A program made the position numbers and the translations under genes. From Nitrososphaerota archaeon (GTDB lineage Archaea; Thermoproteota; Nitrososphaeria; Nitrososphaerales; Gagatemarchaeaceae), in contig JACQFN010000016.1 in assembly GCA_016200045.1 (NCBI GenBank), forward strand, positions 124,001 through 188,000: DNA of 64,000 nucleotides, in the 5' to 3' direction. Under the pieces are notes generated by a model. That model did not search any database, had not been told where the DNA came from, and was given only the letters and a program-made list of their open reading frames with translations. Of the stretch, positions 1-64,000 are shown in pieces; position 1 is the stretch's first letter, and the number at the start of each line of letters is the position of its first letter.

Positions 1-1
1 C

Positions 2-1345
2 TCAAAGGGGCTCGTCGAAACCAACGAGGCCAAGACCACCAGTGTTGAGATGGGAGCGAAGGTCCCCCCCGAACTCCTTCTGTTCGAGAAGGTCCAGTCC
101 TCGTCCGGGGCGGTCACCCTGGAGTCCCTGAGGGGTTCGTTCGAGTCCGCCGACGAGTTCTCCGCAGCCCTGGGGAGGGCGAGGGGACACGGATGGATCA
201 AGATCGACCAGAAGAGCTCCCCCCCTGCCGTATCGGTGGAGGACTCACGAGGACCCAAAGCGATGGAGGCGGTGATAGAAGCTGTTCGCAACGGCGAGGA
301 TCAGTCTCTTTCCGACGACCAGAGCCGCATACTCGTTGACCTCCTAAGGAGGGGGCTGGTCAGGCAGGATGAGAAGACGGTGCTGTCCGTCAGCATCACT
401 TCAGCGGGGAGGATTGCCGCCCCTCCCCAAACTGAAGAGTACCTCGACAGGCTCACCCCGGCGGTCTTGGCCACCGGCGCGTGGAGGGGTAAGTCGCTCC
501 GCCCGATTGACGTGGAAGCGAAGGCGCCGGTCTTCTACCCCGGCCGGAGGCACCCGGTCCGGGACTTCATCAGGGAAGTGAAGGAGGCATACATCTCGAT
601 GGGGTTCACTGAACTGGAGGGAGAGAGCGTCCATCCGGCCTTCTGGAACTTCGACGCCCTCTTCATCCCTCAGGACCATCCGGGACGCGAGATGCAGGAC
701 ACGTTCTACATCGAAGGGATGTCGGACAAGAAGCTCGCAAGGTCCGGGGTGGTCGACAGGGTCGCGGCTACGCACGAGAACGGCTGGCGGACTGGGAGCC
801 GCGGATGGGGGGGCATCTGGAGGGTCGAAGAAGCGAGGCGCCTAGTCCTCCGCACGCACAATACGGTCCTTACCGTGAAGGCCTTGTCCGAGTCGAAGGA
901 TAAGGAGACCCGCGTGTTCGCGGTCAGCAAAGTCTACAGGAATGAGAACCTGGACTACAAGCACCTTCACGAGTTTTACCAGATGGACGGGATCATGGTG
1001 GGGGAGGGCCTCAACGTCAGGCACCTGATGGGATTCCTGAAAGAGTTCTACAAGAAGCTAGGAATGAAGGACGTGAAACTCTGGCCCTCTTACTTCCCGT
1101 ACACAGAGCCGTCGCTGCAGGTCATGGGCTATTCTGATGTCGCCAAGGACTGGGTGGAGCTCGGGGGGTCGGGGGTATTCCGGCCGGAAGTCACCCTTCC
1201 GCTGGGGGTCAAGGTCCCCGTCCTCGCCTGGGGTCCCGGGATAGAGCGCCTGATGCTTCTCAGATTCGGGATGAGCGACCTGAGGGAACTGTACGGCAAC
1301 GACCTGTCGTGGCTAAGGAGCAGACCGGAGATTGCCGGTAGTTAG
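2..1345 (+). CDS. pheS: Phenylalanyl-tRNA synthetase alpha subunit (5' truncated by window)
   Basis: Catalytic subunit of the alpha2beta2 enzyme that charges tRNA-Phe. The class II core is visible: motif 2 (RNENLDYKHLHEFYQMDG, about nt 940-995) and motif 3 (AWGPGIERLMLL, about nt 1225-1262). The first internal ATG is at 50, but the frame is open to the window edge. The residues before that ATG (SKGLVETNEAK) look like the end of the first winged-helix repeat found in archaeal PheS. The 431 residues from the ATG are also shorter than the usual 470-500. I therefore infer that the gene begins upstream of the window. It overlaps pheT by 14 bp, which suggests translational coupling. Confidence 0.95.
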   Translation, partial: SKGLVETNEAKTTSVEMGAKVPPELLLFEKVQSSSGAVTLESLRGSFESADEFSAALGRARGHGWIKIDQKSSPPAVSVEDSRGPKAMEAVIEAVRNGEDQSLSDDQSRILVDLLRRGLVRQDEKTVLSVSITSAGRIAAPPQTEEYLDRLTPAVLATGAWRGKSLRPIDVEAKAPVFYPGRRHPVRDFIREVKEAYISMGFTELEGESVHPAFWNFDALFIPQDHPGREMQDTFYIEGMSDKKLARSGVVDRVAATHENGWRTGSRGWGGIWRVEEARRLVLRTHNTVLTVKALSESKDKETRVFAVSKVYRNENLDYKHLHEFYQMDGIMVGEGLNVRHLMGFLKEFYKKLGMKDVKLWPSYFPYTEPSLQVMGYSDVAKDWVELGGSGVFRPEVTLPLGVKVPVLAWGPGIERLMLLRFGMSDLRELYGNDLSWLRSRPEIAGS

Positions 1346-2963
1346 GCTGGACACGGCCCGCCTGACGAGGATGGTCGGCGCGGGCAAGAAGCTTGTCGTG
1401 GAGAGGCTCCCTTACCTCGGCCTGGACATCGAGAGCGTCGAGAAAGGATCCATCAGGGTCGAGTACAGTCCCAACAGGCCTGACTTCGGGAGCGATTTCG
1501 GCATCGCCCGGGCGCTGAGGGGGATCCTTGGCAAAGAGGTGGGGCTCCCTTCATACTCCACGAGGCCGTCGGGGCTATCTGTCGAGGTCGACGGGCGACT
1601 CTCGAGGGTCAGACCTTACATCGCCTGCGCGACAGCGACGGGGCTCCGCCTGTCGGACGAGGACATCCGCCAGATCATCGCCCTTCAGGAGGACCTTCAC
1701 AACGGGCTAGGAAGGCGCAGACGAAAGGTGGCCGTTGGGCTTCACGACCTCGACAAAGTTAGGCCCCCCCTTTCATATCATGGTATGAAATCTTCGTTCA
1801 AGTTCCGCCCCCTCGGCCAAAAGAGAGAATTCACGATTCGAAGCATTCTGGATTCGACGGAGGAGGGGAGGACCTACGGCGGGGCCCTCGGGGGGACCCG
1901 ACTCTACCCTGTCATTTCCGACTCGAACGGGACGGTTCTTTCCTTTCCGCCCATAATAAACGGAGATGCGACAAAGGTTTCCGGCAAGACGAAGCGCATG
2001 CTCATCGAGGTAACCAGCACAGACAGAAAGGCTGGGGACGACGTATTGGCCATCGTCGCGACGACACTCGCGGAGGCGGGAGGGAAGGTCGGGTCCGCCC
2101 TCGTGAAATATACCCGTCCACGCACGACCCCCGACCTCTCGCCGACCGAGGTCAAGCTCGACCAGGCCATGGTGAGGCGGGTCATCGGCCTCGACCTAAC
2201 GTCGCGGCAGATTGCGGACTCCCTTGAAAGGTCAAGGATGGGGGTCAGGGGGACCCGGGTCCAAGTCCCCCGATACAGAATAGACCTCCTCCACCCGGTC
2301 GACCTGAGCGAAGAGGTTGCCCTCGGGTACGGTACCGACAGGATCGGCCCTCTCTACCCTGCAAGCGAACACCCTGGAAGTTTCGACCAGTTCGAGCAAT
2401 TCCTTGACAGGGCTTCCACGATAATGTCCGGCATGGGGATGACGGAGCTTATGACGTACGAGCTGGTGGACGAAGATTCTCTTTACTCGAAATTCGCGAG
2501 GGAATCGAGCCGGAAAATCTCCGTCCAGAATCCTCGAAGCTCGGAACACTCGGTATTGCGGGACTCTCTGATCCCTACGATGATGTCCGTGCTTTCGGCC
2601 AACGTCAAAGCCGAGTACCCTCAGCGGGTCTACGAAATCGGAAGGGTGTACAGCCGTTCGAAGGGCGGGGTCAAGGAATCTTGGAAGCTCGGGTGCCTGA
2701 TCGCCCATTCGCAGGCCACCTACTCCGAGGCAAAGATGCACCTCGAAGCCACCTGCAGGACGCTCGCAGGAAAAGAGGTGGTCGCGACTGCTTCGGGGCA
2801 CTGGAGTTTCGCGCCAGGGAGGTCTGCGGTAGTCAGGATTGGGAAGGAAGAGCTCGGGGTGGTGGGCGAGGTCCGACCTGAGGCGCTCTCCGCCTTCAGG
2901 GTAAACGTCCCAATCTCAGGGTTCGAGTTGGACCTGAGTGCCCTCCGCGAACAGCTAAAATAG
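1332..2963 (+). CDS. pheT: Phenylalanyl-tRNA synthetase beta subunit
   Basis: Partner of PheS; the beta subunit carries the B3/B4 editing domain, the B5 domain and a degenerate class II core. The 543 residues match the archaeal/eukaryotic-type short beta subunit. The N-terminal YSPNRPDFGSD stretch and the central editing region are characteristic. Translation starts at a TTG inside the end of pheS, giving VVRLDTARL as the first residues; no better start is available. The same strand and the overlap indicate one operon with pheS. Confidence 0.95.
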   Translation: MPVVRLDTARLTRMVGAGKKLVVERLPYLGLDIESVEKGSIRVEYSPNRPDFGSDFGIARALRGILGKEVGLPSYSTRPSGLSVEVDGRLSRVRPYIACATATGLRLSDEDIRQIIALQEDLHNGLGRRRRKVAVGLHDLDKVRPPLSYHGMKSSFKFRPLGQKREFTIRSILDSTEEGRTYGGALGGTRLYPVISDSNGTVLSFPPIINGDATKVSGKTKRMLIEVTSTDRKAGDDVLAIVATTLAEAGGKVGSALVKYTRPRTTPDLSPTEVKLDQAMVRRVIGLDLTSRQIADSLERSRMGVRGTRVQVPRYRIDLLHPVDLSEEVALGYGTDRIGPLYPASEHPGSFDQFEQFLDRASTIMSGMGMTELMTYELVDEDSLYSKFARESSRKISVQNPRSSEHSVLRDSLIPTMMSVLSANVKAEYPQRVYEIGRVYSRSKGGVKESWKLGCLIAHSQATYSEAKMHLEATCRTLAGKEVVATASGHWSFAPGRSAVVRIGKEELGVVGEVRPEALSAFRVNVPISGFELDLSALREQLK

Positions 2964-3008
2964 CTCGGGGGCTCAGACGTGCCAGACGGCTTTCGTTCTA
3001 AAGCGCGC

Positions 3009-3087
3009 CAAACGGCCACCTGCGAAGGCGGCAACGCTTTGATGAGCAGATGGTTTACCCAGGCACGCGACAGACGAAGGCCGTTTG
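3009..3087 (+). repeat. Long-range 9-bp inverted repeat in the pheT-Toprim gap
   Basis: The 141-bp gap between pheT and the next gene contains CAAACGGCC at 3009-3017 and its perfect reverse complement GGCCGTTTG at 3079-3087. CCTG (3019-3022) and CAGG (3060-3063) can form an inner stem. The arrangement could be a structured small RNA or a leader of the downstream gene. I could not match it to a known RNA family, and no C/D-box pair is convincing. Confidence 0.3.
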
Positions 3088-3104
3088 CCCGTTGAAGAGG
3101 CTCG

Positions 3105-3590
3105 GTGATGGACCCTGCTAGAAGCCGGGAAATGATCCGTGCCCGTCAGAGACGGGCAACAATCAAGCTAAGAGAGAAATTGATAGACAAGAACGCGAGA
3201 CGGCTGCAGGCTTTCGGCTCGTTCGTCCGCGATTTCGTTCGCGACCTGAACCACCTCTCTGAAGACGGGTGGGCGGTCATGGTCGAAGGGAAGCGGGACT
3301 TCAGGGCGCTCCGAGAGCTGGGATACCTCGGGGCTCTCGCCACCATCGCTGATTTCACGAGGCACGGGAGAGATGCTTTCGGAGAGTCGGCCAAGGTCGT
3401 GGTGCTTACGGACCTTGACAGAGAGGGAGGGGTGCTGGCTGCCCGGCACGTGAAGAAGCTCTTACACGAAGGGGTCAGGCCGTCCCTCGCGGAGCGGCGC
3501 CGCCTGAAGTTCGCCTCCCGCGGGGTCTTCCTCCACATCGAGAATCTATCGCGGTTCTCTGAGACCGAAACGAGAATACGGGTTCCGTAG
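3105..3590 (+). CDS. Small Toprim-domain protein (UPF0292-like)
   Basis: A 161-residue stand-alone Toprim protein. The two acidic signatures are present: VEGKRD at about residue 60 (catalytic Glu) and DLDREG at about residue 104 (metal-binding Asp pair). This is the small archaeal Toprim type often listed as UPF0292 and related in fold to RNase M5 and DnaG Toprim. An RNA- or DNA-processing role is inference; the substrate is unknown. The start is a GTG directly followed by ATG (3105/3108). The N-terminal 30 residues are very basic, which fits nucleic-acid binding. Confidence 0.75.
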   Translation: MMDPARSREMIRARQRRATIKLREKLIDKNARRLQAFGSFVRDFVRDLNHLSEDGWAVMVEGKRDFRALRELGYLGALATIADFTRHGRDAFGESAKVVVLTDLDREGGVLAARHVKKLLHEGVRPSLAERRRLKFASRGVFLHIENLSRFSETETRIRVP

Positions 3591-3642
3591 GCGGTTATCC
3601 GAAACAAATTAAGGCACAACCCGACCGCTCCCAGGACTGAAA

Positions 3643-3915
3643 TTGAAGGCGCTCTTGGTCTTGGCGGTAGTGTCTGAAATTTCACTTGTTCTCGGAGTCC
3701 TGCTCATTTTCTGGAGCACCTTTTCAGTCCCTCTTACTCAGTTGTTTCCTCAGTCAATCGATTGACAGAAGTTCTGGATTGGGTTTGGCTTTGTGATACT
3801 ATCCGCTATTGGCTTCTTCACCTTCCTCTTGTCAACTCGAACATACATTCCCCATCGGAGGCGGGGAGGCCTGTCCCCCCTTGAAGGAAGCAGAACCGGA
3901 ATCTGGGTTCTGTAA
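3643..3915 (+). pseudogene. Small two-helix membrane protein broken by an in-frame TGA
   Basis: Reading from a TTG at 3643 gives a hydrophobic helix (LVLAVVSEISLVLGVLLIFW), a TGA at 3763-3765, and then, in the same frame, a second helix (FWIGFGFVILSAIGFFTF) and a basic tail. The continued protein-like character on both sides of the TGA suggests one gene with a nonsense mutation, or two adjacent tiny proteins. The mobile element beginning at 3906 is inserted in its final codon. With the element removed, the frame ends in TGA right after the target duplication; with it present, the frame runs three codons into the element. Function unknown. Confidence 0.5.
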
Positions 3916-3928
3916 CTTCTGCGGGTGA
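3906..3928 (+). repeat. Terminal inverted repeat, left end of IS6-like element
   Basis: 23-bp end reading inward GGTTCTGTAACTTCTGCGGG and then TGA. It matches the other end (4671-4693, inverted) except at one position. The left copy of the 8-bp duplication lies immediately outside at 3898-3905. Confidence 0.85.
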
Positions 3929-4033
3929 TTCTGAACCCTGTATCATAGCGGGTGGTAGCCATTGTCCTCGCAAGAGGGCTCTGTCCCGTCTGCGGGGTGG
4001 TAGAGCAGCCCGTTCCAGATGGGGTGGTAATCG

Positions 4034-4474
4034 TCATCTCTGTCCCGTCTCTTTTGTGGTGTGGTCTGCCTCCTCGCGTTTCATTCGATTCCAATGAGTC
4101 TGTAATACCAAATCGATGATTAAGACGGCTATGACGGGAGTCATTACCAACCAGACTATGCTCAAACGACCCTCGACGAAGAGGGTTAAGCTCGCTGCGA
4201 TGACGATTGCTATGACCAAGAAAGCAACGTTTGCCTGCCTTCGAGTGATTTGGTATTTCGGGGTCATCCTGTTGCGAATCTCGTGGCGGCCTCTGATTGT
4301 CAAGTAGGCTCCAATGATTATCACGGTCAATCCGAGATACCATGTCGGCGACGTTTTCCAAACACTTGGGCAATGGCCGATAACTGGGCAATTCGCCACA
4401 TCCAAGGCAAGGCTCAGACCAAGAACCAAGAAGCCGAGAATGACGAGTATTAGCCCGATGAGGAACCGTCTCAT
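4034..4474 (-). CDS. Hypothetical four-helix membrane protein carried inside the IS6-like element
   Basis: A 146-residue protein with an ATG start. The N-terminus is a strong hydrophobic helix (residues 4-25). A second helix lies near residues 43-60, and two more at about 85-100 and 108-124. The C-terminal 20 residues are charged. I do not recognise a family. It lies wholly between the inverted ends of the element and downstream of the transposase tail on the same strand, so it is a passenger gene rather than transposition machinery. It lacks a clear signal cleavage site and is probably an integral membrane protein. Function unknown. Confidence 0.55.
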   Translation of the reverse strand: MRRFLIGLILVILGFLVLGLSLALDVANCPVIGHCPSVWKTSPTWYLGLTVIIIGAYLTIRGRHEIRNRMTPKYQITRRQANVAFLVIAIVIAASLTLFVEGRLSIVWLVMTPVIAVLIIDLVLQTHWNRMKREEADHTTKETGQR

Positions 4475-4506
4475 ACCCGCTCAGGATTGCGGCCTCTCTT
4501 AACGGC

Positions 4507-4674
4507 TTACATCAATAGTTCCATCCACTTGTTTTTTCCGTCCACCCCAACGCCCGCCCTCTCTGCGGGTGTCTGTCCTTCCAGAGCCGAGTGAGGCTTG
4601 ACGAAATTGTAATGGATTCTCTGTCCTTCCGCTATCGGCGTCTGATAGGATTTCCAACCACGCTGAATTTTCAC
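4507..4674 (-). pseudogene. C-terminal remnant of IS6-like DDE transposase
   Basis: Reading from a GTG inside the inverted repeat gives 55 residues ending at TAA. They include TPIAEGQRIHYNFVKPH and EGQTPAERAGV. This is the conserved C-terminal end of DDE integrase-fold transposases of the IS6-like type (a HNY.RPH..L.G.TPAE.AG pattern). The DDE catalytic core is entirely missing; the coding sequence starts at the very end of the element, so a deletion joined the terminal repeat to the transposase tail. A homologous tail occurs at 51743-52045. Confidence 0.75.
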
Positions 4675-4693
4675 CCGTAGAAGTTACAGAACC
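4671..4693 (-). repeat. Terminal inverted repeat, right end of IS6-like element
   Basis: Inverted counterpart of 3906-3928 with a single mismatch. It is followed at 4694-4701 by the second copy of the 8-bp target duplication GGAATCTG. Confidence 0.85.
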
Positions 4694-4795
4694 GGAATCT
4701 GAAAACAAGAGTTTATAACCACGCAATTTTTGGGGAATTCTAAGTTAAGCTAAGGCTTACCGATAAAAAACGAGTTGACATAGGAGTGACCGCAA

Positions 4796-5962
4796 TTGCC
4801 AGATTCAGGTATAGTAAAGTACCTAGTAAGGCTAAAATTTGAAGTAGACGGAGTAGTTGAGAGAGCCGACGTAATAGGCGCGATCTTCGGCCAGACCGAA
4901 GGCCTATTCGGGCCTGAGATGAATCTCAACGAGCTCCAGAAGAGCTGGAAGGTCGGACGGATAGAAATCAACCTCGAGTCCAAGAACGACCGGACGCGGG
5001 GAGAGGTGATTGTCCCGATGTCCACCGATATCGGGACTGCAGCCCTGATAGCGGCGGCCGTAGAGAGCGTCGACAAGGTAGGCCCCTGCAGCGCCAGGGT
5101 GACCCTGGAGGGCATCGACGACGTCAGGGCCAACAAGCGGAAGCAGATAGTTGACAGGGCCAAGCTGATCGTCAGGGAGTGGAGCTCGAAGACCTCGAGC
5201 GAAGGCGAGAACGTCCTGAAGGACGTAACAGACTCCACCAAGAGGGCGAGGGTGATCAACTACGGGATGGAGAACCTGCCGGCAGGCCCGGGGGTATACT
5301 CATCGGAACTTGTGTACCTGGTTGAAGGGAGGGCGGACGTCGTCCTCTTCCTCAGGGCAGGCATCGAAAACGTCGTCGCCTTGGAAGGGACCAGCGTCCC
5401 GGACTCGGTCATAGACCTGGGGAAGAAGAAGAGGCTCATCGCTGTCCTGGACGGAGACAGGGGAGGGGACCTGATAGAGAAGGAGCTGGCCCAGGTCGTC
5501 AAGGTGGAAAGGGTGATCCGCGCTCCGCCTGGAAAGGAGGTCGAGGACCTGACCCCGATAGATGTAATCAACATGCTGCGTGCCGAGAGGCTCGAAGGGC
5601 TGCCGCAGGGGAGGCGCGAGCGGGGAGCGGAGAGGGCGCCTGAGAAACAACCAGAGGGCGAAGAGCCTGTGGTCATGAAGACTAGGGAGCTCTACCCGTC
5701 CCTGAACGGAACCCTCGAAGCTGTCCTGCTCGACCAGGGCCTGCAGGAAGTGGGCAGGTATCCGATTAGCGAGCTCGTCCAGAAGATGGAGAGTTCGAGC
5801 GGGGCCTACTACCTGATATTCGACGGCATAGTCACCCAAAGGCTAGTCGAGTCAGCGACGAAGGTCGGGGTGAAGGGAATCATCGGGCACAGGACCGGAG
5901 AGCTAAACGAACTTCCAAACGATGTCCGGATAGGCACGTTCAGGGACCTCGACCTTGAGTAG
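4796..5962 (+). CDS. dnaG: Archaeal DnaG-like primase / exosome-associated Toprim protein
   Basis: A 388-residue archaeal DnaG. In archaea this protein has a Toprim fold, some primase activity, and is a stable component of the RNA exosome. Visible features are the N-terminal KYLVRLKFEVDG region typical of the family, Toprim motif VEGRADV at about residue 176, and LDGDRGGD at about residue 217. A variable basic/acidic linker (about 265-295) and a C-terminal domain follow. The TTG start at 4796 is preceded by GGAGTG about 8 nt upstream, and an earlier in-frame TTG is followed at once by a stop. A TATA-like TTTATAACC lies near 4712. pelota follows after 9 bp. Confidence 0.93.
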   Translation: MPDSGIVKYLVRLKFEVDGVVERADVIGAIFGQTEGLFGPEMNLNELQKSWKVGRIEINLESKNDRTRGEVIVPMSTDIGTAALIAAAVESVDKVGPCSARVTLEGIDDVRANKRKQIVDRAKLIVREWSSKTSSEGENVLKDVTDSTKRARVINYGMENLPAGPGVYSSELVYLVEGRADVVLFLRAGIENVVALEGTSVPDSVIDLGKKKRLIAVLDGDRGGDLIEKELAQVVKVERVIRAPPGKEVEDLTPIDVINMLRAERLEGLPQGRRERGAERAPEKQPEGEEPVVMKTRELYPSLNGTLEAVLLDQGLQEVGRYPISELVQKMESSSGAYYLIFDGIVTQRLVESATKVGVKGIIGHRTGELNELPNDVRIGTFRDLDLE

Positions 5963-5971
5963 CCCCTGCCT

Positions 5972-7024
5972 TTGATAGTCACCGAGTTCAATCCCAAACA
6001 CGGGCGCTGTTCCCTGATAGTCGAGTCCTCCGAGGACCTCTGGACGCTCCGAAGACTGGTCGCGAAGGGGGACACGGTAGTCACCCGCAGCTCCAGGGTC
6101 ATGAAGAGGGAAGAGGAGTTCTCCAGGCCCGATAGGGGGGAGAGGGTCAGCATCACCATCGCACTCAGGGTCGAGGAGATCCATCTTGACAGCAGCATCG
6201 AAAGGCTCAGGGTCAGGGGGACGATAGTGGAGGCGAGCGACGACTCCGTGACCAAGAGCGGCTCCCATTCCGTCACGCTGACTGCGGGCCACCCTGTCAC
6301 CATCCGCAAGGAGATGTGGTCAAGGGTTGACACGCAGCTGCTCCGCCCGTCGAATAAGGGCTCTTCGAGGTTCGTGCTCGTCGCTACGGACCGGAGGGAG
6401 ACCGGTGTTGGGACCCTGAGCGGCTCTCACCTCGCGGTCCTAACCACGATTGAGTCCGGGCTCGGTGGAAAGATGTCTCACGAGCAGGACGCTGCCCCCT
6501 ACCTGTCCAAGGTGGTGTCCTTCATCGCCCAGATTGGGAACGAGGGGGACTCGATCGTGGTAGCCGGTCCGGGTAACCTGAAGAACACGATCGCGAACCA
6601 GCTGGGGAGGACGACCAGACTCCGAGCGGTGACGATCGAAGGGTTCGACCTCACAGGGTCGGACGGGATACGCTCGCTGGTAAAGGACCCCGCTTTCCAG
6701 AAGTTGGCCTCAGGGTCGGTCGTGGTGGCGATGCAGAAGCTCGTCGGGGAGGTCGTCAGGAGGGTCTCTTCGGGGGACCGCAAGGTCGCCTATTCCCTCC
6801 CGAGGGTGAAGAAGGCCGCAGAAGCCGGAGCGGTCGAGTCCTGCGCGGTCTCGGATGACGTCTTTGCCAGCGGGGTGGGCGAGCAGGAACTGGTGGACGT
6901 CCTCAATTCGGTGGAACAGAGGGGTGGGATGGTTTACCTGGCAGACTCGTCGCTCGAGTTCGGGAAACAGGTATCTTCCTTCGGCGGCATAGTGGCCCTC
7001 CTCAGGTACCAGCTCAGAGCCTGA
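5972..7024 (+). CDS. pelA: Pelota, ribosome rescue / mRNA surveillance factor
   Basis: A 350-residue aPelota, the eRF1-like factor that enters stalled ribosomes with an elongation-factor-like GTPase (aEF1A or ABCE1 in archaea) and promotes subunit dissociation. The order is an N-terminal Sm-like domain (residues 1-130), a central eRF1 domain 2-like part with GPGNLKN (about 200-206), and a C-terminal domain ending in FGGIVALLRYQLRA, typical of the family. The TTG start lies 9 bp after dnaG, so the two are probably cotranscribed. The 3' end overlaps the convergent gene by 11 bp. Confidence 0.93.
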   Translation: MIVTEFNPKHGRCSLIVESSEDLWTLRRLVAKGDTVVTRSSRVMKREEEFSRPDRGERVSITIALRVEEIHLDSSIERLRVRGTIVEASDDSVTKSGSHSVTLTAGHPVTIRKEMWSRVDTQLLRPSNKGSSRFVLVATDRRETGVGTLSGSHLAVLTTIESGLGGKMSHEQDAAPYLSKVVSFIAQIGNEGDSIVVAGPGNLKNTIANQLGRTTRLRAVTIEGFDLTGSDGIRSLVKDPAFQKLASGSVVVAMQKLVGEVVRRVSSGDRKVAYSLPRVKKAAEAGAVESCAVSDDVFASGVGEQELVDVLNSVEQRGGMVYLADSSLEFGKQVSSFGGIVALLRYQLRA

Positions 7025-7280
7025 CGATCACAGGGAACACGAACTCAGAGAGCACCGCGAGCACGACCCCTCCTTTGATCAGGTCCTTCCCAAGCCTCTT
7101 CTCCACGTGAGTGAAGTACAGCAGGATGCCGAGGAGGAGTACTGAAACGTATGCGAGCCTTGCGATCTCGACGACCGTCGTATCCACTACCCCGAGTACG
7201 GTTGACATCGTGGCCACGAACTCCTTCGCAAGCTGTTGGACGGCGCTCCCAAGGTCGGGAGGGGCCTGAACGTCAGGCAT
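7014..7280 (-). CDS. Small two-helix membrane protein, unknown function
   Basis: An 88-residue protein with an ATG start. It has an N-terminal soluble amphipathic segment (residues 1-35), a hydrophobic helix (about 42-58), a short basic loop (KRLGKDLIK) and a second helix (about 70-86) that ends the protein. I recognise no family. It lies between convergent pelota and the site-2 protease gene (stop of the protease gene at 7322), and may share the promoter region upstream of 7280. Confidence 0.55.
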   Translation of the reverse strand: MPDVQAPPDLGSAVQQLAKEFVATMSTVLGVVDTTVVEIARLAYVSVLLLGILLYFTHVEKRLGKDLIKGGVVLAVLSEFVFPVIVRL

Positions 7281-7321
7281 CCTGAGAAGAAGGGCTTCGC
7301 GTATTTAACGGGCTCTCGGCC

Positions 7322-8548
7322 TCAGACGAGGTTCAGGTACGCCGCCAGGGGAAAGCTGGCGATAATGACCACTACCGCGATTGTGACCGCCGTACTGATT
7401 CTCGAAAGTCCCTTCTCTCCCAGCCTCCCTCCCGCGAGACCCTTCAACCCTGCCCGGAAGGCCTGTCCTCCGTCGAGGGGGTAGATTGGCAGCGCATTGA
7501 ACACGGCCAGGTTGAAGTTGAGGAAGAACAGCCAGAAGATAACCCCAGCCAGAGGGACGAGCGACGCTCCGTAGGGGGAAGTGTAGAAGACCGAGAGCTG
7601 GTCAGAGAAGGGTGCCAGACCTTGGCACCTGGGGAAGGTGGGTATGCACACGTAGGTTATCGGCCTGGAAAAGAACGAGTTCGTGTAGGTGGTCACGACC
7701 GCCTTCAGGTCGGAGTAGCCGAGCGGCGGGGCAATCCCAAAGTATCCGAGCGACGAGTTGCTCGGGTTGGTTCCGAGGGTAACGCTGAGGGAGACTTCCT
7801 GGCCCTGCCTCCAGACCATCACAGTGACGTTCTGCCCTGGCCTGTACCACGGCGCGCTAGCGAACACAGAGGTGTTGTCGTATGAAATGCCGTTGACGCT
7901 GACGATGAAGTCCCCCGGGAGCATTCTTGCTGCTGCGGCCGGGGTGTTGACTCCCACTTGGGTGACCGCGAGGCCACGGACGGCCGGGGTCATCGTCCCG
8001 ACAATGCTGAACAAAGCCAGAAGCGCGACGATCCCGAGGACCAAGTTCACCGACGCCCCCGATGCAAGGACCCTTCCCGAATCACGGGCCTTGGCCGCCT
8101 TCAAGGCTTCTTCGTCCACTTCTACGAAGGCTCCGATGGGCAGCACCAGGAAGAAGATGAGCCCGGATGACTTCACGGGGAACCCCAGGCTTCGGGCGAC
8201 CACTCCGTGGGCCCCCTCATGGATTACCATGGCGACTATCAGGGCAAACCAACCGTCCACGAGTGGGAGGTACGGGTTCACTCCGGGGAGCCCGAGGTAC
8301 GCCAGGGGGCTGACCTCACGGACGACCGTGCCTATGTCGTGGACGCGCGGGGAGAAGAAGGCCGCCAGGTTGGTCAGGAAGATGAACAGACCGGTCCCCG
8401 CGGCGACCGGCATCAGGTATAGCAGGAACCAGCCCACGGGCTTCGATATCCTGAGACTCCCGAGCCTGTCCATCAACGAGTGGAAGCGCTTCGTCCTCAG
8501 GAGGATGAAACCGAACTGGAACTCGAATCTCTTGTATTCCTTCTCCAA
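7322..8548 (-). CDS. Site-2 protease family (M50) intramembrane zinc metalloprotease with PDZ-like domain
   Basis: A 408-residue membrane protease. The zinc site is the HEGAH motif (HExxH form) in a transmembrane helix near residue 110. The third ligand motif, YPLDGG, lies in a C-terminal helix near residue 350. Between them is a periplasm-facing region containing a PDZ-like segment (about 205-290, LPGDFIVSVNG). Family members cleave transmembrane proteins, often anti-sigma or regulatory anchors; the substrate here is unknown. The start is a TTG at 8548; no other start exists before the upstream stop. It is divergent from ttuA with a 78-bp gap. Confidence 0.9.
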   Translation of the reverse strand: MEKEYKRFEFQFGFILLRTKRFHSLMDRLGSLRISKPVGWFLLYLMPVAAGTGLFIFLTNLAAFFSPRVHDIGTVVREVSPLAYLGLPGVNPYLPLVDGWFALIVAMVIHEGAHGVVARSLGFPVKSSGLIFFLVLPIGAFVEVDEEALKAAKARDSGRVLASGASVNLVLGIVALLALFSIVGTMTPAVRGLAVTQVGVNTPAAAARMLPGDFIVSVNGISYDNTSVFASAPWYRPGQNVTVMVWRQGQEVSLSVTLGTNPSNSSLGYFGIAPPLGYSDLKAVVTTYTNSFFSRPITYVCIPTFPRCQGLAPFSDQLSVFYTSPYGASLVPLAGVIFWLFFLNFNLAVFNALPIYPLDGGQAFRAGLKGLAGGRLGEKGLSRISTAVTIAVVVIIASFPLAAYLNLV

Positions 8549-8626
8549 ATCCTTGGACTCGCCGACCTCGGTGTCGCTTTAAGTGTTCACGCTTAATAGA
8601 GCAAGACGGGTCCGGCGGGAAGTCGG

Positions 8627-9559
8627 ATGAGCGTCTGCGCGAAATGCGGCGGGAAAGGATTCTACACCAGGAGGTATTCCGGGGAGACCCTGTGCGTCGG
8701 TTGCTTCGGGGAGTCGATCGTGGAAAAGTCGCGGAGGACGATGGCGAAGTACAGGATGGTCCGCAGGGGGGACCGCGTGGGGGTCGCCGTCTCGGGGGGG
8801 AAGGACAGCCTCGCGCTCCTGAAGGTCCTCCACGGGATTAGACAGGACCAGGGCACGGAGCTCGTCGCGATATCCGTGGACGAGGGGGTGGCCGGGTACA
8901 GAGACGAGGCGATATCTCACGCAAGGGGGCTGACTTCCGAGCTCGGAATCGAGCACCTTGTCCTTTCGTACAAGGAGCTCTTCGGCTTCACCCTCGACGA
9001 AGCGCTCGACTGGAAGGAAGACCGCGAAGTATCATCGTGCAGCTTCTGCGGGGTGTTCAGGCGCAGGGCGATAGACGAGGCAGCCGCGAAGGCGGGGGTG
9101 TCCGTGGTCGCGACCGCGCACAACCTCGACGACTACGTCCAGACCTTCATGATGAACCTGCTCCACGGGGACGTGTCCAGGCTGGGTTGGCTCGACCCCG
9201 CCTACGAAGACGACAGCTTTCCCGTCAGGAGGGTCAAGCCGTTCATGGAGATCTACGAAGAGGAGATAGCCCTGTTCGCTTACAGTTCCGGCCTTCCGCT
9301 CCAGAGCGTCAGCTGCCCCTACATGCACGAAGGGCTGAGGAGCGAGGTCAGGGACTGGCTCGACGAGCTGGAGGCCGGCCACTCGGGGATGAAGAACGTC
9401 CTTCTCCGCTCGAGCCTGGACGTAATAACCAACTACGGAAGCGCCTCGAGGAAGGCTTCCGTCCCCTGCTCGAACTGCGGAAACCCCTCCTCCGGGGGGC
9501 TCTGCAACGTCTGCAGGATGAAGGCGGCTGTAGAGCAGCACATAAATTACAGGGGCTAG
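8627..9559 (+). CDS. ttuA: tRNA 2-thiolation protein TtuA/Ncs6 family
   Basis: A 310-residue PP-loop ATPase that activates a tRNA uridine for thiolation. SGGKDS (about residues 55-60) is the PP-loop. The N-terminal zinc finger has CAKC and CVGC, the middle has a CSFC motif, and the C-terminus has a second zinc finger (CSNC...CNVC). The conserved cysteines would hold zinc and an iron-sulfur cluster, as known for TtuA. Whether it modifies U54 (TtuA) or wobble U34 (Ncs6) cannot be decided by eye. The ATG start at 8627 fits the family N-terminus. The SRP RNA promoter is embedded in its last codons. Confidence 0.9.
   Translation: MSVCAKCGGKGFYTRRYSGETLCVGCFGESIVEKSRRTMAKYRMVRRGDRVGVAVSGGKDSLALLKVLHGIRQDQGTELVAISVDEGVAGYRDEAISHARGLTSELGIEHLVLSYKELFGFTLDEALDWKEDREVSSCSFCGVFRRRAIDEAAAKAGVSVVATAHNLDDYVQTFMMNLLHGDVSRLGWLDPAYEDDSFPVRRVKPFMEIYEEEIALFAYSSGLPLQSVSCPYMHEGLRSEVRDWLDELEAGHSGMKNVLLRSSLDVITNYGSASRKASVPCSNCGNPSSGGLCNVCRMKAAVEQHINYRG
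9542..9549 (+). promoter_or_regulatory. TATA-like box of the SRP RNA gene
   Basis: ATAAATTA lies in the last codons of ttuA, centred about 27 bp before the predicted 5' end of the SRP RNA at 9573. This is the normal archaeal TATA-to-start distance. Confidence 0.55.
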
Positions 9560-9572
9560 GACTGCCAGAGAC

Positions 9573-9898
9573 GGCGGTGGGTAGGGCCGGGAGGGTAGCC
9601 TTCTCCCAGAATGCTGAAACAGGCTTCATGCAGCGGCCAGCAACCTTCGGGTAAAGCCACCTTCCTCGCGACCCGCGCGGGACGGGGGAGACGAACTCAC
9701 GCCGGAGTGGGCGGTCATGAGGGGCGGTCCTCTCGAAGGAGAGGTCCTGACTCTTGATTGCCGAATCGGGCGAGGTCCGGGAGGGAGCAGCCCTATGGCG
9801 ACGTGGCCACGCTACTCCGTCTACGTGGGGGATTCCCCGCCCTGCGAGATGGGAACGGAGAGTGGTGGTGAACTCCGGGGGACCTGCCGCCACTTTCA
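9573..9898 (+). ncRNA. Signal recognition particle (7S) RNA
   Basis: A 326-nt non-coding stretch contains the SRP helix 8 signature, GGTCCGGGAGGGAGCAGCC (about 9773-9791), the SRP54-binding tip. The 5' GGCGG (9573-9577) can pair with CCGCC near 9887-9891, consistent with archaeal helix 1, which joins the RNA ends. The length agrees with archaeal 7S RNAs (about 300-320 nt). A TATA-like box lies upstream and a T-run directly downstream. The exact ends are inferred from the pairing and the T-run. The RNA scaffolds SRP54 and SRP19 for co-translational targeting. Confidence 0.85.
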
Positions 9899-9900
9899 AC

Positions 9901-9906
9901 TTTTTT
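9901..9906 (+). terminator. Oligo-T terminator of SRP RNA
   Basis: Six consecutive T residues directly after the helix-1 pairing segment of the 7S RNA, the usual archaeal termination signal. Confidence 0.6.
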
Positions 9907-9934
9907 AACGGTGGTCGGTCGGGTCGGAGACCGA

Positions 9935-10068
9935 GCAGGGGTAGCCTAGCCTGGTAAGGCGCAGGCTTGCTAAGCCTGTGTCTCTCACGGGACTCGTTGG
10001 TTCGAATAGTGGAGGAGAAAAGGGGCCTGTTAGGCGAGGACCTCCGCTCGAAAGTCCCACCCCCTGCG
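9935..10068 (+). tRNA. tRNA-Ser(GCT) with an intron in the T-loop
   Basis: The acceptor GCAGGGG (9935-9941) pairs with CCCCTGC (10061-10067), discriminator G. The D-arm is GCCT/AGGC. The anticodon stem CAGGC/GCCTG encloses TTGCTAA, anticodon GCT. The class II variable arm is GTCTC/GGGAC (9980-9993). The T-arm is interrupted: TCGA (10002-10005) pairs with TCGA (10048-10051), flanked by 3-nt bulges (10006-10008 and 10052-10054) and a 7-bp inner helix (10009-10015 with 10041-10047). This is a bulge-helix-bulge predicting an intron of about 46 nt, 10008-10053. After removal the T-arm is still irregular (two extra loop nucleotides, one mismatch), so the 3' junction may be at 10056, or the gene may be damaged. 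Confidence 0.75.
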
Positions 10069-10088
10069 CATCCCCGTATCTCGTTGTT

Positions 10089-11369
10089 CTATCTGAGCGC
10101 GACCCCGGCGTAGCGAGCCTTCGACCCGAGCCCCTCTTCGATCCTCAGCAGCTCATTGTACTTCTCGACCCTCTCTCCCCTTGCCGGAGCGCCCGCCTTG
10201 ATGAACTCGGAGCCGAAAGCGGTGGCGAGGTGCGCGATGAACGGGTCCTCAGTCTCCCCTGAGCGGTGGGACACTGCCACCACCCATCCAGACCTCTGTC
10301 CCAGACGAATCGCGTCCTCGGTCTCTGAAACTGTCCCGATCTGGTTCAGCTTGACGAGGATTCCGTTGCTTGACTCTTCGGCGATTCCCTTGCGCATCCT
10401 TGACAGGTTGGTGACGTAGATGTCGTCTCCGATGATCTTCGTCTCCTTTCCCAGTCTCTTCGTGATCGAAGCGAACGCGTCGAACTCCTCTTCTCCGAAC
10501 GGGTCTTCGAGGGTCAGGAGCGCGAACTCGTTCTGCAACGAGGCGTAATAGTCTTCCAGCTTCGAGGAGCTCAAGGATCGGCCGTCCACGACATACTTCC
10601 GGGTCCTACGGTTCATGAAGGTGGACGCAGCCGCATCGATCCCGAACCTCACTTCCTCTTCCCCGTACCCGCTCTCCCTGGCGGCCCTCCTGAGGGCGTC
10701 CAGAGCCTCCCTGGTCCTCGTCATCGGCGGTGCGAAACCCCCCTCGTCCCCGACGTTCGTCGCGCCCTTCCCATACTTCGAGGCGAGGACCTTCTTCAGC
10801 GAGTGGTACACTTCCGACCCCATCCTGATCCCCTCGGAGCATGACCTAGCCCCAACCGGCTCGATCACGAATTCCTGGATGGCGAGGCCGTTGTCTGCGT
10901 GTTCCCCCCCGTTGATGACGTTCATCATCGGAACGGGTAGGCTGTATGTGGCTGCAGGCCTGAGGACCGAAAGCAGTGTACGGTCTGTCGACCTGGCAAA
11001 CGCCCGCGCGGCCGCCATCGACACACCTAGTATCGCGTTTGCCCCGAGCTTTCCCTTGTTCGCAGTTCCATCAATCCGAATCATCTTCCTGTCGATGCTC
11101 CTGACGTCGGAACAATCGAATCCTTTCAGACCCGGTCCGATGATTCTTGCCACATTGGAGACCGCCCGCGTTACTCCCTTTCCGTGAAACCTCTCCTTGT
11201 CGCCGTCACGTAGCTCGACCGCCTCATAGGTCCCAGTCGAAGCGCCGGACGGGACGCTCGCCCTCCCAACCGCCGACGGCGTGCTGACCTCGACTTCGAC
11301 GGTCGGGTTGCCGCGTGAATCCAACACCTCCCTCGCGTTGATGGAGATTATCTTCGTCTCCGGCTTCAA
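10089..11369 (-). CDS. eno: Enolase
   Basis: A 426-residue enolase interconverting 2-phosphoglycerate and phosphoenolpyruvate. Family signatures are ISINAREVLDSRGNPTVEVEV at the N-terminus, the substrate loop SGASTGTYEA, metal ligands in LEDPFGEEEFDAF, and the C-terminal VAVSHRSGETEDPFIAHLA with catalytic residues. The length is typical. The TTG start at 11369 gives MKPETKI, directly before the conserved first strand. It stands alone on the minus strand between two tRNA genes. Confidence 0.96.
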   Translation of the reverse strand: MKPETKIISINAREVLDSRGNPTVEVEVSTPSAVGRASVPSGASTGTYEAVELRDGDKERFHGKGVTRAVSNVARIIGPGLKGFDCSDVRSIDRKMIRIDGTANKGKLGANAILGVSMAAARAFARSTDRTLLSVLRPAATYSLPVPMMNVINGGEHADNGLAIQEFVIEPVGARSCSEGIRMGSEVYHSLKKVLASKYGKGATNVGDEGGFAPPMTRTREALDALRRAARESGYGEEEVRFGIDAAASTFMNRRTRKYVVDGRSLSSSKLEDYYASLQNEFALLTLEDPFGEEEFDAFASITKRLGKETKIIGDDIYVTNLSRMRKGIAEESSNGILVKLNQIGTVSETEDAIRLGQRSGWVVAVSHRSGETEDPFIAHLATAFGSEFIKAGAPARGERVEKYNELLRIEEGLGSKARYAGVALR

Positions 11370-11474
11370 GGTTCGCGCATCAAGCCCGGGGGACCTTGGT
11401 TAAATCTGATTCTGGCAAGCCGTCCCCTATCTCTCATCCAACGCTTAATAGCAGTCTGGCCCGCGCGGAATTCT

Positions 11475-11582
11475 GGGCCGGTTGTCTAGCCCGGTTAGGA
11501 TGTCAGGCGATTCCCATCAGGCCCTTACACGGCGAATCGCGAGAGCGCGCCACGGTCGGCGGTTCGAATCCGCCCCGGCCCA
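11475..11582 (+). tRNA. tRNA-Val(TAC) with two mini-introns
   Basis: The acceptor GGGCCGG pairs with CCGGCCC (11575-11581), discriminator A. The T-arm is GGCGG-TTCGAAT-CCGCC. The contiguous sequence does not fold in the middle, but removing 16 nt (11505-11520) and 17 nt (11537-11553) gives a perfect tRNA: anticodon stem TCGCC/GGCGA around CTTACAC. Both introns show strict BHB motifs. Intron 1: exon GATG pairs with CATC (11515-11518), bulges TCA and AGG. Intron 2: exon GGCG pairs with CGCC (11548-11551), bulges AAT and ACG. The junctions are at 28/29 and 44/45. Mature length is 75 nt. A TATA-like CTTAATAG lies about 28 bp upstream. Confidence 0.92.
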
Positions 11583-11666
11583 TTGAATCCAAACAGATCC
11601 GAACGCTTGACCTCAGCTTGGGTTCGACTCTGTGGGCATGAACCAACCCTGACCCGCTTCCTGATA

Positions 11667-12185
11667 CTATCCTATTGTTTCGCCCACGCACACCCGCACG
11701 ACGCCATAGGGAAGGGAGGTCTGGTTACTCACATTCGAAGGTGGGTTCACTACTAGGATGAGCCGCGAAGAGGTGGAGTCCAACTTCTCAGCAGAAACGC
11801 AGAGGGACCCGCCCTGCAAGACTGGTCCCGCAACCCTGACCGACTCGAAGGCTGGACCATGACCGTAAAAGCTCCCCGACCCGGCCAATGGAGCTGAATC
11901 GTCTAGTCCGAGGTAACTCTGGTAGGACAATCCCCAAGGCCCGTCTGTGTCCACCTCTATGGCGAAGGTACTATTGAAGAAGCGATAGCACCCGGCCGGC
12001 AAGGATTCGGTGCTCGTGCACAAGGTGTATGTGGACCTCGACTCGAGAGTAAACGTGACGACCTTCGAAGTGGTATAGGTCTGAACTGTCACAGGTCTAT
12101 TCGATCCAGCAAGGTACCCAGCAATGCTCCCGATTACAAGAGCGATTACGAGGGCCGAAACTCCAAGACTGTTCTTGATTGCCAT
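11667..12185 (-). CDS. Hypothetical secreted or membrane-anchored protein
   Basis: A 172-residue protein from the ATG at 12185 (a TTG nine bases earlier is the alternative). Residues 6-26 form a hydrophobic signal/anchor helix. A Thr/Ser-rich stretch and an extracellular-looking domain follow, with four cysteines (CTSTESLPAGC, CVSAEK, CVGE) that could form disulfides. I recognise no family. It is the first gene of the accessory stretch after tRNA-Val(TAC), and its GC content is lower than that of the neighbouring core genes. Confidence 0.6.
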   Translation of the reverse strand: MAIKNSLGVSALVIALVIGSIAGYLAGSNRPVTVQTYTTSKVVTFTLESRSTYTLCTSTESLPAGCYRFFNSTFAIEVDTDGPWGLSYQSYLGLDDSAPLAGSGSFYGHGPAFESVRVAGPVLQGGSLCVSAEKLDSTSSRLILVVNPPSNVSNQTSLPYGVVRVCVGETIG

Positions 12186-12588
12186 AATTAGCAAAGGTCG
12201 GGCGGGAAGTATTCATTGCACGCACTGAACCCACCGTACCAAAGCAGATTCCCATCACTGTAATGTTGCCCTGAGCTCTGGAACCCGTAATCGAAGACAT
12301 TCGAAGCTAAGACTGTTATGTGAGCTGCCGATGGCACTCCCGGGTCCACTTTGGCGTAAGATTCAGTTGCGTGAACAATCGATCGTTACCACCTACAGCA
12401 CCAAGAGTAGTGCGGGTCCCGTCGGGCCCGCAGAGCTTTATTTGAGCCTTGTTTGCTGTTTTCGAGCAATCAGCGCTGTCTGCGACCAACTGGGCTCGAT
12501 TCACACTGTTTAGCGGCATAAGCATCGTGTCAAATCCGGGGGAGTTAACTCTTGACGAATAGCTGCCTTGGTCCTCTGATTCCCTTCG
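12186..12588. other. Intergenic region, no gene supported
   Basis: About 400 bp between two secreted-protein genes. The open frames here are short and have no protein-like character. It contains GCGGGTCCCGTCGG near 12414, which recurs near 14395 (see findings). Otherwise I see nothing beyond likely promoter sequence for the 12185 gene. Confidence 0.4.
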
Positions 12589-13122
12589 TTACTGCCCCGC
12601 GATCCTCGTACCGTTTGTAATCGGCTGTCCATTGTAATATGCCTGCTTGTAGTTTGCGCTAAAGGTGACGCCAGCATAGGGTGTGAGAAGCTTCGTTTGG
12701 ACGTTGACGTAGAAGGCGTTGATGTATCCATTGGTCATCATTTGTCGCAGTGATGGATCTGCCGTTGCATTGAGTACAGCTTCGTCCGCAGGCTGGCCTA
12801 CGGTACATGATGGGTACGCGTACGCGCCAACCTTGGTCGTACACTGCACGATTTCAGGAAGTATCCCGCCCAGTTGGCATGATTGCTGCGCTCGTACAGT
12901 CAATATCCCCCCGTTTGTAGTGTTGTAGAACACAGAGTAAGTGTAACCCAGAATGGGAGCGCCCGAATACAGGTCCGCGGGTGGGTTAGTAGCAGAACAT
13001 GTAGAGCTGGTGTTCTTCGCGCTAACAGGGAAGTAGGTCGTGGCCATCAACGTCAGTATAACTACACCGAACACGGCCATCACGCTTCCTGCTGCGACTT
13101 CCTTCTTGTACTCGAAGTTCAT
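12589..13122 (-). CDS. Hypothetical secreted or membrane-anchored protein
   Basis: A 177-residue protein with an ATG start. Its basic N-terminus (MNFEYKKE) is followed by a hydrophobic helix (residues 10-33), then an extracellular-looking domain rich in Asn, Thr, Tyr and Ala with five Cys. This is a type II anchor or signal-peptide layout similar to the 11667-12185 gene, although the two are not obviously homologous. No family recognised. It is divergent from the frameshifted regulator gene at 13258. Confidence 0.6.
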   Translation of the reverse strand: MNFEYKKEVAAGSVMAVFGVVILTLMATTYFPVSAKNTSSTCSATNPPADLYSGAPILGYTYSVFYNTTNGGILTVRAQQSCQLGGILPEIVQCTTKVGAYAYPSCTVGQPADEAVLNATADPSLRQMMTNGYINAFYVNVQTKLLTPYAGVTFSANYKQAYYNGQPITNGTRIAGQ

Positions 13123-13257
13123 CCGACCACTGCCGTCCTATGCGATGGGCGGGTGGATAACACTACGGTTTAGGAGACGGAGTCCTTGGGCCTTCTAAAC
13201 TCAGGATTATATCGCCGAAGCCATGGAATATGATGGCTATTGACCGACGGGGCTGAA

Positions 13258-13810
13258 GTGGGCAGGGTTGCTGAGGGCGACGTACTCAAAGGGACGACCC
13301 TAAGGGTATATCGTTTCCTATTCAAGGAGGGCAAGCCAGTCCGTCTTTAATGACATCCAAAGATCCCTTGGGTTAAGTTCCCCATTTGTGGCACAATATC
13401 ACCTTTCGAAACTCTTGGGAGCCGGCCTCGTCAGAGAAACCGGCGAGGGATATATGGTAGACAGGGTCCTCTTTGGGAACTTCGTCAGAGTGCGCCGCAT
13501 GGTACTCCCATTTCAAATCGTGTACTCGGTTTTCTTTGCAACCGCGCTGCTGGCGCTCCTCACAGTCCTGAGGCCCCCAACCTTGACGTCCTCATATTTC
13601 TTCGCACTGGTGACAATCTGGATTGGTCTGGGTTTCTCCCTATTCGAGAGCATCAGAGCCCTAGGGGGGCTCTGGTTAGGCCGGGTGCTTGGCCCAAGCC
13701 TGCACCCACTCAACTCCACGTGCATGGTGTCCAATGAAACGCCAGTTCGATTCCGTTTCCGACTGGGTAACCAGTTGGTCCAGTCGGTTCCGCAGATGCT
13801 AGTCCCATAA
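13258..13810 (+). pseudogene. Winged-helix regulator with C-terminal transmembrane helices, frameshifted
   Basis: Two frames join into one protein. From GTG 13258 the first frame reads GDVLKGTTLRVYRFLFKEGKPVR and then a stop at 13348. The +1 frame continues with NDIQRSLGLSSPFVAQYHLSKL, the DNA-recognition part of a winged helix, and then LVRETGEGYMVDR (the wing), two transmembrane helices (about 13500-13640) and a soluble tail. I infer a one-base insertion or two-base deletion near 13340-13348. The downstream part alone could start at GTG 13388 but would lack half the helix-turn-helix. Such membrane-tethered winged-helix proteins occur in several archaea; the target is unknown. The 3' end overlaps hicA by 12 bp. 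Confidence 0.65.
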
Positions 13811-13987
13811 TCCTGTGAAAGTGTCTTTCGTGAGTCCTGCTTGTTCGATTATGTTCAGCAGCGTGCCTGGCTTGATTTCGTCGTGCCTTGGGACTATCAC
13901 CCTACGTTTGCCATCCAGGGAGGAGAGCGCTATATGACTACCACTCTGTCTTACGATCCTGAAACCATTCTTCCCAAGAACCTTCAC
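13799..13987 (-). CDS. hicA: HicA-type mRNA interferase toxin
   Basis: A 62-residue dsRBD-fold HicA. The key histidine is in RQSGSHIAL, with a basic RRVIVPRHDEIKPGTL strand and helix, and C-terminal LNIIEQAGLTKDTF, all typical. HicA inactivates mRNAs and is neutralised by HicB. The family's first strand (LPVVSWRDVV) is encoded upstream of GTG 13987 in the same frame, back to a CTG at 14029. The true start may therefore be this non-standard CTG inside the end of hicB, or the N-terminus may be damaged. Confidence 0.75.
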   Translation of the reverse strand: MKVLGKNGFRIVRQSGSHIALSSLDGKRRVIVPRHDEIKPGTLLNIIEQAGLTKDTFTGLWD

Positions 13988-14021
13988 GACGTCTCTCCAA
14001 GAGACGACCGGGAGCCTCTTG

Positions 14022-14282
14022 CTAGACAGTTACCTCGACCAGTTCTCTCTTACCGGTCACTTTGCCTAATTCTTCTATGATCTTCAGCTCGTCAGGGAAA
14101 GACTCGAGATAGAGCTCTATGGCCTCCTTGATGTTATCTAGCGCCTCTGCCCTCGAGTCACCTTGGCTGATTGCTGCAGGAACCTCTATGCATCTTACGG
14201 AGTATCCACCTACTTCCTCTTTTCTGAGCAGTACCGTGAACTTTCGACCCCTCACCACAGCTCTCTTCATGGGTGACCTCAT
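14022..14282 (-). CDS. hicB: HicB-type antitoxin
   Basis: An 86-residue HicB antitoxin with a partial RNase H fold: FTVLLRKEEVGGYSVRC, then PAAISQGDSRAEALDNIKEAIELYLE, the family hallmark. The protein has no C-terminal DNA-binding domain, so autoregulation would need another factor. The order hicB then hicA on one strand, with overlapping or abutting ends, is the common arrangement. The ATG at 14282 is followed four codons later by another ATG. Confidence 0.8.
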   Translation of the reverse strand: MRSPMKRAVVRGRKFTVLLRKEEVGGYSVRCIEVPAAISQGDSRAEALDNIKEAIELYLESFPDELKIIEELGKVTGKRELVEVTV

Positions 14283-14633
14283 GAACGTCGGGCATGTATA
14301 AGTGTCCTATGCCTATTGGTTGTGCCCTAGGGGATGGTCCCAATGAAAGTGTTGCCTGGGGGTTCGGGTCCACTTCTGGCACGGTATACCGAGCGGGTCC
14401 CGTCGGAATCGAACGACTCTGCCAAGGGTTCGAGTCACTCGCAGCCCAGACCCTTGATTTCGAATCCGCTTCGAGCTACGTTTTCGCTGCGGGCTCCTTC
14501 CGGCCCACTTCGACTTCTAACAAAGCCTTGGGGCTCCAACATGGTCAGCCAACGCAATGCGGCACAGCTTCCGGTACGCGACCCATTTGAGTGCGACCAA
14601 ATCCCATGGCAATCGACATAGACCGGGCGCTTC
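14283..14633. other. Intergenic region with scattered tRNA T-arm-like motifs
   Basis: 350 bp without a convincing gene. It contains several T-loop-like strings: GGTTCGAGTC near 14427, TTCGAATCCGC near 14459 and, on the other strand, GTCGTTCGATTCCGAC near 14400-14415. None can be folded into a full cloverleaf with a matching acceptor. These could be remnants of tRNA 3' ends left by integration events, or chance. Confidence 0.3.
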
Positions 14634-16007
14634 TCAGCTAGGAACAAATATGCTATAGAGCAGGTAACTGTTGAAAGCCATAATCAATCCTACAATGACC
14701 ACCGCTAGGATGATTGTGATCCTTCTGTTGACAAAACCTCCCATGAACCTCCTCTTCGATGTGTAATAGACCAAAGGAACCATTGGGAGGGGGATCATGA
14801 GACTCAGAATTACCTGACTGTAAACGAGCAGGCTAAGGGGGTCGAACCCAAGGAGTATTGCGAATGTGGTCGGAAACACGTTGATGACCCTGGTTACTAT
14901 CCTCCTCGCCCATATGTTCAGTTTCTTCCCTATCAGACCCTCCATCACAATCTGTCCTGCCACTGTTCCAAGCGCAGACGAGGAGAGCCCGGAAGCAAGC
15001 AGTGTCAGAACGAAGATAACGCTGACCGTTTCCCCAAATGTCTGGCTGACCCCGCCCACGAATTGGCTGACCGTGATGTCCGCGTTTGGATAGAACGGAA
15101 TTGCGACGAGGAGTATTCCTGCGTTGACCACTCCTGCGATTGAAAGGACTATGATGGTTTCCCTGAGGTGAATCTTCCTTGTTCTCTCCTTGACTTCCGT
15201 GGAAAATGGGTGGTGGCTGCCCGGCGATTTTATCTCGTCAGCTATTGAGCTGGTCACCGTTCCCGTATCGATCTTCCGTCCTATGAGGTCCATCTTGTTC
15301 TTCGAAAGCCAAGAGTGAACATACAGCGCATGCGGCATCACGGTTGCGCCGATCATCCCGACCACGATCAAGAAGGCGTTGCTGCTCGCTGCGAATGGGA
15401 CGACCGAGTGAAAGGCGGCCTGACCCAGGTCCAGCTTCACCACCGTCAGATTGTAAAGGATCCCGATAACAAGAACACTGATCAGCAGCGCGAAGTACTG
15501 TTCAACCAGGCGGAATCTCCTTGTCATCATGGTTAACAGGATTATGACGTCGAGCGCCCCGATTATTGCCGCGTACAGAAGAGGTATTCCGAACAGAAGA
15601 TTGAGACCCAGAACGGTCCCCAGATACTCGGCGAGGTCGGTGGCTGCTATTGCCGCTTCGGCCGCGAGCCAGTATGGGATGACATATCTGCGCCGCACGA
15701 GCGATTGCTTGACCATTTCTGGCAGCGAATAGCCGGAAGCGATTCCGAGCTTGCCCGAGAGGTACTGGAGCAGCATCGCCATGCCTGAAGCAAGCCAGCC
15801 GGCCCAGAGCAGGTCGTACTTGAAACCGGCACCGGCTGCGATGTCGGTGCCGTAGTTACCCGGATCCATGTAGGCTATCGATACCATGAGGGCCGGACCC
15901 AACCAGAAGATGAAACCACGAAGAGTGACGCCGGTCTTCGCTCGTTGAACCTGCTCTTCCGCAGCTATCGGTCGAGCCCCTTCGCTCCTCCTCCATTGGA
16001 ACCGCAT
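14634..16007 (-). CDS. mntH: Nramp-family divalent metal (Mn/Fe) transporter
   Basis: A 457-residue Nramp transporter driving proton-coupled Mn2+ or Fe2+ uptake. The metal-binding DPGN motif (YMDPGNYGTD, near residue 47) sits in helix 1. The helix 6 motif is MPHALYVHSW, with Met and His in the expected places. About eleven transmembrane helices are seen. The segment around residues 250-280 is a charged cytoplasmic loop. It is divergent from mntR across a 128-bp region with two DtxR-type operators, implying metal-dependent control. Confidence 0.93.
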   Translation of the reverse strand: MRFQWRRSEGARPIAAEEQVQRAKTGVTLRGFIFWLGPALMVSIAYMDPGNYGTDIAAGAGFKYDLLWAGWLASGMAMLLQYLSGKLGIASGYSLPEMVKQSLVRRRYVIPYWLAAEAAIAATDLAEYLGTVLGLNLLFGIPLLYAAIIGALDVIILLTMMTRRFRLVEQYFALLISVLVIGILYNLTVVKLDLGQAAFHSVVPFAASSNAFLIVVGMIGATVMPHALYVHSWLSKNKMDLIGRKIDTGTVTSSIADEIKSPGSHHPFSTEVKERTRKIHLRETIIVLSIAGVVNAGILLVAIPFYPNADITVSQFVGGVSQTFGETVSVIFVLTLLASGLSSSALGTVAGQIVMEGLIGKKLNIWARRIVTRVINVFPTTFAILLGFDPLSLLVYSQVILSLMIPLPMVPLVYYTSKRRFMGGFVNRRITIILAVVIVGLIMAFNSYLLYSIFVPS

Positions 16008-16044
16008 TGATTCTCGTAAACGGGAATTGCGAGAGGTATTTATG

Positions 16045-16063
16045 TTTGGTTAGTCTAACATGA
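16045..16063. promoter_or_regulatory. DtxR/MntR-type operator, mntH side
   Basis: TTTGGTTAGTCTAACATGA contains GGTTAG-T-CTAAC, a near-perfect palindrome with the DtxR-family consensus (TTAGGTTAGCCTAACCTAA). On the mntH strand it overlaps the TATA-like sequence at about 16037-16044, so a bound repressor would block mntH. Confidence 0.7.
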
Positions 16064-16101
16064 CTTGATGACCCTAAGTTCTTCAGAGGTCTCGCAATGC
16101 T

Positions 16102-16118
16102 TTAGACCGGCCTAACCT
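16102..16118. promoter_or_regulatory. Second DtxR/MntR-type half-conserved operator, mntR side
   Basis: TTAGACCGGCCTAACCT matches the DtxR consensus in its first four bases and its whole right half (GCCTAACCT). It lies 18-34 bp before the mntR start, suggesting autoregulation. Confidence 0.5.
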
Positions 16119-16135
16119 CACAAGCCTTTTATGGC

Positions 16136-16603
16136 GTGGGACAGTTACAACGCAGAGACGAGCGTCTATTGGTGCGAAGCACACAGCTCAAACGAGAAAC
16201 ACCCAGGGTTGAAGACTATCTGGAAGCCATTTACCACCAAATCCACGACAAGGGATATGCATCCACCATCGATCTTTCAGATAAGCTGCGGGTCAAGCCG
16301 CCTACCGTTTCCATCATGCTACGGAAGTTGGCCAAGGATGGCTATTTGGTGCACGAACCCTATCGCGGAATGAGACTGACCGAAAAGGGGGGGAAGGTAG
16401 CTCGCTCAGTAATAACGAGACACAGCGTAGTATACGAGTTTCTTTCCATGATTGGGGTAGAGCCTGAAAAGGCATACCAAGACGCGGAGGGAATCGAACA
16501 CGATGTTCAGCCGGTCACGGTTCACAGGATAGAAAGACTGGTGGAGTTTCTTCGGAAGAATCCCCAGGTAATTGAGCGCCTAAGTGACGAGCCGAGGAAA
16601 TAA
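16136..16603 (+). CDS. mntR: DtxR/MntR-family metal-dependent repressor
   Basis: A 155-residue regulator without the SH3-like third domain, like MntR. The N-terminal winged helix is VEDYLEAIYHQIHDKGYASTI, with recognition helix VKPPTVSIMLRKLAKDGYL and wing YRGMRLTEKG. The dimerisation and metal-binding helices follow (RHSVVYEFLSMIG, EGIEHDVQPVTVHRIERLVEFL), with the expected Glu/His ligands (EGIEH). The GTG start at 16136 leaves a 25-residue extension; a later TTG near 16169 is an alternative. The adjacent mntH and the two operators support control of metal uptake. Confidence 0.88.
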   Translation: MGQLQRRDERLLVRSTQLKRETPRVEDYLEAIYHQIHDKGYASTIDLSDKLRVKPPTVSIMLRKLAKDGYLVHEPYRGMRLTEKGGKVARSVITRHSVVYEFLSMIGVEPEKAYQDAEGIEHDVQPVTVHRIERLVEFLRKNPQVIERLSDEPRK

Positions 16604-16670
16604 TCCCACCCCGACCAGAGGTGCCCTCCAGGCGATTCGGTTAACTACCGTCTCTGCCCGTCGCGCCGCC

Positions 16671-17204
16671 GTGCAGGAGTTCCGCTACATCAGCTGGGCT
16701 GAATACGGCATCCTTTCGGAGGCGCTCGCTGAGAAGGTGCGCGCCTCCGGGAAGTCCTTCGACCTTGTCGTCGGGATCGCCAGGGGAGGGATACCGGTGG
16801 CGATGGTCGTCTCGGACCAACTCGACGCGAGGATTGATTTCATCAACGTGAAGTCCTACAGTGGGATCGCTGAGCGGGGGTCCCCCAAGATCCTCTCAAC
16901 ACTGACGGAGACGATCAGGGGCAAGTCGGTCCTTCTGGTGGACGACCTGGTCGATCACGGAGACACGATGCAGATGGTGAAGAAGTATCTCTCCGACCAG
17001 TCTCCCGGACTGCTTCAGACGGCGGTCCTCTTCAAGAAGCCTTGGTCGAAGGAAGAGCCCGACTACTATCTCGAGGTCGTCGACAAATGGGTAGTCTTCC
17101 CGTTCGAGCTCTGCGAGGTCAACAGACCACGTGAGGCGCACATCAAGCCGAACATAGTTGAGCAGCAGGTGCGCGTTGAGCCCGATGACGATCGACCCAA
17201 ATAG
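16671..17204 (+). CDS. Purine-type phosphoribosyltransferase (HGPRT/XPRT-like)
   Basis: Type I phosphoribosyltransferase of 177 residues from GTG 16671. This start places VQEFRYISWAEYG, the usual beginning of the archaeal hypoxanthine/xanthine-type family, at the N-terminus. The PRPP-binding motif is VLLVDDLVDHGDTM; GIARGGIPVA is the upstream PRPP loop. Salvage of a purine base with PRPP is the likely reaction; base specificity cannot be read by eye. Upstream in-frame codons to 16584 overlap mntR and look non-coding. Confidence 0.8.
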   Translation: MQEFRYISWAEYGILSEALAEKVRASGKSFDLVVGIARGGIPVAMVVSDQLDARIDFINVKSYSGIAERGSPKILSTLTETIRGKSVLLVDDLVDHGDTMQMVKKYLSDQSPGLLQTAVLFKKPWSKEEPDYYLEVVDKWVVFPFELCEVNRPREAHIKPNIVEQQVRVEPDDDRPK

Positions 17205-17227
17205 CATCGACGAGAAACCCGGAATGT

Positions 17228-17782
17228 CTAGCCGACGTCGAGCAGGGAAGAGAGTATCCTGTGGGTAAGCCCCCAAATCACGAAGTCGTCCACCTTGAAC
17301 GCAGGCATCTCCCTGTCTTCGTCCACGAACCTGAGGCTGTAAACCGATTTCGCCCCCGGTGTCAGGAGGGCTCTGAGTGGGACCCACTTGTAGGCGGAGA
17401 CTTCCGCGTTCGGCCTGACCTCGCCTGGACCCTTCAGCAGAAAGACGGCCGGGACCACCTCCATCGTCCCGGTGTGCGTCCTGAATGAGCGGAAGTATCC
17501 CAAGAAGTGGCCGTCCCCGTCGGGGTCGAGCCCCACTTCCTCGCGGGCCTCCCTGGCCGCCGTATCCCTTGCGCTTCTGTCCCCTTCCTGCATCTTCCCC
17601 CCGGGAAACGCGACCTGGCCAGACCAAGGGTCTCCCTCTCGCTCGGCCCTGCGAATCAGGAGCGCGCTGGGGTTCTCCCCGTCCCGCAAGATGACCGCGA
17701 CTGAAGCCATCTTGAGCTCCCCTGGTCTGCTCTCAGAACTCTGCAGCTTGCCAACCAGCTTAGGGAATATCTCTGACCACAA
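17228..17782 (-). CDS. Nudix hydrolase, CoA-pyrophosphatase-like
   Basis: A 184-residue Nudix enzyme. The Nudix box runs GGKMQEGDRSARDTAAREA-REEVGLD (about residues 61-86; GX5EX7REUXEEXGU pattern), with the magnesium-binding glutamates present. The preceding SVAVILRDGE...ALLIRRAEREGDPWSGQVAFPGG resembles the NUDT7/NUDT8/YeaB group that cleaves CoA and derivatives. The exact substrate is inference. The last 20 residues are an amphipathic helix. It is divergent from thioredoxin with a 61-bp gap containing TTAAATATAC, a TATA-like box usable by thioredoxin. Confidence 0.85.
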   Translation of the reverse strand: MWSEIFPKLVGKLQSSESRPGELKMASVAVILRDGENPSALLIRRAEREGDPWSGQVAFPGGKMQEGDRSARDTAAREAREEVGLDPDGDGHFLGYFRSFRTHTGTMEVVPAVFLLKGPGEVRPNAEVSAYKWVPLRALLTPGAKSVYSLRFVDEDREMPAFKVDDFVIWGLTHRILSSLLDVG

Positions 17783-17843
17783 CTCGGAAGTGCTGAACTT
17801 TCCTTCGCAATCTTAAATATACATCGGCGGGTCAGAGTTCCGA

Positions 17844-18206
17844 TTGTCTTCAGAAATGGCTCACGACCCGACGGTAAGGCTGACGGATGCGAACTTCGAC
17901 GAACTCAGCTCGGGCGACAAACCCTTGTTCGTGGACTTCTGGGCCGCCTGGTGCGGCCCCTGCAAGGTAATGGACCCCGTAGTGGAAAAGCTGGCCGCGA
18001 AGTACGGCGACAAGGTGGTGTTCGGGAAGGTGAACGTCGACGAGGAGATGAACATCTCTTCAAAGTACCAGGTCTTCTCCATCCCCACGTTCATGATCTT
18101 CAGAGGCGGAAAGCCGATGGACGCGGTCATCGGCGCAGTCGGGGAGGCCTCCCTGGAGCAGTTCGTGAAGCGCTCCATCGAGCCCCGTCCCACCGGGATA
18201 ATGTGA
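17844..18206 (+). CDS. trxA: Thioredoxin
   Basis: A 120-residue thioredoxin with the active site WCGPCK (Cys37 and Cys40 from the TTG start) in the strand-helix context FVDFWAAWCGPCKVMDP. The cis-proline is in FSIPTFMIFRGGKP. Reduces protein disulfides in the cytosol. Start is TTG 17844 or ATG 17856; the short N-terminal extension makes the ATG equally plausible. A TATA-like TTAAATATAC lies about 28 bp upstream. Confidence 0.93.
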   Translation: MSSEMAHDPTVRLTDANFDELSSGDKPLFVDFWAAWCGPCKVMDPVVEKLAAKYGDKVVFGKVNVDEEMNISSKYQVFSIPTFMIFRGGKPMDAVIGAVGEASLEQFVKRSIEPRPTGIM

Positions 18207-18212
18207 AGCTGC

Positions 18213-18971
18213 CTACCCCACCCGGGTCCCGTCCAGCAGGAAGATGTCAGACTCTTCGAGGCTGAGCGACCTCGACGACAGTACCGGGCCGAACTCGAAG
18301 GACCTGCTCCTGTTGATCGGCTGTCCACCCACCATCGCGTTGAACGGCGGCATCACGGTCAGCTTCCCAGTCCCCTTCGCCTTGGACTTGTACCCGGCCC
18401 CCCCCATCATCTCGCGGACGTCGTACCTTGCGAAGACCCAGACCGCCTCCCTCGACCTCCCCCCGAGGTTGTCCCTCATCTCGTAAGTGAAGTGAGAATG
18501 CCCGATGACGAGGTTCCTGCTCGCTATCGCCTCTTCCGACGGCCAGGCGTGGCCGTGAGCCACCCCGATCCGTCCCCTTCCCTCTCCCAGGACTGCGCCG
18601 TGCGACAGGTCGAGCTTCACCCTCGGTGGCATGACCGTCTTCAGGTTCCCGTCGTGGTTCCCCGGGACGACCTCGACCGACTCGAAGAGGTCGAGCATGG
18701 TGTCGAAGAACCAGGGGACCACCCCCCAGTCGATGTCCTCGACCTTCCCCACCGAGTGCTTCACGTCCCCGAGCACTACGAGCTTCTTCGCAGGATGGCC
18801 GTCGACTATGTCCCTCACCCTCGCGACCATCTTCACGGTGTACGACGGGACCCTGAACCCCTTCCTCGCGAGCTCCTTCTCCAGCCCGAGATGGAGGTCG
18901 GAAATGAGCAAGACCTCCTCCCCCGAACCGGTGAACACCAGCGCCGCCTCACCGGGGACCACCTTGAGCAA
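18213..18971 (-). CDS. Calcineurin-like metallophosphoesterase
   Basis: A 252-residue archaeal phosphoesterase. The five metal-ligand motifs are in order: DLHLG (residues 25-29), GDVKHS (about 68-73), PGNHDG (about 99-104), AHGHAW and GHSHFT. The C-terminus has FNAMVGGQPIN, common to a group of archaeal proteins of unknown substrate. It is often encoded near Lhr-type helicases in archaea, as here. Start at ATG 18971. It is separated from the next upstream gene on the same strand (19016) by 44 bp. Confidence 0.85.
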   Translation of the reverse strand: MLKVVPGEAALVFTGSGEEVLLISDLHLGLEKELARKGFRVPSYTVKMVARVRDIVDGHPAKKLVVLGDVKHSVGKVEDIDWGVVPWFFDTMLDLFESVEVVPGNHDGNLKTVMPPRVKLDLSHGAVLGEGRGRIGVAHGHAWPSEEAIASRNLVIGHSHFTYEMRDNLGGRSREAVWVFARYDVREMMGGAGYKSKAKGTGKLTVMPPFNAMVGGQPINRSRSFEFGPVLSSRSLSLEESDIFLLDGTRVG

Positions 18972-19015
18972 CGGGAGCCGTGCGCGCTTGCCCGCTTAAA
19001 TCCCGATCTCGCCCG

Positions 19016-19699
19016 CTACGCCACGAGCGGGAATACCTGGTCTTTCACGAAGTCCTTGAACTCAGCCAGCTCCATCCTGCTGAAAGCTGTCGCAACACAG
19101 TTCCTGGTCAGGCCGATGACATAGCCGAACTTCTTGCTCTTGAAGACGATGTACCAGAGCTTCCCGTGAGTCAGGTAGTCGTTGTAGAGCGATGTGACAC
19201 CCAGCTCCGCTCCGTAGAGCGACAGCTTATTGATGTTAGGTATGTCCACGTCGTCGTAAAAGATCACCTTGCTGTCCTCGAAGTTCTGCTCGTGGAACTT
19301 CTTCATCGTCTCGGGGTCAATCCTCGCTTCTACCACTTGGCCGAGGGCCAGGAAGATTGCCTTGCTCATCTCGTTGGCGATGCTGTTGGCCCTGCTTTTC
19401 TTGTCGTATACGGTCAGGAACAACCTGTCTCTGACGAAGTCGAACGTGAAGGGGGCCTCGTACGTCCGCGGGACCGGGACTGCCTTCCCCCTGTGGCCGA
19501 CAACGAAGACGCTGTCGAAGGAGAAAGTCCCCTCGAGGGTGTTCTTCGCCGATGCGAGGTCCCTCACCTCCGAAACGAGCTTGAAGTCCTGCCCCTCGAC
19601 GCTCGTCTCCGTGTCCACCCTGAACGCCTTGAGTTTGTCAGCCAGCACGTCCATTTCGTAGTTCTCGCGAATCAGGAAGACCTTCCCCGCCAGGACCAA
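19016..19699 (-). CDS. Conserved-looking hypothetical protein, soluble
   Basis: A 227-residue alpha/beta protein without signal peptide, membrane helix or metal motif. Candidate landmarks are FLIRENYEMDVLADKLKAFRV at the N-terminus, FDSVFVVGHRGKAVPVP in the middle and KLWYIVFKSKKFGYVIGLTRNCV near the C-terminus. The base composition and codon use match the neighbours, so it is a resident gene. It lies 36 bp after the Lhr helicase stop on the same strand, so it may be cotranscribed with it. I do not recognise the family. Confidence 0.65.
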   Translation of the reverse strand: MVLAGKVFLIRENYEMDVLADKLKAFRVDTETSVEGQDFKLVSEVRDLASAKNTLEGTFSFDSVFVVGHRGKAVPVPRTYEAPFTFDFVRDRLFLTVYDKKSRANSIANEMSKAIFLALGQVVEARIDPETMKKFHEQNFEDSKVIFYDDVDIPNINKLSLYGAELGVTSLYNDYLTHGKLWYIVFKSKKFGYVIGLTRNCVATAFSRMELAEFKDFVKDQVFPLVA

Positions 19700-19735
19700 A
19701 TCGAACCGCCCCCGGTTGCACCCGTTAATTGCCTT

Positions 19736-22600
19736 TCAGTTTCCCCAGAACTTCCGGGTCGTGACGAACCGGATCTTCGCCTCAAGGAGGCTCTTGTAGA
19801 ACTCCTGCTCGTCTTCGTGCATTTCCGCGAGGATCCTCGACGCGGTCTGCGGCCCGATCCCGTACACAGTCTGGGCGACCACTCCCTTCTTCCCGTAGGA
19901 CAACACTAGGTCGGCGGCCCTCCTGGCCTTCGCGAGCTCCCCCCTCTCGTCCTCGCTCATCAAGCCCTTCGCTGCCCGCTTCGCAAGAAGGTCGGTCACC
20001 TTGAAGCTCCCCCAATAGCACGGAACGAGCAGCCCGGAGTGGCAAGAGGTGCAGAGAGGTTCCTCGGGGAGCTCCCCGACCGTGGTCGGGCCCTGGTCCG
20101 TCCCGCACTTCACGCAGACAAGGCTCACTTCCGTCCCGAATACGCTCGCCTTCATCCTCTGGTACGAGGACTTCCCCAGCGAGTCGGGGGCGACCGCCTC
20201 CGGGACCTCCAGGTATCTGTAAAGGAGGCTGTACGCGATCGGGGTGGGCCTGTTCCCAGCCAGGAAGGTCTGCACTTCGACACCCCCAGACGCTACCTCC
20301 ACCAGGACCTGCTTGGCTCTCTCCATGTCTATCATGTCCCTCCCGGTCTCCTGCAGCGCCTCCTCGAAGATTGGGGTCTTCTCGAACCTGGTCGGAAGGG
20401 AGCAGAGGTTCGGGTGCGCTATGAGCTTACCCCTCTTCAGGGCCCCGAACCGCTCTGCCACATGCTTGACCCTCGCAGGGAACGGGAAGTTTCTCTGGGC
20501 TGCTACCGCATAGGTCCTCTCGAGCTCTTCCGGGGAGATGCCGATGAGCTCCTTCGCCAGTCCCTTCAGGTCCAGATCTTCCGTGTCTTCCACGAGCTCC
20601 ATCAGGAGCCGGTACCCGTCGAGCCACCACATCCTTAGCAGCCCCCTCCTGGACAGGATCTCTTCGAAGACGTAGGCAAACGTCCTGTTCACCGCCTCCC
20701 CGAAACAAAGGTGGACAACGAGATACTTTCCGAACCCCTCGAAGAGTACCACCCTGTCGGAAGGAACGGGGGCTCCCATCTTCTTGTGCTCCTCCATCTC
20801 GTCAGCCACAAGGGACTTCGCGGCGGCGTCTCCCGGAATCGCCTTCAACATGGCTTCGAGCTCTTCCCCGCCCTTGTCGAGCGCTTCTGAGACCTCCCTG
20901 CGAAGCCGGCCGGTCGCCCTCGCCAGCTCGTAGGGTATCGGTAGCATCTCCCCGTCCCAGGTCGCGACCGCGGCCAGCGGGTCTTCGACCGGAGTGACGT
21001 AAATCTTCCTGTCGTCGGCGATCTGCTCGATCTGCCAGACCCTCCCTTTGAGGATGAAATGGACCCCGACCTTCGCCTTCAGGAACACGAACTCTTCGCC
21101 GAGGATCCCTACCGATTCGTTCGAAGACACGTCCAGGACGAGGTACCTCGTTTCGTCTGGGATCATCGAAAGGTTCTCGTAATAGTAGTCCCTGGTGAGC
21201 CTCGTCCTCACCAGCTTCTTGCCCTCGAGCCTCAATTTCCGGAGCTCCGCTAGGTAGTTTACAGTCCTCCAGAAGCTGTCCTCTTCCAGGGTCCTGTATG
21301 GAGCCGCCTTCCTGACCTCCCCAAGGAGCAGGTCCGCGTCGACGGTCTCCAGGTCCATCAGGTAGCCGGCCACCTGATGTGCCAGCACGTCGAGGGAGTT
21401 TGCGTACGGCCTCGTCGGCTCAATCCTCCCCCCGGCCGCCTCCCCGATGCTGCTCGACGACTCCAGGATGTCGTCGGCGGAGACCGTGACCAGGACCCCC
21501 TTCGACACCCGCCCCATGCTGTGCCCGCTCCTGCCGACCCTCTGGACCAGGGAGGTGACCTGCCTAGGGGACATGTACTGCACGACCAAGTCGACTGAAC
21601 CTATGTCGATCCCCAGCTCGAGGGTCGAGGTGCAGACAAGGGCCTTCAGGGTCCCCGTCCTGAAAGCCTGCTCTACTCTTTCCCTCTCTTCCCGGGGAAG
21701 AGACCCATGGTGGACGCCCACGTCTCCCCGCAGCCTTGCCAGCTTCTCCCCCATCATTTCGGCGACTGTCCTGCTGTTGACGAATATCAGCGTCGAAGTG
21801 TGGGACTCGATCAGCCTGTCGATCCTGGACAGGCGAGCGGCCAAGTCAGGAGCGGAGTAGGTCTTCCTTGCCGCCGACTGGTCCGACGGGTCGGGGACCG
21901 GGTATTCAATCTCGAAGGCGAACTCCTTGGGCGTCTCGGCCCTGACCACCGTGTGCTTCCCTTCCCCGAAGAGGAACCTCGCGGCCACTTCCGGTGTCCC
22001 GACCGTCGCAGACAACGCCACGAGCTGAAAGTTCGGAGCGATTCTCCTCAGCCGCAGGAGCCCCAGGGTCAGCTGGACCCCTCGCTTGCTCTCCACCAGA
22101 CTGTGAAGCTCGTCCACGACGACCGCCTTCAGGGGGCGGAGGTTCTCGCGCATTCTCCTCCCTGGGAGGACGGCCTGCACGGTCTCGGGTGTCGTCACCA
22201 GGACGTCCGGAGGGTTCGCCGATTGCCTTGCTCGCTGCGACTGGGGGGTGTCTCCGTGCCTGATGTCGACCGTGAGCCCCAGCCTGGCGCACCACACCTG
22301 AAGGCGCTTGAACATGTCCCTGTTCAGGGCCCTCATCGGTGTCACGTAGAGCAGCGATATGCCGTCACCTCGCCCCTCGGAGACGAGCCTTCCCAGCAGG
22401 GGAAGCAGGGCGGCTTCGGTCTTACCCGAACCTGTCGGGGCCACTATCAACACGTCCTCCCCGGACGCGACAATAGGCCACGCCTTTGCCTGCGGAGGGG
22501 TCGGCTCAGTGATCCCGGACTCGGCCAGGAATCCCCTCACGGGAGGGGCCAGCGATTCGAAGCCTGCCAAGCAGGTCCGCCCGAAATCATCCGCGTTCAT
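19736..22600 (-). CDS. lhr: Lhr-family DEAD/DEAH-box helicase (copy 1)
   Basis: A 954-residue superfamily 2 helicase. The Q-motif region PTPPQAKAW and Walker A APTGSGKTEAAL lie near residues 34-62; motif II is DELH; motif III is SAT; motif VI is QRVGRSGHS. A winged-helix and Lhr-core region follows, with a CVKC...CTSC zinc finger near residue 850 and a C-terminal helix-hairpin-helix-like IGPQTASRIL. Lhr proteins translocate 3' to 5' on single-stranded DNA and unwind DNA or DNA-RNA duplexes, probably in repair. It is divergent from the SMC-like operon with an 81-bp gap. A second copy lies at 25973-28843. Confidence 0.93.
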   Translation of the reverse strand: MNADDFGRTCLAGFESLAPPVRGFLAESGITEPTPPQAKAWPIVASGEDVLIVAPTGSGKTEAALLPLLGRLVSEGRGDGISLLYVTPMRALNRDMFKRLQVWCARLGLTVDIRHGDTPQSQRARQSANPPDVLVTTPETVQAVLPGRRMRENLRPLKAVVVDELHSLVESKRGVQLTLGLLRLRRIAPNFQLVALSATVGTPEVAARFLFGEGKHTVVRAETPKEFAFEIEYPVPDPSDQSAARKTYSAPDLAARLSRIDRLIESHTSTLIFVNSRTVAEMMGEKLARLRGDVGVHHGSLPREERERVEQAFRTGTLKALVCTSTLELGIDIGSVDLVVQYMSPRQVTSLVQRVGRSGHSMGRVSKGVLVTVSADDILESSSSIGEAAGGRIEPTRPYANSLDVLAHQVAGYLMDLETVDADLLLGEVRKAAPYRTLEEDSFWRTVNYLAELRKLRLEGKKLVRTRLTRDYYYENLSMIPDETRYLVLDVSSNESVGILGEEFVFLKAKVGVHFILKGRVWQIEQIADDRKIYVTPVEDPLAAVATWDGEMLPIPYELARATGRLRREVSEALDKGGEELEAMLKAIPGDAAAKSLVADEMEEHKKMGAPVPSDRVVLFEGFGKYLVVHLCFGEAVNRTFAYVFEEILSRRGLLRMWWLDGYRLLMELVEDTEDLDLKGLAKELIGISPEELERTYAVAAQRNFPFPARVKHVAERFGALKRGKLIAHPNLCSLPTRFEKTPIFEEALQETGRDMIDMERAKQVLVEVASGGVEVQTFLAGNRPTPIAYSLLYRYLEVPEAVAPDSLGKSSYQRMKASVFGTEVSLVCVKCGTDQGPTTVGELPEEPLCTSCHSGLLVPCYWGSFKVTDLLAKRAAKGLMSEDERGELAKARRAADLVLSYGKKGVVAQTVYGIGPQTASRILAEMHEDEQEFYKSLLEAKIRFVTTRKFWGN

Positions 22601-22681
22601 TTAAGGTCTCGCGGGGGAGGGCAAAATGAAAGTGAATCGACGGAAGGTCTAAATGCGCGCCGAGGTCGCGAATCCAGAAAA

Positions 22682-24688
22682 TTGTCCAGCCGCCCTCAAG
22701 AAGTCTCGAAGGAAAGGTCCCTGCCTCACACGAACGTGAAGGAGATAATCCTCGAGAACTTCATGAGCTACGAATATGCGAGGATCCCGCTCAGGGACGG
22801 CCTGAACCTCATCGTCGGCCCGAACGGGGCGGGAAAGTCGTCCGTCCTACTTGCCATCTCAGTCGCGTTCGGTCAGGCGTACACCGAGAGGTCCAGGAAA
22901 CTGTCCGACCTCATAAGGCGGGGTAAGGACATCGCGAGGGTCTCCCTTGTCTTCGACAATTCAGCCATTGACGGGAGGCGGCCGATACCCTACTCGAAGT
23001 CCGACACCTTCATGCTGAGCAGGTACCTGAGGAAGGACGGGTCGTATTGGTTCGAAGCTGACTACAAGGAGATCGACAAGAGCGAAGTGGTGAGGCTCCT
23101 CGGGGAATTCGGGATCAACCCCGACAACCTTCTGATCATAATGCACCAGGGCATGATCGAAGAGCTCGGCGCAGTGACGCCGCAGGAGCGCCTCCGGATG
23201 GTCGAGGAGGCGGTGGGGTTTGCGGAATACAGGAAGAGGATACTGTTGGCAGAGGAAGAGCTCGGCGGCCTCATCGGAGAGGAGAGCTCGCTCCTCCAGC
23301 TCATCGACAACGCCAACCAGGCTCTGGAATACTGGAAGCAGGTGTACGACAGGTATCAGGAGAAGCGAAAGCTCGCCGAGCACCGGACCCTTTTGGAGAA
23401 GGAGCTGCTCTGGAGCAGCGAGGGGAAGCTGAAGAAGGCACTGGAATCGGCGGAAGAGAAGATCACGGGGAAGACGAGGACCCTCGAAGACCTCAGGTCC
23501 CAGCAGCATGACGTAGCGGCCGATGCCGAGGCGACTCACCAGACGCTCCTCGACAAGCAGGTCGAGCTAAGGAAGCTCTACTACGCGCTGGTAAGGGCCG
23601 AGAGCGAGAAGAGCGGGGACGAGGCGGCCGCCAAGGCGTACAAGACCATGAGGGAAGACATCGAGGGCCTAGGCGACCTCGTAGAGGAGCTCCAGTCGAA
23701 AGGGCCGGAGAAGACCGCGAAGAGGCTCAAGGAGGTGGTCGAGTACGTTACAAACAAGGGCTCCGCGGCGGAGGAGGACGCAGGGCGGAGGAAGTCCGAG
23801 ATAGAGAGGGAAGTGTCCTCGCTGCAGCCCGAGATCAGCAGGACCGAGGATGTGATCAAGAGGACGACCGAGAGCTACGTGTCGCAAAGGGTGAAGTCGG
23901 AGGTGCTTTCGTACAGGATCAAAGTGACGGAGTCCGACCTGAAGGAGCTCGAGAGGAGCGCGCGCGACTACCGTTCAGAGCTGGGGAAGCTTGCCCCCGA
24001 CCTCGAGAACGCCGGGCCGAGGGTCGAGACCTCGCGGCAGCCCTACGAGGTGTCGGAGGAGCTGAAGCTCGTGTCGGCCCACCTGCAGAAGATGCAGGAC
24101 GTCCCCAACGACGCGGAAAAGATCTACAACGACTACTCGGGGAACATCGGGGAGCTGAAGGTCAAGCTCGAGCAGCTTCAGGACAACAAGAGGGCGCTCC
24201 TGGGCGAGCTGGGGCAGCGCAAGGGTGTCTGGAGGAAGGCGATGGACAACCTGATTGACACCGTCGACCCCGCCTACCAGGCGGTCCTCGGGGCCTCGGA
24301 CGCCACTGGGTTCATCAAATTCGAGGAGGGAGCCGGAATCGAGGACGCAGGGATAGCCCTGTACGTAGGTTTCAGGGGCGGAGCGCCGACCACCCTCGAC
24401 CCGTTCACTCAGAGCGGCGGAGAGCGTTCTGTCGCACTCATGGCCTTCATACTTTCCCTACAGGGGAGAATCGTATCGCCTCTCAGGGCGATGGACGAGT
24501 TTGACATCCACATGGACCCAAAGAACAGGGAAGCCATGTTCAAGATGATCCTGTCGCAGATGAAGCAGCGCGAAGCCTCGCAGTACATCGTCATCACCCC
24601 CTCCATCCTGACAGTCTTCGACAGGAACGCCCACGTCATCACCGTCCAGGCGGTCCACGGGCCCTCCGAAGTCAGGGAGCTGAAGTAG
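22682..24688 (+). CDS. Short SMC5-like ABC ATPase
   Basis: About 668 residues. N-terminal ATPase lobe: IILENFMSYEYARIPL, then Walker A GPNGAGKSS (near residue 46). The middle (about 190-530) is coiled-coil-rich without an evident hinge domain. C-terminal lobe: signature SGGERSVALM and Walker B LRAMDEFDIHMDP, then SQYIVITPSIL. This last block resembles SMC5 (SQY..ITP.LL) more than SMC1-4 or Rad50. No Zn-hook CxxC is seen. I infer a compact SMC5/6-type chromosome or repair ATPase. The frame is open far upstream, antisense to lhr, but protein-like sequence begins near TTG 22682. The 34-bp gap to the next gene suggests an operon. Confidence 0.85.
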   Translation: MSSRPQEVSKERSLPHTNVKEIILENFMSYEYARIPLRDGLNLIVGPNGAGKSSVLLAISVAFGQAYTERSRKLSDLIRRGKDIARVSLVFDNSAIDGRRPIPYSKSDTFMLSRYLRKDGSYWFEADYKEIDKSEVVRLLGEFGINPDNLLIIMHQGMIEELGAVTPQERLRMVEEAVGFAEYRKRILLAEEELGGLIGEESSLLQLIDNANQALEYWKQVYDRYQEKRKLAEHRTLLEKELLWSSEGKLKKALESAEEKITGKTRTLEDLRSQQHDVAADAEATHQTLLDKQVELRKLYYALVRAESEKSGDEAAAKAYKTMREDIEGLGDLVEELQSKGPEKTAKRLKEVVEYVTNKGSAAEEDAGRRKSEIEREVSSLQPEISRTEDVIKRTTESYVSQRVKSEVLSYRIKVTESDLKELERSARDYRSELGKLAPDLENAGPRVETSRQPYEVSEELKLVSAHLQKMQDVPNDAEKIYNDYSGNIGELKVKLEQLQDNKRALLGELGQRKGVWRKAMDNLIDTVDPAYQAVLGASDATGFIKFEEGAGIEDAGIALYVGFRGGAPTTLDPFTQSGGERSVALMAFILSLQGRIVSPLRAMDEFDIHMDPKNREAMFKMILSQMKQREASQYIVITPSILTVFDRNAHVITVQAVHGPSEVRELK

Positions 24689-24722
24689 CTCGGACTCTCG
24701 CGACCTGGAAGACGTCCTGAGG

Positions 24723-25448
24723 GTGATCGAGCTCTGCAAGAGCGTGGAAAGGTCGAGCGCCAACCCGTTCGACGTCGACATCAGGGAAAAGATAATGGTC
24801 CTGAAGAAGCGCCTCCCGGAATGGAAATTCCTCGACGAGCTCCTGCTCGACTCCGAGGCGATGCTCGAGCTGGCGCAGATCGTCAAGCTACAAGACGAGT
24901 GGCTGAAGCACAGAGCCTCCTCGCTCTACATCGACCCTCTCCTGATACAGCTGAAGGTGAAGGTACTGCCGAAGGACGCCCTCGTCGAGTCGTTCGTCAG
25001 GAGCTGGCACCCGATCGTCCAGGTCGATCAGATTTCCCCGAAGGGGCTGGAGAAGGCATTCGTCTACTGGAGGGACCTAGGCACCATGTCGGAGCGCTTC
25101 AAGGACGAGTTCGGGACGTACGGGGTCCGGCCCGGGACGATCGGTTACGAGGAGCTCATCGAACTCGGAGTGTTCACAGGGGACGAATTCGACAAGAGGC
25201 TCAAGGACCTCATGGCCGAGTTGGCCGCGGGCTCGAACGGCGAGTGGATAGACTACCGCGCATTCATCCATTCCGACAGCTTCGAGCAGACGGTCCTAAG
25301 GGCCTACCTGCTGGCGTTCCTGATCAGCGACGGCAAGGCATCCCTCCGAACCGACCCGCTGACGGGGAACATCTGGACGATGGCGCTCAGGGAGAAGGCG
25401 GGAGGGGTTCCAAAGTCGGTCGCAATCTCGGTCATCGGTGAGGCCTAG
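24723..25448 (+). CDS. Putative kleisin-like subunit of the SMC-like complex
   Basis: A 241-residue, mostly helical, charged protein starting at GTG 24723. Coding-like residues (DLEDVL) extend a few codons upstream, so a CTG start at 24705 is possible. The N-terminal NPFDVDIREK and the following DEWLKHRASSLYIDP are its clearest features; ScpA-type kleisins also begin with a short Asp-rich helical region. Size, position directly after the SMC-like gene and before a winged-helix gene match the usual SMC-kleisin-kite gene order. The assignment rests on context; sequence similarity to known kleisins is not evident by eye. Confidence 0.5.
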   Translation: MIELCKSVERSSANPFDVDIREKIMVLKKRLPEWKFLDELLLDSEAMLELAQIVKLQDEWLKHRASSLYIDPLLIQLKVKVLPKDALVESFVRSWHPIVQVDQISPKGLEKAFVYWRDLGTMSERFKDEFGTYGVRPGTIGYEELIELGVFTGDEFDKRLKDLMAELAAGSNGEWIDYRAFIHSDSFEQTVLRAYLLAFLISDGKASLRTDPLTGNIWTMALREKAGGVPKSVAISVIGEA

Positions 25449-26008
25449 TGGAGTCGCAAGAGAAGGCCCTCCTCGACCGGAAGGTCAGGAAGGCGTTCCA
25501 GGTCCTGGTACTACAGAGGGGGAGGAACCCCGGGGTGAAGGGGTGGGAACTCAAGCGTCATCTCGGCCGCGACTTCCGCAAGATAGTGCAGGTCCTTTCC
25601 GAAGACGTCTCTTCCCTGGGCCTCGAGGTCTTCGAAGTGAAAGGGGTCGACGGCACGGACGACAGTTCAAGGTTCCTGCTCAGGTTCAGAGACTCCCCCA
25701 CGATAACCGAGGCCGAGACGTCTGGGATCAGGATCGACGACCTAGCCGTCCTGGCCGCGACGATCGCATTCATCAACTCCAAGCAGGGACGGACTTCTCG
25801 ACGGGAGACTGAGCAGTTCCTAAGGGAGAAGTTCCCGAAGTGGAGGGTCGAGTACTCCCTCGACCGCTACGTGAAACGGGGGTACCTCGAGCAGGACGAC
25901 AGGACGCTCCTGCACATCGGTTGGCGGACCAGGGCCGAGGTCGACGAGAAGACCCTGATGACGATGATTCTGTCAAGAGGGGCCGACGAAGTACCTTCGC
26001 CGAAGTGA
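25448..26008 (+). CDS. Winged-helix protein, putative kite-like subunit
   Basis: A 186-residue basic protein starting at GTG 25448, sharing one base with the previous stop codon, so the two are probably translationally coupled. Two winged-helix-like units can be made out: residues 10-75 (VRKAFQVLVLQRG...GWELKRHLGRDFRKIVQVL) and 95-165 (RTSRRETEQFLREKFPKW...YVKRGYLEQD). Tandem winged-helix proteins (ScpB, MukE, Nse1/Nse3) bind kleisins in SMC complexes. I infer an equivalent role here. The 3' end overlaps the convergent second lhr gene by 36 bp. Confidence 0.5.
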   Translation: MESQEKALLDRKVRKAFQVLVLQRGRNPGVKGWELKRHLGRDFRKIVQVLSEDVSSLGLEVFEVKGVDGTDDSSRFLLRFRDSPTITEAETSGIRIDDLAVLAATIAFINSKQGRTSRRETEQFLREKFPKWRVEYSLDRYVKRGYLEQDDRTLLHIGWRTRAEVDEKTLMTMILSRGADEVPSPK

Positions 26009-28843
26009 ATCCCTCTCTCCCTCTATCACGAGCTCGATAAGGTCCTTCCCCTCCTTCTGCATCCTCGCGGCCAGCGAGGCGGCGTCCGTCAGGCGTATCC
26101 CCCGGCCGGCCATCAGCATGTCGAACGCGTGTCCGTGTTCCTTTCTTAGCTCGGCCGACTTCTTGATCGCCTCTATCTGTTTCTGCCTTTTCCCGACGAA
26201 ACCGGTCCTGCTTCTCGCCTTCATGGCGAGGGAGAATATGCTCTCGTACGAGTCTGTCGAGAGTCCCATCGCCTCCCTTTCGCACACCGGGCACTTCACG
26301 GCCCCTTCAAGGTCGCCGACCCTCTTCAGTTCGACGTAGTTCCAGCAGTGGGTGCAAACCAGGACGAGGAAGGTGTCGATCAGCCTTCCGAGTGTCGACT
26401 GGCGCAGTAGTGCCTTCAGCCGTTCGGGGGAGACTATCTCCCCTCTTCTGCTGATCTCTTCTATGCCTATCCTCGCGACTGGGGTGAGGCCCTCGTACTC
26501 GATGACCTTCACCTCGACCTCGCCGTCCCTGATTCTTCTGACCGCCTTGGCCGCTCCCTCGACGTCCAGGTCGTCGTGGAATATCATGTTCATCGCCTCC
26601 TCGTAGACCGGGGTGTCCCGCAGGGCCTCGATCAGGCCAGAGATCGAGACGCTGGCGTATTCCGCGTCCTTGGCGATCGCCCCGCACTTCTTGCCGGCGT
26701 GAATAATTCTCCGCTTGAATATCCCCGACCTCTCGACGGCCTTCTCCGTTGCTGCCTTCAGGTCGACGTCGGCGAGCTCTCTCAGCAGAGACACGACAAC
26801 TGCGGGTGTGACGTCCGCCTCGATGACCACCCGGTACGGGTCTTGATGCACAGCCACAGACAGGCCAAGCCTTTCCGAAATCCGGTATCCAAGGACCCTC
26901 GCCAGCAGCCGATTCACCTTGTGCCCGAACGCAGCCTGGAGGATCAGGTACCTGTCCCATCTCTCGACCGTCACCAGCCTCTCGGAAGGTACCGGGAGGC
27001 CTGCGGCGCGCTGCTCCGCCACCTCCTTCAGGGCTTCGAGCACTACTTCCTGCGACACGGGATACTTCTTCGCCAGCTCAGAGATGAACGCCTCCCCTCC
27101 CCCAGCGTCGAGCTCCTCGCCGTAGCGCCTCCTGATCATGCCGACCTCGGCGGCCACCTCCATCGGGACCGGTATCTCGTCCCCGACCCAGTTGGGGACC
27201 GCCCCTGTCGGGTCCTCTTCCGCCTTCACGTACACCTTGTTCCCGTAGATCTGCTCCACCCTCCAGCACCTCCCTGCCTCGACGAACTTGACCCCCACCT
27301 CCCCGTACTCCGAGACGAAGGCCTCGTCGAGCGCGCCGACGAAGTTGTCCCCCTCGAGGACGAGATACTGCCTCTCGTCCGGGATCATCGAAAGGTTGTC
27401 GAAATAGTACTGGTACAGCGGCTTCACGTCCCTGGCCCTGTAGACCCGTCCGTCAGATTCGGTGTAGTACGCGAGGCGGGGATATCTTTCCCTCATGTAG
27501 GTCAGGACCTTCTTCAGCTTCTCCCCGTCCATCTGGACGTACGAATAGCTTCGTCTGAACAGGGCCTCGATGTCCGCGATGTTCCAGCTCCCCTGCTCTA
27601 TCAGGAGCCCTGCCACCTGATGCACGGCCACGTCGTAGGGCGAAGAAAACGGCTCTAGCGGCTCGAGCTCCCCTGCCGAGGCCTTTCTGCAGAGGACCGC
27701 AGCCTCCAGGGTGTCGTCCGAGTCTTGCGTGATCACCAGACCGCTGGACACCTGCCCCACCCTGTGCCCGCTCCTCCCTACCCTCTGGATCAGCCTAGTC
27801 ACCTGCCTGGGGGAGTTGTACTGCACCACGTGGTCGAGGAAGCCTATGTCGATGCCGAGCTCCAGGCTGCTGGTGCAGATCACGCCGAGGAGCCTTCCGT
27901 CCTTGAGCCCCCTTTCGACCGCCTCCCTCGTCGCCTTGGAGAGGGAGCTGTGATGTATCCCGATTGGGTATTCAGGGTCCCAGACACGGAACCTGCTGGC
28001 GAGAGCCTCCGCCTCCGTCCTCGTGTTCGTGAAAATCAGCACCGACCTGTGCTTCTCGACCATCTCCCTGATGACCCGCAGCCTCGCGGCCACTTCGGGG
28101 AAGGAGTAGATCGCCTCGGCCAGGATCTTGTCATCGCCGGTAGCCCTCGGGGAGACCACCTTGAGGGACAGGCTCTTCTCGACTGGGACCCTGACGACCT
28201 CGCAACTCCGCCCCGCCCCGACGAGGAACTGCGCTATCTTCTCGGGTGAGCCCACGGTGGCAGAAAGCCCCACCACCTGGAACTCCCGGTCGACTGCGTC
28301 CCGCAGCCTTTCCATTGCCACGCTGAGCTGGCTTCCCCTCTTGTCTTCGGCGAGCTCGTGCACCTCGTCCACCACGACCCATCTGAGCTTCGAAAGCGCA
28401 AGCCTGATCCTCCTTCCGACAAGGAGTATCTGCAGGGTCTCCGGGGTGGTGATCAGTATGTCGGGGGGAGCGAAGCTCATGTTCGTCCTCTCCGCCTGCG
28501 AGCTGTCCCCGTGCCTGACCCCCAGTCTGATGTCGAACCTCTTGCACCACCACTGCATCCGCTCGAGCATGTCCCTGTTGAGCGCCCTCAGCGGGGTGAT
28601 GTACAGGAGCTTGGTCCCTTTCTCCCTCGACTGTCCCTCCTTCACCATCGCATCCAGAATCGGGAGGACCGCAGCCTCCGTCTTCCCCGTTCCAGTGGGG
28701 GCCATCAGGAGGGCGTTCTTCCCCGCCCTGACCAGGGGGACGAGTTTCATCTGGGGGTCGGTGGGGGTGTCGAACCCTTTCTCCTTGAGGGCCTGTATCA
28801 GGGGGGGCGAGAAGAGTCCAAAGACGTTCAGTTCCGACGTCAG
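25973..28843 (-). CDS. Lhr-family DEAD/DEAH-box helicase (copy 2)
   Basis: An Lhr helicase paralogous to 19736-22600. The first ATG (28750) lies just before Walker A (APTGTGKTEAAV) and would remove the Q-motif. In frame upstream the sequence reads LKEKGFDTPTDPQ, a normal Lhr N-terminus, back to CTG codons at 28831 and 28843 without any ATG, GTG or TTG. A CTG start is therefore likely (about 956 residues). Motif II is DEVH; motif VI is QRVGRSGHR. The C-terminal region has a CTHC...CPVC zinc finger. It is convergent with, and overlaps, the winged-helix gene. Confidence 0.9.
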   Translation of the reverse strand: MTSELNVFGLFSPPLIQALKEKGFDTPTDPQMKLVPLVRAGKNALLMAPTGTGKTEAAVLPILDAMVKEGQSREKGTKLLYITPLRALNRDMLERMQWWCKRFDIRLGVRHGDSSQAERTNMSFAPPDILITTPETLQILLVGRRIRLALSKLRWVVVDEVHELAEDKRGSQLSVAMERLRDAVDREFQVVGLSATVGSPEKIAQFLVGAGRSCEVVRVPVEKSLSLKVVSPRATGDDKILAEAIYSFPEVAARLRVIREMVEKHRSVLIFTNTRTEAEALASRFRVWDPEYPIGIHHSSLSKATREAVERGLKDGRLLGVICTSSLELGIDIGFLDHVVQYNSPRQVTRLIQRVGRSGHRVGQVSSGLVITQDSDDTLEAAVLCRKASAGELEPLEPFSSPYDVAVHQVAGLLIEQGSWNIADIEALFRRSYSYVQMDGEKLKKVLTYMRERYPRLAYYTESDGRVYRARDVKPLYQYYFDNLSMIPDERQYLVLEGDNFVGALDEAFVSEYGEVGVKFVEAGRCWRVEQIYGNKVYVKAEEDPTGAVPNWVGDEIPVPMEVAAEVGMIRRRYGEELDAGGGEAFISELAKKYPVSQEVVLEALKEVAEQRAAGLPVPSERLVTVERWDRYLILQAAFGHKVNRLLARVLGYRISERLGLSVAVHQDPYRVVIEADVTPAVVVSLLRELADVDLKAATEKAVERSGIFKRRIIHAGKKCGAIAKDAEYASVSISGLIEALRDTPVYEEAMNMIFHDDLDVEGAAKAVRRIRDGEVEVKVIEYEGLTPVARIGIEEISRRGEIVSPERLKALLRQSTLGRLIDTFLVLVCTHCWNYVELKRVGDLEGAVKCPVCEREAMGLSTDSYESIFSLAMKARSRTGFVGKRQKQIEAIKKSAELRKEHGHAFDMLMAGRGIRLTDAASLAARMQKEGKDLIELVIEGERDSLRRRYFVGPS

Positions 28844-28886
28844 AGTTTCACCCGTCCACCATCTTTCCGGAACGCGATGAGAAAAT

Positions 28887-29330
28887 CATCCTCAGACTTT
28901 GGCCTGGCGACCCGTCTCCGCCAATAAGCTTGCGGTCAAATCGGGCGAAAGGGCGACCTCGTTTCGAACGTGTCGCCTGGCGACTGGTTCTGGTAACTCA
29001 ATTGGTGCTACTTCATCTCCCTGTTAACTCGCTGGTGCTGTTCGCGGGTCATTCTTCTCCAAACCCTCAGCTGATTGAACCATCCCCACCAACGCCACGC
29101 GTAAACGCAGAGCGCGAGAACCGAAATAGGGCGGCTTCATCTCGCGTTAGGAGTTGGGGGAACGCCCCATGCACGGAGAAACCGGAGACCAAAACGAGGA
29201 CAAAGATTGCAATTCCGACCGCAGACTTCCGATAGTAGTCCTTCATGCTTAGCATCTTTCCCTGCGGCGTCAACCTTCCTTCTGCTGGCGACTAGCCTTA
29301 AATAACGGATTATAACATAAGTAATATTGC
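28887..29330. other. Intergenic region with a doubtful small membrane ORF
   Basis: About 440 bp between lhr copy 2 and the helix-turn-helix gene. On the minus strand, 29067-29246 could encode MKDYYRK followed by a hydrophobic helix (VGIAIFVLVLVSGF) and about 35 further residues. The tail does not look conserved, so it may be a small membrane peptide or a decayed gene. I see nothing else convincing. Confidence 0.3.
29297..29306 (+). promoter_or_regulatory. TATA-like box before the regulator/lipoate operon
   Basis: CTTAAATAAC centred about 29 bp before ATG 29331, with no Shine-Dalgarno in between. This fits a leaderless transcript starting at the ATG and reading into lipA and the dehydrogenase genes. 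Confidence 0.55.
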
Positions 29331-29756
29331 ATGATCAACCCGTATGAAATCGTGTCAAAGTCGGCCCTCCCCGCCCTCAGGGCGATGGTCGCGAGGCGCC
29401 TCCAGGAGGACTACCACTTCACGCAGCAGCAGGTCGCAGAAAAGCTCGGGGTCACCCAAGCTTCGGTAAGCAACTACACCCGCAAGACCAGGGGGGTCAT
29501 GGTCAACTTCGAGTCCGACCCGGCCGTCACTAGGGGGGCCGACAGGATCGCTCTGACGCTCTCAGCAAAGAACCCTGACCAAAGGGAGGCGATGAGGGAG
29601 ATGACCGACCTCTGCGACTACGTACGGGTGAACCACATGATGTGCACGCTCCACAGCGAGCTCGAGCCGGGGTTCCAGGTCGAGGGATGCTATGCCTGCG
29701 ACGGAGCCTTTTCGAGCAAAGACTTTGATAGGCTGAAGGTCCTAGTCGGCAGCTGA
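29331..29756 (+). CDS. XRE-type helix-turn-helix transcriptional regulator
   Basis: A 141-residue archaeal regulator. The helix-turn-helix is QQQVAEKLGVTQASVSNYTRK (about residues 37-57), with helix 2 and recognition helix clear. The C-terminal half has paired cysteines (MMC, CYAC), which could bind metal or form a redox switch. Its gene immediately precedes lipA (gap of one base) and heads the lipoate/2-oxoacid dehydrogenase run, so it may regulate that operon. The ligand is unknown. Confidence 0.8.
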   Translation: MINPYEIVSKSALPALRAMVARRLQEDYHFTQQQVAEKLGVTQASVSNYTRKTRGVMVNFESDPAVTRGADRIALTLSAKNPDQREAMREMTDLCDYVRVNHMMCTLHSELEPGFQVEGCYACDGAFSSKDFDRLKVLVGS

Positions 29757-29757
29757 A

Positions 29758-30642
29758 TTGCAGGTCGAGGCGAAACCGGAGTGGCTGACTGTCCAGCCTC
29801 CGGCCGGTGAAGACTACCAACAGCTGAAGGGGCTCTTCCGTTCCCTGAACCTGCACACAGTCTGCGAAGAGGCGCACTGCCCCAACGTCCATGAATGCTG
29901 GGGCGGAGGGACGGCGACACTGATGCTGATGGGGGACGTCTGCTCAAGGGCGTGCCGGTTCTGCATGGTCACCCCGGGGAAGCCTCAGGGTGCGCTCGAC
30001 CAGCTCGAGCCCGAGAACGTCGCGTTCGCCCTCTCCCAGATGGGTCTGTCATACGTGGTGCTCACCTCTGTGGACCGGGACGACCTTCCAGACGGCGGTG
30101 CCTCACACTTCGCAAGGACGATAAGGCTCGTGAAGGAGAAGAGACCCAAGATGCTCGTGGAGGTGCTGATACCCGACTTCCAGAACGACCTCGACTCGCT
30201 GCGCGCGATAGTTTCGGCGGGCCCCGATGTCGTGGCCCACAACGTGGAGACCACCATGTCGCTCACGCCTTCGGTCAGGGACCCGAGGGCCGGGTACTGG
30301 CAGTCTCTCTCCGTCCTGCGGACCCTCAAGCGTCTGGACGGCGGGCTGCACACGAAGTCCTCGATCATGGTCGGCCTCGGAGAGACGGAGGAGGAAATGC
30401 ACGTGACGATGGTACACCTGAGGAACGCTGGGGTCGACTTCCTGACTGTAGGGCAGTACCTGAGGCCTTCAGGCAGGCACCTGAAGGTGCAGGAGTTCGT
30501 CGCGCCTTCCCAGTTTGAAAAGTATCGGCTGATGGGGGAAGAGCTCGGGTTCAGGTACGTTGCGTCGGGTCCCCTCGTCAGGAGCAGCTACAGGGCCGGG
30601 GAGTTCTTCATCCGGTCCGCTGTCGAAAAAGACCGCGGCTGA
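29758..30642 (+). CDS. lipA: Lipoyl synthase
   Basis: A 294-residue radical SAM enzyme that inserts two sulfurs into a protein-bound octanoyl chain. The auxiliary cluster cysteines are CEEAHCPNVHEC (CX4CX5C, about residues 40-51), and the radical SAM motif is CSRACRFC (about 62-69). The conserved RSSY near the C-terminus (VRSSYRAGEF) supplies the serine ligand. The TTG start one base after the regulator gene fits the family length. Its neighbours are its substrates' genes (E2) and lipB. Confidence 0.95.
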   Translation: MQVEAKPEWLTVQPPAGEDYQQLKGLFRSLNLHTVCEEAHCPNVHECWGGGTATLMLMGDVCSRACRFCMVTPGKPQGALDQLEPENVAFALSQMGLSYVVLTSVDRDDLPDGGASHFARTIRLVKEKRPKMLVEVLIPDFQNDLDSLRAIVSAGPDVVAHNVETTMSLTPSVRDPRAGYWQSLSVLRTLKRLDGGLHTKSSIMVGLGETEEEMHVTMVHLRNAGVDFLTVGQYLRPSGRHLKVQEFVAPSQFEKYRLMGEELGFRYVASGPLVRSSYRAGEFFIRSAVEKDRG

Positions 30643-30681
30643 ACAGCATTCTTAAATGGCCGAAAACGTCGCAAAATCCAA

Positions 30682-32829
30682 ATGACAGAGTCGGAGTTCC
30701 TGAAAGGATCGGCCGACGTGAGGCCTCGCGTGTTCAGCGAGTCCGACCTGAAGTTTTTGAAATCTGACGAGGTCCTCTACCAAAGGATAACCCCTGATGG
30801 CTCGATCAGGGGGAAGGACCCGGACATCCCCCCACAGGCTTTGCGGAGGATGTACGAGCAGCTCCTGTTCGGCAGGCACTTCGACGAAAAGGCCACCAAC
30901 ATGTCCACGATCAGGGAGATCGGGACCTACGCGCCTTGCAAGGGGCAGGAGGGTTCGCAGGTCGGGGTTGTCGGGGCCCTGGAAAAAGGGGACTGGTACG
31001 TCCCGATGTACAGGGACAGCGCGGGCATTCTTGCTTACGGGTTCCCCGCCCAGCTCCTGCTTTCCTACTGGGGAGGGGATGAAAACGGGATGAAAATCCC
31101 TGAAGAGCTGAACATGCTCCCGCTCGCAGTGCCCGTCGCTACCCAGCTCCCGCACGCCGCCGGCCTCGCCCTCGCTAACCGCCTGTCGGGGAACAAGTCC
31201 GTCGTATTCGCGATCACAGGCGACGGAGGGACCTCAAAGGCAGACTTCCACGAGGCCCTAAACTTCGCCGGGGTCTACGACCTCCCCGTGGTCTTCGGGG
31301 TCGAGAACAATCAGTGGGCAATATCGGTGAGAAGGGACAGGCAGACGGCCGCCAAGACCATCGCCCAGAAGGCCATCGCGTACGGGTTCGAAGGGATTCT
31401 CGTCGACGGCAATGACGTCATCGCTTCATACGAGGCCGCGAAGTACGCGGTCGACAAAGCGAGGCGTGGTGGCGGCCCCACTCTGATTGAGTTCGAGACC
31501 TACAGGGTCGGACCCCACACCACCGCCGAGCTCGTTTCCAACAAGCTGAAGGCGCCGGAGGAGATCGCGGAGTGGGAACGCCGCGACCCGCTGATCAGGT
31601 TCGAAAAGTACCTGAGGTCCAGGGGTCTCCTGGACGACCAGTACAAGGACTCGGCCAGGGAGGCCGCAGTGCGGAAGATGGACGAGGCGGTCAAGGCATA
31701 CAGAGCCTCTCCCCCGCCGGACCCCAGGGGGATCTTCGAATTCATGTACGAATCGCCCACCCCCCGGCTGTCAGAAGAGGAAAGCGAAGCGCTCGGTGTC
31801 GGGAAGTCCCCGGCCGTATTGCCCTCCGAGCCCTCAGTCCAAGGAGGCGCGACCGGCGTCAACATCCGGAACGCCCTGAACATGGCTCTCAGGCAGGAGA
31901 TGCAAAGGGACAATCGGGTCGTGATCTTCGGGGAGGACGTCGGCAAGAACGGCGGGGTCTTCCAAATCACGAGGGGGCTGCAGGAAGAGTTCGGACCCGA
32001 CCGGGTCTTCGACACCCCGCTGGCCGAGCTCAGCATAGCTGGGATATTCGTCGGCCTTTCCATCGGCGTCATGATCCCGGTGGCAGAGTTCCAGTTCGAC
32101 GGGTTCAGCTTCCCCGCCTTCGACCAGATCTTCGGGCACGTCGCCAGGATGCGGAACAGGACGCGCGGGAGGTTCGCCCCGAGGGGGGTCCTTCGTTTCC
32201 CCTACGGCGCCGGGATTCGCGCCCCCGAGCACCACTCGGAGTCCCCCGAGGCGTACTACGCCCACACCCCTGGCCTGAAGGTCGTCATCCCCTCGAACGC
32301 CTACGACGCCAAAGGGCTCCTCGCTTCCGCCATCAGGTCGCCCGACCCGGTCATCTTCATGGAGCCGAAGCGCCACTACACGACCCCGAAGATGGACGTC
32401 CCCGAGGAGGAGTACACGATCCCCATCGGGAAGGCGAGGGTTTCGCGGGAAGGCAGCGACCTGACATTGGTGTCGTACGGCGCGATGATGCTCCCCACCC
32501 TCGAGGCGGCTGAACAGCTCCATTCGGACAGCAGCGTGTCTGCCGAGGTCATCGACCTGAGGACCGTCTCTCCCCTCGACTTCGAGACGATACTTGCTTC
32601 CGTCCGGAAGACCGGCAGAGTGTTGATTGTGCATGAAGCACCCCGGACCCTCGGCCTGGGGGCGGAGATAGCCGCGACCGTCGCGGACAAGGCCCTGGAT
32701 TACCTGAAGGCCCCTGTCAGAAGGGTGACAGGGTTCGACACGGTCGTCCCCCTTGCGAAGCTGGAAGATGTCTACATCCCGAGCAAGGAAAAGATCGTAA
32801 AGGCTGCCCTCGAACTCGCCCGCTACTAG
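30682..32829 (+). CDS. 2-oxoacid dehydrogenase E1, alpha and beta subunits fused
   Basis: A 715-residue single chain. Residues 1-365 are E1-alpha: a GTYAPCKGQEG entry region and the thiamine diphosphate/Mg motif GDGGTSKADFHEALNFAG...NNQWA. Residues about 390-715 are E1-beta: VVIFGEDVGKNGGVFQITRGLQ, then TPLAELSIAGIFVGLSIG and the C-terminal VHEAPRTLGLGAEIAA. E1 decarboxylates a 2-oxoacid and loads the acyl group onto E2 lipoate. In most archaea alpha and beta are separate genes, so the fusion is notable. Substrate (pyruvate or branched-chain 2-oxoacids) cannot be fixed by eye. Confidence 0.93.
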   Translation: MTESEFLKGSADVRPRVFSESDLKFLKSDEVLYQRITPDGSIRGKDPDIPPQALRRMYEQLLFGRHFDEKATNMSTIREIGTYAPCKGQEGSQVGVVGALEKGDWYVPMYRDSAGILAYGFPAQLLLSYWGGDENGMKIPEELNMLPLAVPVATQLPHAAGLALANRLSGNKSVVFAITGDGGTSKADFHEALNFAGVYDLPVVFGVENNQWAISVRRDRQTAAKTIAQKAIAYGFEGILVDGNDVIASYEAAKYAVDKARRGGGPTLIEFETYRVGPHTTAELVSNKLKAPEEIAEWERRDPLIRFEKYLRSRGLLDDQYKDSAREAAVRKMDEAVKAYRASPPPDPRGIFEFMYESPTPRLSEEESEALGVGKSPAVLPSEPSVQGGATGVNIRNALNMALRQEMQRDNRVVIFGEDVGKNGGVFQITRGLQEEFGPDRVFDTPLAELSIAGIFVGLSIGVMIPVAEFQFDGFSFPAFDQIFGHVARMRNRTRGRFAPRGVLRFPYGAGIRAPEHHSESPEAYYAHTPGLKVVIPSNAYDAKGLLASAIRSPDPVIFMEPKRHYTTPKMDVPEEEYTIPIGKARVSREGSDLTLVSYGAMMLPTLEAAEQLHSDSSVSAEVIDLRTVSPLDFETILASVRKTGRVLIVHEAPRTLGLGAEIAATVADKALDYLKAPVRRVTGFDTVVPLAKLEDVYIPSKEKIVKAALELARY

Positions 32830-32881
32830 CTCTCGGGAAACGCTAATAGCCAGTGGGAGGCGCGCCCCTCAGGAAACGACA

Positions 32882-34096
32882 GTGGAATTCAAACTTCCAG
32901 ATATCGGTGAAGGCGTCTCGGAAGGCGAGATACTGAAGTGGATGGTGAAGGAAGGGGACAAGATCAAAGAAGATCAGCCGCTTGTAGAAGTCATGACCGA
33001 CAAGGTCAACGTTCAGATTCCGGCCCCGAGGAGTGGGACCGTCTCGAAAATCGCGGTCAGAGAGGGCGAGATAGCCAAGGTCGGGCAGACAATCGTGGTC
33101 ATCGTTGAGGAAGGCGGTTCGCAGACTGAAGGCTCGGCTCCCCCCGCCCCTCAGCCGACCCCCCCGCAGGGGCACCCCCCCTCCGCGATGACCCAGCCAC
33201 AGCAGGGTCAGGGAGGCATCGCTACCCCGGCGACGCGGCGCCTGGCGAGAGAGCTAGGCGTGGAGATTTCAGCGGTTCACGGCTCGGGGCCCCAGGGGAG
33301 GGTCACCGACGAAGACGTCAGACTCGCCGCCTCGGGGAATGCAGGAGCGAAGACCACGACGACCCAGGTCCAAACGCATCGTCCGTCTTCCGGGAACGAG
33401 GAGGTCGTGCCCCTTCGCGGGATCAGGAAGACCATCGCCGAGAGGATGGTGAAGTCGCAGGCGACCGCCGCCTCGGTCACGCACGTTGACGAGGCAGACA
33501 TGACAGAGCTCGTCCTTCTCAGAGAGGCCTTCAAGGGAAGCGCGGAGAAACGGGGAGTCAGGCTCACCTACCTGCCATTCATCATCAAGGCGGTAGTCCC
33601 GGCGTTGAAGGAGTTCCCGTACGCGAACTCCTCACTCGACGACCTGAACGGCAACATCGTACTGAAGAAATATTACAACATCGGGATAGCGACAGACACA
33701 GAACAGGGCCTCGTCGTCCCGGTGGTGAAGGACGCGGACAAGAAGGACATCTTCGAGCTTGCCGGCGAGATAGAGAAGCTTGCCGACAGGGCGAGGAAGG
33801 GCCAGCTCACCCTGGACGAGGTCAGGGGTTCAACATTCACGATCACCAACGTGGGCGCGATCGGAGGGCTGTTCGCGACCCCGATAATCAACCTCCCTGA
33901 GGTGGCAATCCTGGGGCTGCACAAGATCGCAAAGAGGCCGGTCGTCAGGGAGGGGAAGATCGAGATCCGTGACACGACTTACTTCTCCCTGACGTTCGAC
34001 CACCGTGTCCTCGACGGTGCGTATGCTGCGAGGTTCACGAGCAAGATCATCCAGACTGTGCAGGACACGAAGAAGCTTCTGGCGGAAGTCCTCTGA
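32882..34096 (+). CDS. 2-oxoacid dehydrogenase E2, dihydrolipoamide acyltransferase
   Basis: A 404-residue E2. It has an N-terminal lipoyl domain with the modified lysine in VMTDKVNVQIPAP (about residue 42), a Pro/Gln-rich linker (80-110), and a peripheral subunit-binding domain (TPATRRLARELGVE...GRVTDEDV, about 115-155). A second linker leads to the catalytic domain ending in SLTFDHRVLDGA, with the active-site His and Asp. It forms the multimeric core and transfers the acyl group to CoA. The GTG start is at 32882, following E1 by 52 bp. Confidence 0.95.
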   Translation: MEFKLPDIGEGVSEGEILKWMVKEGDKIKEDQPLVEVMTDKVNVQIPAPRSGTVSKIAVREGEIAKVGQTIVVIVEEGGSQTEGSAPPAPQPTPPQGHPPSAMTQPQQGQGGIATPATRRLARELGVEISAVHGSGPQGRVTDEDVRLAASGNAGAKTTTTQVQTHRPSSGNEEVVPLRGIRKTIAERMVKSQATAASVTHVDEADMTELVLLREAFKGSAEKRGVRLTYLPFIIKAVVPALKEFPYANSSLDDLNGNIVLKKYYNIGIATDTEQGLVVPVVKDADKKDIFELAGEIEKLADRARKGQLTLDEVRGSTFTITNVGAIGGLFATPIINLPEVAILGLHKIAKRPVVREGKIEIRDTTYFSLTFDHRVLDGAYAARFTSKIIQTVQDTKKLLAEVL

Positions 34097-34099
34097 GCC

Positions 34100-35494
34100 T
34101 TGGAAGCCGACGTAACAGTGATCGGGGGAGGTCCGGGAGGTTACGTCTGCGCCATCCGGGCAGCCCAGCTCGGCCTGAAGACAGTGGTGGTCGAAGCCGA
34201 CAGGCTTGGCGGGGAATGCCTCAACTACGGCTGCATACCTTCGAAGTCCCTCATCACGGTCTCCAAGCTCTATGACCGGGTGAAGGAGGCAGAAAAGTTC
34301 GGGCTGAGGACCTCTGGCCTTTCCGTCGACTTCGCGCAGATGCAAAAGTGGAAAGGGGAGGTCATATCGAAGCTGGTCTCGGGGGTCGAGGCCCTCCTGA
34401 AAGGGTACAAGGCGACCATCCTCATCGGAGAAGCCGAGATCATCGACAAGAACAGGGTCGTCGTCAGCACCCAGTCTGGAAGGCAGGAGATAACCACGAA
34501 GGCGATAGTCATCGCCACCGGGACAAGACCCGCTCAGCTCCCTGGCCTCGAGTTCGACGGCAAGCTCGTGATCGGGTCGAAGGACGGGCTCGAACTGAAT
34601 GAGGCTCCGAAGCGCCTCCTGATAGTCGGGGGCGGGGCGATAGGGCTCGAGTTTGCTTCTATGTACCAGAGGCTTGGGTCGGCGGTGACGGTGGTCGAGA
34701 TAATGGACCAGCTGCTTCCCGGGAGCGACCCGGACGTCGTCCGCCTCGTGCACCGGAAGCTGGAAGGGAGAGGAGGGAAGGTCTACCTGAAGTCCAAGGT
34801 CGTAGCCGTGAGAAAGCAGGGCGGGACCGCGACGGTCGAGGTCGAGACCCCGGAAGGGAGGGTGACCGTCGAGGCCGAGAAGGTCCTGGTAAGCGTCGGG
34901 AGGAAGCCGACCACGTCGAAGCTGAACCTGGACAAACTGGGAGTCAAGACCGACCAGAAGGGCTTCATCGTCACCGATGAGAAGATGCAGACCAGCGTCC
35001 CAGGGGTCTACGCGATAGGGGACGTCAGGGGCCCCCCGCTCCTCGCCCACAAGGCGTCCAAGGAGGGGGTCGTAGCCGCGGAGTGCGCGAAGGGGCTTCC
35101 AAGCGCTGCAGACTGGAAGGTAGTTCCCGACGCCGTCTTCTGCGACCCCGAGGTCGCCAGCGCTGGGCTAACGGAAGCGAAAGCGGTCGAAGCTGGCTAC
35201 AGGGTGAACAGGAGCCGGTTCCAGTTCGCGGCGCTCGGACGGGCGCTTTCGACCGGGGAACCTGAGGGGTTCGTCAAGGTCATCTCCAACGCAGACGGGG
35301 GCCTAGTGCTAGGGGCGCAGATAGTCGGGCCGGAAGCGTCAAACCTGATTAGCGAGGTTGCCCTCGCGATTGAGATGGGGGCCACCGTCGAGGACATCGC
35401 CCTCACCGTGCACCCGCACCCGACACTTCCGGAGGCGATCATGGAGGCGTCGGAGTCTGCGGCTGGGCGACCGATCCACCAGCTGAAGGTATGA
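34100..35494 (+). CDS. lpdA: Dihydrolipoamide dehydrogenase (E3)
   Basis: A 464-residue flavoprotein disulfide reductase that reoxidises E2 lipoamide with NAD+. The FAD motif is GGGPGGYVCAIRAAQLG. The redox-active disulfide is CLNYGC. The NAD motif is GGGAIGLEFASMYQRLG. The C-terminal HPHPTLPEA carries the catalytic His-Glu pair. The TTG start lies three bases after the E2 stop, and the 3' end overlaps lipB by 4 bp (ATGA), so translation is probably coupled. Confidence 0.96.
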   Translation: MEADVTVIGGGPGGYVCAIRAAQLGLKTVVVEADRLGGECLNYGCIPSKSLITVSKLYDRVKEAEKFGLRTSGLSVDFAQMQKWKGEVISKLVSGVEALLKGYKATILIGEAEIIDKNRVVVSTQSGRQEITTKAIVIATGTRPAQLPGLEFDGKLVIGSKDGLELNEAPKRLLIVGGGAIGLEFASMYQRLGSAVTVVEIMDQLLPGSDPDVVRLVHRKLEGRGGKVYLKSKVVAVRKQGGTATVEVETPEGRVTVEAEKVLVSVGRKPTTSKLNLDKLGVKTDQKGFIVTDEKMQTSVPGVYAIGDVRGPPLLAHKASKEGVVAAECAKGLPSAADWKVVPDAVFCDPEVASAGLTEAKAVEAGYRVNRSRFQFAALGRALSTGEPEGFVKVISNADGGLVLGAQIVGPEASNLISEVALAIEMGATVEDIALTVHPHPTLPEAIMEASESAAGRPIHQLKV

Positions 35495-36144
35495 CCCCAA
35501 CAGTCCTGGACCTCGGGAGGGCCGACTACGGGCCGACCCTCGAGCTCCAGAGGTCGATGGCGGCGAAACGGGCGCGAGGGGAGATACCTGACACCCTCCT
35601 TCTCGTCGAGCACAACAGCGTGATCACCCTCGGAAGGAAGACCACCCCGGAGAACTTCAAGCCTCAGGACATCGAGGTCTTCCAGGTGGAGAGGGGAGGA
35701 GACGCCACCTACCACGGACCCGGGCAGCTGGTCGGATACCCCATTATCCTCCTCGCCGACCACGACGTCCGGAGGCACGTGTGGAGAATCGAAGAAGCGC
35801 TCGTCAGGACGACGGCCAGGTTCGGTCTGAAGTCAGAGAGGAAGGAAGGGCACCGTGGAGTGTGGTCAGGAGAGAAGAAGCTGGCCTCCGTGGGAGTAGC
35901 CGTGGTCGACTGGGTCGCCTTCCACGGGTTCGCCCTGAACGTGAACACCGACCTGTCATACTTCGAACTGATCAGGCCATGCGGCCTCGACCCGGACCAG
36001 ATGACTTCGATGGAAAAGAGGCTCGGGGGCAAGGTCGACCTCGGCAGGGTGAAGTCAGCGTTCGTCAACGAGTATGACGAAGTTCTTAGCGTAACCGGCC
36101 CGGTTTCGCCGTTGACATCCGTTTCGCCGGGAAACATTAAGTAG
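35491..36144 (+). CDS. lipB: Octanoyl-ACP:protein octanoyltransferase
   Basis: A 217-residue LipB. It transfers an octanoyl (lipoate precursor) group to the E2 lysine before LipA acts. Motifs: RGGDATYHGPGQLVGYPI (substrate pocket), HRGVWSGEKKLASVGVAV with the conserved Lys, and FALNVNTDLSYFELIRPCG with the catalytic Cys. With lipA and E2 in the same gene run, the operon encodes both the enzyme complex and its cofactor assembly. The ATG overlaps the lpdA stop. Confidence 0.93.
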   Translation: MTPTVLDLGRADYGPTLELQRSMAAKRARGEIPDTLLLVEHNSVITLGRKTTPENFKPQDIEVFQVERGGDATYHGPGQLVGYPIILLADHDVRRHVWRIEEALVRTTARFGLKSERKEGHRGVWSGEKKLASVGVAVVDWVAFHGFALNVNTDLSYFELIRPCGLDPDQMTSMEKRLGGKVDLGRVKSAFVNEYDEVLSVTGPVSPLTSVSPGNIK

Positions 36145-36166
36145 CGCACGGAGCCCGCGCGGAATA

Positions 36167-37744
36167 ATGGCGAAGGCTCCCAAGAAGGTCACATACACTA
36201 CGCTCTTCGCAGACGAAAGCGTCCACCCGAAGTTCGAGGCCGCCCTCAGGTCGTTCAAGCCGAAGCTCGGCGCTCGTTACCCGATGTTCATCGGCCAGGA
36301 GAAGGTCTGGTCCAAGGCAGGTGAGTTCGAGCATCTGAGCCCGATAGACACCTCGATTGTGGTGGGTAGGTTCCAGGTCGGGACCCGGGCTCACGCGAAG
36401 GCGGCGATCGCAGCCGCGAAGGAAGGCTTCGACCAATGGAGCTCCAAGACCTGGCAGGAGCGGGTGGCTGCCATGGAACGGACTGCGAAGCTCATAGACG
36501 AAAGGAAGTTCGAAATCGCCGTGGCGATAACCTACGAAGTCGGCAAAAACAGGCTGGAGGCCCTCGCCGAAGCGTGGGAGGCGGTAGATGCGATTGACTA
36601 CTACGCGAAGGTCATGCGGGAGGAGGACGGGTATTCCACCAAGATGGGCCCCGGCGGTCCCGGCGAGAGCACCGTCGTAGTCTCGAAACCGCACGGCGTC
36701 TGGCCAGTGATATCCCCGTTCAACTTCCCGTTCATGCTCGCCAGCGGGATGGCCCTCGGAGCGCTGATCACAGGGAACTCGGTCATACTGAAGCCCACGA
36801 GCGAGGCTCCGCTGACGGGCCTGATGCTCTACGAAGTGTTCCGGGACTGAGGGGTGCCGCCAGGGGCGGTGAACTTCGTCACCGGTCCAGGAGCGAACTT
36901 CGAGGAGGAGTTCGTGTCCAACCCTGACATCGCGGGGATCGCGTTCACCGGCTCGAGGGAGGTCGGGATGCGCCTCTACAGGGGCTTCCTCACAAGGCAG
37001 CCCTACCCAAAGCCGATGCTTCTTGAAATGGGGAGCAAGAACCCCACCATTGTCTCCGCAAAGGCGGACATGAAGAAGGCAGTCGAGGGAACAGTAAGAG
37101 CGGCCTACGGGTACGGAGGCCAGAAGTGCAGCGCGACTTCCAGGGTCTATGTGCAGAAAGGGGCCGCAGCCCCATTCCTGAGGGCACTGAAGGAGCGCGT
37201 GGACAAGATCACGGTAGGAGACCCGCGCGAAGAGGGGGTCTTCATGGGGCCCGTCATCAACGAGTCAGCGGTAAAGAGGTTCAGGGAGGCCGTCTCCGAG
37301 GCGAAGCGCTCGGGAGGGAAGGCGCTCGCCGGAGGTGAGGTCCTGTCGGGGAAGCCTGGTGCCAACGGGTTCTACGTTACCCCGACGATAGTCACCGGTC
37401 TGAAGCAGGACAACAGGCTGTTCACCGACGAGCTCTTCCTTCCGTTCGTCGTGGTCGGGGAGTACGACGGAATCGACGATGCGATAGAGAAGGCCAACAA
37501 GACCGAATACGGCCTGACCGCTGGGATATTCTCAGAAGACGAGTCAGAGGTCAAGAAGTTCTTCAAGGGAATCAAGTTCGGGGTCACCTACGCCAACAGG
37601 AGCGGCGGCTCTACGACCGGAGCCTGGCCCGGCGCCCAGTCCTTCACGGGATGGAACGCGAGCGGGGCGACCGGGAGGGGTGTAGGGGGGCCACACTACC
37701 TCCTGAACTTCATCAGGGACCAGTCGCAGACGACAGTGAGCTAG
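36167..37744 (+). pseudogene. Aldehyde dehydrogenase (P5C dehydrogenase-like) interrupted by an in-frame TGA
   Basis: One continuous frame of 526 codons encodes an NAD(P)-dependent aldehyde dehydrogenase, most like 1-pyrroline-5-carboxylate dehydrogenase. It has the oxyanion Asn region SPFNFPFML, KPTSEAPLTG, FTGSREVG, EMGSKNP and the catalytic Cys in GYGGQKCSATS. A TGA at 36848-36850 sits in the loop VFRD-stop-GVPPGAVNFVTGPG. Frame and homology resume immediately, with a GTG one codon later (36854). This is either a nonsense mutation, a sequencing error, or translation restart yielding two fragments. TGA is used as a normal stop elsewhere in the window, so recoding is less likely. It lies 22 bp after lipB. 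Confidence 0.8.
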
Positions 37745-38145
37745 AAGGGGACGGCGTAGAACGCCCCGACTATCAGCAGGTCGAGTGGCCACCAAAGAGG
37801 AATGACCACCCCCCTCACCGTGACGCTGGAGAAGAGCGTCGTCGTCCACTCCCCCGGCATCACCCATCTCCCCCTGAACCCGAAGTAGGCTGCGTCTTCC
37901 AGCACGGCGATCAGGAAGGTGTTCGCCGCCCAGGCCGAGACGGGGAGGGTGAAGCCGACCGCTATGAAGAGGGGGAGGAGCAGGTATGTCTGGTAGGGGG
38001 AGATCTTCCAGAAGGCAGGCTTCTCGTAGAACCCTTCGACCTCTTTCGTCCAGCCGGCCTCGTTCCTGTTGATGTACCTGTACTCTATGCCGCCGTAGAT
38101 TATCGCGAAGGCGAGCGACCTTGCGAGAGACCAGAATTCGAGCAA
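37741..38145 (-). CDS. Hypothetical multi-helix membrane protein
   Basis: A 134-residue protein, TTG or ATG near 38145, with hydrophobic helices at about residues 8-22, 52-70, 73-90 and 110-132. It contains EYRYINRNEAGWTKEVEGFYEKPAFW between helices 1 and 2. No family recognised. It directly follows the uS19 gene on the same strand (1-bp gap), where other archaea usually have uL22. It overlaps the convergent aldehyde dehydrogenase end by 4 bp. Confidence 0.6.
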   Translation of the reverse strand: MLEFWSLARSLAFAIIYGGIEYRYINRNEAGWTKEVEGFYEKPAFWKISPYQTYLLLPLFIAVGFTLPVSAWAANTFLIAVLEDAAYFGFRGRWVMPGEWTTTLFSSVTVRGVVIPLWWPLDLLIVGAFYAVPF

Positions 38146-38146
38146 G

Positions 38147-38542
38147 TCACTTTAGCGGGACGTAGAGGCTGGAACGGCTGGCGCCGATGCCAGGAGTCCC
38201 ATGCACGACCTTCTTGTTTGTAATCACGAACTCCCCGAGGTACCTCCCGATCATCTCGGCCTTGACTTCGAGGGAGACGAACTCCCTTCCGTTGTGGACC
38301 CCTATTGTGAGTCCGACCATGGCGGGAAGGACCACCATGTCCCTCGCATGGGTCTTGATCTGCCCCTCCAGCTTCCCTTCCTTGATGGCCCTCGCGTCCT
38401 CCAAGACCTTCCTCTTCTCTTCCGATACGCTTCGGCTGAGGGTCCTCCTCGTCCTCGACGGGAAGAGGGCGACAACCGACTCGGTGGACATCGAGTTCAG
38501 TTCATCGAGCGTGTGCCCCCGGTACCTGAATTCCTTCGGCAC
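38147..38542 (-). CDS. rpsS: Ribosomal protein uS19
   Basis: A 131-residue archaeal uS19 of the small-subunit head. Typical features: EFRYRGHTLDELNSMS at the N-terminus, DMVVLPAMVGLTIGVHNG in the middle and IGRYLGEFVITNKKVVHG near the end. It is the last ribosomal gene of the run uL3-uL4-uL23-uL2-uS19; the stop of uL2 and the start of uS19 abut. Confidence 0.96.
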   Translation of the reverse strand: MPKEFRYRGHTLDELNSMSTESVVALFPSRTRRTLSRSVSEEKRKVLEDARAIKEGKLEGQIKTHARDMVVLPAMVGLTIGVHNGREFVSLEVKAEMIGRYLGEFVITNKKVVHGTPGIGASRSSLYVPLK

Positions 38543-39286
38543 CTAATTCGCCACCCCTATGCTGGCCCTCGGCAATCTCTTTCTTCCCGTCTTCCTTGGA
38601 GCTATTAATCCTACCTTCCTACCGGGCGGGGCGTTCCTCGAAGTGCTTGTCGACTTGCCCGGGTGTTGGTGCCTTCCTCCTCCGAACGGATGGTAGACGA
38701 CGGCCATCGCGACCCCCCTCATCCTGGGATAGACCCTTCCCGAAGCCCTCATCGCGTGATGCCTTGCCCCGGCCGTGAGGAAAGGCTTCTCCTTCCTTCC
38801 GCCACCTGCGACCTCCCCGACCGTCGCCCTGCACCTGTCGTCGACGAGGATGCTCTTCCCAGAAGGCAGCTTCAGTATGGCCCTCCCGTTTGCCTTCGAA
38901 AACAGTACGGCGGACGCGCCAGAAGCCCTCACAAGCCTTCCGCCGTCCCCCGGCCTTAGCTCGACGTTGCAGATCCTCGTCCCCTCGGGGATACCCGAGA
39001 GAGGGAGGACGTTACCCGAATCGGGGGTCGCGCCCGGCCCAATCGATAGCTCCCTGCCAACCGTCAGCCCTACCACAGCCGGGAGGTACGTGAAGCGCCT
39101 GTCGCCGTATTCGACCTGGGCCATAGGTGCACTCCTTCCCCTTTCGTCCATTATGGCGGTCACCGTCGCAGTCCCGAGGCTCCCGTCCGCAAGAGGGTAC
39201 CGCACCGGCGCGATCTTACCCTTCTTGGGCGCCCTGAACTGAATCCCGGCCTTTCCGCGCCTCCGCTGAAGAATTCTCTTGCCCAA
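38543..39286 (-). CDS. rplB: Ribosomal protein uL2
   Basis: A 247-residue archaeal uL2, a core 23S rRNA-binding protein near the peptidyl transferase centre. The signatures are GKRILQRRRGKAG, TYLPAVVGLTVGR, and the C-terminal RGVAMAVVYHPFGGGRHQ containing the conserved His of the functional loop. It lies in the ribosomal operon between uL23 (3-bp gap) and uS19. Confidence 0.97.
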   Translation of the reverse strand: MGKRILQRRRGKAGIQFRAPKKGKIAPVRYPLADGSLGTATVTAIMDERGRSAPMAQVEYGDRRFTYLPAVVGLTVGRELSIGPGATPDSGNVLPLSGIPEGTRICNVELRPGDGGRLVRASGASAVLFSKANGRAILKLPSGKSILVDDRCRATVGEVAGGGRKEKPFLTAGARHHAMRASGRVYPRMRGVAMAVVYHPFGGGRHQHPGKSTSTSRNAPPGRKVGLIAPRKTGRKRLPRASIGVAN

Positions 39287-39289
39287 TCT

Positions 39290-39556
39290 CTACACCAGTC
39301 CCAGCTTCGTGGCCAGCTCCGCGGCCTTGTTCTGTTCGAGGAGCCTGACGAACGCCTTCTTCCCCTTGATCGTCCTCGAAGTGTTGACGTCCATCACCTT
39401 GACCTCGTAGAGCGCCTCGATCGCCCCGGCGATCTGCCTCTTGGTGACCCTGTCATCAACCAGGAAGCACAGCTTGTTCTCTCGCTCGATCTGCTCGAAC
39501 GTCCTCTCGGTGACGTACGGCCTACGGAGTATCTTCTGCGCGTCCTCAAGCCTCAA
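39290..39556 (-). CDS. rplW: Ribosomal protein uL23
   Basis: An 88-residue archaeal uL23 at the polypeptide exit, docking site for SRP. The core is ILRRPYVTERTFEQIE, KLCFLVDDRVTKRQIAGAIE and YEVKVMDVNTSRTIKGKKAFVRL. I chose TTG 39556 rather than an upstream start at 39589, because it gives the usual length and an 11-bp overlap with the end of uL4; the extra 11 residues of the longer form are antisense-like basic sequence. Confidence 0.93.
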   Translation of the reverse strand: MRLEDAQKILRRPYVTERTFEQIERENKLCFLVDDRVTKRQIAGAIEALYEVKVMDVNTSRTIKGKKAFVRLLEQNKAAELATKLGLV

Positions 39557-40355
39557 CCTTTGCTTCCTCCTCCATGTCAGGCGCAGCAAGCGCTCCGAGG
39601 GACGACTCCGTCCAGATTGTGAGCCTCCCTGGGACTCCGCCCGGTGCGAGGTCCAGGACGTTGAGGCTCTCCACCCTTACGACGTCGAGCCCGGGAATCC
39701 CTCCCGCAGCCTTCCCTACTCCTCTGTCGTTCGTAACCACAATCAACGGCCCGACCTTGGACGAGTAGACCCGACCCCGGAGCCTGCTCTTCCCCGTCAG
39801 CCTCTTGGTCCCTTCAAGGATTCTCCTAAGTTCAGGCTCGAGGTCAACGTTCTCCAAGAAAGAGACGAGCTCCGAAGTCTTCTCCACCGCTTCGATCTCG
39901 TCGCTCACCACCATGGGGAGGCTGAGCTTCTTCACGTTGTGTCCCCTCGCCTTTACGGAATCGAGGTCTGCGGTGTATGCAATCGCCGACCGGGTAGCAA
40001 GCCTCCTCTCCTTCTTGTTCGCCCTCAGGTAAATCACCTTCTCCGATTTTGGAGGATGCGGGAGTCTCCCCTTCACGACGCTCGCCACCCCTCCGGCCAA
40101 CCCTCCACGCGAGTACCTCTCACCCTTCACCCTGGGGATCCTCGACCTTCCGGTGCCCGTGGGCGGGCTGTGCGTCTCGGCGGTCGTACGTTCTCCGGCC
40201 ATAGGGTCTCTTCCCTGAGGCTGCAACCCGTGGCTGCGCACGATCCAGAACATCCGCTTGATCAGGTCTGGCCGGAGCTGACCTTCGAACACCGGGGGCA
40301 AGTCGACCTTCCCTGCTGCCTTCCCGTCCAAACCAACGACTTCGGTCTTCATCAT
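39546..40355 (-). CDS. rplD: Ribosomal protein uL4
   Basis: A 269-residue archaeal/eukaryotic-type uL4 lining the exit tunnel. Landmarks: GKVDLPPVFEGQLRPDLIKR, the long loop with GGLAGGVASVVKG, YTADLDSVKARGHNVKKLSLPMVVSDEIE and the C-terminal PGLDVVRVESLNVLDLAPGG. The order between uL3 and uL23 is standard. The C-terminus ends in an acidic/Ala tail. Confidence 0.95.
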   Translation of the reverse strand: MMKTEVVGLDGKAAGKVDLPPVFEGQLRPDLIKRMFWIVRSHGLQPQGRDPMAGERTTAETHSPPTGTGRSRIPRVKGERYSRGGLAGGVASVVKGRLPHPPKSEKVIYLRANKKERRLATRSAIAYTADLDSVKARGHNVKKLSLPMVVSDEIEAVEKTSELVSFLENVDLEPELRRILEGTKRLTGKSRLRGRVYSSKVGPLIVVTNDRGVGKAAGGIPGLDVVRVESLNVLDLAPGGVPGRLTIWTESSLGALAAPDMEEEAKVEA

Positions 40356-40366
40356 GACATCTGCCC

Positions 40367-41314
40367 CTATCTCGCGACCGTGCTTACCTCTACGACCTGC
40401 GGCGGCGCGTGAGACTTCGACTGTCCCCTTGCCCTCTGCCTGACCATGACGAACCTGTTGGCAGGCCCGGGGACAGAACCTCTGAGTACCGCGTACTCAC
40501 CCCTGACCTCTCCGAAGTGCAGGAATCCTCCCGCCGGGGTTATCGGCTTTTCCTGGGCGTTGCCTACGATTAGGATCCTCTTTCCGGTCTCAGTCCTCTG
40601 GTGGAATCCCATCTGCCCTGCCCTGGCGACGGTGTACATCACGGCCGCGGGGTGCCAGGGTCCTATGACTCCGACCGCCCTTACGCTCTTTCTCGACTTG
40701 TGCTGCTTCCGCTTGATCCCAAACCTCGTTACCGGTCCCTCGAACCCCTTCCCCTTTGTTATCCCGAGGACATCAACGTACATTCCCGCCTTGAAGACGT
40801 CCGCGAACTTGACCTTCTTGCCGAGAATCCCGAAGACGTACTCCGCCTGGGCCTTCAGGTCAGCCCCAGAGACTCCGACCTCCATCACGATGGGCTTCTT
40901 CTGAGAGAGGCCCACTTCGCTAGGGATTACGGAGACGACCACAGCCACGCGGGACGCCTTGGAGAGAGGAAGGCTCTCGAGGGTCGCCTTCGTCGGAGCC
41001 CAGACGTCCGCGATGGGCAGGTCCTTGCCGTCTTCGTGCGAGTAAAACCTGATCCCTTTCACTTCCGCATCGGGGAGTGATATGACGCTGGAGACATTGA
41101 AAAGAGGCTTTCCGAAGTTGGGGGTCTTCGCCCTGTCGTCTACTGTGATGACGTGCACGGTCCCCGCCTTGAACCCGGGGAACGCAAGCATCGTCGGTTT
41201 CTCTGCCTTGACAGTCGGCCACGTCCTGACCCTCGGAAGCATGCTCTTTGCACGCCCTCTGGGCCTGTAGGCGAGACTACCCCGTCTAGGCGCAGAATGC
41301 TTTCTGTGACCCAT
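40367..41314 (-). CDS. rplC: Ribosomal protein uL3
   Basis: A 315-residue archaeal uL3, one of the earliest assembly proteins of the large subunit. Typical features: MGHRKHSAPRRGSLAYRPRGRA at the N-terminus, VDVLGITKGKGFEGPVTRFGIKRKQHKS and GFHQRTETGKRI (the loop near the peptidyl transferase centre). First ribosomal gene of the operon, 54 bp downstream of the SPOUT methyltransferase gene. Confidence 0.97.
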   Translation of the reverse strand: MGHRKHSAPRRGSLAYRPRGRAKSMLPRVRTWPTVKAEKPTMLAFPGFKAGTVHVITVDDRAKTPNFGKPLFNVSSVISLPDAEVKGIRFYSHEDGKDLPIADVWAPTKATLESLPLSKASRVAVVVSVIPSEVGLSQKKPIVMEVGVSGADLKAQAEYVFGILGKKVKFADVFKAGMYVDVLGITKGKGFEGPVTRFGIKRKQHKSRKSVRAVGVIGPWHPAAVMYTVARAGQMGFHQRTETGKRILIVGNAQEKPITPAGGFLHFGEVRGEYAVLRGSVPGPANRFVMVRQRARGQSKSHAPPQVVEVSTVAR

Positions 41315-41368
41315 TTCACACTAACACCCTTTCTCAAACCCCGTTTTGGATTCCGCACTTAAACCTTC

Positions 41369-42184
41369 TCAGGATATGAGATTGCTTACGACGTTGAGAC
41401 CGGCGAAGATGGCTTCCTCCGTCCTCACAGTCTCGGTGTGCTGTTCTGCAAACAGATTCAGGACGAAGTCCACCTTTCGAGGAAGGTCTGCGCCGACCAG
41501 GTCGAAGAGGCCCCGGGTCGGCGAGCCAAAAATGAGTTTCACTCCAGGAGAAGATCTTAGTGCGGCCTCGAGAGCAGGAACTTGCGACCTGAGCCCGTCT
41601 CCCACCCTCGAAGTCGCGACCTTCAGCGGGAACCTAGGGTCGACGAAGACATGTTCCAACGAGACAGCTTCGACTTCGTAACCCCAGTAGCCTGTCGCTG
41701 CCCCTCTTACTATGAGTTCCACTTCGAACGGGTCCTTGGAAGTCACCCTGACTGTGACCCTCTTGTTGGCGCCCAGCCCTTTGTTGAGCCTGGGGTGCCT
41801 GTCCAGGCCTATGTCGACCGACCCGTCAGAATTTGTCACCCCTTCCCTGGTCTCCCCCACTTCCAGGCTCTGAACCTGCACCTTCGGCTTGTGGGATGGA
41901 ATCCTGAGAGGAGGGAGGAGTCCGGCGAACTTCAGGGTTTCATCGATCGGGTAGAGGCGCCTCCTAAGATACTGCGGGGTCTCAAGATACTCCAGTACCT
42001 TCCGAATCAGAGCCTGGTCGCCTCCTCGCTTTCCGTCGGAGAACACCTGGACCAGATCCACGCCGTAGATTGAGCATGCCCTGGAAATCAGACCGAGCTT
42101 GACGGTCCTGTCCCTCAGAGATTCGCGCTCCTCTAGGACGGTGTCGGGGATGGCCAGGGCGAGCTTCTTGCCGAGATAGGTCAA
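41369..42184 (-). CDS. SPOUT-fold RNA methyltransferase (DUF171/SPOUT1-like)
   Basis: A 271-residue SPOUT superfamily protein with an inserted OB-like domain (about residues 95-165). N-terminal LALAIPDTVLEERESLRDRT and RACSIYGVDLVQVF, then C-terminal LIFGSPTRGLFDL and FVLNLFAEQHTETVRTEEAI, the knotted SAM-binding part. This family is commonly encoded directly upstream of uL3 in archaea and is related to human SPOUT1/C9orf114. rRNA methylation is the likely role; the target base is not known from sequence. TATA-like sequences lie upstream of 42184. Confidence 0.85.
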   Translation of the reverse strand: MTYLGKKLALAIPDTVLEERESLRDRTVKLGLISRACSIYGVDLVQVFSDGKRGGDQALIRKVLEYLETPQYLRRRLYPIDETLKFAGLLPPLRIPSHKPKVQVQSLEVGETREGVTNSDGSVDIGLDRHPRLNKGLGANKRVTVRVTSKDPFEVELIVRGAATGYWGYEVEAVSLEHVFVDPRFPLKVATSRVGDGLRSQVPALEAALRSSPGVKLIFGSPTRGLFDLVGADLPRKVDFVLNLFAEQHTETVRTEEAIFAGLNVVSNLIS

Positions 42185-42287
42185 CAGTTCGCCAGCTTAT
42201 GCGGCGCTAATTCAGCTTTCTGGGCTACTTGACCGTCTCAGATCATCATCAATGATCGAAAGCATTCTCCCCGGAGTTCGCCAGAGG

Positions 42288-42377
42288 TGGACCGGGGGGG
42301 ATTTGGACCCCCGACCTCCCCCATTCTGGGACTCAATCATGCCAAGGGGGTATCCTACCAGACTAGACTACCGGCCC
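42288..42377 (-). tRNA. tRNA-Ala(GGC) with a 16-nt canonical intron
   Basis: The acceptor GGGCCGG (42377-42371) pairs with CCGGTCC (one G-U), discriminator A at 42288. The D-arm is GTC/GAT. The anticodon stem CCCCC/GGGGG encloses TTGGCA-T, anticodon GGC. A 16-nt intron occupies 42324-42339 at the canonical 37/38 site. Its BHB is clear: exon TTGG pairs with intron CCAG, with 3-nt bulges CAT and AAT and a 2-bp inner helix. The T-loop is TCCAAAT, so the near-universal T at position 55 is C. Mature length 74 nt. Confidence 0.9.
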
Positions 42378-42444
42378 AACGGTTCGCGACTCGACGGTCA
42401 GCGCTCTTTAAGCCTTAATTGGCGTCGGGCCATTACTGCCCTCA

Positions 42445-42771
42445 GTGTCCATATCGATAGACGAATTCTCCAAAGCAGAGATCAGGGTCGGCAAGGTGGT
42501 TATGGTTGAAGACATCCCGACGGCGAGGAAGCCGATGTACAAGATGACCGTCGACTTCGGCGGTTTCACAAGGCAGTGCGTCGGAGGAATCAAGGAGTTT
42601 TATTCGAAGGACCAGATGCAGGGAAGGCAGGTGGTCGCTGTCGTGAATCTGGAACCCAAGTCAGTCGCAGGGGTCACTTCCGAATGCATGCTGCTCGCGG
42701 CCTTCGACGAGACCATGGTTTCACTGTTGGCGCCAGACCGCGAGCTCCCCCTTGGTACCAAAGTGGGGTAG
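42445..42771 (+). CDS. tRNA-binding OB-fold protein (CsaA / MetRS C-terminal-like)
   Basis: A 108-residue stand-alone EMAP/CsaA-type OB fold. Features: FSKAEIRVGKVVMVEDIPTA, KPMYKMTVDFGG, GRQVVAVVNLEPKSVAGVTSECMLLAA. Such proteins bind tRNA non-specifically or attach to methionyl-tRNA synthetase. It is placed between tRNA-Ala and tRNA-Gly genes on the opposite strand. GTG start at 42445. Confidence 0.85.
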   Translation: MSISIDEFSKAEIRVGKVVMVEDIPTARKPMYKMTVDFGGFTRQCVGGIKEFYSKDQMQGRQVVAVVNLEPKSVAGVTSECMLLAAFDETMVSLLAPDRELPLGTKVG

Positions 42772-42805
42772 TCCTTCTACCGGACCGGGCGTCGCAATTC
42801 AAGAG

Positions 42806-42901
42806 TGCGGTGGCCGGGATTTGAATTCCCGGACCCTCTTGGGTCTCCCGAGTTAGTAGCGTGGCAGGCTACTGTCCTGGACTAGGCTAGACGACCACCG
42901 C
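42806..42901 (-). tRNA. tRNA-Gly(GCC) with a 21-nt intron at the T-stem/T-loop junction
   Basis: The acceptor GCGGTGG pairs with CCACCGC, discriminator A (42806). D-arm GTC/GAC; anticodon stem GTAGC/GCTAC around CTGCCAC, anticodon GCC. A 21-nt intron occupies 42826-42846, between positions 53 and 54. Exon CTCG pairs with intron CGGG (one U-G); bulges GGA and AAT; inner helix GACCC/GGGTC with loop AAGA: a complete BHB. Spliced, the T-arm becomes TCGGG-TTCAAAT-CCCGG and the tRNA is 75 nt. Confidence 0.9.
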
Positions 42902-42945
42902 ACCGAAACGGCCTGACTTTAGGGGGCAGATATAGGTTACAACTT

Positions 42946-43893
42946 CTACCTTGCTCTACCAGCGAATCCTGCGATCAAGTTGACTACGCACGTCGCCGCG
43001 ACTATCTGCGATCGACCCGTCGGGTCCAAAGACGGGGCGAGCTCGACGACGTCGGCACACGCCGTCTTCTCCTTGCGCGCGAGGATTCGGACGAGCTCCA
43101 TCAAATCACCGGCCGCAATCCCTCCCACGCTCGGCGCGCTCACTCCAGAAACGGCCGAAATGTCGACTGCATCGAGGTCCACGCTCAGGTAGACCGCGTC
43201 TGCCCCTTTCTGGGCGGTCGCAAACGACTCCTCAGCGACTCTTGTCACCCCTTTTTTCCTTAGGCTATCGGCGGTCACCACGTCGACTCCGAGCTTCCTC
43301 GCCTTCTCAGCATAATCCGCGGAGTTCAGGAAGCCGTGGATTCCAATCTCCGAAACTCTCTCTGCGTCGAGTCCGGGGACTGATTCTATCGCAAGGCCAT
43401 ACGACGACCCACTGGTCGGCTTCCCTTCTATCTCCCCGCGCAGGTCGAGATGCGAGTCTACAGTGACGAGCCCAATCTCTCCGAGCCTGTTGGCGGTCGC
43501 CCTAAGCGCCGGAAGCGAAATGCTGTTGTCCCCTCCCAGGAGAACAAGCAGCGAGCCTTGAACGAGCGATTGCGCGACCTCGGGTTCGAGCGCCTGATGA
43601 AAACGCACGACATCGTCCGAGCCCGGGACCACGTCCCCCAAGTCCGTGACCTTCGTCCGAGCCAGGCCCATCCCGAGCTCCAAGCTGTAGTTCGAAAAGA
43701 AAGAAAGTGACTCTCTAATCGCCTTGGGACCTCCTGCCGCCCCTCTCCTGCCAAGGACCCCTCCGTCGAAGGGGACCCCGAGAATGTTGACCCCGTTGGG
43801 CCTGGGCCTTGTATCCTTGCCGATCATCTCGATCAGCCTGCGGTCGTTCGGATCTTTGTACCGCGGTGCAGGGTAGTGGGGAGGCCGCCTCAA
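42946..43893 (-). CDS. hutG: Ureohydrolase-family protein, probably formimidoylglutamase
   Basis: A 315-residue arginase-fold enzyme. In a hut cluster the likely reaction is hydrolysis of N-formimidoyl-glutamate to glutamate and formamide, the last pathway step. Metal motifs: DSHLDLR and SVDLDAVD are intact, with GVSAPSVGG following. The first motif is GGDNS instead of the usual GGDHS, so a manganese-binding His is replaced by Asn. Agmatinase-like activity is an alternative. It is divergent from hutH with a 76-bp gap holding TATA-like AATTAAAGATAT. Confidence 0.8.
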   Translation of the reverse strand: MRRPPHYPAPRYKDPNDRRLIEMIGKDTRPRPNGVNILGVPFDGGVLGRRGAAGGPKAIRESLSFFSNYSLELGMGLARTKVTDLGDVVPGSDDVVRFHQALEPEVAQSLVQGSLLVLLGGDNSISLPALRATANRLGEIGLVTVDSHLDLRGEIEGKPTSGSSYGLAIESVPGLDAERVSEIGIHGFLNSADYAEKARKLGVDVVTADSLRKKGVTRVAEESFATAQKGADAVYLSVDLDAVDISAVSGVSAPSVGGIAAGDLMELVRILARKEKTACADVVELAPSLDPTGRSQIVAATCVVNLIAGFAGRAR

Positions 43894-43969
43894 CGTTCTG
43901 GATTGGGGCGCGCAACCAAATTAAAGATATTTGAAGGCATGAAACGCTCTCAGAGGGGTCGGTATCTGA

Positions 43970-46603
43970 TTGACAGTGCTGCTTGACGGAAACTCGCTAA
44001 CCCTGAAGTCAGCTATGTCAGTCGTGCGCGGGGAAAAGGTCAGGATCTCGCCCGCGAGCATCAGACGAATGCAGAGGTTCCGGGACAAGCTCGAGGATAA
44101 GCTCGCAGTCGGGGAAGTCGTCTACGGCGTCAACACCGGGTTCGGGTCTCTCTCGGACAAGAGGGTCAGGCCCGGCGACATCAAGAAGCTGCAGCTCAAT
44201 CTGATCAGGAGCCATGCCGCGGGCCTCGGGAAGCACATGCCAGATGGCGTGGTGAGGGCTGCCATGCTCATCCGCTTGAACGGTCTGCTGAGGGGGAATA
44301 GCGCCACCAGACCCGAGATCGCAGAGCAACTGATGCAGATGATCAACAGAGGGGTGACCCCCCACGTCCCAGAATTCGGCTCGCTGGGAGCCTGCCTTCC
44401 GGGGGACTCCCTAGTTTACACAAATCCTTCCGGTCCCGTGCCCATTTCCGAAGTCAAGCCGGGAGACAAGGTGTACTCCTTCATTGGCGACCTCGAGAAG
44501 GTCAGAGTCCACGACCGAGACGGAGCCCCCAACAACTTCAGGTATCACTTCCGCAGCGACCTGAAGGTCTGTAGAATCCTGAATGTAATCGACTCAGGGT
44601 CCAAGCAGACATTCAGATTGCAGACCTATTCAAGGGAAATCGTATGCACCGACAACCACCCATTCCTGAAGCTCGTGATCGATCGAAGGGAAAGGGGCCA
44701 GAGGGCTGCCTACTCCCTGAAGTGGACCCCGCTTAAGGACTTGAAACCCGGGGACCTCATTCTTGCAGTCAAGAGCCTCCCCAAGGGCGGAACGAGCAGG
44801 CCCCTGGACCTTCCCTACCTTCAAGAGACCAATGCTGACTTCCTCAGACTGCTTGGCATGATTCTCGGGGATGGCTACGTGATGAGAAACATGAAAGCAA
44901 TCTCAATAGCACTTCCTCCTTGTGAAGAACGCGAAACCTACGTTGCACTGATAGCGCGACTCACTGGAAAAGAACCGTCACGTTACAACGATTCGATTGT
45001 AATTCATAGCAAGCTCCTAGGGAGCACGGTGACACGTCTGGGATTTGCTAGAAAAGCGCTCGAGAAACGGGTACCCGCCTGGGTCTACTCATTACCATTT
45101 GATCAACGAGTAGCGTTTCTTGAAGGGTACATCGACGCAGACGCAACTTCCCAGAACGTAATGAAGAGACACAAGGATGGTCATGTCTGGCACCAGGACA
45201 CGGTAACCTTCGAAATCCCGAACGGAAACCTAGTCAAGGATTTGCGTGTTCTGGCGATCTCTTGCGGGATGAGATGTGGGAAAGTACGGTCGAGGGACAA
45301 GGTGAGGGGTCTTTGGTTCAACGGACGGAAGACCTACGACTACAGGAAACCATCCAAATCATTCGCCTTCACCGTGATGAAACGCAACTTCTTCCCGTAT
45401 TCGTACAGCGGCAAGGTGAACATCGACACTTCGTCTGATAATTTCCACTTCGACAAGGTTGTTTCAATCAAACCCGACCGGATGCAGCAGGTATTCGACA
45501 TTCAGGTCGAAGGGAGCCACAACTTCGTCTCTGAAGGACTGCTCGTCCACAACAGCGGTGACCTCATTCCGTCCGCGCACATGGCCCTGGCGATGGTCGG
45601 TGAAGGCAGGGCCGAGTACAGGGGCGAGTGCATCGATGCGGGGAAGGCGCTGGCCCGGGCGGGGATGAAGCCCATCGAACTGCAGGCCAAGTCGGGTCTG
45701 TCACTAATCAACGGGACGAGCTTCACCAACGCGCTCGCCTGCACGGTGACCGAGCAGGGTGGCATCCTTCTTGAGGCAGGAAACTCCTCCGTTTCCCTGA
45801 CCAGCGAAGCCCTCGGCGCGTGCTCTCAGTCGTTCGACCCCCGCCTGGTCGGGATGAAGCGTGATTCTGGCCAGGCTCATGTCGCGAGGCGGATCCGTGC
45901 GCTCCTCAAGGGAAGCGGTAGGATAAGGGAGTTCCCCATTCCGCAGGACCCTTACTCCATCAGGTGTGCCCCGCAGGTCCACGGCGCCATGAAAGACTCG
46001 CTTGACTTCGCCCAGAGGCTCGTGGTAGAAGAGATGAACTCCGTATCCGACAACCCGATAATCATGGAAGACGGGACCCTGCTCCACGGGGGCAACTTCC
46101 ACGCCCAGCCGCTGGCCATGGCACTGGACCTGCTCTCGCTTTCGATTTCCTACTTGGGAGTGATCTCGCTCTCTAGGATTGGGGTACTTCTTTCCAAGTC
46201 TCCGCCTGCGCACATGTACATGGCGAGCAGGCCCGGGCTCGAGTCCGGCCTGATGATACTCCAGTATGCGGCGACCGCCCTAGCTGCCGAAAACTCCAAG
46301 CACATCTACCCGACGTCGGCATACCCGGCGAACGTTTCTGGAGGCATAGAGGACCACGCGAGTCACGGAGTCAACGCAGGGCTGAAGGCTGTCGCTGTCG
46401 CGCGTAATGTCTCGAAGATCCTCGCAATCGAGATGATATGCGCTTCCAACTTCCTCGGGAGCGACATCGCGGGGGTCTCTGACCACTCCTTGAAGGTGTG
46501 CGCCTCTTTGCGCAAGGTCTCCCCCCTCCTGAGCGGAGACCGCTCTATGTCGGATGAAATCGAAAGACTTGCTTCTGTCGTGATTTCAGGCGGCTTGTCC
46601 TAA
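43970..46603 (+). CDS. hutH: Histidine ammonia-lyase containing an intein
   Basis: The 877-codon precursor splits into extein residues 1-141 and 529-877 (490 residues after splicing, the normal HAL length) around a 387-residue intein. Histidine ammonia-lyase converts histidine to urocanate using the MIO cofactor formed from Ala-Ser-Gly. The N-extein ends FGSLGA (Ala141); the C-extein begins SGDLIPSAHMAL (Ser529-Gly530). Other HAL signatures are VYGVNTGFGSLSD and PQDPYSIRCAPQVHGA. TTG start at 43970. Without splicing the active site cannot form. The stop overlaps convergent hutI by 4 bp. Confidence 0.95.
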   Translation: MTVLLDGNSLTLKSAMSVVRGEKVRISPASIRRMQRFRDKLEDKLAVGEVVYGVNTGFGSLSDKRVRPGDIKKLQLNLIRSHAAGLGKHMPDGVVRAAMLIRLNGLLRGNSATRPEIAEQLMQMINRGVTPHVPEFGSLGACLPGDSLVYTNPSGPVPISEVKPGDKVYSFIGDLEKVRVHDRDGAPNNFRYHFRSDLKVCRILNVIDSGSKQTFRLQTYSREIVCTDNHPFLKLVIDRRERGQRAAYSLKWTPLKDLKPGDLILAVKSLPKGGTSRPLDLPYLQETNADFLRLLGMILGDGYVMRNMKAISIALPPCEERETYVALIARLTGKEPSRYNDSIVIHSKLLGSTVTRLGFARKALEKRVPAWVYSLPFDQRVAFLEGYIDADATSQNVMKRHKDGHVWHQDTVTFEIPNGNLVKDLRVLAISCGMRCGKVRSRDKVRGLWFNGRKTYDYRKPSKSFAFTVMKRNFFPYSYSGKVNIDTSSDNFHFDKVVSIKPDRMQQVFDIQVEGSHNFVSEGLLVHNSGDLIPSAHMALAMVGEGRAEYRGECIDAGKALARAGMKPIELQAKSGLSLINGTSFTNALACTVTEQGGILLEAGNSSVSLTSEALGACSQSFDPRLVGMKRDSGQAHVARRIRALLKGSGRIREFPIPQDPYSIRCAPQVHGAMKDSLDFAQRLVVEEMNSVSDNPIIMEDGTLLHGGNFHAQPLAMALDLLSLSISYLGVISLSRIGVLLSKSPPAHMYMASRPGLESGLMILQYAATALAAENSKHIYPTSAYPANVSGGIEDHASHGVNAGLKAVAVARNVSKILAIEMICASNFLGSDIAGVSDHSLKVCASLRKVSPLLSGDRSMSDEIERLASVVISGGLS
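44393..45553 (+). mobile_element. LAGLIDADG intein inserted in the HutH MIO triad
   Basis: 387 residues, Cys142 to Asn528. Splicing blocks: N-terminal CLPGDSLVYT (block A), CTDNHPF with Thr227 and His230 (block B), C-terminal VFDIQVEGSHNFVSEG and LLVHN (blocks F and G), followed by Ser529 as the +1 nucleophile. Homing endonuclease motifs: LLGMILGDGYV (residues 294-304) and FLEGYIDADAT (383-393), each retaining the acidic residue, so the endonuclease may be active. The endonuclease part (about 44880-45230) is visibly poorer in GC than the flanking hutH sequence, consistent with horizontal arrival. Confidence 0.95.
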
Positions 46604-47847
46604 GCGGCTGCTGCATCAAAGACCACCTTTCCGCATCTGACCACCTTCGAAACGTACCGCCCGCCCACTCTGTACGGCAGGAACCTGTAGCTTGGGACCG
46701 AATGCACCACGAAGTCCGCCCTCTTCCCCACCTCAAGACTTCCGATGTCCTTCCTCCCTATCGCCGCAGCAGCGTTCGAGGTGAAACCCATCACTGACTG
46801 CGCGGGCGAGAGCTTCAGAGCCGTGCACGCGACAGCCATCACGATCTGGGGGGACTCGACCCATGAGTTCGGGCTGAGGTCCGTCCCCAGGGCAACCCTG
46901 CAACCAGCCTTGACGAAGGCTTGGGCGTCGGCGTACTTGATCCCCGAATAGAGCGACGTCGTCGGGAGAAGGACCGGGACGACCCCTTCCCGAGCCATCT
47001 TCAGGACCCCCTCATGGTCCGCGTACCCAAGATGGTCGGCAGAAGTGCACCCGGCCTCGGCAGCCAGCGATGCGCCTTTGGTGTCGCTGAACTCGTCGGC
47101 GTGAATTTTTAGGGCAAAGCGGAGCCTCTTCGATGCTGACAGATAACGGGCGCATTCGTCTCTGGAGAAGACTCCCTCCTCGCAGAAGCAGTCCGAGAAC
47201 GCGGGGCGGTCCCTGAGGCCTGCGATGAACGGGAGCATTCTTTTGATGGCATAGTCCACATGGTCACCCGACGTCCTGAATTCGGGATGCTTCGCGTGCA
47301 ATCCGAGGAAAGTAGCAGTGAGGTCCGCGCCGGCTGACCTTCTCAGGGCAGCAATCGACTTCAGTAGCTTGATTTCTTCTTTGAGCCTCCCTCCGTATCC
47401 GGTCTTCACCTCGATCGTAGTCACACCGTTCGCCTGGAGCTGGTTGAGCCTCGACTTCGACTGTTCGACGATTTTCGAAACAGAAGACCGACCCGTCTCG
47501 CGAAAGGTCTTGAGGATGCCCCCGCCCGACTTCAATATGCTGGTGTAACTCTCGCCTCGACCCTTTCGTTCGAGCTCGTCTTCCCTGCTCCCTGAGAAAA
47601 CGAGATGAGTGTGGGGGTCGACGAACCCGGGCGTTACGACGCCTTGTCCCGCGTCCATGACCTTCCCTACCTTCCCGAAGCTTTTTCGCCTGAACTCGCC
47701 GGTGGTTCCCACCCAGGCGACGTCCCCGTTGATGGAAAGCAACGCCCCATCTTCTATGATTCCAAGCGACGAGACGTCGTCGTCTGTCGCATCTGCACCC
47801 GAACAGACGAGAAGCTCTCTGGCGTTGATCACCGCGACCGAGGCCAA
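46600..47847 (-). CDS. hutI: Imidazolonepropionase
   Basis: A 415-residue amidohydrolase opening the imidazolone ring to formimidoyl-glutamate, the third histidine-degradation step. Metal motif DPHTHLVFSGSREDE near residue 75, then GRGESYTSILKSGGGIL, KIHADEFSD (catalytic Glu/His area), SADHLGYADHEGV and GTDLSPNSWVES with the metal-binding Asp. TTG start at 47847. It is divergent from hutU with about 100 bp of shared promoter region. Confidence 0.95.
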   Translation of the reverse strand: MASVAVINARELLVCSGADATDDDVSSLGIIEDGALLSINGDVAWVGTTGEFRRKSFGKVGKVMDAGQGVVTPGFVDPHTHLVFSGSREDELERKGRGESYTSILKSGGGILKTFRETGRSSVSKIVEQSKSRLNQLQANGVTTIEVKTGYGGRLKEEIKLLKSIAALRRSAGADLTATFLGLHAKHPEFRTSGDHVDYAIKRMLPFIAGLRDRPAFSDCFCEEGVFSRDECARYLSASKRLRFALKIHADEFSDTKGASLAAEAGCTSADHLGYADHEGVLKMAREGVVPVLLPTTSLYSGIKYADAQAFVKAGCRVALGTDLSPNSWVESPQIVMAVACTALKLSPAQSVMGFTSNAAAAIGRKDIGSLEVGKRADFVVHSVPSYRFLPYRVGGRYVSKVVRCGKVVFDAAAA

Positions 47848-47920
47848 TGTAGTCTCCCAATCCCGGACTCCCCATCGGTCATAAGGATGCCGACATCTTC
47901 TCGCAGGCCGCTCCGAATTC

Positions 47921-47927
47921 TTATAAC
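47921..47927 (+). promoter_or_regulatory. TATA-like box of hutU
   Basis: TTATAAC centred about 27 bp before ATG 47951, the usual spacing for a leaderless archaeal start. This supports ATG 47951 over TTG 47939 as the hutU start. Confidence 0.55.
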
Positions 47928-47950
47928 GTCAGACGAGGTTGAAGAGACCA

Positions 47951-49606
47951 ATGCAGAAGCACGTAATTCGCGCCCCGAGGGGACTCCAGCTCTCCTGCAA
48001 AGGATGGCATCAGGAAGCAGCCCTGCGGATGCTGATGAACAATCTCGACCCAGAGGTGGCGAAGGACCCCGAACACCTAATCGTCTATGGGGGGACGGGG
48101 AAGGCCGCGAGGAGCTGGCCGGCGTACGACGCTATAGTGAAGTCACTGAAGAGCCTCGAGAACGATGAGACCCTCCTCGTCCAATCGGGAAAGCCCGTAG
48201 GGATTTTCAAGACGTCTCTTGGTGCTCCAAGGGTCCTGATTTCGAACGCCATGCTGGTGCCGAAGTGGGCGGACTGGAGGTACTTCAGAGAGCTCGAAGA
48301 GAGGGGACTCACCATGTACGGCCAGATGACAGCGGGAAGCTGGATGTACATCGGGACGCAGGGAATACTCCAGGGGACTTACGAAACTCTCGCGGCGGCC
48401 GCCTCGAGGCACTTTCGAGGCTCCCTGAAGGGGAGGGTGGTCCTGACCTCTGGGCTCGGAGAGATGGGCGGTGCCCAGCCGCTCGCGGTGACCATGAACG
48501 AAGGGGTGGCCCTCGTCGTCGAAGCCGACAGGAAGGCCATCGAAAGGAGGCTCGCAAAGGGGTATTGCGACAAGCTGATTGAGGACACGAAAGACGCAGT
48601 CGAAGCTGCCCTTGCGGCCGCCAGAGCAGGTACGCCGCTTTCCATCGCCCTCCTCGGAAACTCGGCCGAAGTCCTGCCCCAGCTGTCCGAATCCGGCTTC
48701 AAGCCTGATGTCGTGACCGACCAGACGGCCGCGCACGACCCCTTGGCTGGATACATCCCCGAGGGCCTGAGCATCGAGGAGGCTGCTAGCCTGCGCGCCT
48801 CGAACCCCGACGAGTACATCCACAGGTCGACGGGATCCATTGCAAAGCACGTCCGAGCCATGCTGAAGTTCCAGGAACACGGGGCGGTGACCTTTGAATA
48901 CGGCAACAACATCAGGAAGGTAGCGAAGGACGCAGGTGTAGGAGACGCGTTCAAGATCCCAGGGTTCGTCCCGGAGTACATCCGGCCCCTGTTCTGCGAA
49001 GGCCGCGGCCCTTTCCGATGGGTCGCGCTTTCAGGCGACAAGGAGGACATCTACGCCACGGACGAGGTCGTCACAAGGGAGTTTTCAGAGAACAAGTCTC
49101 TGGTTAGATGGATAACAAAGGCACACAGCTTGGTGAGGTTTCAGGGGCTCCCAGCCAGGGTGTGCTGGCTCGGGTACGGGGAGCGGGCGAAGTTCGGAAA
49201 GATAATCAACGCCATGGTCCGCAAGGGGGAGATATCAGCTCCAATCGTCATCGGGAGGGACCATCTCGACTCCGGCTCGGTGGCCTCGCCCTTCAGGGAG
49301 ACGGAAGCGATGAAAGACGGATCGGACGCAATAGCAGACTGGCCGATCCTGAACGGGCTCCTGAACGCGGTCTCTGGCGCCTCCTGGGTCTCCGTTCATC
49401 ACGGAGGGGGCGTGGGGATCGGATATTCCATCCATGCCGGACTGGCCGTGCTCGCAGACGGCTCTCCAGAGGCTGACTCCAGGATTGCTATCTCGCTGAC
49501 GAACGACCCAGGCACAGGGGTCGCACGGCATGCCGACGCGGGGTACGAGGAAGCCGTGAAGACCGCTAGGACGAAGGGAGTCAAGATCCCGATGCTTTCG
49601 GACTGA
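47951..49606 (+). CDS. hutU: Urocanate hydratase
   Basis: A 551-residue NAD+-dependent urocanase making imidazolone propionate, the second step of the hut pathway. Features: [34 protein letters not shown] at the N-terminus (split here by family-typical residues), [28 protein letters not shown] and [15 protein letters not shown]; the catalytic Cys is expected in the [10 protein letters not shown] segment. I chose ATG 47951, which matches the family N-terminus and the TATA spacing. The 3' end overlaps convergent dedA by 26 bp. Confidence 0.95.
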
Positions 49607-50369
49607 GCGCTTCCTTCACTCCAAGAATTCGATCAGATCCTACAGCGAAGTACACCAGGTAACCCAAGGCGATTCCTGCTATTGCTAATGAGAATCCGTC
49701 AACAACTACGTTCTCGCCAGTCCCCGCGCAGACGCCAGTGAGGTACTGACCCGCCGCAAACCCGGCGTAGAGCAGTATTCCGTTCCATACTGCGCAACCG
49801 GCGAGCGTCATCAGGACGAACGACCTCAACCTCATCCGGAACAACCCGGCAGGGAAGGAGATCAGGGCCCTCACCAGCGGGACGAACCTCGCTGCGAAGA
49901 CCGTCCATTGCCCCGACCTCTCGAACCAACTCTCGGCCCTGTCGAGGTCAGCCGGGTTGAGCCTGAAGATTTTGATGACTCTCGACACGAACGGCCTCCC
50001 CAGGACGAAGGCAAGGTAGTAGTCGATTAGAGCGCCAGCCAGCGCCGCCGCCGTACTCACCCCGAGAGCAAGGGGAAGGCTGCTCAGCGCGCCTTCGTAC
50101 ACCAGGGCCCCGGCGATGGGCAGGATCAGCTCGCTCGGGATGGGTGCGGACGCGCTTTCAGCTGTCATCAGCAGAAAGAGGCTTAGGTAACCGTAGGACT
50201 TCATGAAATCCGCCAGGCTCCCGGACGAGAGCAAGCTCGTCCCGCCGCAGAACCAGCCCGCGAAAGGGAGGGTCACCCAATGGGTGAGCTGGATGACCGC
50301 AGTCACCAAAACCAGGATTGCAGCTACGGCGAGATATCTGTTCCGGGGAACCAGCTGCCTCTTTTCCAA
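49581..50369 (-). CDS. DedA-family membrane protein
   Basis: About 262 residues from TTG 50369; upstream residues in the same frame are antisense to the HMG-CoA reductase gene. The DedA core is visible: [15 protein letters not shown] (conserved PxPSE near the re-entrant helix), then [14 protein letters not shown] and [22 protein letters not shown], with the F-x-R-x3-P-x-R-A motif. Members are implicated in lipid scrambling or proton-dependent transport. A C-terminal extension has two further helices. Confidence 0.85.
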
Positions 50370-50413
50370 GTCAGGGTCGCCTTCCGGGGTGCGCGTAAAA
50401 GACTTCAGGAGCT

Positions 50414-51685
50414 TCAGCCGCTCTTCTGGAGCTCGGCGAGAATCTCCTTCGCCCGGTCCATCCTTATCCTCTTCTCCTGAACCATCTTTTCGGCCACCTC
50501 GTCGACCCACTTCCCTGTGGCGCCCGCCGCGACCGCGATGTTCCTCGAATGTAGCCTCATGTGTCCCCGCTGGATCCCCTCGCTGCTCAGAGCCCTTAGC
50601 GCGGCGAAGTTCTGGGCGAGCCCTACGGCACCCATGACCTCCGCAAGCTCCGTGGCTGTCTTCACTCCTACGATCTTGATCGCCGCCTTTGCCGACGGGT
50701 GAGTCTTGGACGCCCCTCCGACCAGCCCGACCGCCATAGGCATCTCCAGCCTCCCCACGAGGTCTCCTGCGGCGTTCTTCTCCCAGACTGTAAGCGGCTT
50801 GTACTTGCCGCTCCTCGAGGCGTAGCTGTGCGCGCCGGCCTCCAGCGCCCTGATGTCCTGCCCGCAGGCGATGGCAACCGCAATCACCCCGTTCATTATC
50901 CCCTTGTTGTGGGTCGCGCACCTGTAAGGGTCGGCGTCGGCGAAGGCGTACGCATACACTATCCCGTCCACGACCTCCTCTCCTCCTATGGTCTCCCTGT
51001 CGAAGACCGCGCTTGCCCGGACCAGGCGCCGGTCGGCCAAATTGGAGATTATCCTGAGGAAGACCCTCCCTCCTGTCATCTGTTCGAGCATCGGCGCGAC
51101 GGCTTCAGCCATCGTGTTGACGGCGTTGGCGCCCATCGCGTCCCCCGTGTTCACGATCAGCTCCACGATGACCATCGGCCCCTTTATCGTCGAAATGACC
51201 TTAACGTTGAGGTCCTTTGCGCCTCCCCCCAGAGAGACCAGCAACGGGTCTTGGTCGTTGGCCTTCTTCAGCACTTCATCTCTTCTCGAGAGAATTGTTT
51301 CCTTTGCCTTTGGTGGATCCGGTGTCCCTGTGAGCTGTATCTGTCCGATCATCACGGGGCCAGTGTTGGTTACTGTGAACCCGCCCTTGACCCGTGCCAT
51401 CTTCGCCGCATTGCTCGCTGCGGCGACCACGGAAGGCTCTTCGAGCGCCATAGGGACAATGTAGTCTCTTTCGTTGATTCTGAAGTTCATGGCCACCCCC
51501 ATCGGAATCGTAAGTCCCCCGATCACGTTCTCGATCATCCTGTCGGCGACGTCGTGAGGGAGGCCGCCCGTGTTCGCTATCGCTGCCGCTTCCTCATCGG
51601 TCAGGTCTGCGAGTTTCTTCACAAGGTCCATCCTCTCCTCCATGGAGAGCTTGTAGAACCCCTGAATCTCCGAGCTTCCCTTCAA
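50414..51685 (-). CDS. hmgA: HMG-CoA reductase, class II-like
   Basis: A 423-residue 3-hydroxy-3-methylglutaryl-CoA reductase for the mevalonate step of archaeal lipid synthesis. Blocks: GFYKLSMEERMDLV, NTGGLPHDVADRMIENVIGG, ALEEPSVVAAAS (catalytic Glu), FADADPYRCATHNKG (catalytic Asp/Lys region) and the C-terminal catalytic His near QRGHMRLHSRNIA. The N-terminal organisation and GGLP/MIENVIG pattern are those of class II enzymes (Pseudomonas mevalonii, Archaeoglobus, Thermoplasmata). TATA-like GATTAAATAG lies about 32 bp upstream. Confidence 0.92.
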   Translation of the reverse strand: MKGSSEIQGFYKLSMEERMDLVKKLADLTDEEAAAIANTGGLPHDVADRMIENVIGGLTIPMGVAMNFRINERDYIVPMALEEPSVVAAASNAAKMARVKGGFTVTNTGPVMIGQIQLTGTPDPPKAKETILSRRDEVLKKANDQDPLLVSLGGGAKDLNVKVISTIKGPMVIVELIVNTGDAMGANAVNTMAEAVAPMLEQMTGGRVFLRIISNLADRRLVRASAVFDRETIGGEEVVDGIVYAYAFADADPYRCATHNKGIMNGVIAVAIACGQDIRALEAGAHSYASRSGKYKPLTVWEKNAAGDLVGRLEMPMAVGLVGGASKTHPSAKAAIKIVGVKTATELAEVMGAVGLAQNFAALRALSSEGIQRGHMRLHSRNIAVAAGATGKWVDEVAEKMVQEKRIRMDRAKEILAELQKSG

Positions 51686-51742
51686 AGTCGTCCTTTGCGT
51701 TGCTCCAACTTGGCTATTTAATCGAAGCGCAGCACGGAACTG

Positions 51743-52045
51743 TCAAGATAACGACTCACCGAGTTCTCCGTCAAGCGTCGGCTCATGCTTCTTGCTCGCG
51801 TTCTGAATGACGGTGAGCATTGGGTTGGGCCCTTCAATCCTGATGCCCGCCGCTTCGGCAGGGGTCTTTCCTCCAAGCCCTTCGTGGGGTCGGAAGTAGT
51901 TATGGGAGACCTGCATCCCGCCGATGACGGGCGAGTCCTCCCGCTTGAGGCCCAGCATTGCCTTCTCTCTGTCCCTGACCTCTCCGTTCATGCGCTCCAT
52001 CTTGTTCTTGTGGACTTGGCCGCCGCCCCGACGCCGAAACTTTCC
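51743..52045 (-). pseudogene. C-terminal remnant of an IS6-like DDE transposase
   Basis: About 100 codons, of which the ATG at 52000 begins MERMNGEVRDREKAMLGLK, then SPVIGGMQVSHNYFRPHEGL, GKTPAEAAGI and PNPMLTVIQNAS. This is the last part of the catalytic domain and the C-terminal tail (final Glu of DDE in NGEVRDREK). The rest of the transposase is absent, no terminal repeats are evident here, and the fragment stops 47 bp before tRNA-Val(GAC). The tail is related to that in the 4-kb element. Confidence 0.75.
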
Positions 52046-52091
52046 AATCGACGCAAAGATAATAGGCGGACACGGAGGCCGTCCGAATCTC

Positions 52092-52214
52092 GGGCCGGTC
52101 GTCTAGCATGGTTTGGACGTCAGGCACTGCCCGTCAAGCTCTGACACCAGCTGGCAGGAGACGGCGAAACGCGGACGCGCGCCAAGGTCGGCGGTTCAAA
52201 TCCGCCCCGGCCCA
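52092..52214 (+). tRNA. tRNA-Val(GAC) with three mini-introns
   Basis: The acceptor GGGCCGG pairs with CCGGCCC, discriminator A, and CCA follows in the DNA (52215-52217). D-arm GTC/GAC; T-arm GGCGG-TTCAAAT-CCGCC. Removing 52122-52137 (16 nt), 52146-52160 (15 nt) and 52169-52185 (17 nt) gives a 75-nt tRNA with anticodon stem TCGCT/GGCGA (one U-G) and loop CTGACAC. Each intron has a BHB: GACG/CGTC, TCTG/CAGG and GGCG/CGCC central helices with 3-nt bulges and inner helices of 2-3 bp. The junctions are 28/29, 36/37 and 44/45; the outer two are the same positions as in tRNA-Val(TAC). TATA-like AAGATAATAG lies about 30 bp upstream. Confidence 0.92.
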
Positions 52215-52251
52215 CCAATCAACCCTTAATACCGCGGACAGGGCCTCCGTC

Positions 52252-52707
52252 GTGATAGCAACGAACCGGCCCCTGGTCGCCTTGTCGATCTTCCTAATCA
52301 TCTCCGGGGCTCTCTTCGGGGGTTATGCCGTATCCGCGATAGGGCTCATACTCTTCATGGTGGCAGTGGCGTCCGGCTCGAGGATCCCCCGGACAACGGT
52401 CCCTTCCGGCTCAACGACCCTTCCGCCAGGCAGGGTCGCTCCTCCCCAAAGGATCATTCCGAAAGTGGAGACTTCCTTCCTGGCTCCTCCGCCCGCATCT
52501 TCTCCCTCGGCCCCTTCCCCGGCCCCCTTCCAGAAGGAGGACACCTACACTGGTGCGCTCTTTCCGACTTCGATCTTTCCTGCGCTCTCCCCGATGCAGT
52601 CGCCGTCGACGCGACTCCCGCCGGAGAGGCCGGGCCAGGCTGGTGAAAGAGACCAGCTCTTGGAATTCGGTGCAATCATCGCCTTTCTGAAGCTCGCTTT
52701 CGGTTAG
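52252..52707 (+). CDS. Small membrane protein with Pro/Ser-rich tail
   Basis: A 151-residue protein from GTG 52252. Two adjacent hydrophobic helices (VALSIFLIISGALFGG and VSAIGLILFMVAVASG, residues 8-42) precede a long Pro/Ser/Thr-rich low-complexity tail and a final helix LLEFGAIIAFLKLAFG. The frame is open upstream but runs through the tRNA gene, so the GTG with TATA-like CCTTAATACC about 27 bp before it is the likely leaderless start. No family recognised. It overlaps convergent htpX by 4 bp. Confidence 0.6.
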   Translation: MIATNRPLVALSIFLIISGALFGGYAVSAIGLILFMVAVASGSRIPRTTVPSGSTTLPPGRVAPPQRIIPKVETSFLAPPPASSPSAPSPAPFQKEDTYTGALFPTSIFPALSPMQSPSTRLPPERPGQAGERDQLLEFGAIIAFLKLAFG

Positions 52708-53609
52708 GGGATGTACAGGTTCATTTCTCTGGCGACCTTCTTCAGACGCTCGATCCTGTGAGGCATCGAAGGGTGCGTCGAGAACAGCTCTACGAGCGAG
52801 CTCCCCCTGAAGGGGTTCACTATCCACAGGGATGCCGTGGCCGGAGAGGGACCGCGCCCTGCCGTCCCGGAGATCGGCCTCAACTTCGCCTTGTCCGATA
52901 TCTTCTGGAGGGCTGTAATCAGGGCCCCCGGCTCACGAGTGAGCTTCGCCCCGTACTCATCGGCGTTGTATTCGTCCCCCCTGCTTATTCCGAGCTGGAT
53001 GAACGTGGCTCCAAGAGGGACCAGTATTATCGCCAGGATCAACAGCACCGGGTTCCCTCCCCTGTTCCTGTTGTTCCCGCCCCCGAACCAGATCGACCAC
53101 ATAGCGATGTTGCCGATGTAGGAAATCGCCCCTGCCATGGTGGCGGCGACGCTCGACATCAACACGTCTCGATGGACGACATGCCCGATTTCGTGCCCAA
53201 TGACCGCCTCCAGCTCCTCCGGAGTGAGGGTCTGGAGTATGCTGGACGTAGCGCAGACCACGGCCTTGTTCGGTCCCCTTCCGGTCGCGAACGCGTTCGG
53301 CTGAGGCGAGTCCACTATCCCGACCCTTGGCATGGGTATCCCCGCCTTGTTGGCTACGTTGCGGACGGCGCGGAACAGGGCGGGGCTCTCGTTCTCCTGG
53401 ATGATCTTCGCCCTGCTCATCCTGATCACGAGGGAGTCGCTGAAGTAATACGAAGCGAAATTGAATATTGCAGCGAAGGCGAGCGCCGCCCCCATCACCC
53501 CAATCGGGTTGCCGAAGAAATACACCCCTACGACATACCCTATCGCGAGCAGGAGGGCCGTCAGCACCACAAACAGGAGGGCGATCTTCGCGTACACCGT
53601 TGCTGTCAA
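52704..53609 (-). CDS. htpX: HtpX-family membrane metalloprotease (M48)
   Basis: A 301-residue membrane protease. It has two N-terminal helices (residues 7-55) and the zinc motif HEIGHVVHRD (near residue 140), with the third ligand in EYNADEYGA. Two further helices lie between these (about 160-205). HtpX degrades misfolded membrane proteins under stress. TTG 53609 gives LTATVYAKIALLFVV as the start. Further in-frame upstream sequence runs into the hsp20 promoter and is not protein-like. It is divergent from hsp20; the shared gap has TATA-like boxes on both strands. Confidence 0.92.
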   Translation of the reverse strand: MTATVYAKIALLFVVLTALLLAIGYVVGVYFFGNPIGVMGAALAFAAIFNFASYYFSDSLVIRMSRAKIIQENESPALFRAVRNVANKAGIPMPRVGIVDSPQPNAFATGRGPNKAVVCATSSILQTLTPEELEAVIGHEIGHVVHRDVLMSSVAATMAGAISYIGNIAMWSIWFGGGNNRNRGGNPVLLILAIILVPLGATFIQLGISRGDEYNADEYGAKLTREPGALITALQKISDKAKLRPISGTAGRGPSPATASLWIVNPFRGSSLVELFSTHPSMPHRIERLKKVAREMNLYIP

Positions 53610-53714
53610 ATTCCGTTCAGACCTGACGCCAGGCGCCCCGCGTAAATACTTTGCTTCGATAATCCGACCGAAAGAATAAAATTCCTCCAACACTCGCTCG
53701 CAACAGACCAGATT

Positions 53715-54314
53715 TTGGAAGACGACAGCGAAAACGACGACTGGAGCTCGAGGCGCCGAAGAGGGTACCCGTTCGGGCCCTGGGCGTTCCCCGACATCGA
53801 TGAAATGATGAAGGAGATGGAAAAGGCGTTTTCGCAACAGTTCAAGGAGCTTGAGAAGGGCATCCCCAAGAACCTGGTCCGTGAGAGCAAGGCCCCGGAC
53901 GGGAGTGTGAAGAAGGAGATTGGGCCCATCGTGTATGGATACTCGGTGACGATCGGTCCCGACGGCAAGCCGGTCGTGAGGGAGTTCGGCAACGTCAGGA
54001 AGGGAGAGGGGAGGCCCTGGAAGGAGATACAGGACAAGAGGGAGCCGCTGATAGACGTGGTGAGCTCAGAGAAGGAGGTCCGCGTGATCGCCGAGATGCC
54101 CGGGGTGAGCAAGGAGGACATCAATGTGACTGTCAACGAGAAGTCCCTGATCATCTCCGTCGAGCGAGATGAGAGAAGGTACTACAAGGAGCTGGACCTC
54201 CCCGGCGTGGTGGACCCGAAGGGTGCGAAGTCGTCCTACAACAACGGGGTCCTAGAAGTGACTATCCCGCTGAAGTCCCCCGGCCTGCCGGGGACCCGAC
54301 TCAAGGTCGAGTAG
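53715..54314 (+). CDS. hsp20: Small heat shock protein (Hsp20/alpha-crystallin)
   Basis: A 199-residue small heat shock protein. The N-terminal region is acidic then Arg-rich (SENDDWSSRRRRGYPFGPW), followed by a helical DIDEMMKEMEKAF segment. A linker follows, and the alpha-crystallin domain spans about 115-190 (PLIDVVSSEKEVRVIAEMPGVSKEDI...NNGVLEVTIPL), with the A-x-x-x-n-G-V-L motif. ATP-independent holdase. TTG start at 53715, following AAAGAATAAAAT about 35 bp upstream. It forms a divergent stress pair with htpX. Confidence 0.92.
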   Translation: MEDDSENDDWSSRRRRGYPFGPWAFPDIDEMMKEMEKAFSQQFKELEKGIPKNLVRESKAPDGSVKKEIGPIVYGYSVTIGPDGKPVVREFGNVRKGEGRPWKEIQDKREPLIDVVSSEKEVRVIAEMPGVSKEDINVTVNEKSLIISVERDERRYYKELDLPGVVDPKGAKSSYNNGVLEVTIPLKSPGLPGTRLKVE

Positions 54315-54315
54315 A

Positions 54316-54777
54316 CTACTGGTACGGGCCGCCGCCCTCAATTCCTTCCTTGTACCTGGCCATCGCGTTGAAGGTCGGCTCGCGAAAGTTCTGCTTCTCG
54401 GCCAGCGTCCGCGCGATGTCGCCTGTGGTGGCGATCCCTGCCAACGCGCCGCTAGGGTCGATCACGACCAGCCTCCTGACCCGATACTCTGCCATGAGCT
54501 CTGCAGCCTGGACAATGGTCGCCGTGGGGGCGATTGTTATGAGCGGGGTGGACATTATGTCCCTGACCAGGACCTTGTTCGGGTCTACGGCGTCGGCGAG
54601 CACCTTCGAGACGAGGTCACGCTCTGTCACTATGCCTATCGGGGCGTCATTCTGGATGATCACCGCGCTGCTTACCCCTCTCTTCGCCATCATCTTTGCG
54701 CATTCCTTGGCGGTCGCGTCGAGGTCGATCGTCACGACTTTTGGCGTCATGATGTCTGAGACTGTCTGAGCGGGCAC
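54316..54777 (-). CDS. Tandem CBS-domain protein
   Basis: A 153-residue protein consisting of two CBS domains: VSDIMTPKVVTIDLDATAKEC...VIIQNDAPIGIVTERDLV, and VRDIMSTPLITIAPTATIVQA...VVIDPSGALAGIATTGDIA. Such pairs bind adenine nucleotides and regulate partners. The short C-terminal tail has no catalytic domain, so it is a stand-alone sensor of unknown partner. GTG start at 54777. Convergent with hsp20 (1-bp gap). Confidence 0.88.
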   Translation of the reverse strand: MPAQTVSDIMTPKVVTIDLDATAKECAKMMAKRGVSSAVIIQNDAPIGIVTERDLVSKVLADAVDPNKVLVRDIMSTPLITIAPTATIVQAAELMAEYRVRRLVVIDPSGALAGIATTGDIARTLAEKQNFREPTFNAMARYKEGIEGGGPYQ

Positions 54778-54831
54778 GATGTCTCAACGGAGATTACGCT
54801 AATATATCATTTGAGGGACCGGCCGAAACGA

Positions 54832-55761
54832 ATGGGCGCACCTGTGGTCAGAGTCGAGGGCCTCGTCAAGCGGTACGGCGGGGCTACGGCCTTGGACGGG
54901 GTCTCCTTCGAGGTCGGAAAGGGGGAGGTCTTCGGGTTGTTGGGTCCAAACGGCGCAGGAAAGACGACGACAGTCGAGATACTCGAAGGGGTCAGGGCGA
55001 AGACGGCCGGCGTGGCGACCGTCCTCGGCGAAGACCCGTCCGACCTGAAGAGGGGCAGGTCGGTCAAGCGGAAGATGGGGGTCCTCCCGCAGGACTTCAG
55101 CGCGTTCGCGAGGCTTACTGTAAGGGAGAACCTGGAGTTCTTCGCCGGGATTTACGACAGTCCGGTCAATGTCCCCGAGCTGATAGGTCTTCTCAAACTC
55201 GAGGAGGATTCGCAAAAGAGGTTCGCGCTCCTCTCCGGCGGGTCGAAACAGCGTGTGGGGGTGGCCGCGGCGCTGGTAAACGACCCCGAAATCGTGTTCC
55301 TTGATGAACCTACCATCGGGCTCGACCCCGAGGCAAGGCGCGCAACCTGGAAAGTGATCAGCGACTTGAAGGACCGGGGCAAGACGGTGGTGCTGACTAC
55401 TCACTACATGGACGAGGCAGAGAAGCTCTCGGACAGGATAGGCATCCTCGTCAAGGGGAAACTGGCGGTCCTCGGCTCCCCGGCCGAACTGATCGGGAGA
55501 TTCGGGGGAAGCAAGACGATTGTTTTCAAGAACGGAGGAGACGCAGTATTCGGGACCCTCAGGCGGTTCTTCGACGGCGCCACGATGGAGGGACAGGACG
55601 TGGTGCTTCCGTTCGAAAACCTGAGGGACCTCGACGTGGCGATGGGGGCGCTCGTCGGCAGGGGGCTCGATTCTGACGTCGCGCTGCGGCAGCCCACCCT
55701 GGAGGAAGTGTTCCTCCGGTTCGCAGGGTTCCGGATGACCGAGAGCGGTGACGCCGTTTGA
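54832..55761 (+). CDS. ABC transporter ATP-binding protein
   Basis: A 309-residue ATPase of the multidrug/antibiotic exporter (ABC-2) type. Walker A GPNGAGKTT, Q-loop LPQDFSAF, signature LSGGSKQRVGVA, Walker B IVFLDEPTIGLDPEA and H-loop TTHYMDEAE are all present. The C-terminal 80 residues are the usual DUF4162-like extension. ATG 54832 is preferred over TTG 54811, because MGAPVVRVEGLVKRYG is the family start. It overlaps the permease gene by 4 bp. Confidence 0.93.
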   Translation: MGAPVVRVEGLVKRYGGATALDGVSFEVGKGEVFGLLGPNGAGKTTTVEILEGVRAKTAGVATVLGEDPSDLKRGRSVKRKMGVLPQDFSAFARLTVRENLEFFAGIYDSPVNVPELIGLLKLEEDSQKRFALLSGGSKQRVGVAAALVNDPEIVFLDEPTIGLDPEARRATWKVISDLKDRGKTVVLTTHYMDEAEKLSDRIGILVKGKLAVLGSPAELIGRFGGSKTIVFKNGGDAVFGTLRRFFDGATMEGQDVVLPFENLRDLDVAMGALVGRGLDSDVALRQPTLEEVFLRFAGFRMTESGDAV

Positions 55762-56498
55762 AGCTGGTAGTCGTATTCAAGGCGGTGACGAGGAACTGGC
55801 TAAGGAGCCGGAGCGGCCTGTTCTTCAGCTTCCTCTTCCCCGTCTTGCTGCTTCTGCTTTTGGCAAGCGTGTCGTCGACCCCGGGGGTCCCGGGACCCGC
55901 CGGGTTGGGGGCAGGGTATTACGTCGCGAGCGTTACCGCAGCCTTCGTGATGACCAACGGGGTGATCGGCCTGACGAACGTGGGTTCTGAGCTCAGGAGG
56001 AACGGGGTGCTGAAGAGGCTCTCTGCGTCCCCCCTTCCAAAATTCGAGTGGCTTCTCGGCAACATACTCAGCCAGGCAGTACTGGCGCTGATCCTGGCGG
56101 GAGTAATGCTCGCCCTCGGAGCCGTCCTCTTTCGCGCCGAGTACCTGGTCAACTTCTTCTCCATCGCCATCCTCGTCATGGGGACTCTCCTTTTCTCAGG
56201 CCTGGGGATGACCCTTGCTGGGGTCATCAAGGACCCTGAGACGGCTTCAGGAGTCGGAAACGCCATCGCCTTTCCGATGATGCTTCTTTCAGGCACCTTC
56301 TGGCCAATCTCTGCGATGCCTGCGTATCTCCAATCGGTCGCCGCGGTGTTGCCCCTGACGTTCTTCTCGGAGGGCCTTCGAGATTCCTTGGTCGTAGCAA
56401 ACTTCCAAATCGCCCTCACCGACCTGGTCGTAGTTACCGCCTTCGCCGTGGCCTTCCTTCTGATCGGGACGGCGACAACCAAGTGGTCGGAACCCTGA
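55758..56498 (+). CDS. ABC-2 type transporter permease
   Basis: A 246-residue permease with six hydrophobic helices. The order matches ABC-2 permeases: LVVVFKAVTRNWLRSRSGLFFSFLFPV at the N-terminus, GVIGLTNVGSELRRNGVLKRLSASPL, and the helix 5 region AFPMMLLSGTFWPISAMP. It couples to the overlapping ATPase gene and probably exports a lipid or drug-like substrate, which cannot be read from sequence. Confidence 0.92.
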   Translation: MKLVVVFKAVTRNWLRSRSGLFFSFLFPVLLLLLLASVSSTPGVPGPAGLGAGYYVASVTAAFVMTNGVIGLTNVGSELRRNGVLKRLSASPLPKFEWLLGNILSQAVLALILAGVMLALGAVLFRAEYLVNFFSIAILVMGTLLFSGLGMTLAGVIKDPETASGVGNAIAFPMMLLSGTFWPISAMPAYLQSVAAVLPLTFFSEGLRDSLVVANFQIALTDLVVVTAFAVAFLLIGTATTKWSEP

Positions 56499-56554
56499 CC
56501 GCTGTCAAGGGCTGCGCAGGTTAATACGCCAAAGCTCGAGGGCGAAGGCCCTCC

Positions 56555-57943
56555 ATGGACAAGGTCGGGGTCCTCGTGGTTTCGAAGTGCCTGAGCGGGG
56601 CGGCGATCATAGACACCATTTCACGCAGCGAACGCTACACCCCCGAGTTCTACATCGTGGAGAGACAGGTCAACCCGTTCAACATGGAGAGGGCGGAGGT
56701 GCACGCGGTGGTCCCTGACCTTGCCGTTGCCGAAGTGGCAAAGGTCGCGAAGCGATATGCGGGGAACATAGCCTTCGGCCTGACGGACACCGAGGACTTC
56801 GTCACCGCAGGGGGGCGGGACATCGTCGAGAGGGAATCTGGGGTGCAGATGCTGTGCGTGTCAAGAAAATTCGCAGTCGAGGGGAGCAAGGCTGGGCAGA
56901 GGGTTCTGTTCGACCATATCTTCCGTCGTGCTAACCCGAAATACAGGGTCTTCGACGGCAAAGACTACGCGAACACCGGCGAAGCCGTCTCCGACTTCAC
57001 GAAATCCTTGGAGGACTTCCGCGAACCGGTGGTCAAGCCTGACCGACCCGCCAGGGGCGCCGGGGTCGGGGTCTGGGGAGCCGACTTCTCCACCAGGGAA
57101 GGCGCCGCGAAGTTCTTCGAGAAGGGACTCGCCAAAGGCAGAGTGCTGGTCGAGGAGAAGGTCGAGGGCGAAGAGTCGAGTTTCCATGCCTTCAGCGACG
57201 GAAGGCACTTCGTACCCGCTCCGATGACGAGAGATTACAAGAGGGGTCTGGACGGCGACGAGGGTCCTCTCACAGGCGGGATGGGAAGCTACAGGGGTCC
57301 TGATTACCACCTCCCCTTCTTGCGAAAGTCAGACAACGACCTATTGGTTAGAGATGAAGAGCGCTCGTTCAGGCGCTGGAGGGGGCGGGACTCCGAACCC
57401 GGACTCAGGGGGGTCGTCCTCTACGACGCCATCATGCACACGGGGAGGGGGTTCAAGGTCCTCGAGCGGAACAGCAGGGGCGGGAACACCGAGTTCATCA
57501 ACCTACTCAGCACAATCGCCGACGATTTTGTCGACGTGTGTTTCCGCATGCTGGACGGCTCGCTCAAGGGGATCAAGTTCGAATCGACGGCGTCAGTGGC
57601 GACCTGCGCAGTCCCGTCGTCATACGGAGTCTCCGGCGTCCCCCCATCCGGTCCGGGTCCAATCGGGCTTGCCAGGGCCTACGCCCTTGCGAAAAGGTCC
57701 GAAGGAAGGATTAGGGTCTTCCCGATGGACGTCCGAGTGGACGGGGACCGCACGGTGATGGGGACGTCCCGCTCGGTCGCTGTCGTCGGGCTCGGCAAGA
57801 CCGTGGAAGAGGCTCGCGGAGCCTCCCTGGAGGGATGTTCCTCCATTGTGGGCCTCCTCCGATGGAGGAAGGACATTGCCAGTCATGACAGCATTTCCCG
57901 GAGCGCGGCCCATCTCAGGGGATTGCGACACGCCTCTGGCTAG
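56555..57943 (+). CDS. purD: Phosphoribosylamine-glycine ligase (GAR synthetase), divergent
   Basis: A 462-residue ATP-grasp enzyme. Features: GVLVVSKCLSGAAI N-terminus, GLTDTEDFVTAGG, VVKPDRPARGAGVGV (ATP-grasp lysine region), PLTGGMGSYRGPDY, and FKVLERNSRGGNTE with metal ligands. PurD makes glycinamide ribonucleotide, step two of purine synthesis. Sequence and insertions differ from bacterial PurD, so the assignment leans on the ATP-grasp motifs and the purine-gene neighbourhood. It overlaps convergent purH by 4 bp. Confidence 0.82.
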   Translation: MDKVGVLVVSKCLSGAAIIDTISRSERYTPEFYIVERQVNPFNMERAEVHAVVPDLAVAEVAKVAKRYAGNIAFGLTDTEDFVTAGGRDIVERESGVQMLCVSRKFAVEGSKAGQRVLFDHIFRRANPKYRVFDGKDYANTGEAVSDFTKSLEDFREPVVKPDRPARGAGVGVWGADFSTREGAAKFFEKGLAKGRVLVEEKVEGEESSFHAFSDGRHFVPAPMTRDYKRGLDGDEGPLTGGMGSYRGPDYHLPFLRKSDNDLLVRDEERSFRRWRGRDSEPGLRGVVLYDAIMHTGRGFKVLERNSRGGNTEFINLLSTIADDFVDVCFRMLDGSLKGIKFESTASVATCAVPSSYGVSGVPPSGPGPIGLARAYALAKRSEGRIRVFPMDVRVDGDRTVMGTSRSVAVVGLGKTVEEARGASLEGCSSIVGLLRWRKDIASHDSISRSAAHLRGLRHASG

Positions 57944-59535
57944 TGCCTGAACGCCCGTGTGTGCGTGATGGCCATGGCCATCCCGTGCTCGTCCGCCGCG
58001 TCAACTGAATCCTGGTCGTTTGCCGACCCTCCGGGCTGGATGACGGCCGACACTCCCGCGGCGGCAAGCAGTTCCAGGCTGTCTCGGAACGGAAAGAACC
58101 CGTCCGAAGCGCAGACCGCCCCCTTCGCCCTGGGACCAGCGTTGTCGAGGGCGATCTTGACTGCGCCGTTCCTCTTTCTGAAGCTCGCCACCCCCAGCGT
58201 CCAGAACCTGACGAGCCTCCCTCCCTCAACCTCCCCTTGCGCCACGACGATGCCGTTGGAGTGCACCTTCCTTACAACCTCCCAGGCCGCAAGAAGCTTC
58301 TGCACCTGGTCCCCGTCCGGTTTCGATTTCGTGGGGTACGTAACGACCTTCGGATCGAGCTTAGTCCTGTAGTCCACGGCTTCTTGGGCCAGGACGGCCC
58401 CCTGCACGACCTTCAGGTCGTACGGAAAGTCGGGCCTCGAATCGGCTTTGATGACCCTGATCTTCTTCTTCTGTTTGTTTTCGAGCACCGAGATGGCTTC
58501 GGGTGTGAAGTCAGGCGATATCACGATCTCGGTGTATACCGACAGGTCCCGGGCCCCTTCGTTCTTTCCGATGAGCAACGCGGCCTCGACATCGACAGCC
58601 CTGTTCGCGACCACCGTCCCCCCAAAGTCGGCCTGGGGGTCACACGCGTGGGCCAGAGAATACGCTTCAGCCACGGTCGGCGCGAACGCAAAGCCGCTTA
58701 TGTTTCCGTGCTTGACCGTGGCGACCGCCGGGGAGTCCACTCCCTCGACTATGTCGTAGGCGCTGCCTATGTCCAGGAAGTTGTTGAACGAGAGGGTGTC
58801 CCCCCCAAGCTGCTTCCACTGTGACATCGTCCTCCAGCCGTCGATAGAATAGATTACGGCGGCCCTGTCGGGGTTCTCCCCGTACTTCGCGTCCTTGAAC
58901 TTCGTCGCCGAAACGAGGAGCCGCTCAGGGAGCGGGCCAGGCCCGTGTCCGAGCCCGTTGAATATTGCTGCGTCGTAGGCTGAAGTGAGGGCGAAAGCTT
59001 CGACCCCCAGTCTTCTCCGAAACTGCAGCGACGTCCCGCCGGCGTGGCTCTTCATTTCCTCCAAGACTGGACCGTACATGGACGGATCGGACACGACCGC
59101 GACGCTTTCGAAGTTCTTGGACCCAGCCCTGACCATCGTAGGACCTCCGATGTCGATGCTCTCCACCAACAAATCGTCCGTTGAATCCTGTTTCATCATG
59201 GCCTCTCGGAACGAATAGAAGTTACAGACTACCATGTCCACCGGTTTCACCCCCATCTCCCGAAGTTCAGCCAGATTCTCGGGTGTCCTCTTCGCAAGTA
59301 TGGCCGCGTGCAGTGGGGCGTGAAGAGTCTTGACCCTTCCCGAGACTGCGGTGGGGAGGCCCATGTCGTCCTGAAGGCTCTTCACCGCTACTCCCTGATC
59401 CTTCAACGCTGTGTACGTGCCGCCTGTCGCGAGAATCTCGACCCCGAACCCTGAAAGCCCCTCCGCAAAGGAGGAGAGCCCCGACTTGTCGGACACGCTG
59501 ACGACAGCGGTCCTGACCTTCACTACGCCGTCCAT
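57940..59535 (-). CDS. purH: Bifunctional AICAR transformylase / IMP cyclohydrolase
   Basis: A 531-residue PurH from ATG 59535. The N-terminal cyclohydrolase domain is VRTAVVSVSDKSGL...EILATGGTYTAL...RVKTLHAPLHAAIL; the C-terminal transformylase domain includes KYGENPDRAAV, AFAPTVAEAYSLAHACDPQADFGG, and SDGFFPFRDSLELLAAAGVSAVIQPGG. It carries out the last two steps to IMP. Many archaea use PurP and PurO instead, so a fused PurH is informative about the lineage or points to transfer. A 33-bp upstream extension is possible. Confidence 0.95.
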   Translation of the reverse strand: MDGVVKVRTAVVSVSDKSGLSSFAEGLSGFGVEILATGGTYTALKDQGVAVKSLQDDMGLPTAVSGRVKTLHAPLHAAILAKRTPENLAELREMGVKPVDMVVCNFYSFREAMMKQDSTDDLLVESIDIGGPTMVRAGSKNFESVAVVSDPSMYGPVLEEMKSHAGGTSLQFRRRLGVEAFALTSAYDAAIFNGLGHGPGPLPERLLVSATKFKDAKYGENPDRAAVIYSIDGWRTMSQWKQLGGDTLSFNNFLDIGSAYDIVEGVDSPAVATVKHGNISGFAFAPTVAEAYSLAHACDPQADFGGTVVANRAVDVEAALLIGKNEGARDLSVYTEIVISPDFTPEAISVLENKQKKKIRVIKADSRPDFPYDLKVVQGAVLAQEAVDYRTKLDPKVVTYPTKSKPDGDQVQKLLAAWEVVRKVHSNGIVVAQGEVEGGRLVRFWTLGVASFRKRNGAVKIALDNAGPRAKGAVCASDGFFPFRDSLELLAAAGVSAVIQPGGSANDQDSVDAADEHGMAMAITHTRAFRH

Positions 59536-59614
59536 CGAGCCTCGGCCGATTTTCGGCCTAAATAACACGGGTTTCCCAATCGCAGCAAAGTTAACACAAA
59601 TGGAGCAATCCTAT

Positions 59615-59624
59615 CTTATATACC
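59615..59624 (+). promoter_or_regulatory. TATA-like box of the purSQLF operon
   Basis: CTTATATACC centred about 27 bp before GTG 59647, fitting a leaderless transcript that begins at purS. Confidence 0.6.
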
Positions 59625-59646
59625 GAATGATGGTGCCCTGTTTTTT

Positions 59647-59907
59647 GTGGCAAAGGCGAAACTCCTCCCCGTCAAGGTGGTTATCTCAAACAAGGAAGGC
59701 GCGAACGACCCGGAAGGCGAGACAATCTATCGCGACCTGGTAGCGAAGTCTGGTTTCAAAAGGGTCAGGGGTATCCGGAGCGGAAAGTTCCTGAAGGTGA
59801 TGGTAGAATCGGACGACCCGAAGGAGGCCGCACGGCTCGTGAAGAAAATGTGCGACGAACTCAGAATCTATAACCCGGCGGCTCACTCGGTCACGGTCGA
59901 GGCCTGA
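59647..59907 (+). CDS. purS: FGAM synthase small subunit PurS
   Basis: An 86-residue PurS, the dimeric scaffold that brings PurQ and PurL together. LPVKVVISNKEGANDPEGETIYRDL and VRGIRSGKFLKVMVE are typical. GTG start at 59647 within the expected distance from the TATA-like box. First gene of purS-purQ-purL-purF, with 5 bp to purQ. Confidence 0.92.
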   Translation: MAKAKLLPVKVVISNKEGANDPEGETIYRDLVAKSGFKRVRGIRSGKFLKVMVESDDPKEAARLVKKMCDELRIYNPAAHSVTVEA

Positions 59908-59912
59908 CCTGA

Positions 59913-60620
59913 TTGCGGACGAACATCGCTGTCGTCAGGTTCCCCGGGAGCAACTGCGACCTGGACGCGGTGCAGGCGCTAAGGATGATCAAAGGCGTGA
60001 ATGCGGACCTCTTGTGGCACGAAGAGAGGTCGATCTCTGACTACGACGCGGTAGTCCTGCCAGGGGGGTTCTCCTTCGGCGACTACCTCAGGGGGGGTGC
60101 CATCGCAGCCAAGAGCCCGGCGATGGAGCGAGTCTCCAAGGTCGCGAGTTCGGGGCGGCCGGTGCTCGGGATATGCAACGGTTTCCAGGTGCTCATTGAA
60201 GCCGGGCTACTTCCGGGGGCACTGTTACGAAATACTTCGCTGAGGTTCGTATGCCGTTGGGTCAGCGTCCGGGTGGAGAACACCCACACGAGCTTCACGA
60301 GGGGCCTGAGGAAGGGGCAGAGGCTGCGGCTTCCCATCGCGCACAACGAGGGGAGGTTCTACGCTTCGCCGTCCATCCTCAATCGGCTGAAGGACGAAGG
60401 CCAGGCGGTTTTCAGGTACTGCGACGAACACGGGCGGGTCTCCGATGCGGCAAACCCTACAGGAACGATTGACAACATCGCAGGGGTCTGCAACCGCGAG
60501 GGAAACGTCATGGGACTCATGCCCCACCCAGAGAGAGCGTCGGAACCCATCCTCAGCCCCGACGGGTCTGCCGACGGCGCCCTCCTCTTCGAATCTCTGA
60601 TAGGTTGGCTGAATTGCTGA
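59913..60620 (+). CDS. purQ: FGAM synthase glutaminase subunit PurQ
   Basis: A 235-residue class I glutamine amidotransferase that supplies ammonia to PurL. The nucleophile is in GICNGFQVL (Cys near residue 90). The catalytic His-Glu pair is in GLMPHPERASE near the C-terminus. The N-terminal RFPGSNCDLDAVQAL and LPGGFSFGDYLRGGA are family hallmarks. TTG start. The 3' end overlaps purL by 16 bp. Confidence 0.95.
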   Translation: MRTNIAVVRFPGSNCDLDAVQALRMIKGVNADLLWHEERSISDYDAVVLPGGFSFGDYLRGGAIAAKSPAMERVSKVASSGRPVLGICNGFQVLIEAGLLPGALLRNTSLRFVCRWVSVRVENTHTSFTRGLRKGQRLRLPIAHNEGRFYASPSILNRLKDEGQAVFRYCDEHGRVSDAANPTGTIDNIAGVCNREGNVMGLMPHPERASEPILSPDGSADGALLFESLIGWLNC

Positions 60621-62806
60621 CCCAAGAGACCCGCCTCGGGCTGACGAGCGCGGAGACCTCGGCGGTCCGCGACCTGCTCGGTAGAGAGCCCAACGACCTC
60701 GAATGGGCGATAATCGACGCGGAGTGGTCAGAGCACAGCTCGTACAAGTCATCGAAAGCGCTCCTCAGGCTCTTCCCGACCACCGGGAAGAGGGTCGTGC
60801 TGGGACCAGGGTACGACGCGGGGGTCGTGGACGTCGGAGGAGGGTACGTTGCGACCCTCCACATCGAGAGCCACAACCATCCGTCCGCGGTCGACCCGTA
60901 CGGAGGCGCGTCGACCGGAATCGGGGGGGTCCTTCGCGACATCATCTCCGCAGGCTCGAGACCCATCGCCCTGCTTGACATCCTGCGGTTCGGGGACCCG
61001 GAGAAGAGCGGGCATTCAAGGTGGCTTTTCAGGAACGTAGTCAGAGGAATCGCCGACTATGGAAACTGCGTGGGGATTCCCACGGTGGCGGGGGACATCG
61101 AGTTCGACGAAAGCTTCGAGAAAAACTGCCTCGTCGACGTCGCCTGCATCGGAATCGCCAAGAGAGGGTCGATCACCCTCGGGGAGGCGAAGCACCCCGG
61201 GGACGTGCTGATGCTCGTCGGAGGGAGCACAGGCCGCGACGGGGTCGGAGGGGCGGCGTTCGCGTCCAAGAACCTGGCGAAGGGGCCCGAGTCGGACAGG
61301 ACCTCCGTTCAGGTCCCCGACCCGTTCACGAAAAAGCTCCTCCTAGAATCCCTGCTCGAAGCCTCCCGGACCGGCCTCATCCGCGCAATGAAGGACCTCG
61401 GCGGAGGAGGACTCTCCACCTGCCTCTCGGAGGTCGCATCCAAGGGCGGGACGGGGGTCGACGTCGAGCTCACCAGGGTTTTGGCCAGGGAGCCAGGAAT
61501 GACCGCAACGGAGATCATGACGTCCGAGTCGCAGGAGAGGATGCTCTTGATGCTCGATTCTTCAGGAGCCGACCCGGTTGTCAGGATCCTGGACAAGTAC
61601 GAGGTCCAGCATTCGGTGATCGGGAAGGTGACCCCGACCGGGGCGATGGTGCTCCGATGGAACGGGGAGATCGTAGCCGACCTACCTGCGAAGGTCGTCG
61701 CCGAGGCGCCTCTCATACCCCGCGAATCGAGGAGGCCGTCCAGCATTCCCCAGGCGATCAGCCCGACAGGCGCTTCAGATGTCGAAGACTCCCTCCTGAC
61801 TCTCCTATCGTCTCCGAACATCTCCAGCAGGAGGTGGGTCTACGAGCAGTACGACCACGAGGTAGGTCTGAGGACCATCCTGAAGCCGGGGGCAGCCGAC
61901 GCTTCGCTCCTACGGCTCCCCAACGGCTCGATGCTTGCGGTCAAGGCGGACGGGAACAGCCTCCAGAGCTCCCTCGACCCCAGGGCGGGCGCAGCGGGAT
62001 GCGTGTCGGAGGCCTGCAGGAACGTGATCGCGCTCGGTGCGGAGCCGATTGCCATGGTCGACCACCTGCAATTCGGCGACCCGTCAGACCCCGATGTGTA
62101 TTGGACCTTCAAGGAGTCGGTCGAGGGCATTGCGGACTACTGTAGAAAACTCCCGGTGCCTGTCGTCGGTGGCAAGGTGAGCTTCTACAACGAGGACGCA
62201 TCTTCGAAGAGGGCGATCAAACCTTCCCCCATCGCGATGGTAGTCGGACTCATGCCAGCCACCGACAGGCCCGTTAGGTCGGCCTTACATGGCGCTGGCG
62301 AACAAATCCTAATCTTGGGGGAAACTCGGCCGGAGCTCGGAGGCTCGGAGTTCGCCCGCAGGGTCCTCAAGAAGGCTGGCGGGGCCGTCCCGGTCCCTGA
62401 CGCGTCGTCAGATTCACGGACCTTCAAAGTAGTCCGGAGGCTCGTTCGTTCCGGGGCGGCGAGCGCAGTCCACGACTCTTCGAGGGGGGGCCTCTCTGTG
62501 GCTCTTGCAGAAATGGCGATTCAGGGAGGGACGGGTCTGAAGGTGGACATCGCGAAGGTCCCCGGGGAGAACCTGAGCACTATTGACGCGCTCTTTTCGG
62601 AATCGCACGGCAGGTTCGCAGTCACCGTCGGCTCGCGGCCCAAGGCCGACGAGATTCTGGGGCGATCCAGAGTCCCCTACTCCTACGTGGGCAAGACGGG
62701 AGGGCGCGCGATACAGTTCGCCGCAGGTAACAGAGCCGTCTCAAAGATCGGGTTGGACGAAGCGAAGGACGCGTGGGAGAATACGGTTCCGAGGCTGATG
62801 CAATGA
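60605..62806 (+). CDS. purL: FGAM synthase large subunit PurL
   Basis: A 733-residue small-type PurL converting FGAR to FGAM with ATP and ammonia from PurQ. Features: EWAIIDAEWSEHSSYKSSK, then GPGYDAGVVDVGGGYVATLHIESHNHPSAV with active-site His, GASTGIGGVLRDI, KDLGGGGLSTCLSEVA, and the repeated second half (VKADGNSLQSSLDPRAGA). TTG start overlapping purQ; the ATGA stop-start overlap with purF (4 bp) indicates coupling. Confidence 0.95.
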   Translation: MAELLTQETRLGLTSAETSAVRDLLGREPNDLEWAIIDAEWSEHSSYKSSKALLRLFPTTGKRVVLGPGYDAGVVDVGGGYVATLHIESHNHPSAVDPYGGASTGIGGVLRDIISAGSRPIALLDILRFGDPEKSGHSRWLFRNVVRGIADYGNCVGIPTVAGDIEFDESFEKNCLVDVACIGIAKRGSITLGEAKHPGDVLMLVGGSTGRDGVGGAAFASKNLAKGPESDRTSVQVPDPFTKKLLLESLLEASRTGLIRAMKDLGGGGLSTCLSEVASKGGTGVDVELTRVLAREPGMTATEIMTSESQERMLLMLDSSGADPVVRILDKYEVQHSVIGKVTPTGAMVLRWNGEIVADLPAKVVAEAPLIPRESRRPSSIPQAISPTGASDVEDSLLTLLSSPNISSRRWVYEQYDHEVGLRTILKPGAADASLLRLPNGSMLAVKADGNSLQSSLDPRAGAAGCVSEACRNVIALGAEPIAMVDHLQFGDPSDPDVYWTFKESVEGIADYCRKLPVPVVGGKVSFYNEDASSKRAIKPSPIAMVVGLMPATDRPVRSALHGAGEQILILGETRPELGGSEFARRVLKKAGGAVPVPDASSDSRTFKVVRRLVRSGAASAVHDSSRGGLSVALAEMAIQGGTGLKVDIAKVPGENLSTIDALFSESHGRFAVTVGSRPKADEILGRSRVPYSYVGKTGGRAIQFAAGNRAVSKIGLDEAKDAWENTVPRLMQ

Positions 62807-64000
62807 CGGAAGCAAAAGAGAAGTGCGGCATCGTCGGCGCCTTTTCTGCGAAGTCCTCCGACGTCGTCCCGAGGATACTCCAAGGCTTGGAAGCCCTCCA
62901 GCACAGAGGTCAGGAGTCTTGGGGGCTCGCCGTCCCGGACAGACCAGTGTTCCGAAGGATGGGGCTGGTCGCCAACTGGCACCTTCACGCGCGCGACCTG
63001 GTCGATTACAAGGGGAGTTCAGGGATGGGCCACGTGCGCTATTCCACCAGGGGCCGGTCGGTAATCGACAACGCCCAGCCAGTTCAGATAGAGTCTGAAT
63101 TCTCCATCGCCCACAATGGGACGATAGTAAACGCCGACCAGCTAATCCCCCCAATCACGGCCGAGTTCGGGAAGTCGTGCGAAACGGACACAAGGGCCGC
63201 CGGCTATCGTCTCCTTCACTTTCTCAGAGAGACGGGGAGCATGTTCGAGGCCCTCCAACGCCTATCATCTGAAATCTTCGGGGCTTACTGCTTCATGATA
63301 CTCACTAAGACCGGGGAGGTCTATGCGGTCCGAGACCCGAGAGGCTACCGGCCGCTCTCTCTCGGCTGGCACGAATCATCGAAGACGTTCATAGCCGCAT
63401 CCGAATCGTGCGCGCTGGAGTCCGTGGGGGCTGACTTCGTAAGGGACATCGAGCCTGGTGAGGCCGTCAGGTTCGGAGGCAAGGCAGGCGACCTCGAATC
63501 GTACCGCTTTTCTCCCAAAGTCCCTGCTGCGCACTGCTCGTTCGAGTACACCTACTTCGCCCACCCATCTTCCCGGGTAAACGGGGTCAGCGTCTACCAG
63601 GCCAGGAAGAGGGTCGGCAGGATACTCGCCAGAAAGTTCAAGACCGAGGCAGACGTCGTCATTCCTGTCCCAGACTCCGCCAGGCCCGCTGCCCTCGGGT
63701 ACGCCCTTGAGAGCGGAATCCCGATGGACGAGGGACTCATGAAGGACAGGTACACGAAGAAAGGGAGCATCCGAAGCTTCATCGAACCAGGGCAGGGAGG
63801 GAGGGAGCAGGTCGTCAAGAGAATCATCCCGATCAGGGACGCGATAAACGGCAAAGACATACTGGTGATCGACGACAGTCTCGTCAGAGGGACGAGCTCC
63901 AAGATCATCGTGAAGTCCCTGAAGAAGGCCGGCGCAAAGAGCGTGAAGATGGCGGTCACCTTTCCTCCGATAAGACACCCGTGTTTCATGGGGATTGACT
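62803..64000 (+). CDS. purF: Amidophosphoribosyltransferase PurF (3' truncated by window)
   Basis: First enzyme of purine synthesis, making phosphoribosylamine from PRPP and glutamine. ATG 62803, then MTEAKEKCGIVGAF, where Cys8 becomes the N-terminal nucleophile after removal of a short propeptide. Further motifs: ALQHRGQESWG, GHVRYSTRG, SIAHNGTIVN, the PRPP loop DILVIDDSLVRGTSS, and FPPIRHPCFMGID close to the end. About 400 codons are present; the remaining C-terminal part lies beyond the window. Confidence 0.95.
   Translation, partial: MTEAKEKCGIVGAFSAKSSDVVPRILQGLEALQHRGQESWGLAVPDRPVFRRMGLVANWHLHARDLVDYKGSSGMGHVRYSTRGRSVIDNAQPVQIESEFSIAHNGTIVNADQLIPPITAEFGKSCETDTRAAGYRLLHFLRETGSMFEALQRLSSEIFGAYCFMILTKTGEVYAVRDPRGYRPLSLGWHESSKTFIAASESCALESVGADFVRDIEPGEAVRFGGKAGDLESYRFSPKVPAAHCSFEYTYFAHPSSRVNGVSVYQARKRVGRILARKFKTEADVVIPVPDSARPAALGYALESGIPMDEGLMKDRYTKKGSIRSFIEPGQGGREQVVKRIIPIRDAINGKDILVIDDSLVRGTSSKIIVKSLKKAGAKSVKMAVTFPPIRHPCFMGID

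Follow-up and report, generated by a model that had tools for sequence, protein, structure and literature searches.

A class-1 intein divides the Ala-Ser-Gly cofactor triad of an archaeal histidine ammonia-lyase

The stretch of DNA analyzed here (the window, 64,000 nucleotides) contains, according to the list of its open reading frames, a single uninterrupted frame at positions 43970 to 46603 (+) that encodes a histidine ammonia-lyase (HutH) precursor of 877 amino acids; the start codon is uncertain, being either TTG at 43970 or GTG at 43976. Within this one frame Pfam recognizes an aromatic amino-acid lyase (Lyase_aromatic, PF00221; 459 bits) at both ends of the encoded protein and, between them, an intein splicing domain (Intein_splicing, PF14890; above cut-off). 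The neighboring genes are hutG (42946 to 43893, −), encoding a formimidoylglutamase-like member of the arginase family that scores under the TIGR01227 cut-off; hutI, for imidazolonepropionase (46600 to 47847, −; above the TIGR01224 cut-off); and hutU, for urocanate hydratase (47939 to 49606, +; far above the TIGR01228 cut-off). The order hutG (−), hutH (+), hutI (−), hutU (+) comprises the entire route from histidine and is the same in an intein-bearing relative, G001, and an intein-free one, G003. The genome to which the window belongs (G000; 1.54 Mb in 25 contigs) is archaeal as judged by an archaeal L3 protein and by SRP RNA, the latter situated at 9575 to 9889 (+) of the window (archaeal SRP RNA, RF01857; 126.8 bits). 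A tRNA of 90 nucleotides at 42288 to 42377 (−), matched in Rfam with 51 bits and missed by ARAGORN, is probably an intron-containing archaeal tRNA.

The insertion in HutH comprises 387 residues (142 to 528 of the precursor; 44393 to 45553, +), running from Cys1 to His386-Asn387 in its own numbering, and separates an N-extein (residues 1 to 141, ending in FGSLGA; 43970 to 44392, +) from a C-extein (residues 529 to 877; 45554 to 46603, +). With a slash marking the splice point, the junctions read FGSLGA/CLPGDSLV upstream and SEGLLVHN/SGDLIP downstream. Ala141 (codon at 44390 to 44392, +), the last residue of the N-extein, is also the first residue of the Ala-Ser-Gly triad of the MIO cofactor, and Ser529-Gly530 (codons at 45554 to 45559, +) provide the +1 splicing nucleophile together with the second and third residues of the triad. 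Position 1 of the intein is Cys142 of the precursor, as class 1 requires. Comparison with other inteins places splicing block B (Thr86-x-x-His89; T86-D-N-H89) at 44648 to 44659 (+), the first LAGLIDADG motif (LLGMILGDG, intein residues 153 to 161, with Asp160) at 44849 to 44875 (+) and the second (FLEGYIDADA, residues 242 to 251, with Asp250) at 45116 to 45145 (+), where there is also a weak match to PF14528; blocks F and G (FDIQVEGSHNFVSEGLLVHN; 45494 to 45553, +), located by TIGR01443 as well as by comparison, contain Asp369 and His376 and end in His386-Asn387, immediately ahead of Ser529. The C-terminal intein model TIGR01443 scores 28.5 bits against a cut-off of 15.6 and the splicing domain PF14890, run on the intein alone, 47.9 bits against 35.8; the N-terminal model TIGR01445 falls just under its cut-off (21.8 against 24.5), and the endonuclease model LAGLIDADG_3 (PF14528) is subthreshold (14.5 against 22.5). 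Asp160 and Asp250 of the two DOD motifs are, however subthreshold that match, invariant in six related inteins, and a profile built from the HutH intein and its relatives matches solved endonuclease-bearing inteins (7qsu, 7qss, 7qst, 2cw7, and 1dq3) over both domains, the endonuclease of PI-PkoII (2cw7) included. On these features the insertion is a class-1 intein with a LAGLIDADG homing endonuclease, its splice blocks and both endonuclease motifs intact, for which self-excision is predicted. The position of the intein between Ala141 and Ser529-Gly530, as proposed in the initial annotation, was reproduced base for base, and every splicing residue and motif that it had described as intact could be located. 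The GC content of the intein is 52%, against 61% for the exteins, and an AlphaFold2 model of the intein alone had a pLDDT of 36.5, too low to be informative. Intein residues 296 to 312 (GKVRSRDKVRGLWFNGR; window 45278 to 45328) are fully identical in the inteins of G000 and G001, which are otherwise much diverged, and this segment may serve the endonuclease in DNA recognition or in folding.

The exteins, when joined, give a protein of 490 residues, the size anticipated for the spliced product, which aligns with solved histidine ammonia-lyases (HALs), the best being 7tqr, and which can be aligned without a gap through GSxGASGDL with the Pseudomonas putida enzyme (1gkm). Joining restores the Ala-Ser-Gly triad, and GSLGASGD is found in all 23 extein rows of the alignment; the downstream junction and the 1gkm alignment together confirm the earlier proposal that Ser529 is at once the +1 residue of splicing and the center of the triad. 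All of the catalytic residues of HAL, with roles taken from a study of the Geobacillus kaustophilus enzyme (PMC11432326), are kept: Tyr52, Ser81-His82, Asn194, Gln272, Tyr275, Arg278, Phe323, and Glu407 in mature numbering. The joined extein scores 460.6 bits with the hutH equivalog TIGR01225, which remains the best-scoring equivalog but has a cut-off of 539.15, and the name HutH therefore rests on these residues and on the neighbors hutG, hutI, and hutU. Judged by its sequence, then, the host is an ordinary HutH within a hut cluster, as first supposed, sharing with 1gkm and 7tqr the triad, the Ser-His motif, the catalytic residues and the hut neighborhood, and differing from them in being split by an intein. 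At position 406 of the mature protein (GGIEDHASH), just before the catalytic Glu, nearly all members of the archaeal HutH clade have Ile; the P. putida enzyme has Gln.

A search of archaeal HutH for insertions at the same site, as had been recommended, was rewarded among 31 genomes of the genus, 21 of which carry hutH. The site is solely empty in 18 of these 21, G000 and G001 have a complete intein, and a third genome, G026, contains both states. The precursor of G001 (L011) is 64% identical to that of the window over 877 residues and has its intein at the same base; the two inteins are of equal length, align without a gap and are 63% identical, as compared with 65% for the exteins. Having diverged about as much as the exteins, the intein is, on this comparison, not new to the genus. 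In G026, one contig (C14) ends in an empty site (GSLGA-SGD), and another (C38) starts with SHNFVSEGLVVHN-SGD, that is, with 13 intein residues followed by C-extein, so that the occupied allele of this genome is known from the last 39 nucleotides of its intein. The last 99 nucleotides of C14 equal nucleotides 49 to 147 of C38 with zero mismatches, and an exact overlap of this kind, its extent partly fixed by the contig break, is what a de Bruijn assembler is expected to leave where two alleles part. On C38 the intein tail and the species' own extein lie on one DNA molecule, with hutI and hutU as neighbors. The Ser-Gly-Asp codons are TCC GGG GAT in the empty allele and AGT GGC GAC in the occupied allele, differing at five of nine bases and giving way to identity beyond; this 9-nucleotide difference beside the junction suggests co-conversion, although the point at which identity ends is partly set by the assembler.

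The three genes with an intein stand apart from one another on the extein tree, each beside an empty one (support values of 99/98, 97/99, and 86/81), and the tree calls for a minimum of three changes of intein state. Between G000 and G001 the intein has a dN of 0.30, its splicing and endonuclease regions being alike in this respect, with synonymous rates so saturated that no exact dN/dS ratio can be given; because dN is this low in both regions against a saturated dS, both functions of the intein look to have been maintained. The finding of the same precursor in the independent genome G001, and of part of it in G026, rules out the assembly artefact that might have undone the initial annotation, and the copy in G001 likewise rules out a chance reading of the precursor. 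Among 400 genomes of the class, 4 contain the junction pattern HN-SGDLxP, namely, the three occupied ones and a fourth with a single chance match in a haem-peroxidase-like gene, and we have rejected chance as the origin of the junction.

The element is of a familiar kind. It shares Cys1, TxxH, the block F Asp, His-Asn, and a +1 Ser with the class-1 DOD inteins of archaeal V-ATPase subunit A (7qss, 7qst, and 7qsu), PI-PkoII (2cw7), and PI-PfuI (1dq3), as well as a pair of DOD motifs spaced by about 90 residues and a sporadic pattern of empty and occupied sites; their hosts are ATPases or DNA enzymes, whereas here the host is a MIO enzyme of amino-acid breakdown. Its nearest relatives found, at no more than about 36% identity, are inteins of SufB, the Mrp/NBP35 ATPase, and the β subunit of POR in the same phylum, which have the same block order and HN/S or HN/T junctions but other insertion sites, and which are without a loop of about 20 residues near positions 37 to 58 of the HAL intein; in the intein tree the HAL inteins cluster separately with 100/100 support. 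On our reading of the motifs, inteins of this lineage sit at catalytic or cofactor residues in NuoB (MGA/C), POR β (CPG/CGD), and SufB and in the P-loops of MCM, RadA, CDC48, V-ATPase, and Mrp. The generalization that inteins usually occupy ATP-binding sites of replication proteins was only partly apt, since the lineage also harbors them in NuoB, POR β, SufB, and topoisomerase IB. In NuoB (L037 to L039) and at CPG/CGD of POR β (L005), the +1 residue is apparently a cofactor residue too, as in HutH, a role that we assign from conserved motifs; there it would bind a metal cluster, whereas the +1 Ser of HutH would become part of a covalent MIO with its neighbors through a second autocatalytic reaction of the backbone. 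The NuoB inteins, in genomes G032, G008, and G036, precede the Cys of MGA/C-x-ITGG, probably a metal-cluster ligand, and one of the three genes (L039) has two inteins, one of them without an endonuclease. Two inteins also share one frame in an Mrp/NBP35-type ATPase (L073, genome G143), and the topoisomerase IB genes of G027 and G026 (L034 and L045) have theirs at GRG/SHPLRG. The window's own genome is rich in inteins, carrying them, besides HutH, in MCM, a CDC48-type ATPase, POR β, V-ATPase subunit A, and RadA (L002, L004, L005, L007, and L009, on contigs C24, C22, C3, and C19).

The initial annotation knew of no described intein in a MIO enzyme, and this holds, provisionally, for what we searched. 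No report of one was found in open-access papers, and the NCBIfam search brought up no model of an intein-containing HAL, though the collection includes models of this type for GyrA, RtcB, and Tes. Elsewhere in a sample of the phylum there was no intein-bearing HAL, the precursor being matched in 58 of 398 genomes and the two halves of HAL, where both were found, adjoining. None occurred in 857 matching plasmid records, nowhere in which was 80% or more of the precursor covered; no close intein was found in phages and viral contigs; and the sole match in a scan of genome contigs was an intein-free bacterial HAL of 39% identity. The lineage repeatedly carries inteins at residues for catalysis or a cofactor (NuoB, POR β, SufB, and Mrp), and hence the kind is known; HutH is a new host and insertion site for it, a provisional statement in that "not described before" refers to these genome samples and to open-access papers.

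We hold with considerable confidence that a mobile, selfish class-1 DOD homing intein lies between Ala141 and the Ser of the MIO triad in an otherwise normal HutH. The element, its exact site, its intact motifs, and the coexistence of empty and occupied alleles are read from sequence; from them we infer the steps of processing, splicing, MIO formation, and homing. Translation would yield an inactive precursor of 877 residues, in which Cys142 would attack the carbonyl of Ala141, Ser529 would take over the acyl group and Asn528 would cyclize; a shift from ester to amide between Ala and Ser would then produce HutH of 490 residues. Only thereafter could MIO arise, through attack of the Gly530 nitrogen on that very carbonyl of Ala141 and dehydration of Ser529. 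Since 387 residues part Ala from Ser-Gly beforehand, or Ser529 is still an ester, MIO should be impossible before splicing, and the claim that the cofactor can be gained only afterward follows from this geometry, "obligatory" being a well-founded inference. Baedeker and Schulz, as cited in PMC11432326, reportedly observed in 2002 that cyclization in HAL occurs during folding of the chain, and for this reason splicing probably runs before, or together with, the folding of the HutH core. The endonuclease would cut intein-free hutH at the nearly invariant GSLGA/SGD codons, repair would copy the intein in, and the element would be kept as a selfish one at a place where only its exact removal preserves the enzyme, with no regulation of histidine breakdown required. 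Homing theory predicts intein sites that cannot change and that tolerate exact loss alone (PMC2814812), and inteins at catalytic or cofactor residues, as in these archaea, are in keeping with it.

That splicing acts as a switch for histidine breakdown, as the initial annotation had it, we consider improbable. Such a reading holds that conditional splicing, responsive for example to histidine, redox state, metal, or temperature, sets when HutH gains MIO, and it draws on the need of HutH activity for prior splicing, on the extra loop that the HAL inteins share in their N-terminal splicing domain and that is absent from the related inteins of SufB, Mrp, and POR, and on conditional splicing in other inteins, such as those of RadA in Pyrococcus horikoshii (PMC5790916) and of mycobacterial DnaB (PMC6195587 and PMC7360933). 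Yet most hutH-bearing congeners do without the intein, both alleles are present in the one population of G026, the endonuclease is retained, the other inteins of the lineage occupy equally critical residues of unrelated proteins, and no signal is indicated anywhere in the sequence; we found nothing that points to conditional splicing, and distribution, alleles, and endonuclease fit homing. Equally improbable in our estimation is a version in which the kinetics of splicing and of MIO formation are linked on the Ala141 carbonyl and the rate of splicing, governed by extein folding or a metabolite, times histidine breakdown; if it were true, the coupling would constitute a natural posttranslational switch on the birth of a cofactor.

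The near-equal divergence of inteins and exteins between G000 and G001 counts against homing for these two genomes and would suit an old insertion, inherited vertically in the genus and since lost from most of its lineages, for which homing no longer matters. We regard this as unlikely, given that it demands many independent precise losses where imprecise loss kills the enzyme, that the alleles of G026 differ solely at codons beside the junction, and that the endonuclease motifs are still intact. Hardly credible is the proposal that the insertion inactivated hutH, with splicing dead and the locus decaying: the GC content of the intein is unlike that of the exteins, but neither full precursor (G000 or G001) has a stop or frameshift, both retain all of the splice residues and HAL catalytic residues, and dN is far under the saturated dS in intein and C-extein alike. 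Other points against the homing reading are that hutH is not obviously essential, and so an uncommon home for an intein, and that the extein does not reach the cut-off of the hutH equivalog. The best explanation is nevertheless a homing element whose target happens to be the MIO codons, the most conserved of HutH; the patchy distribution, the presence of both alleles in the G026 population, and the conservation of the endonuclease motifs favor it, and cutting of the empty site is predicted.

This HutH would represent a natural system in which protein splicing is followed by MIO cyclization, each employing in turn one and the same serine and alanine carbonyl; the unusual point is that the +1 residue would take part in two successive autocatalytic reactions of the backbone. 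Because MIO forms during the folding of HAL, the intein makes it possible to ask cleanly whether the core of an enzyme folds only once splicing is complete, and mature MIO, followed by UV absorbance and urocanate production, is a potential built-in and traceless reporter of splicing. The host range of inteins is widened to a catabolic enzyme, an uncultured population is offered that has both the occupied and the empty allele, and the finding supports the view that homing inteins pick those codons of a genome that are least free to change.
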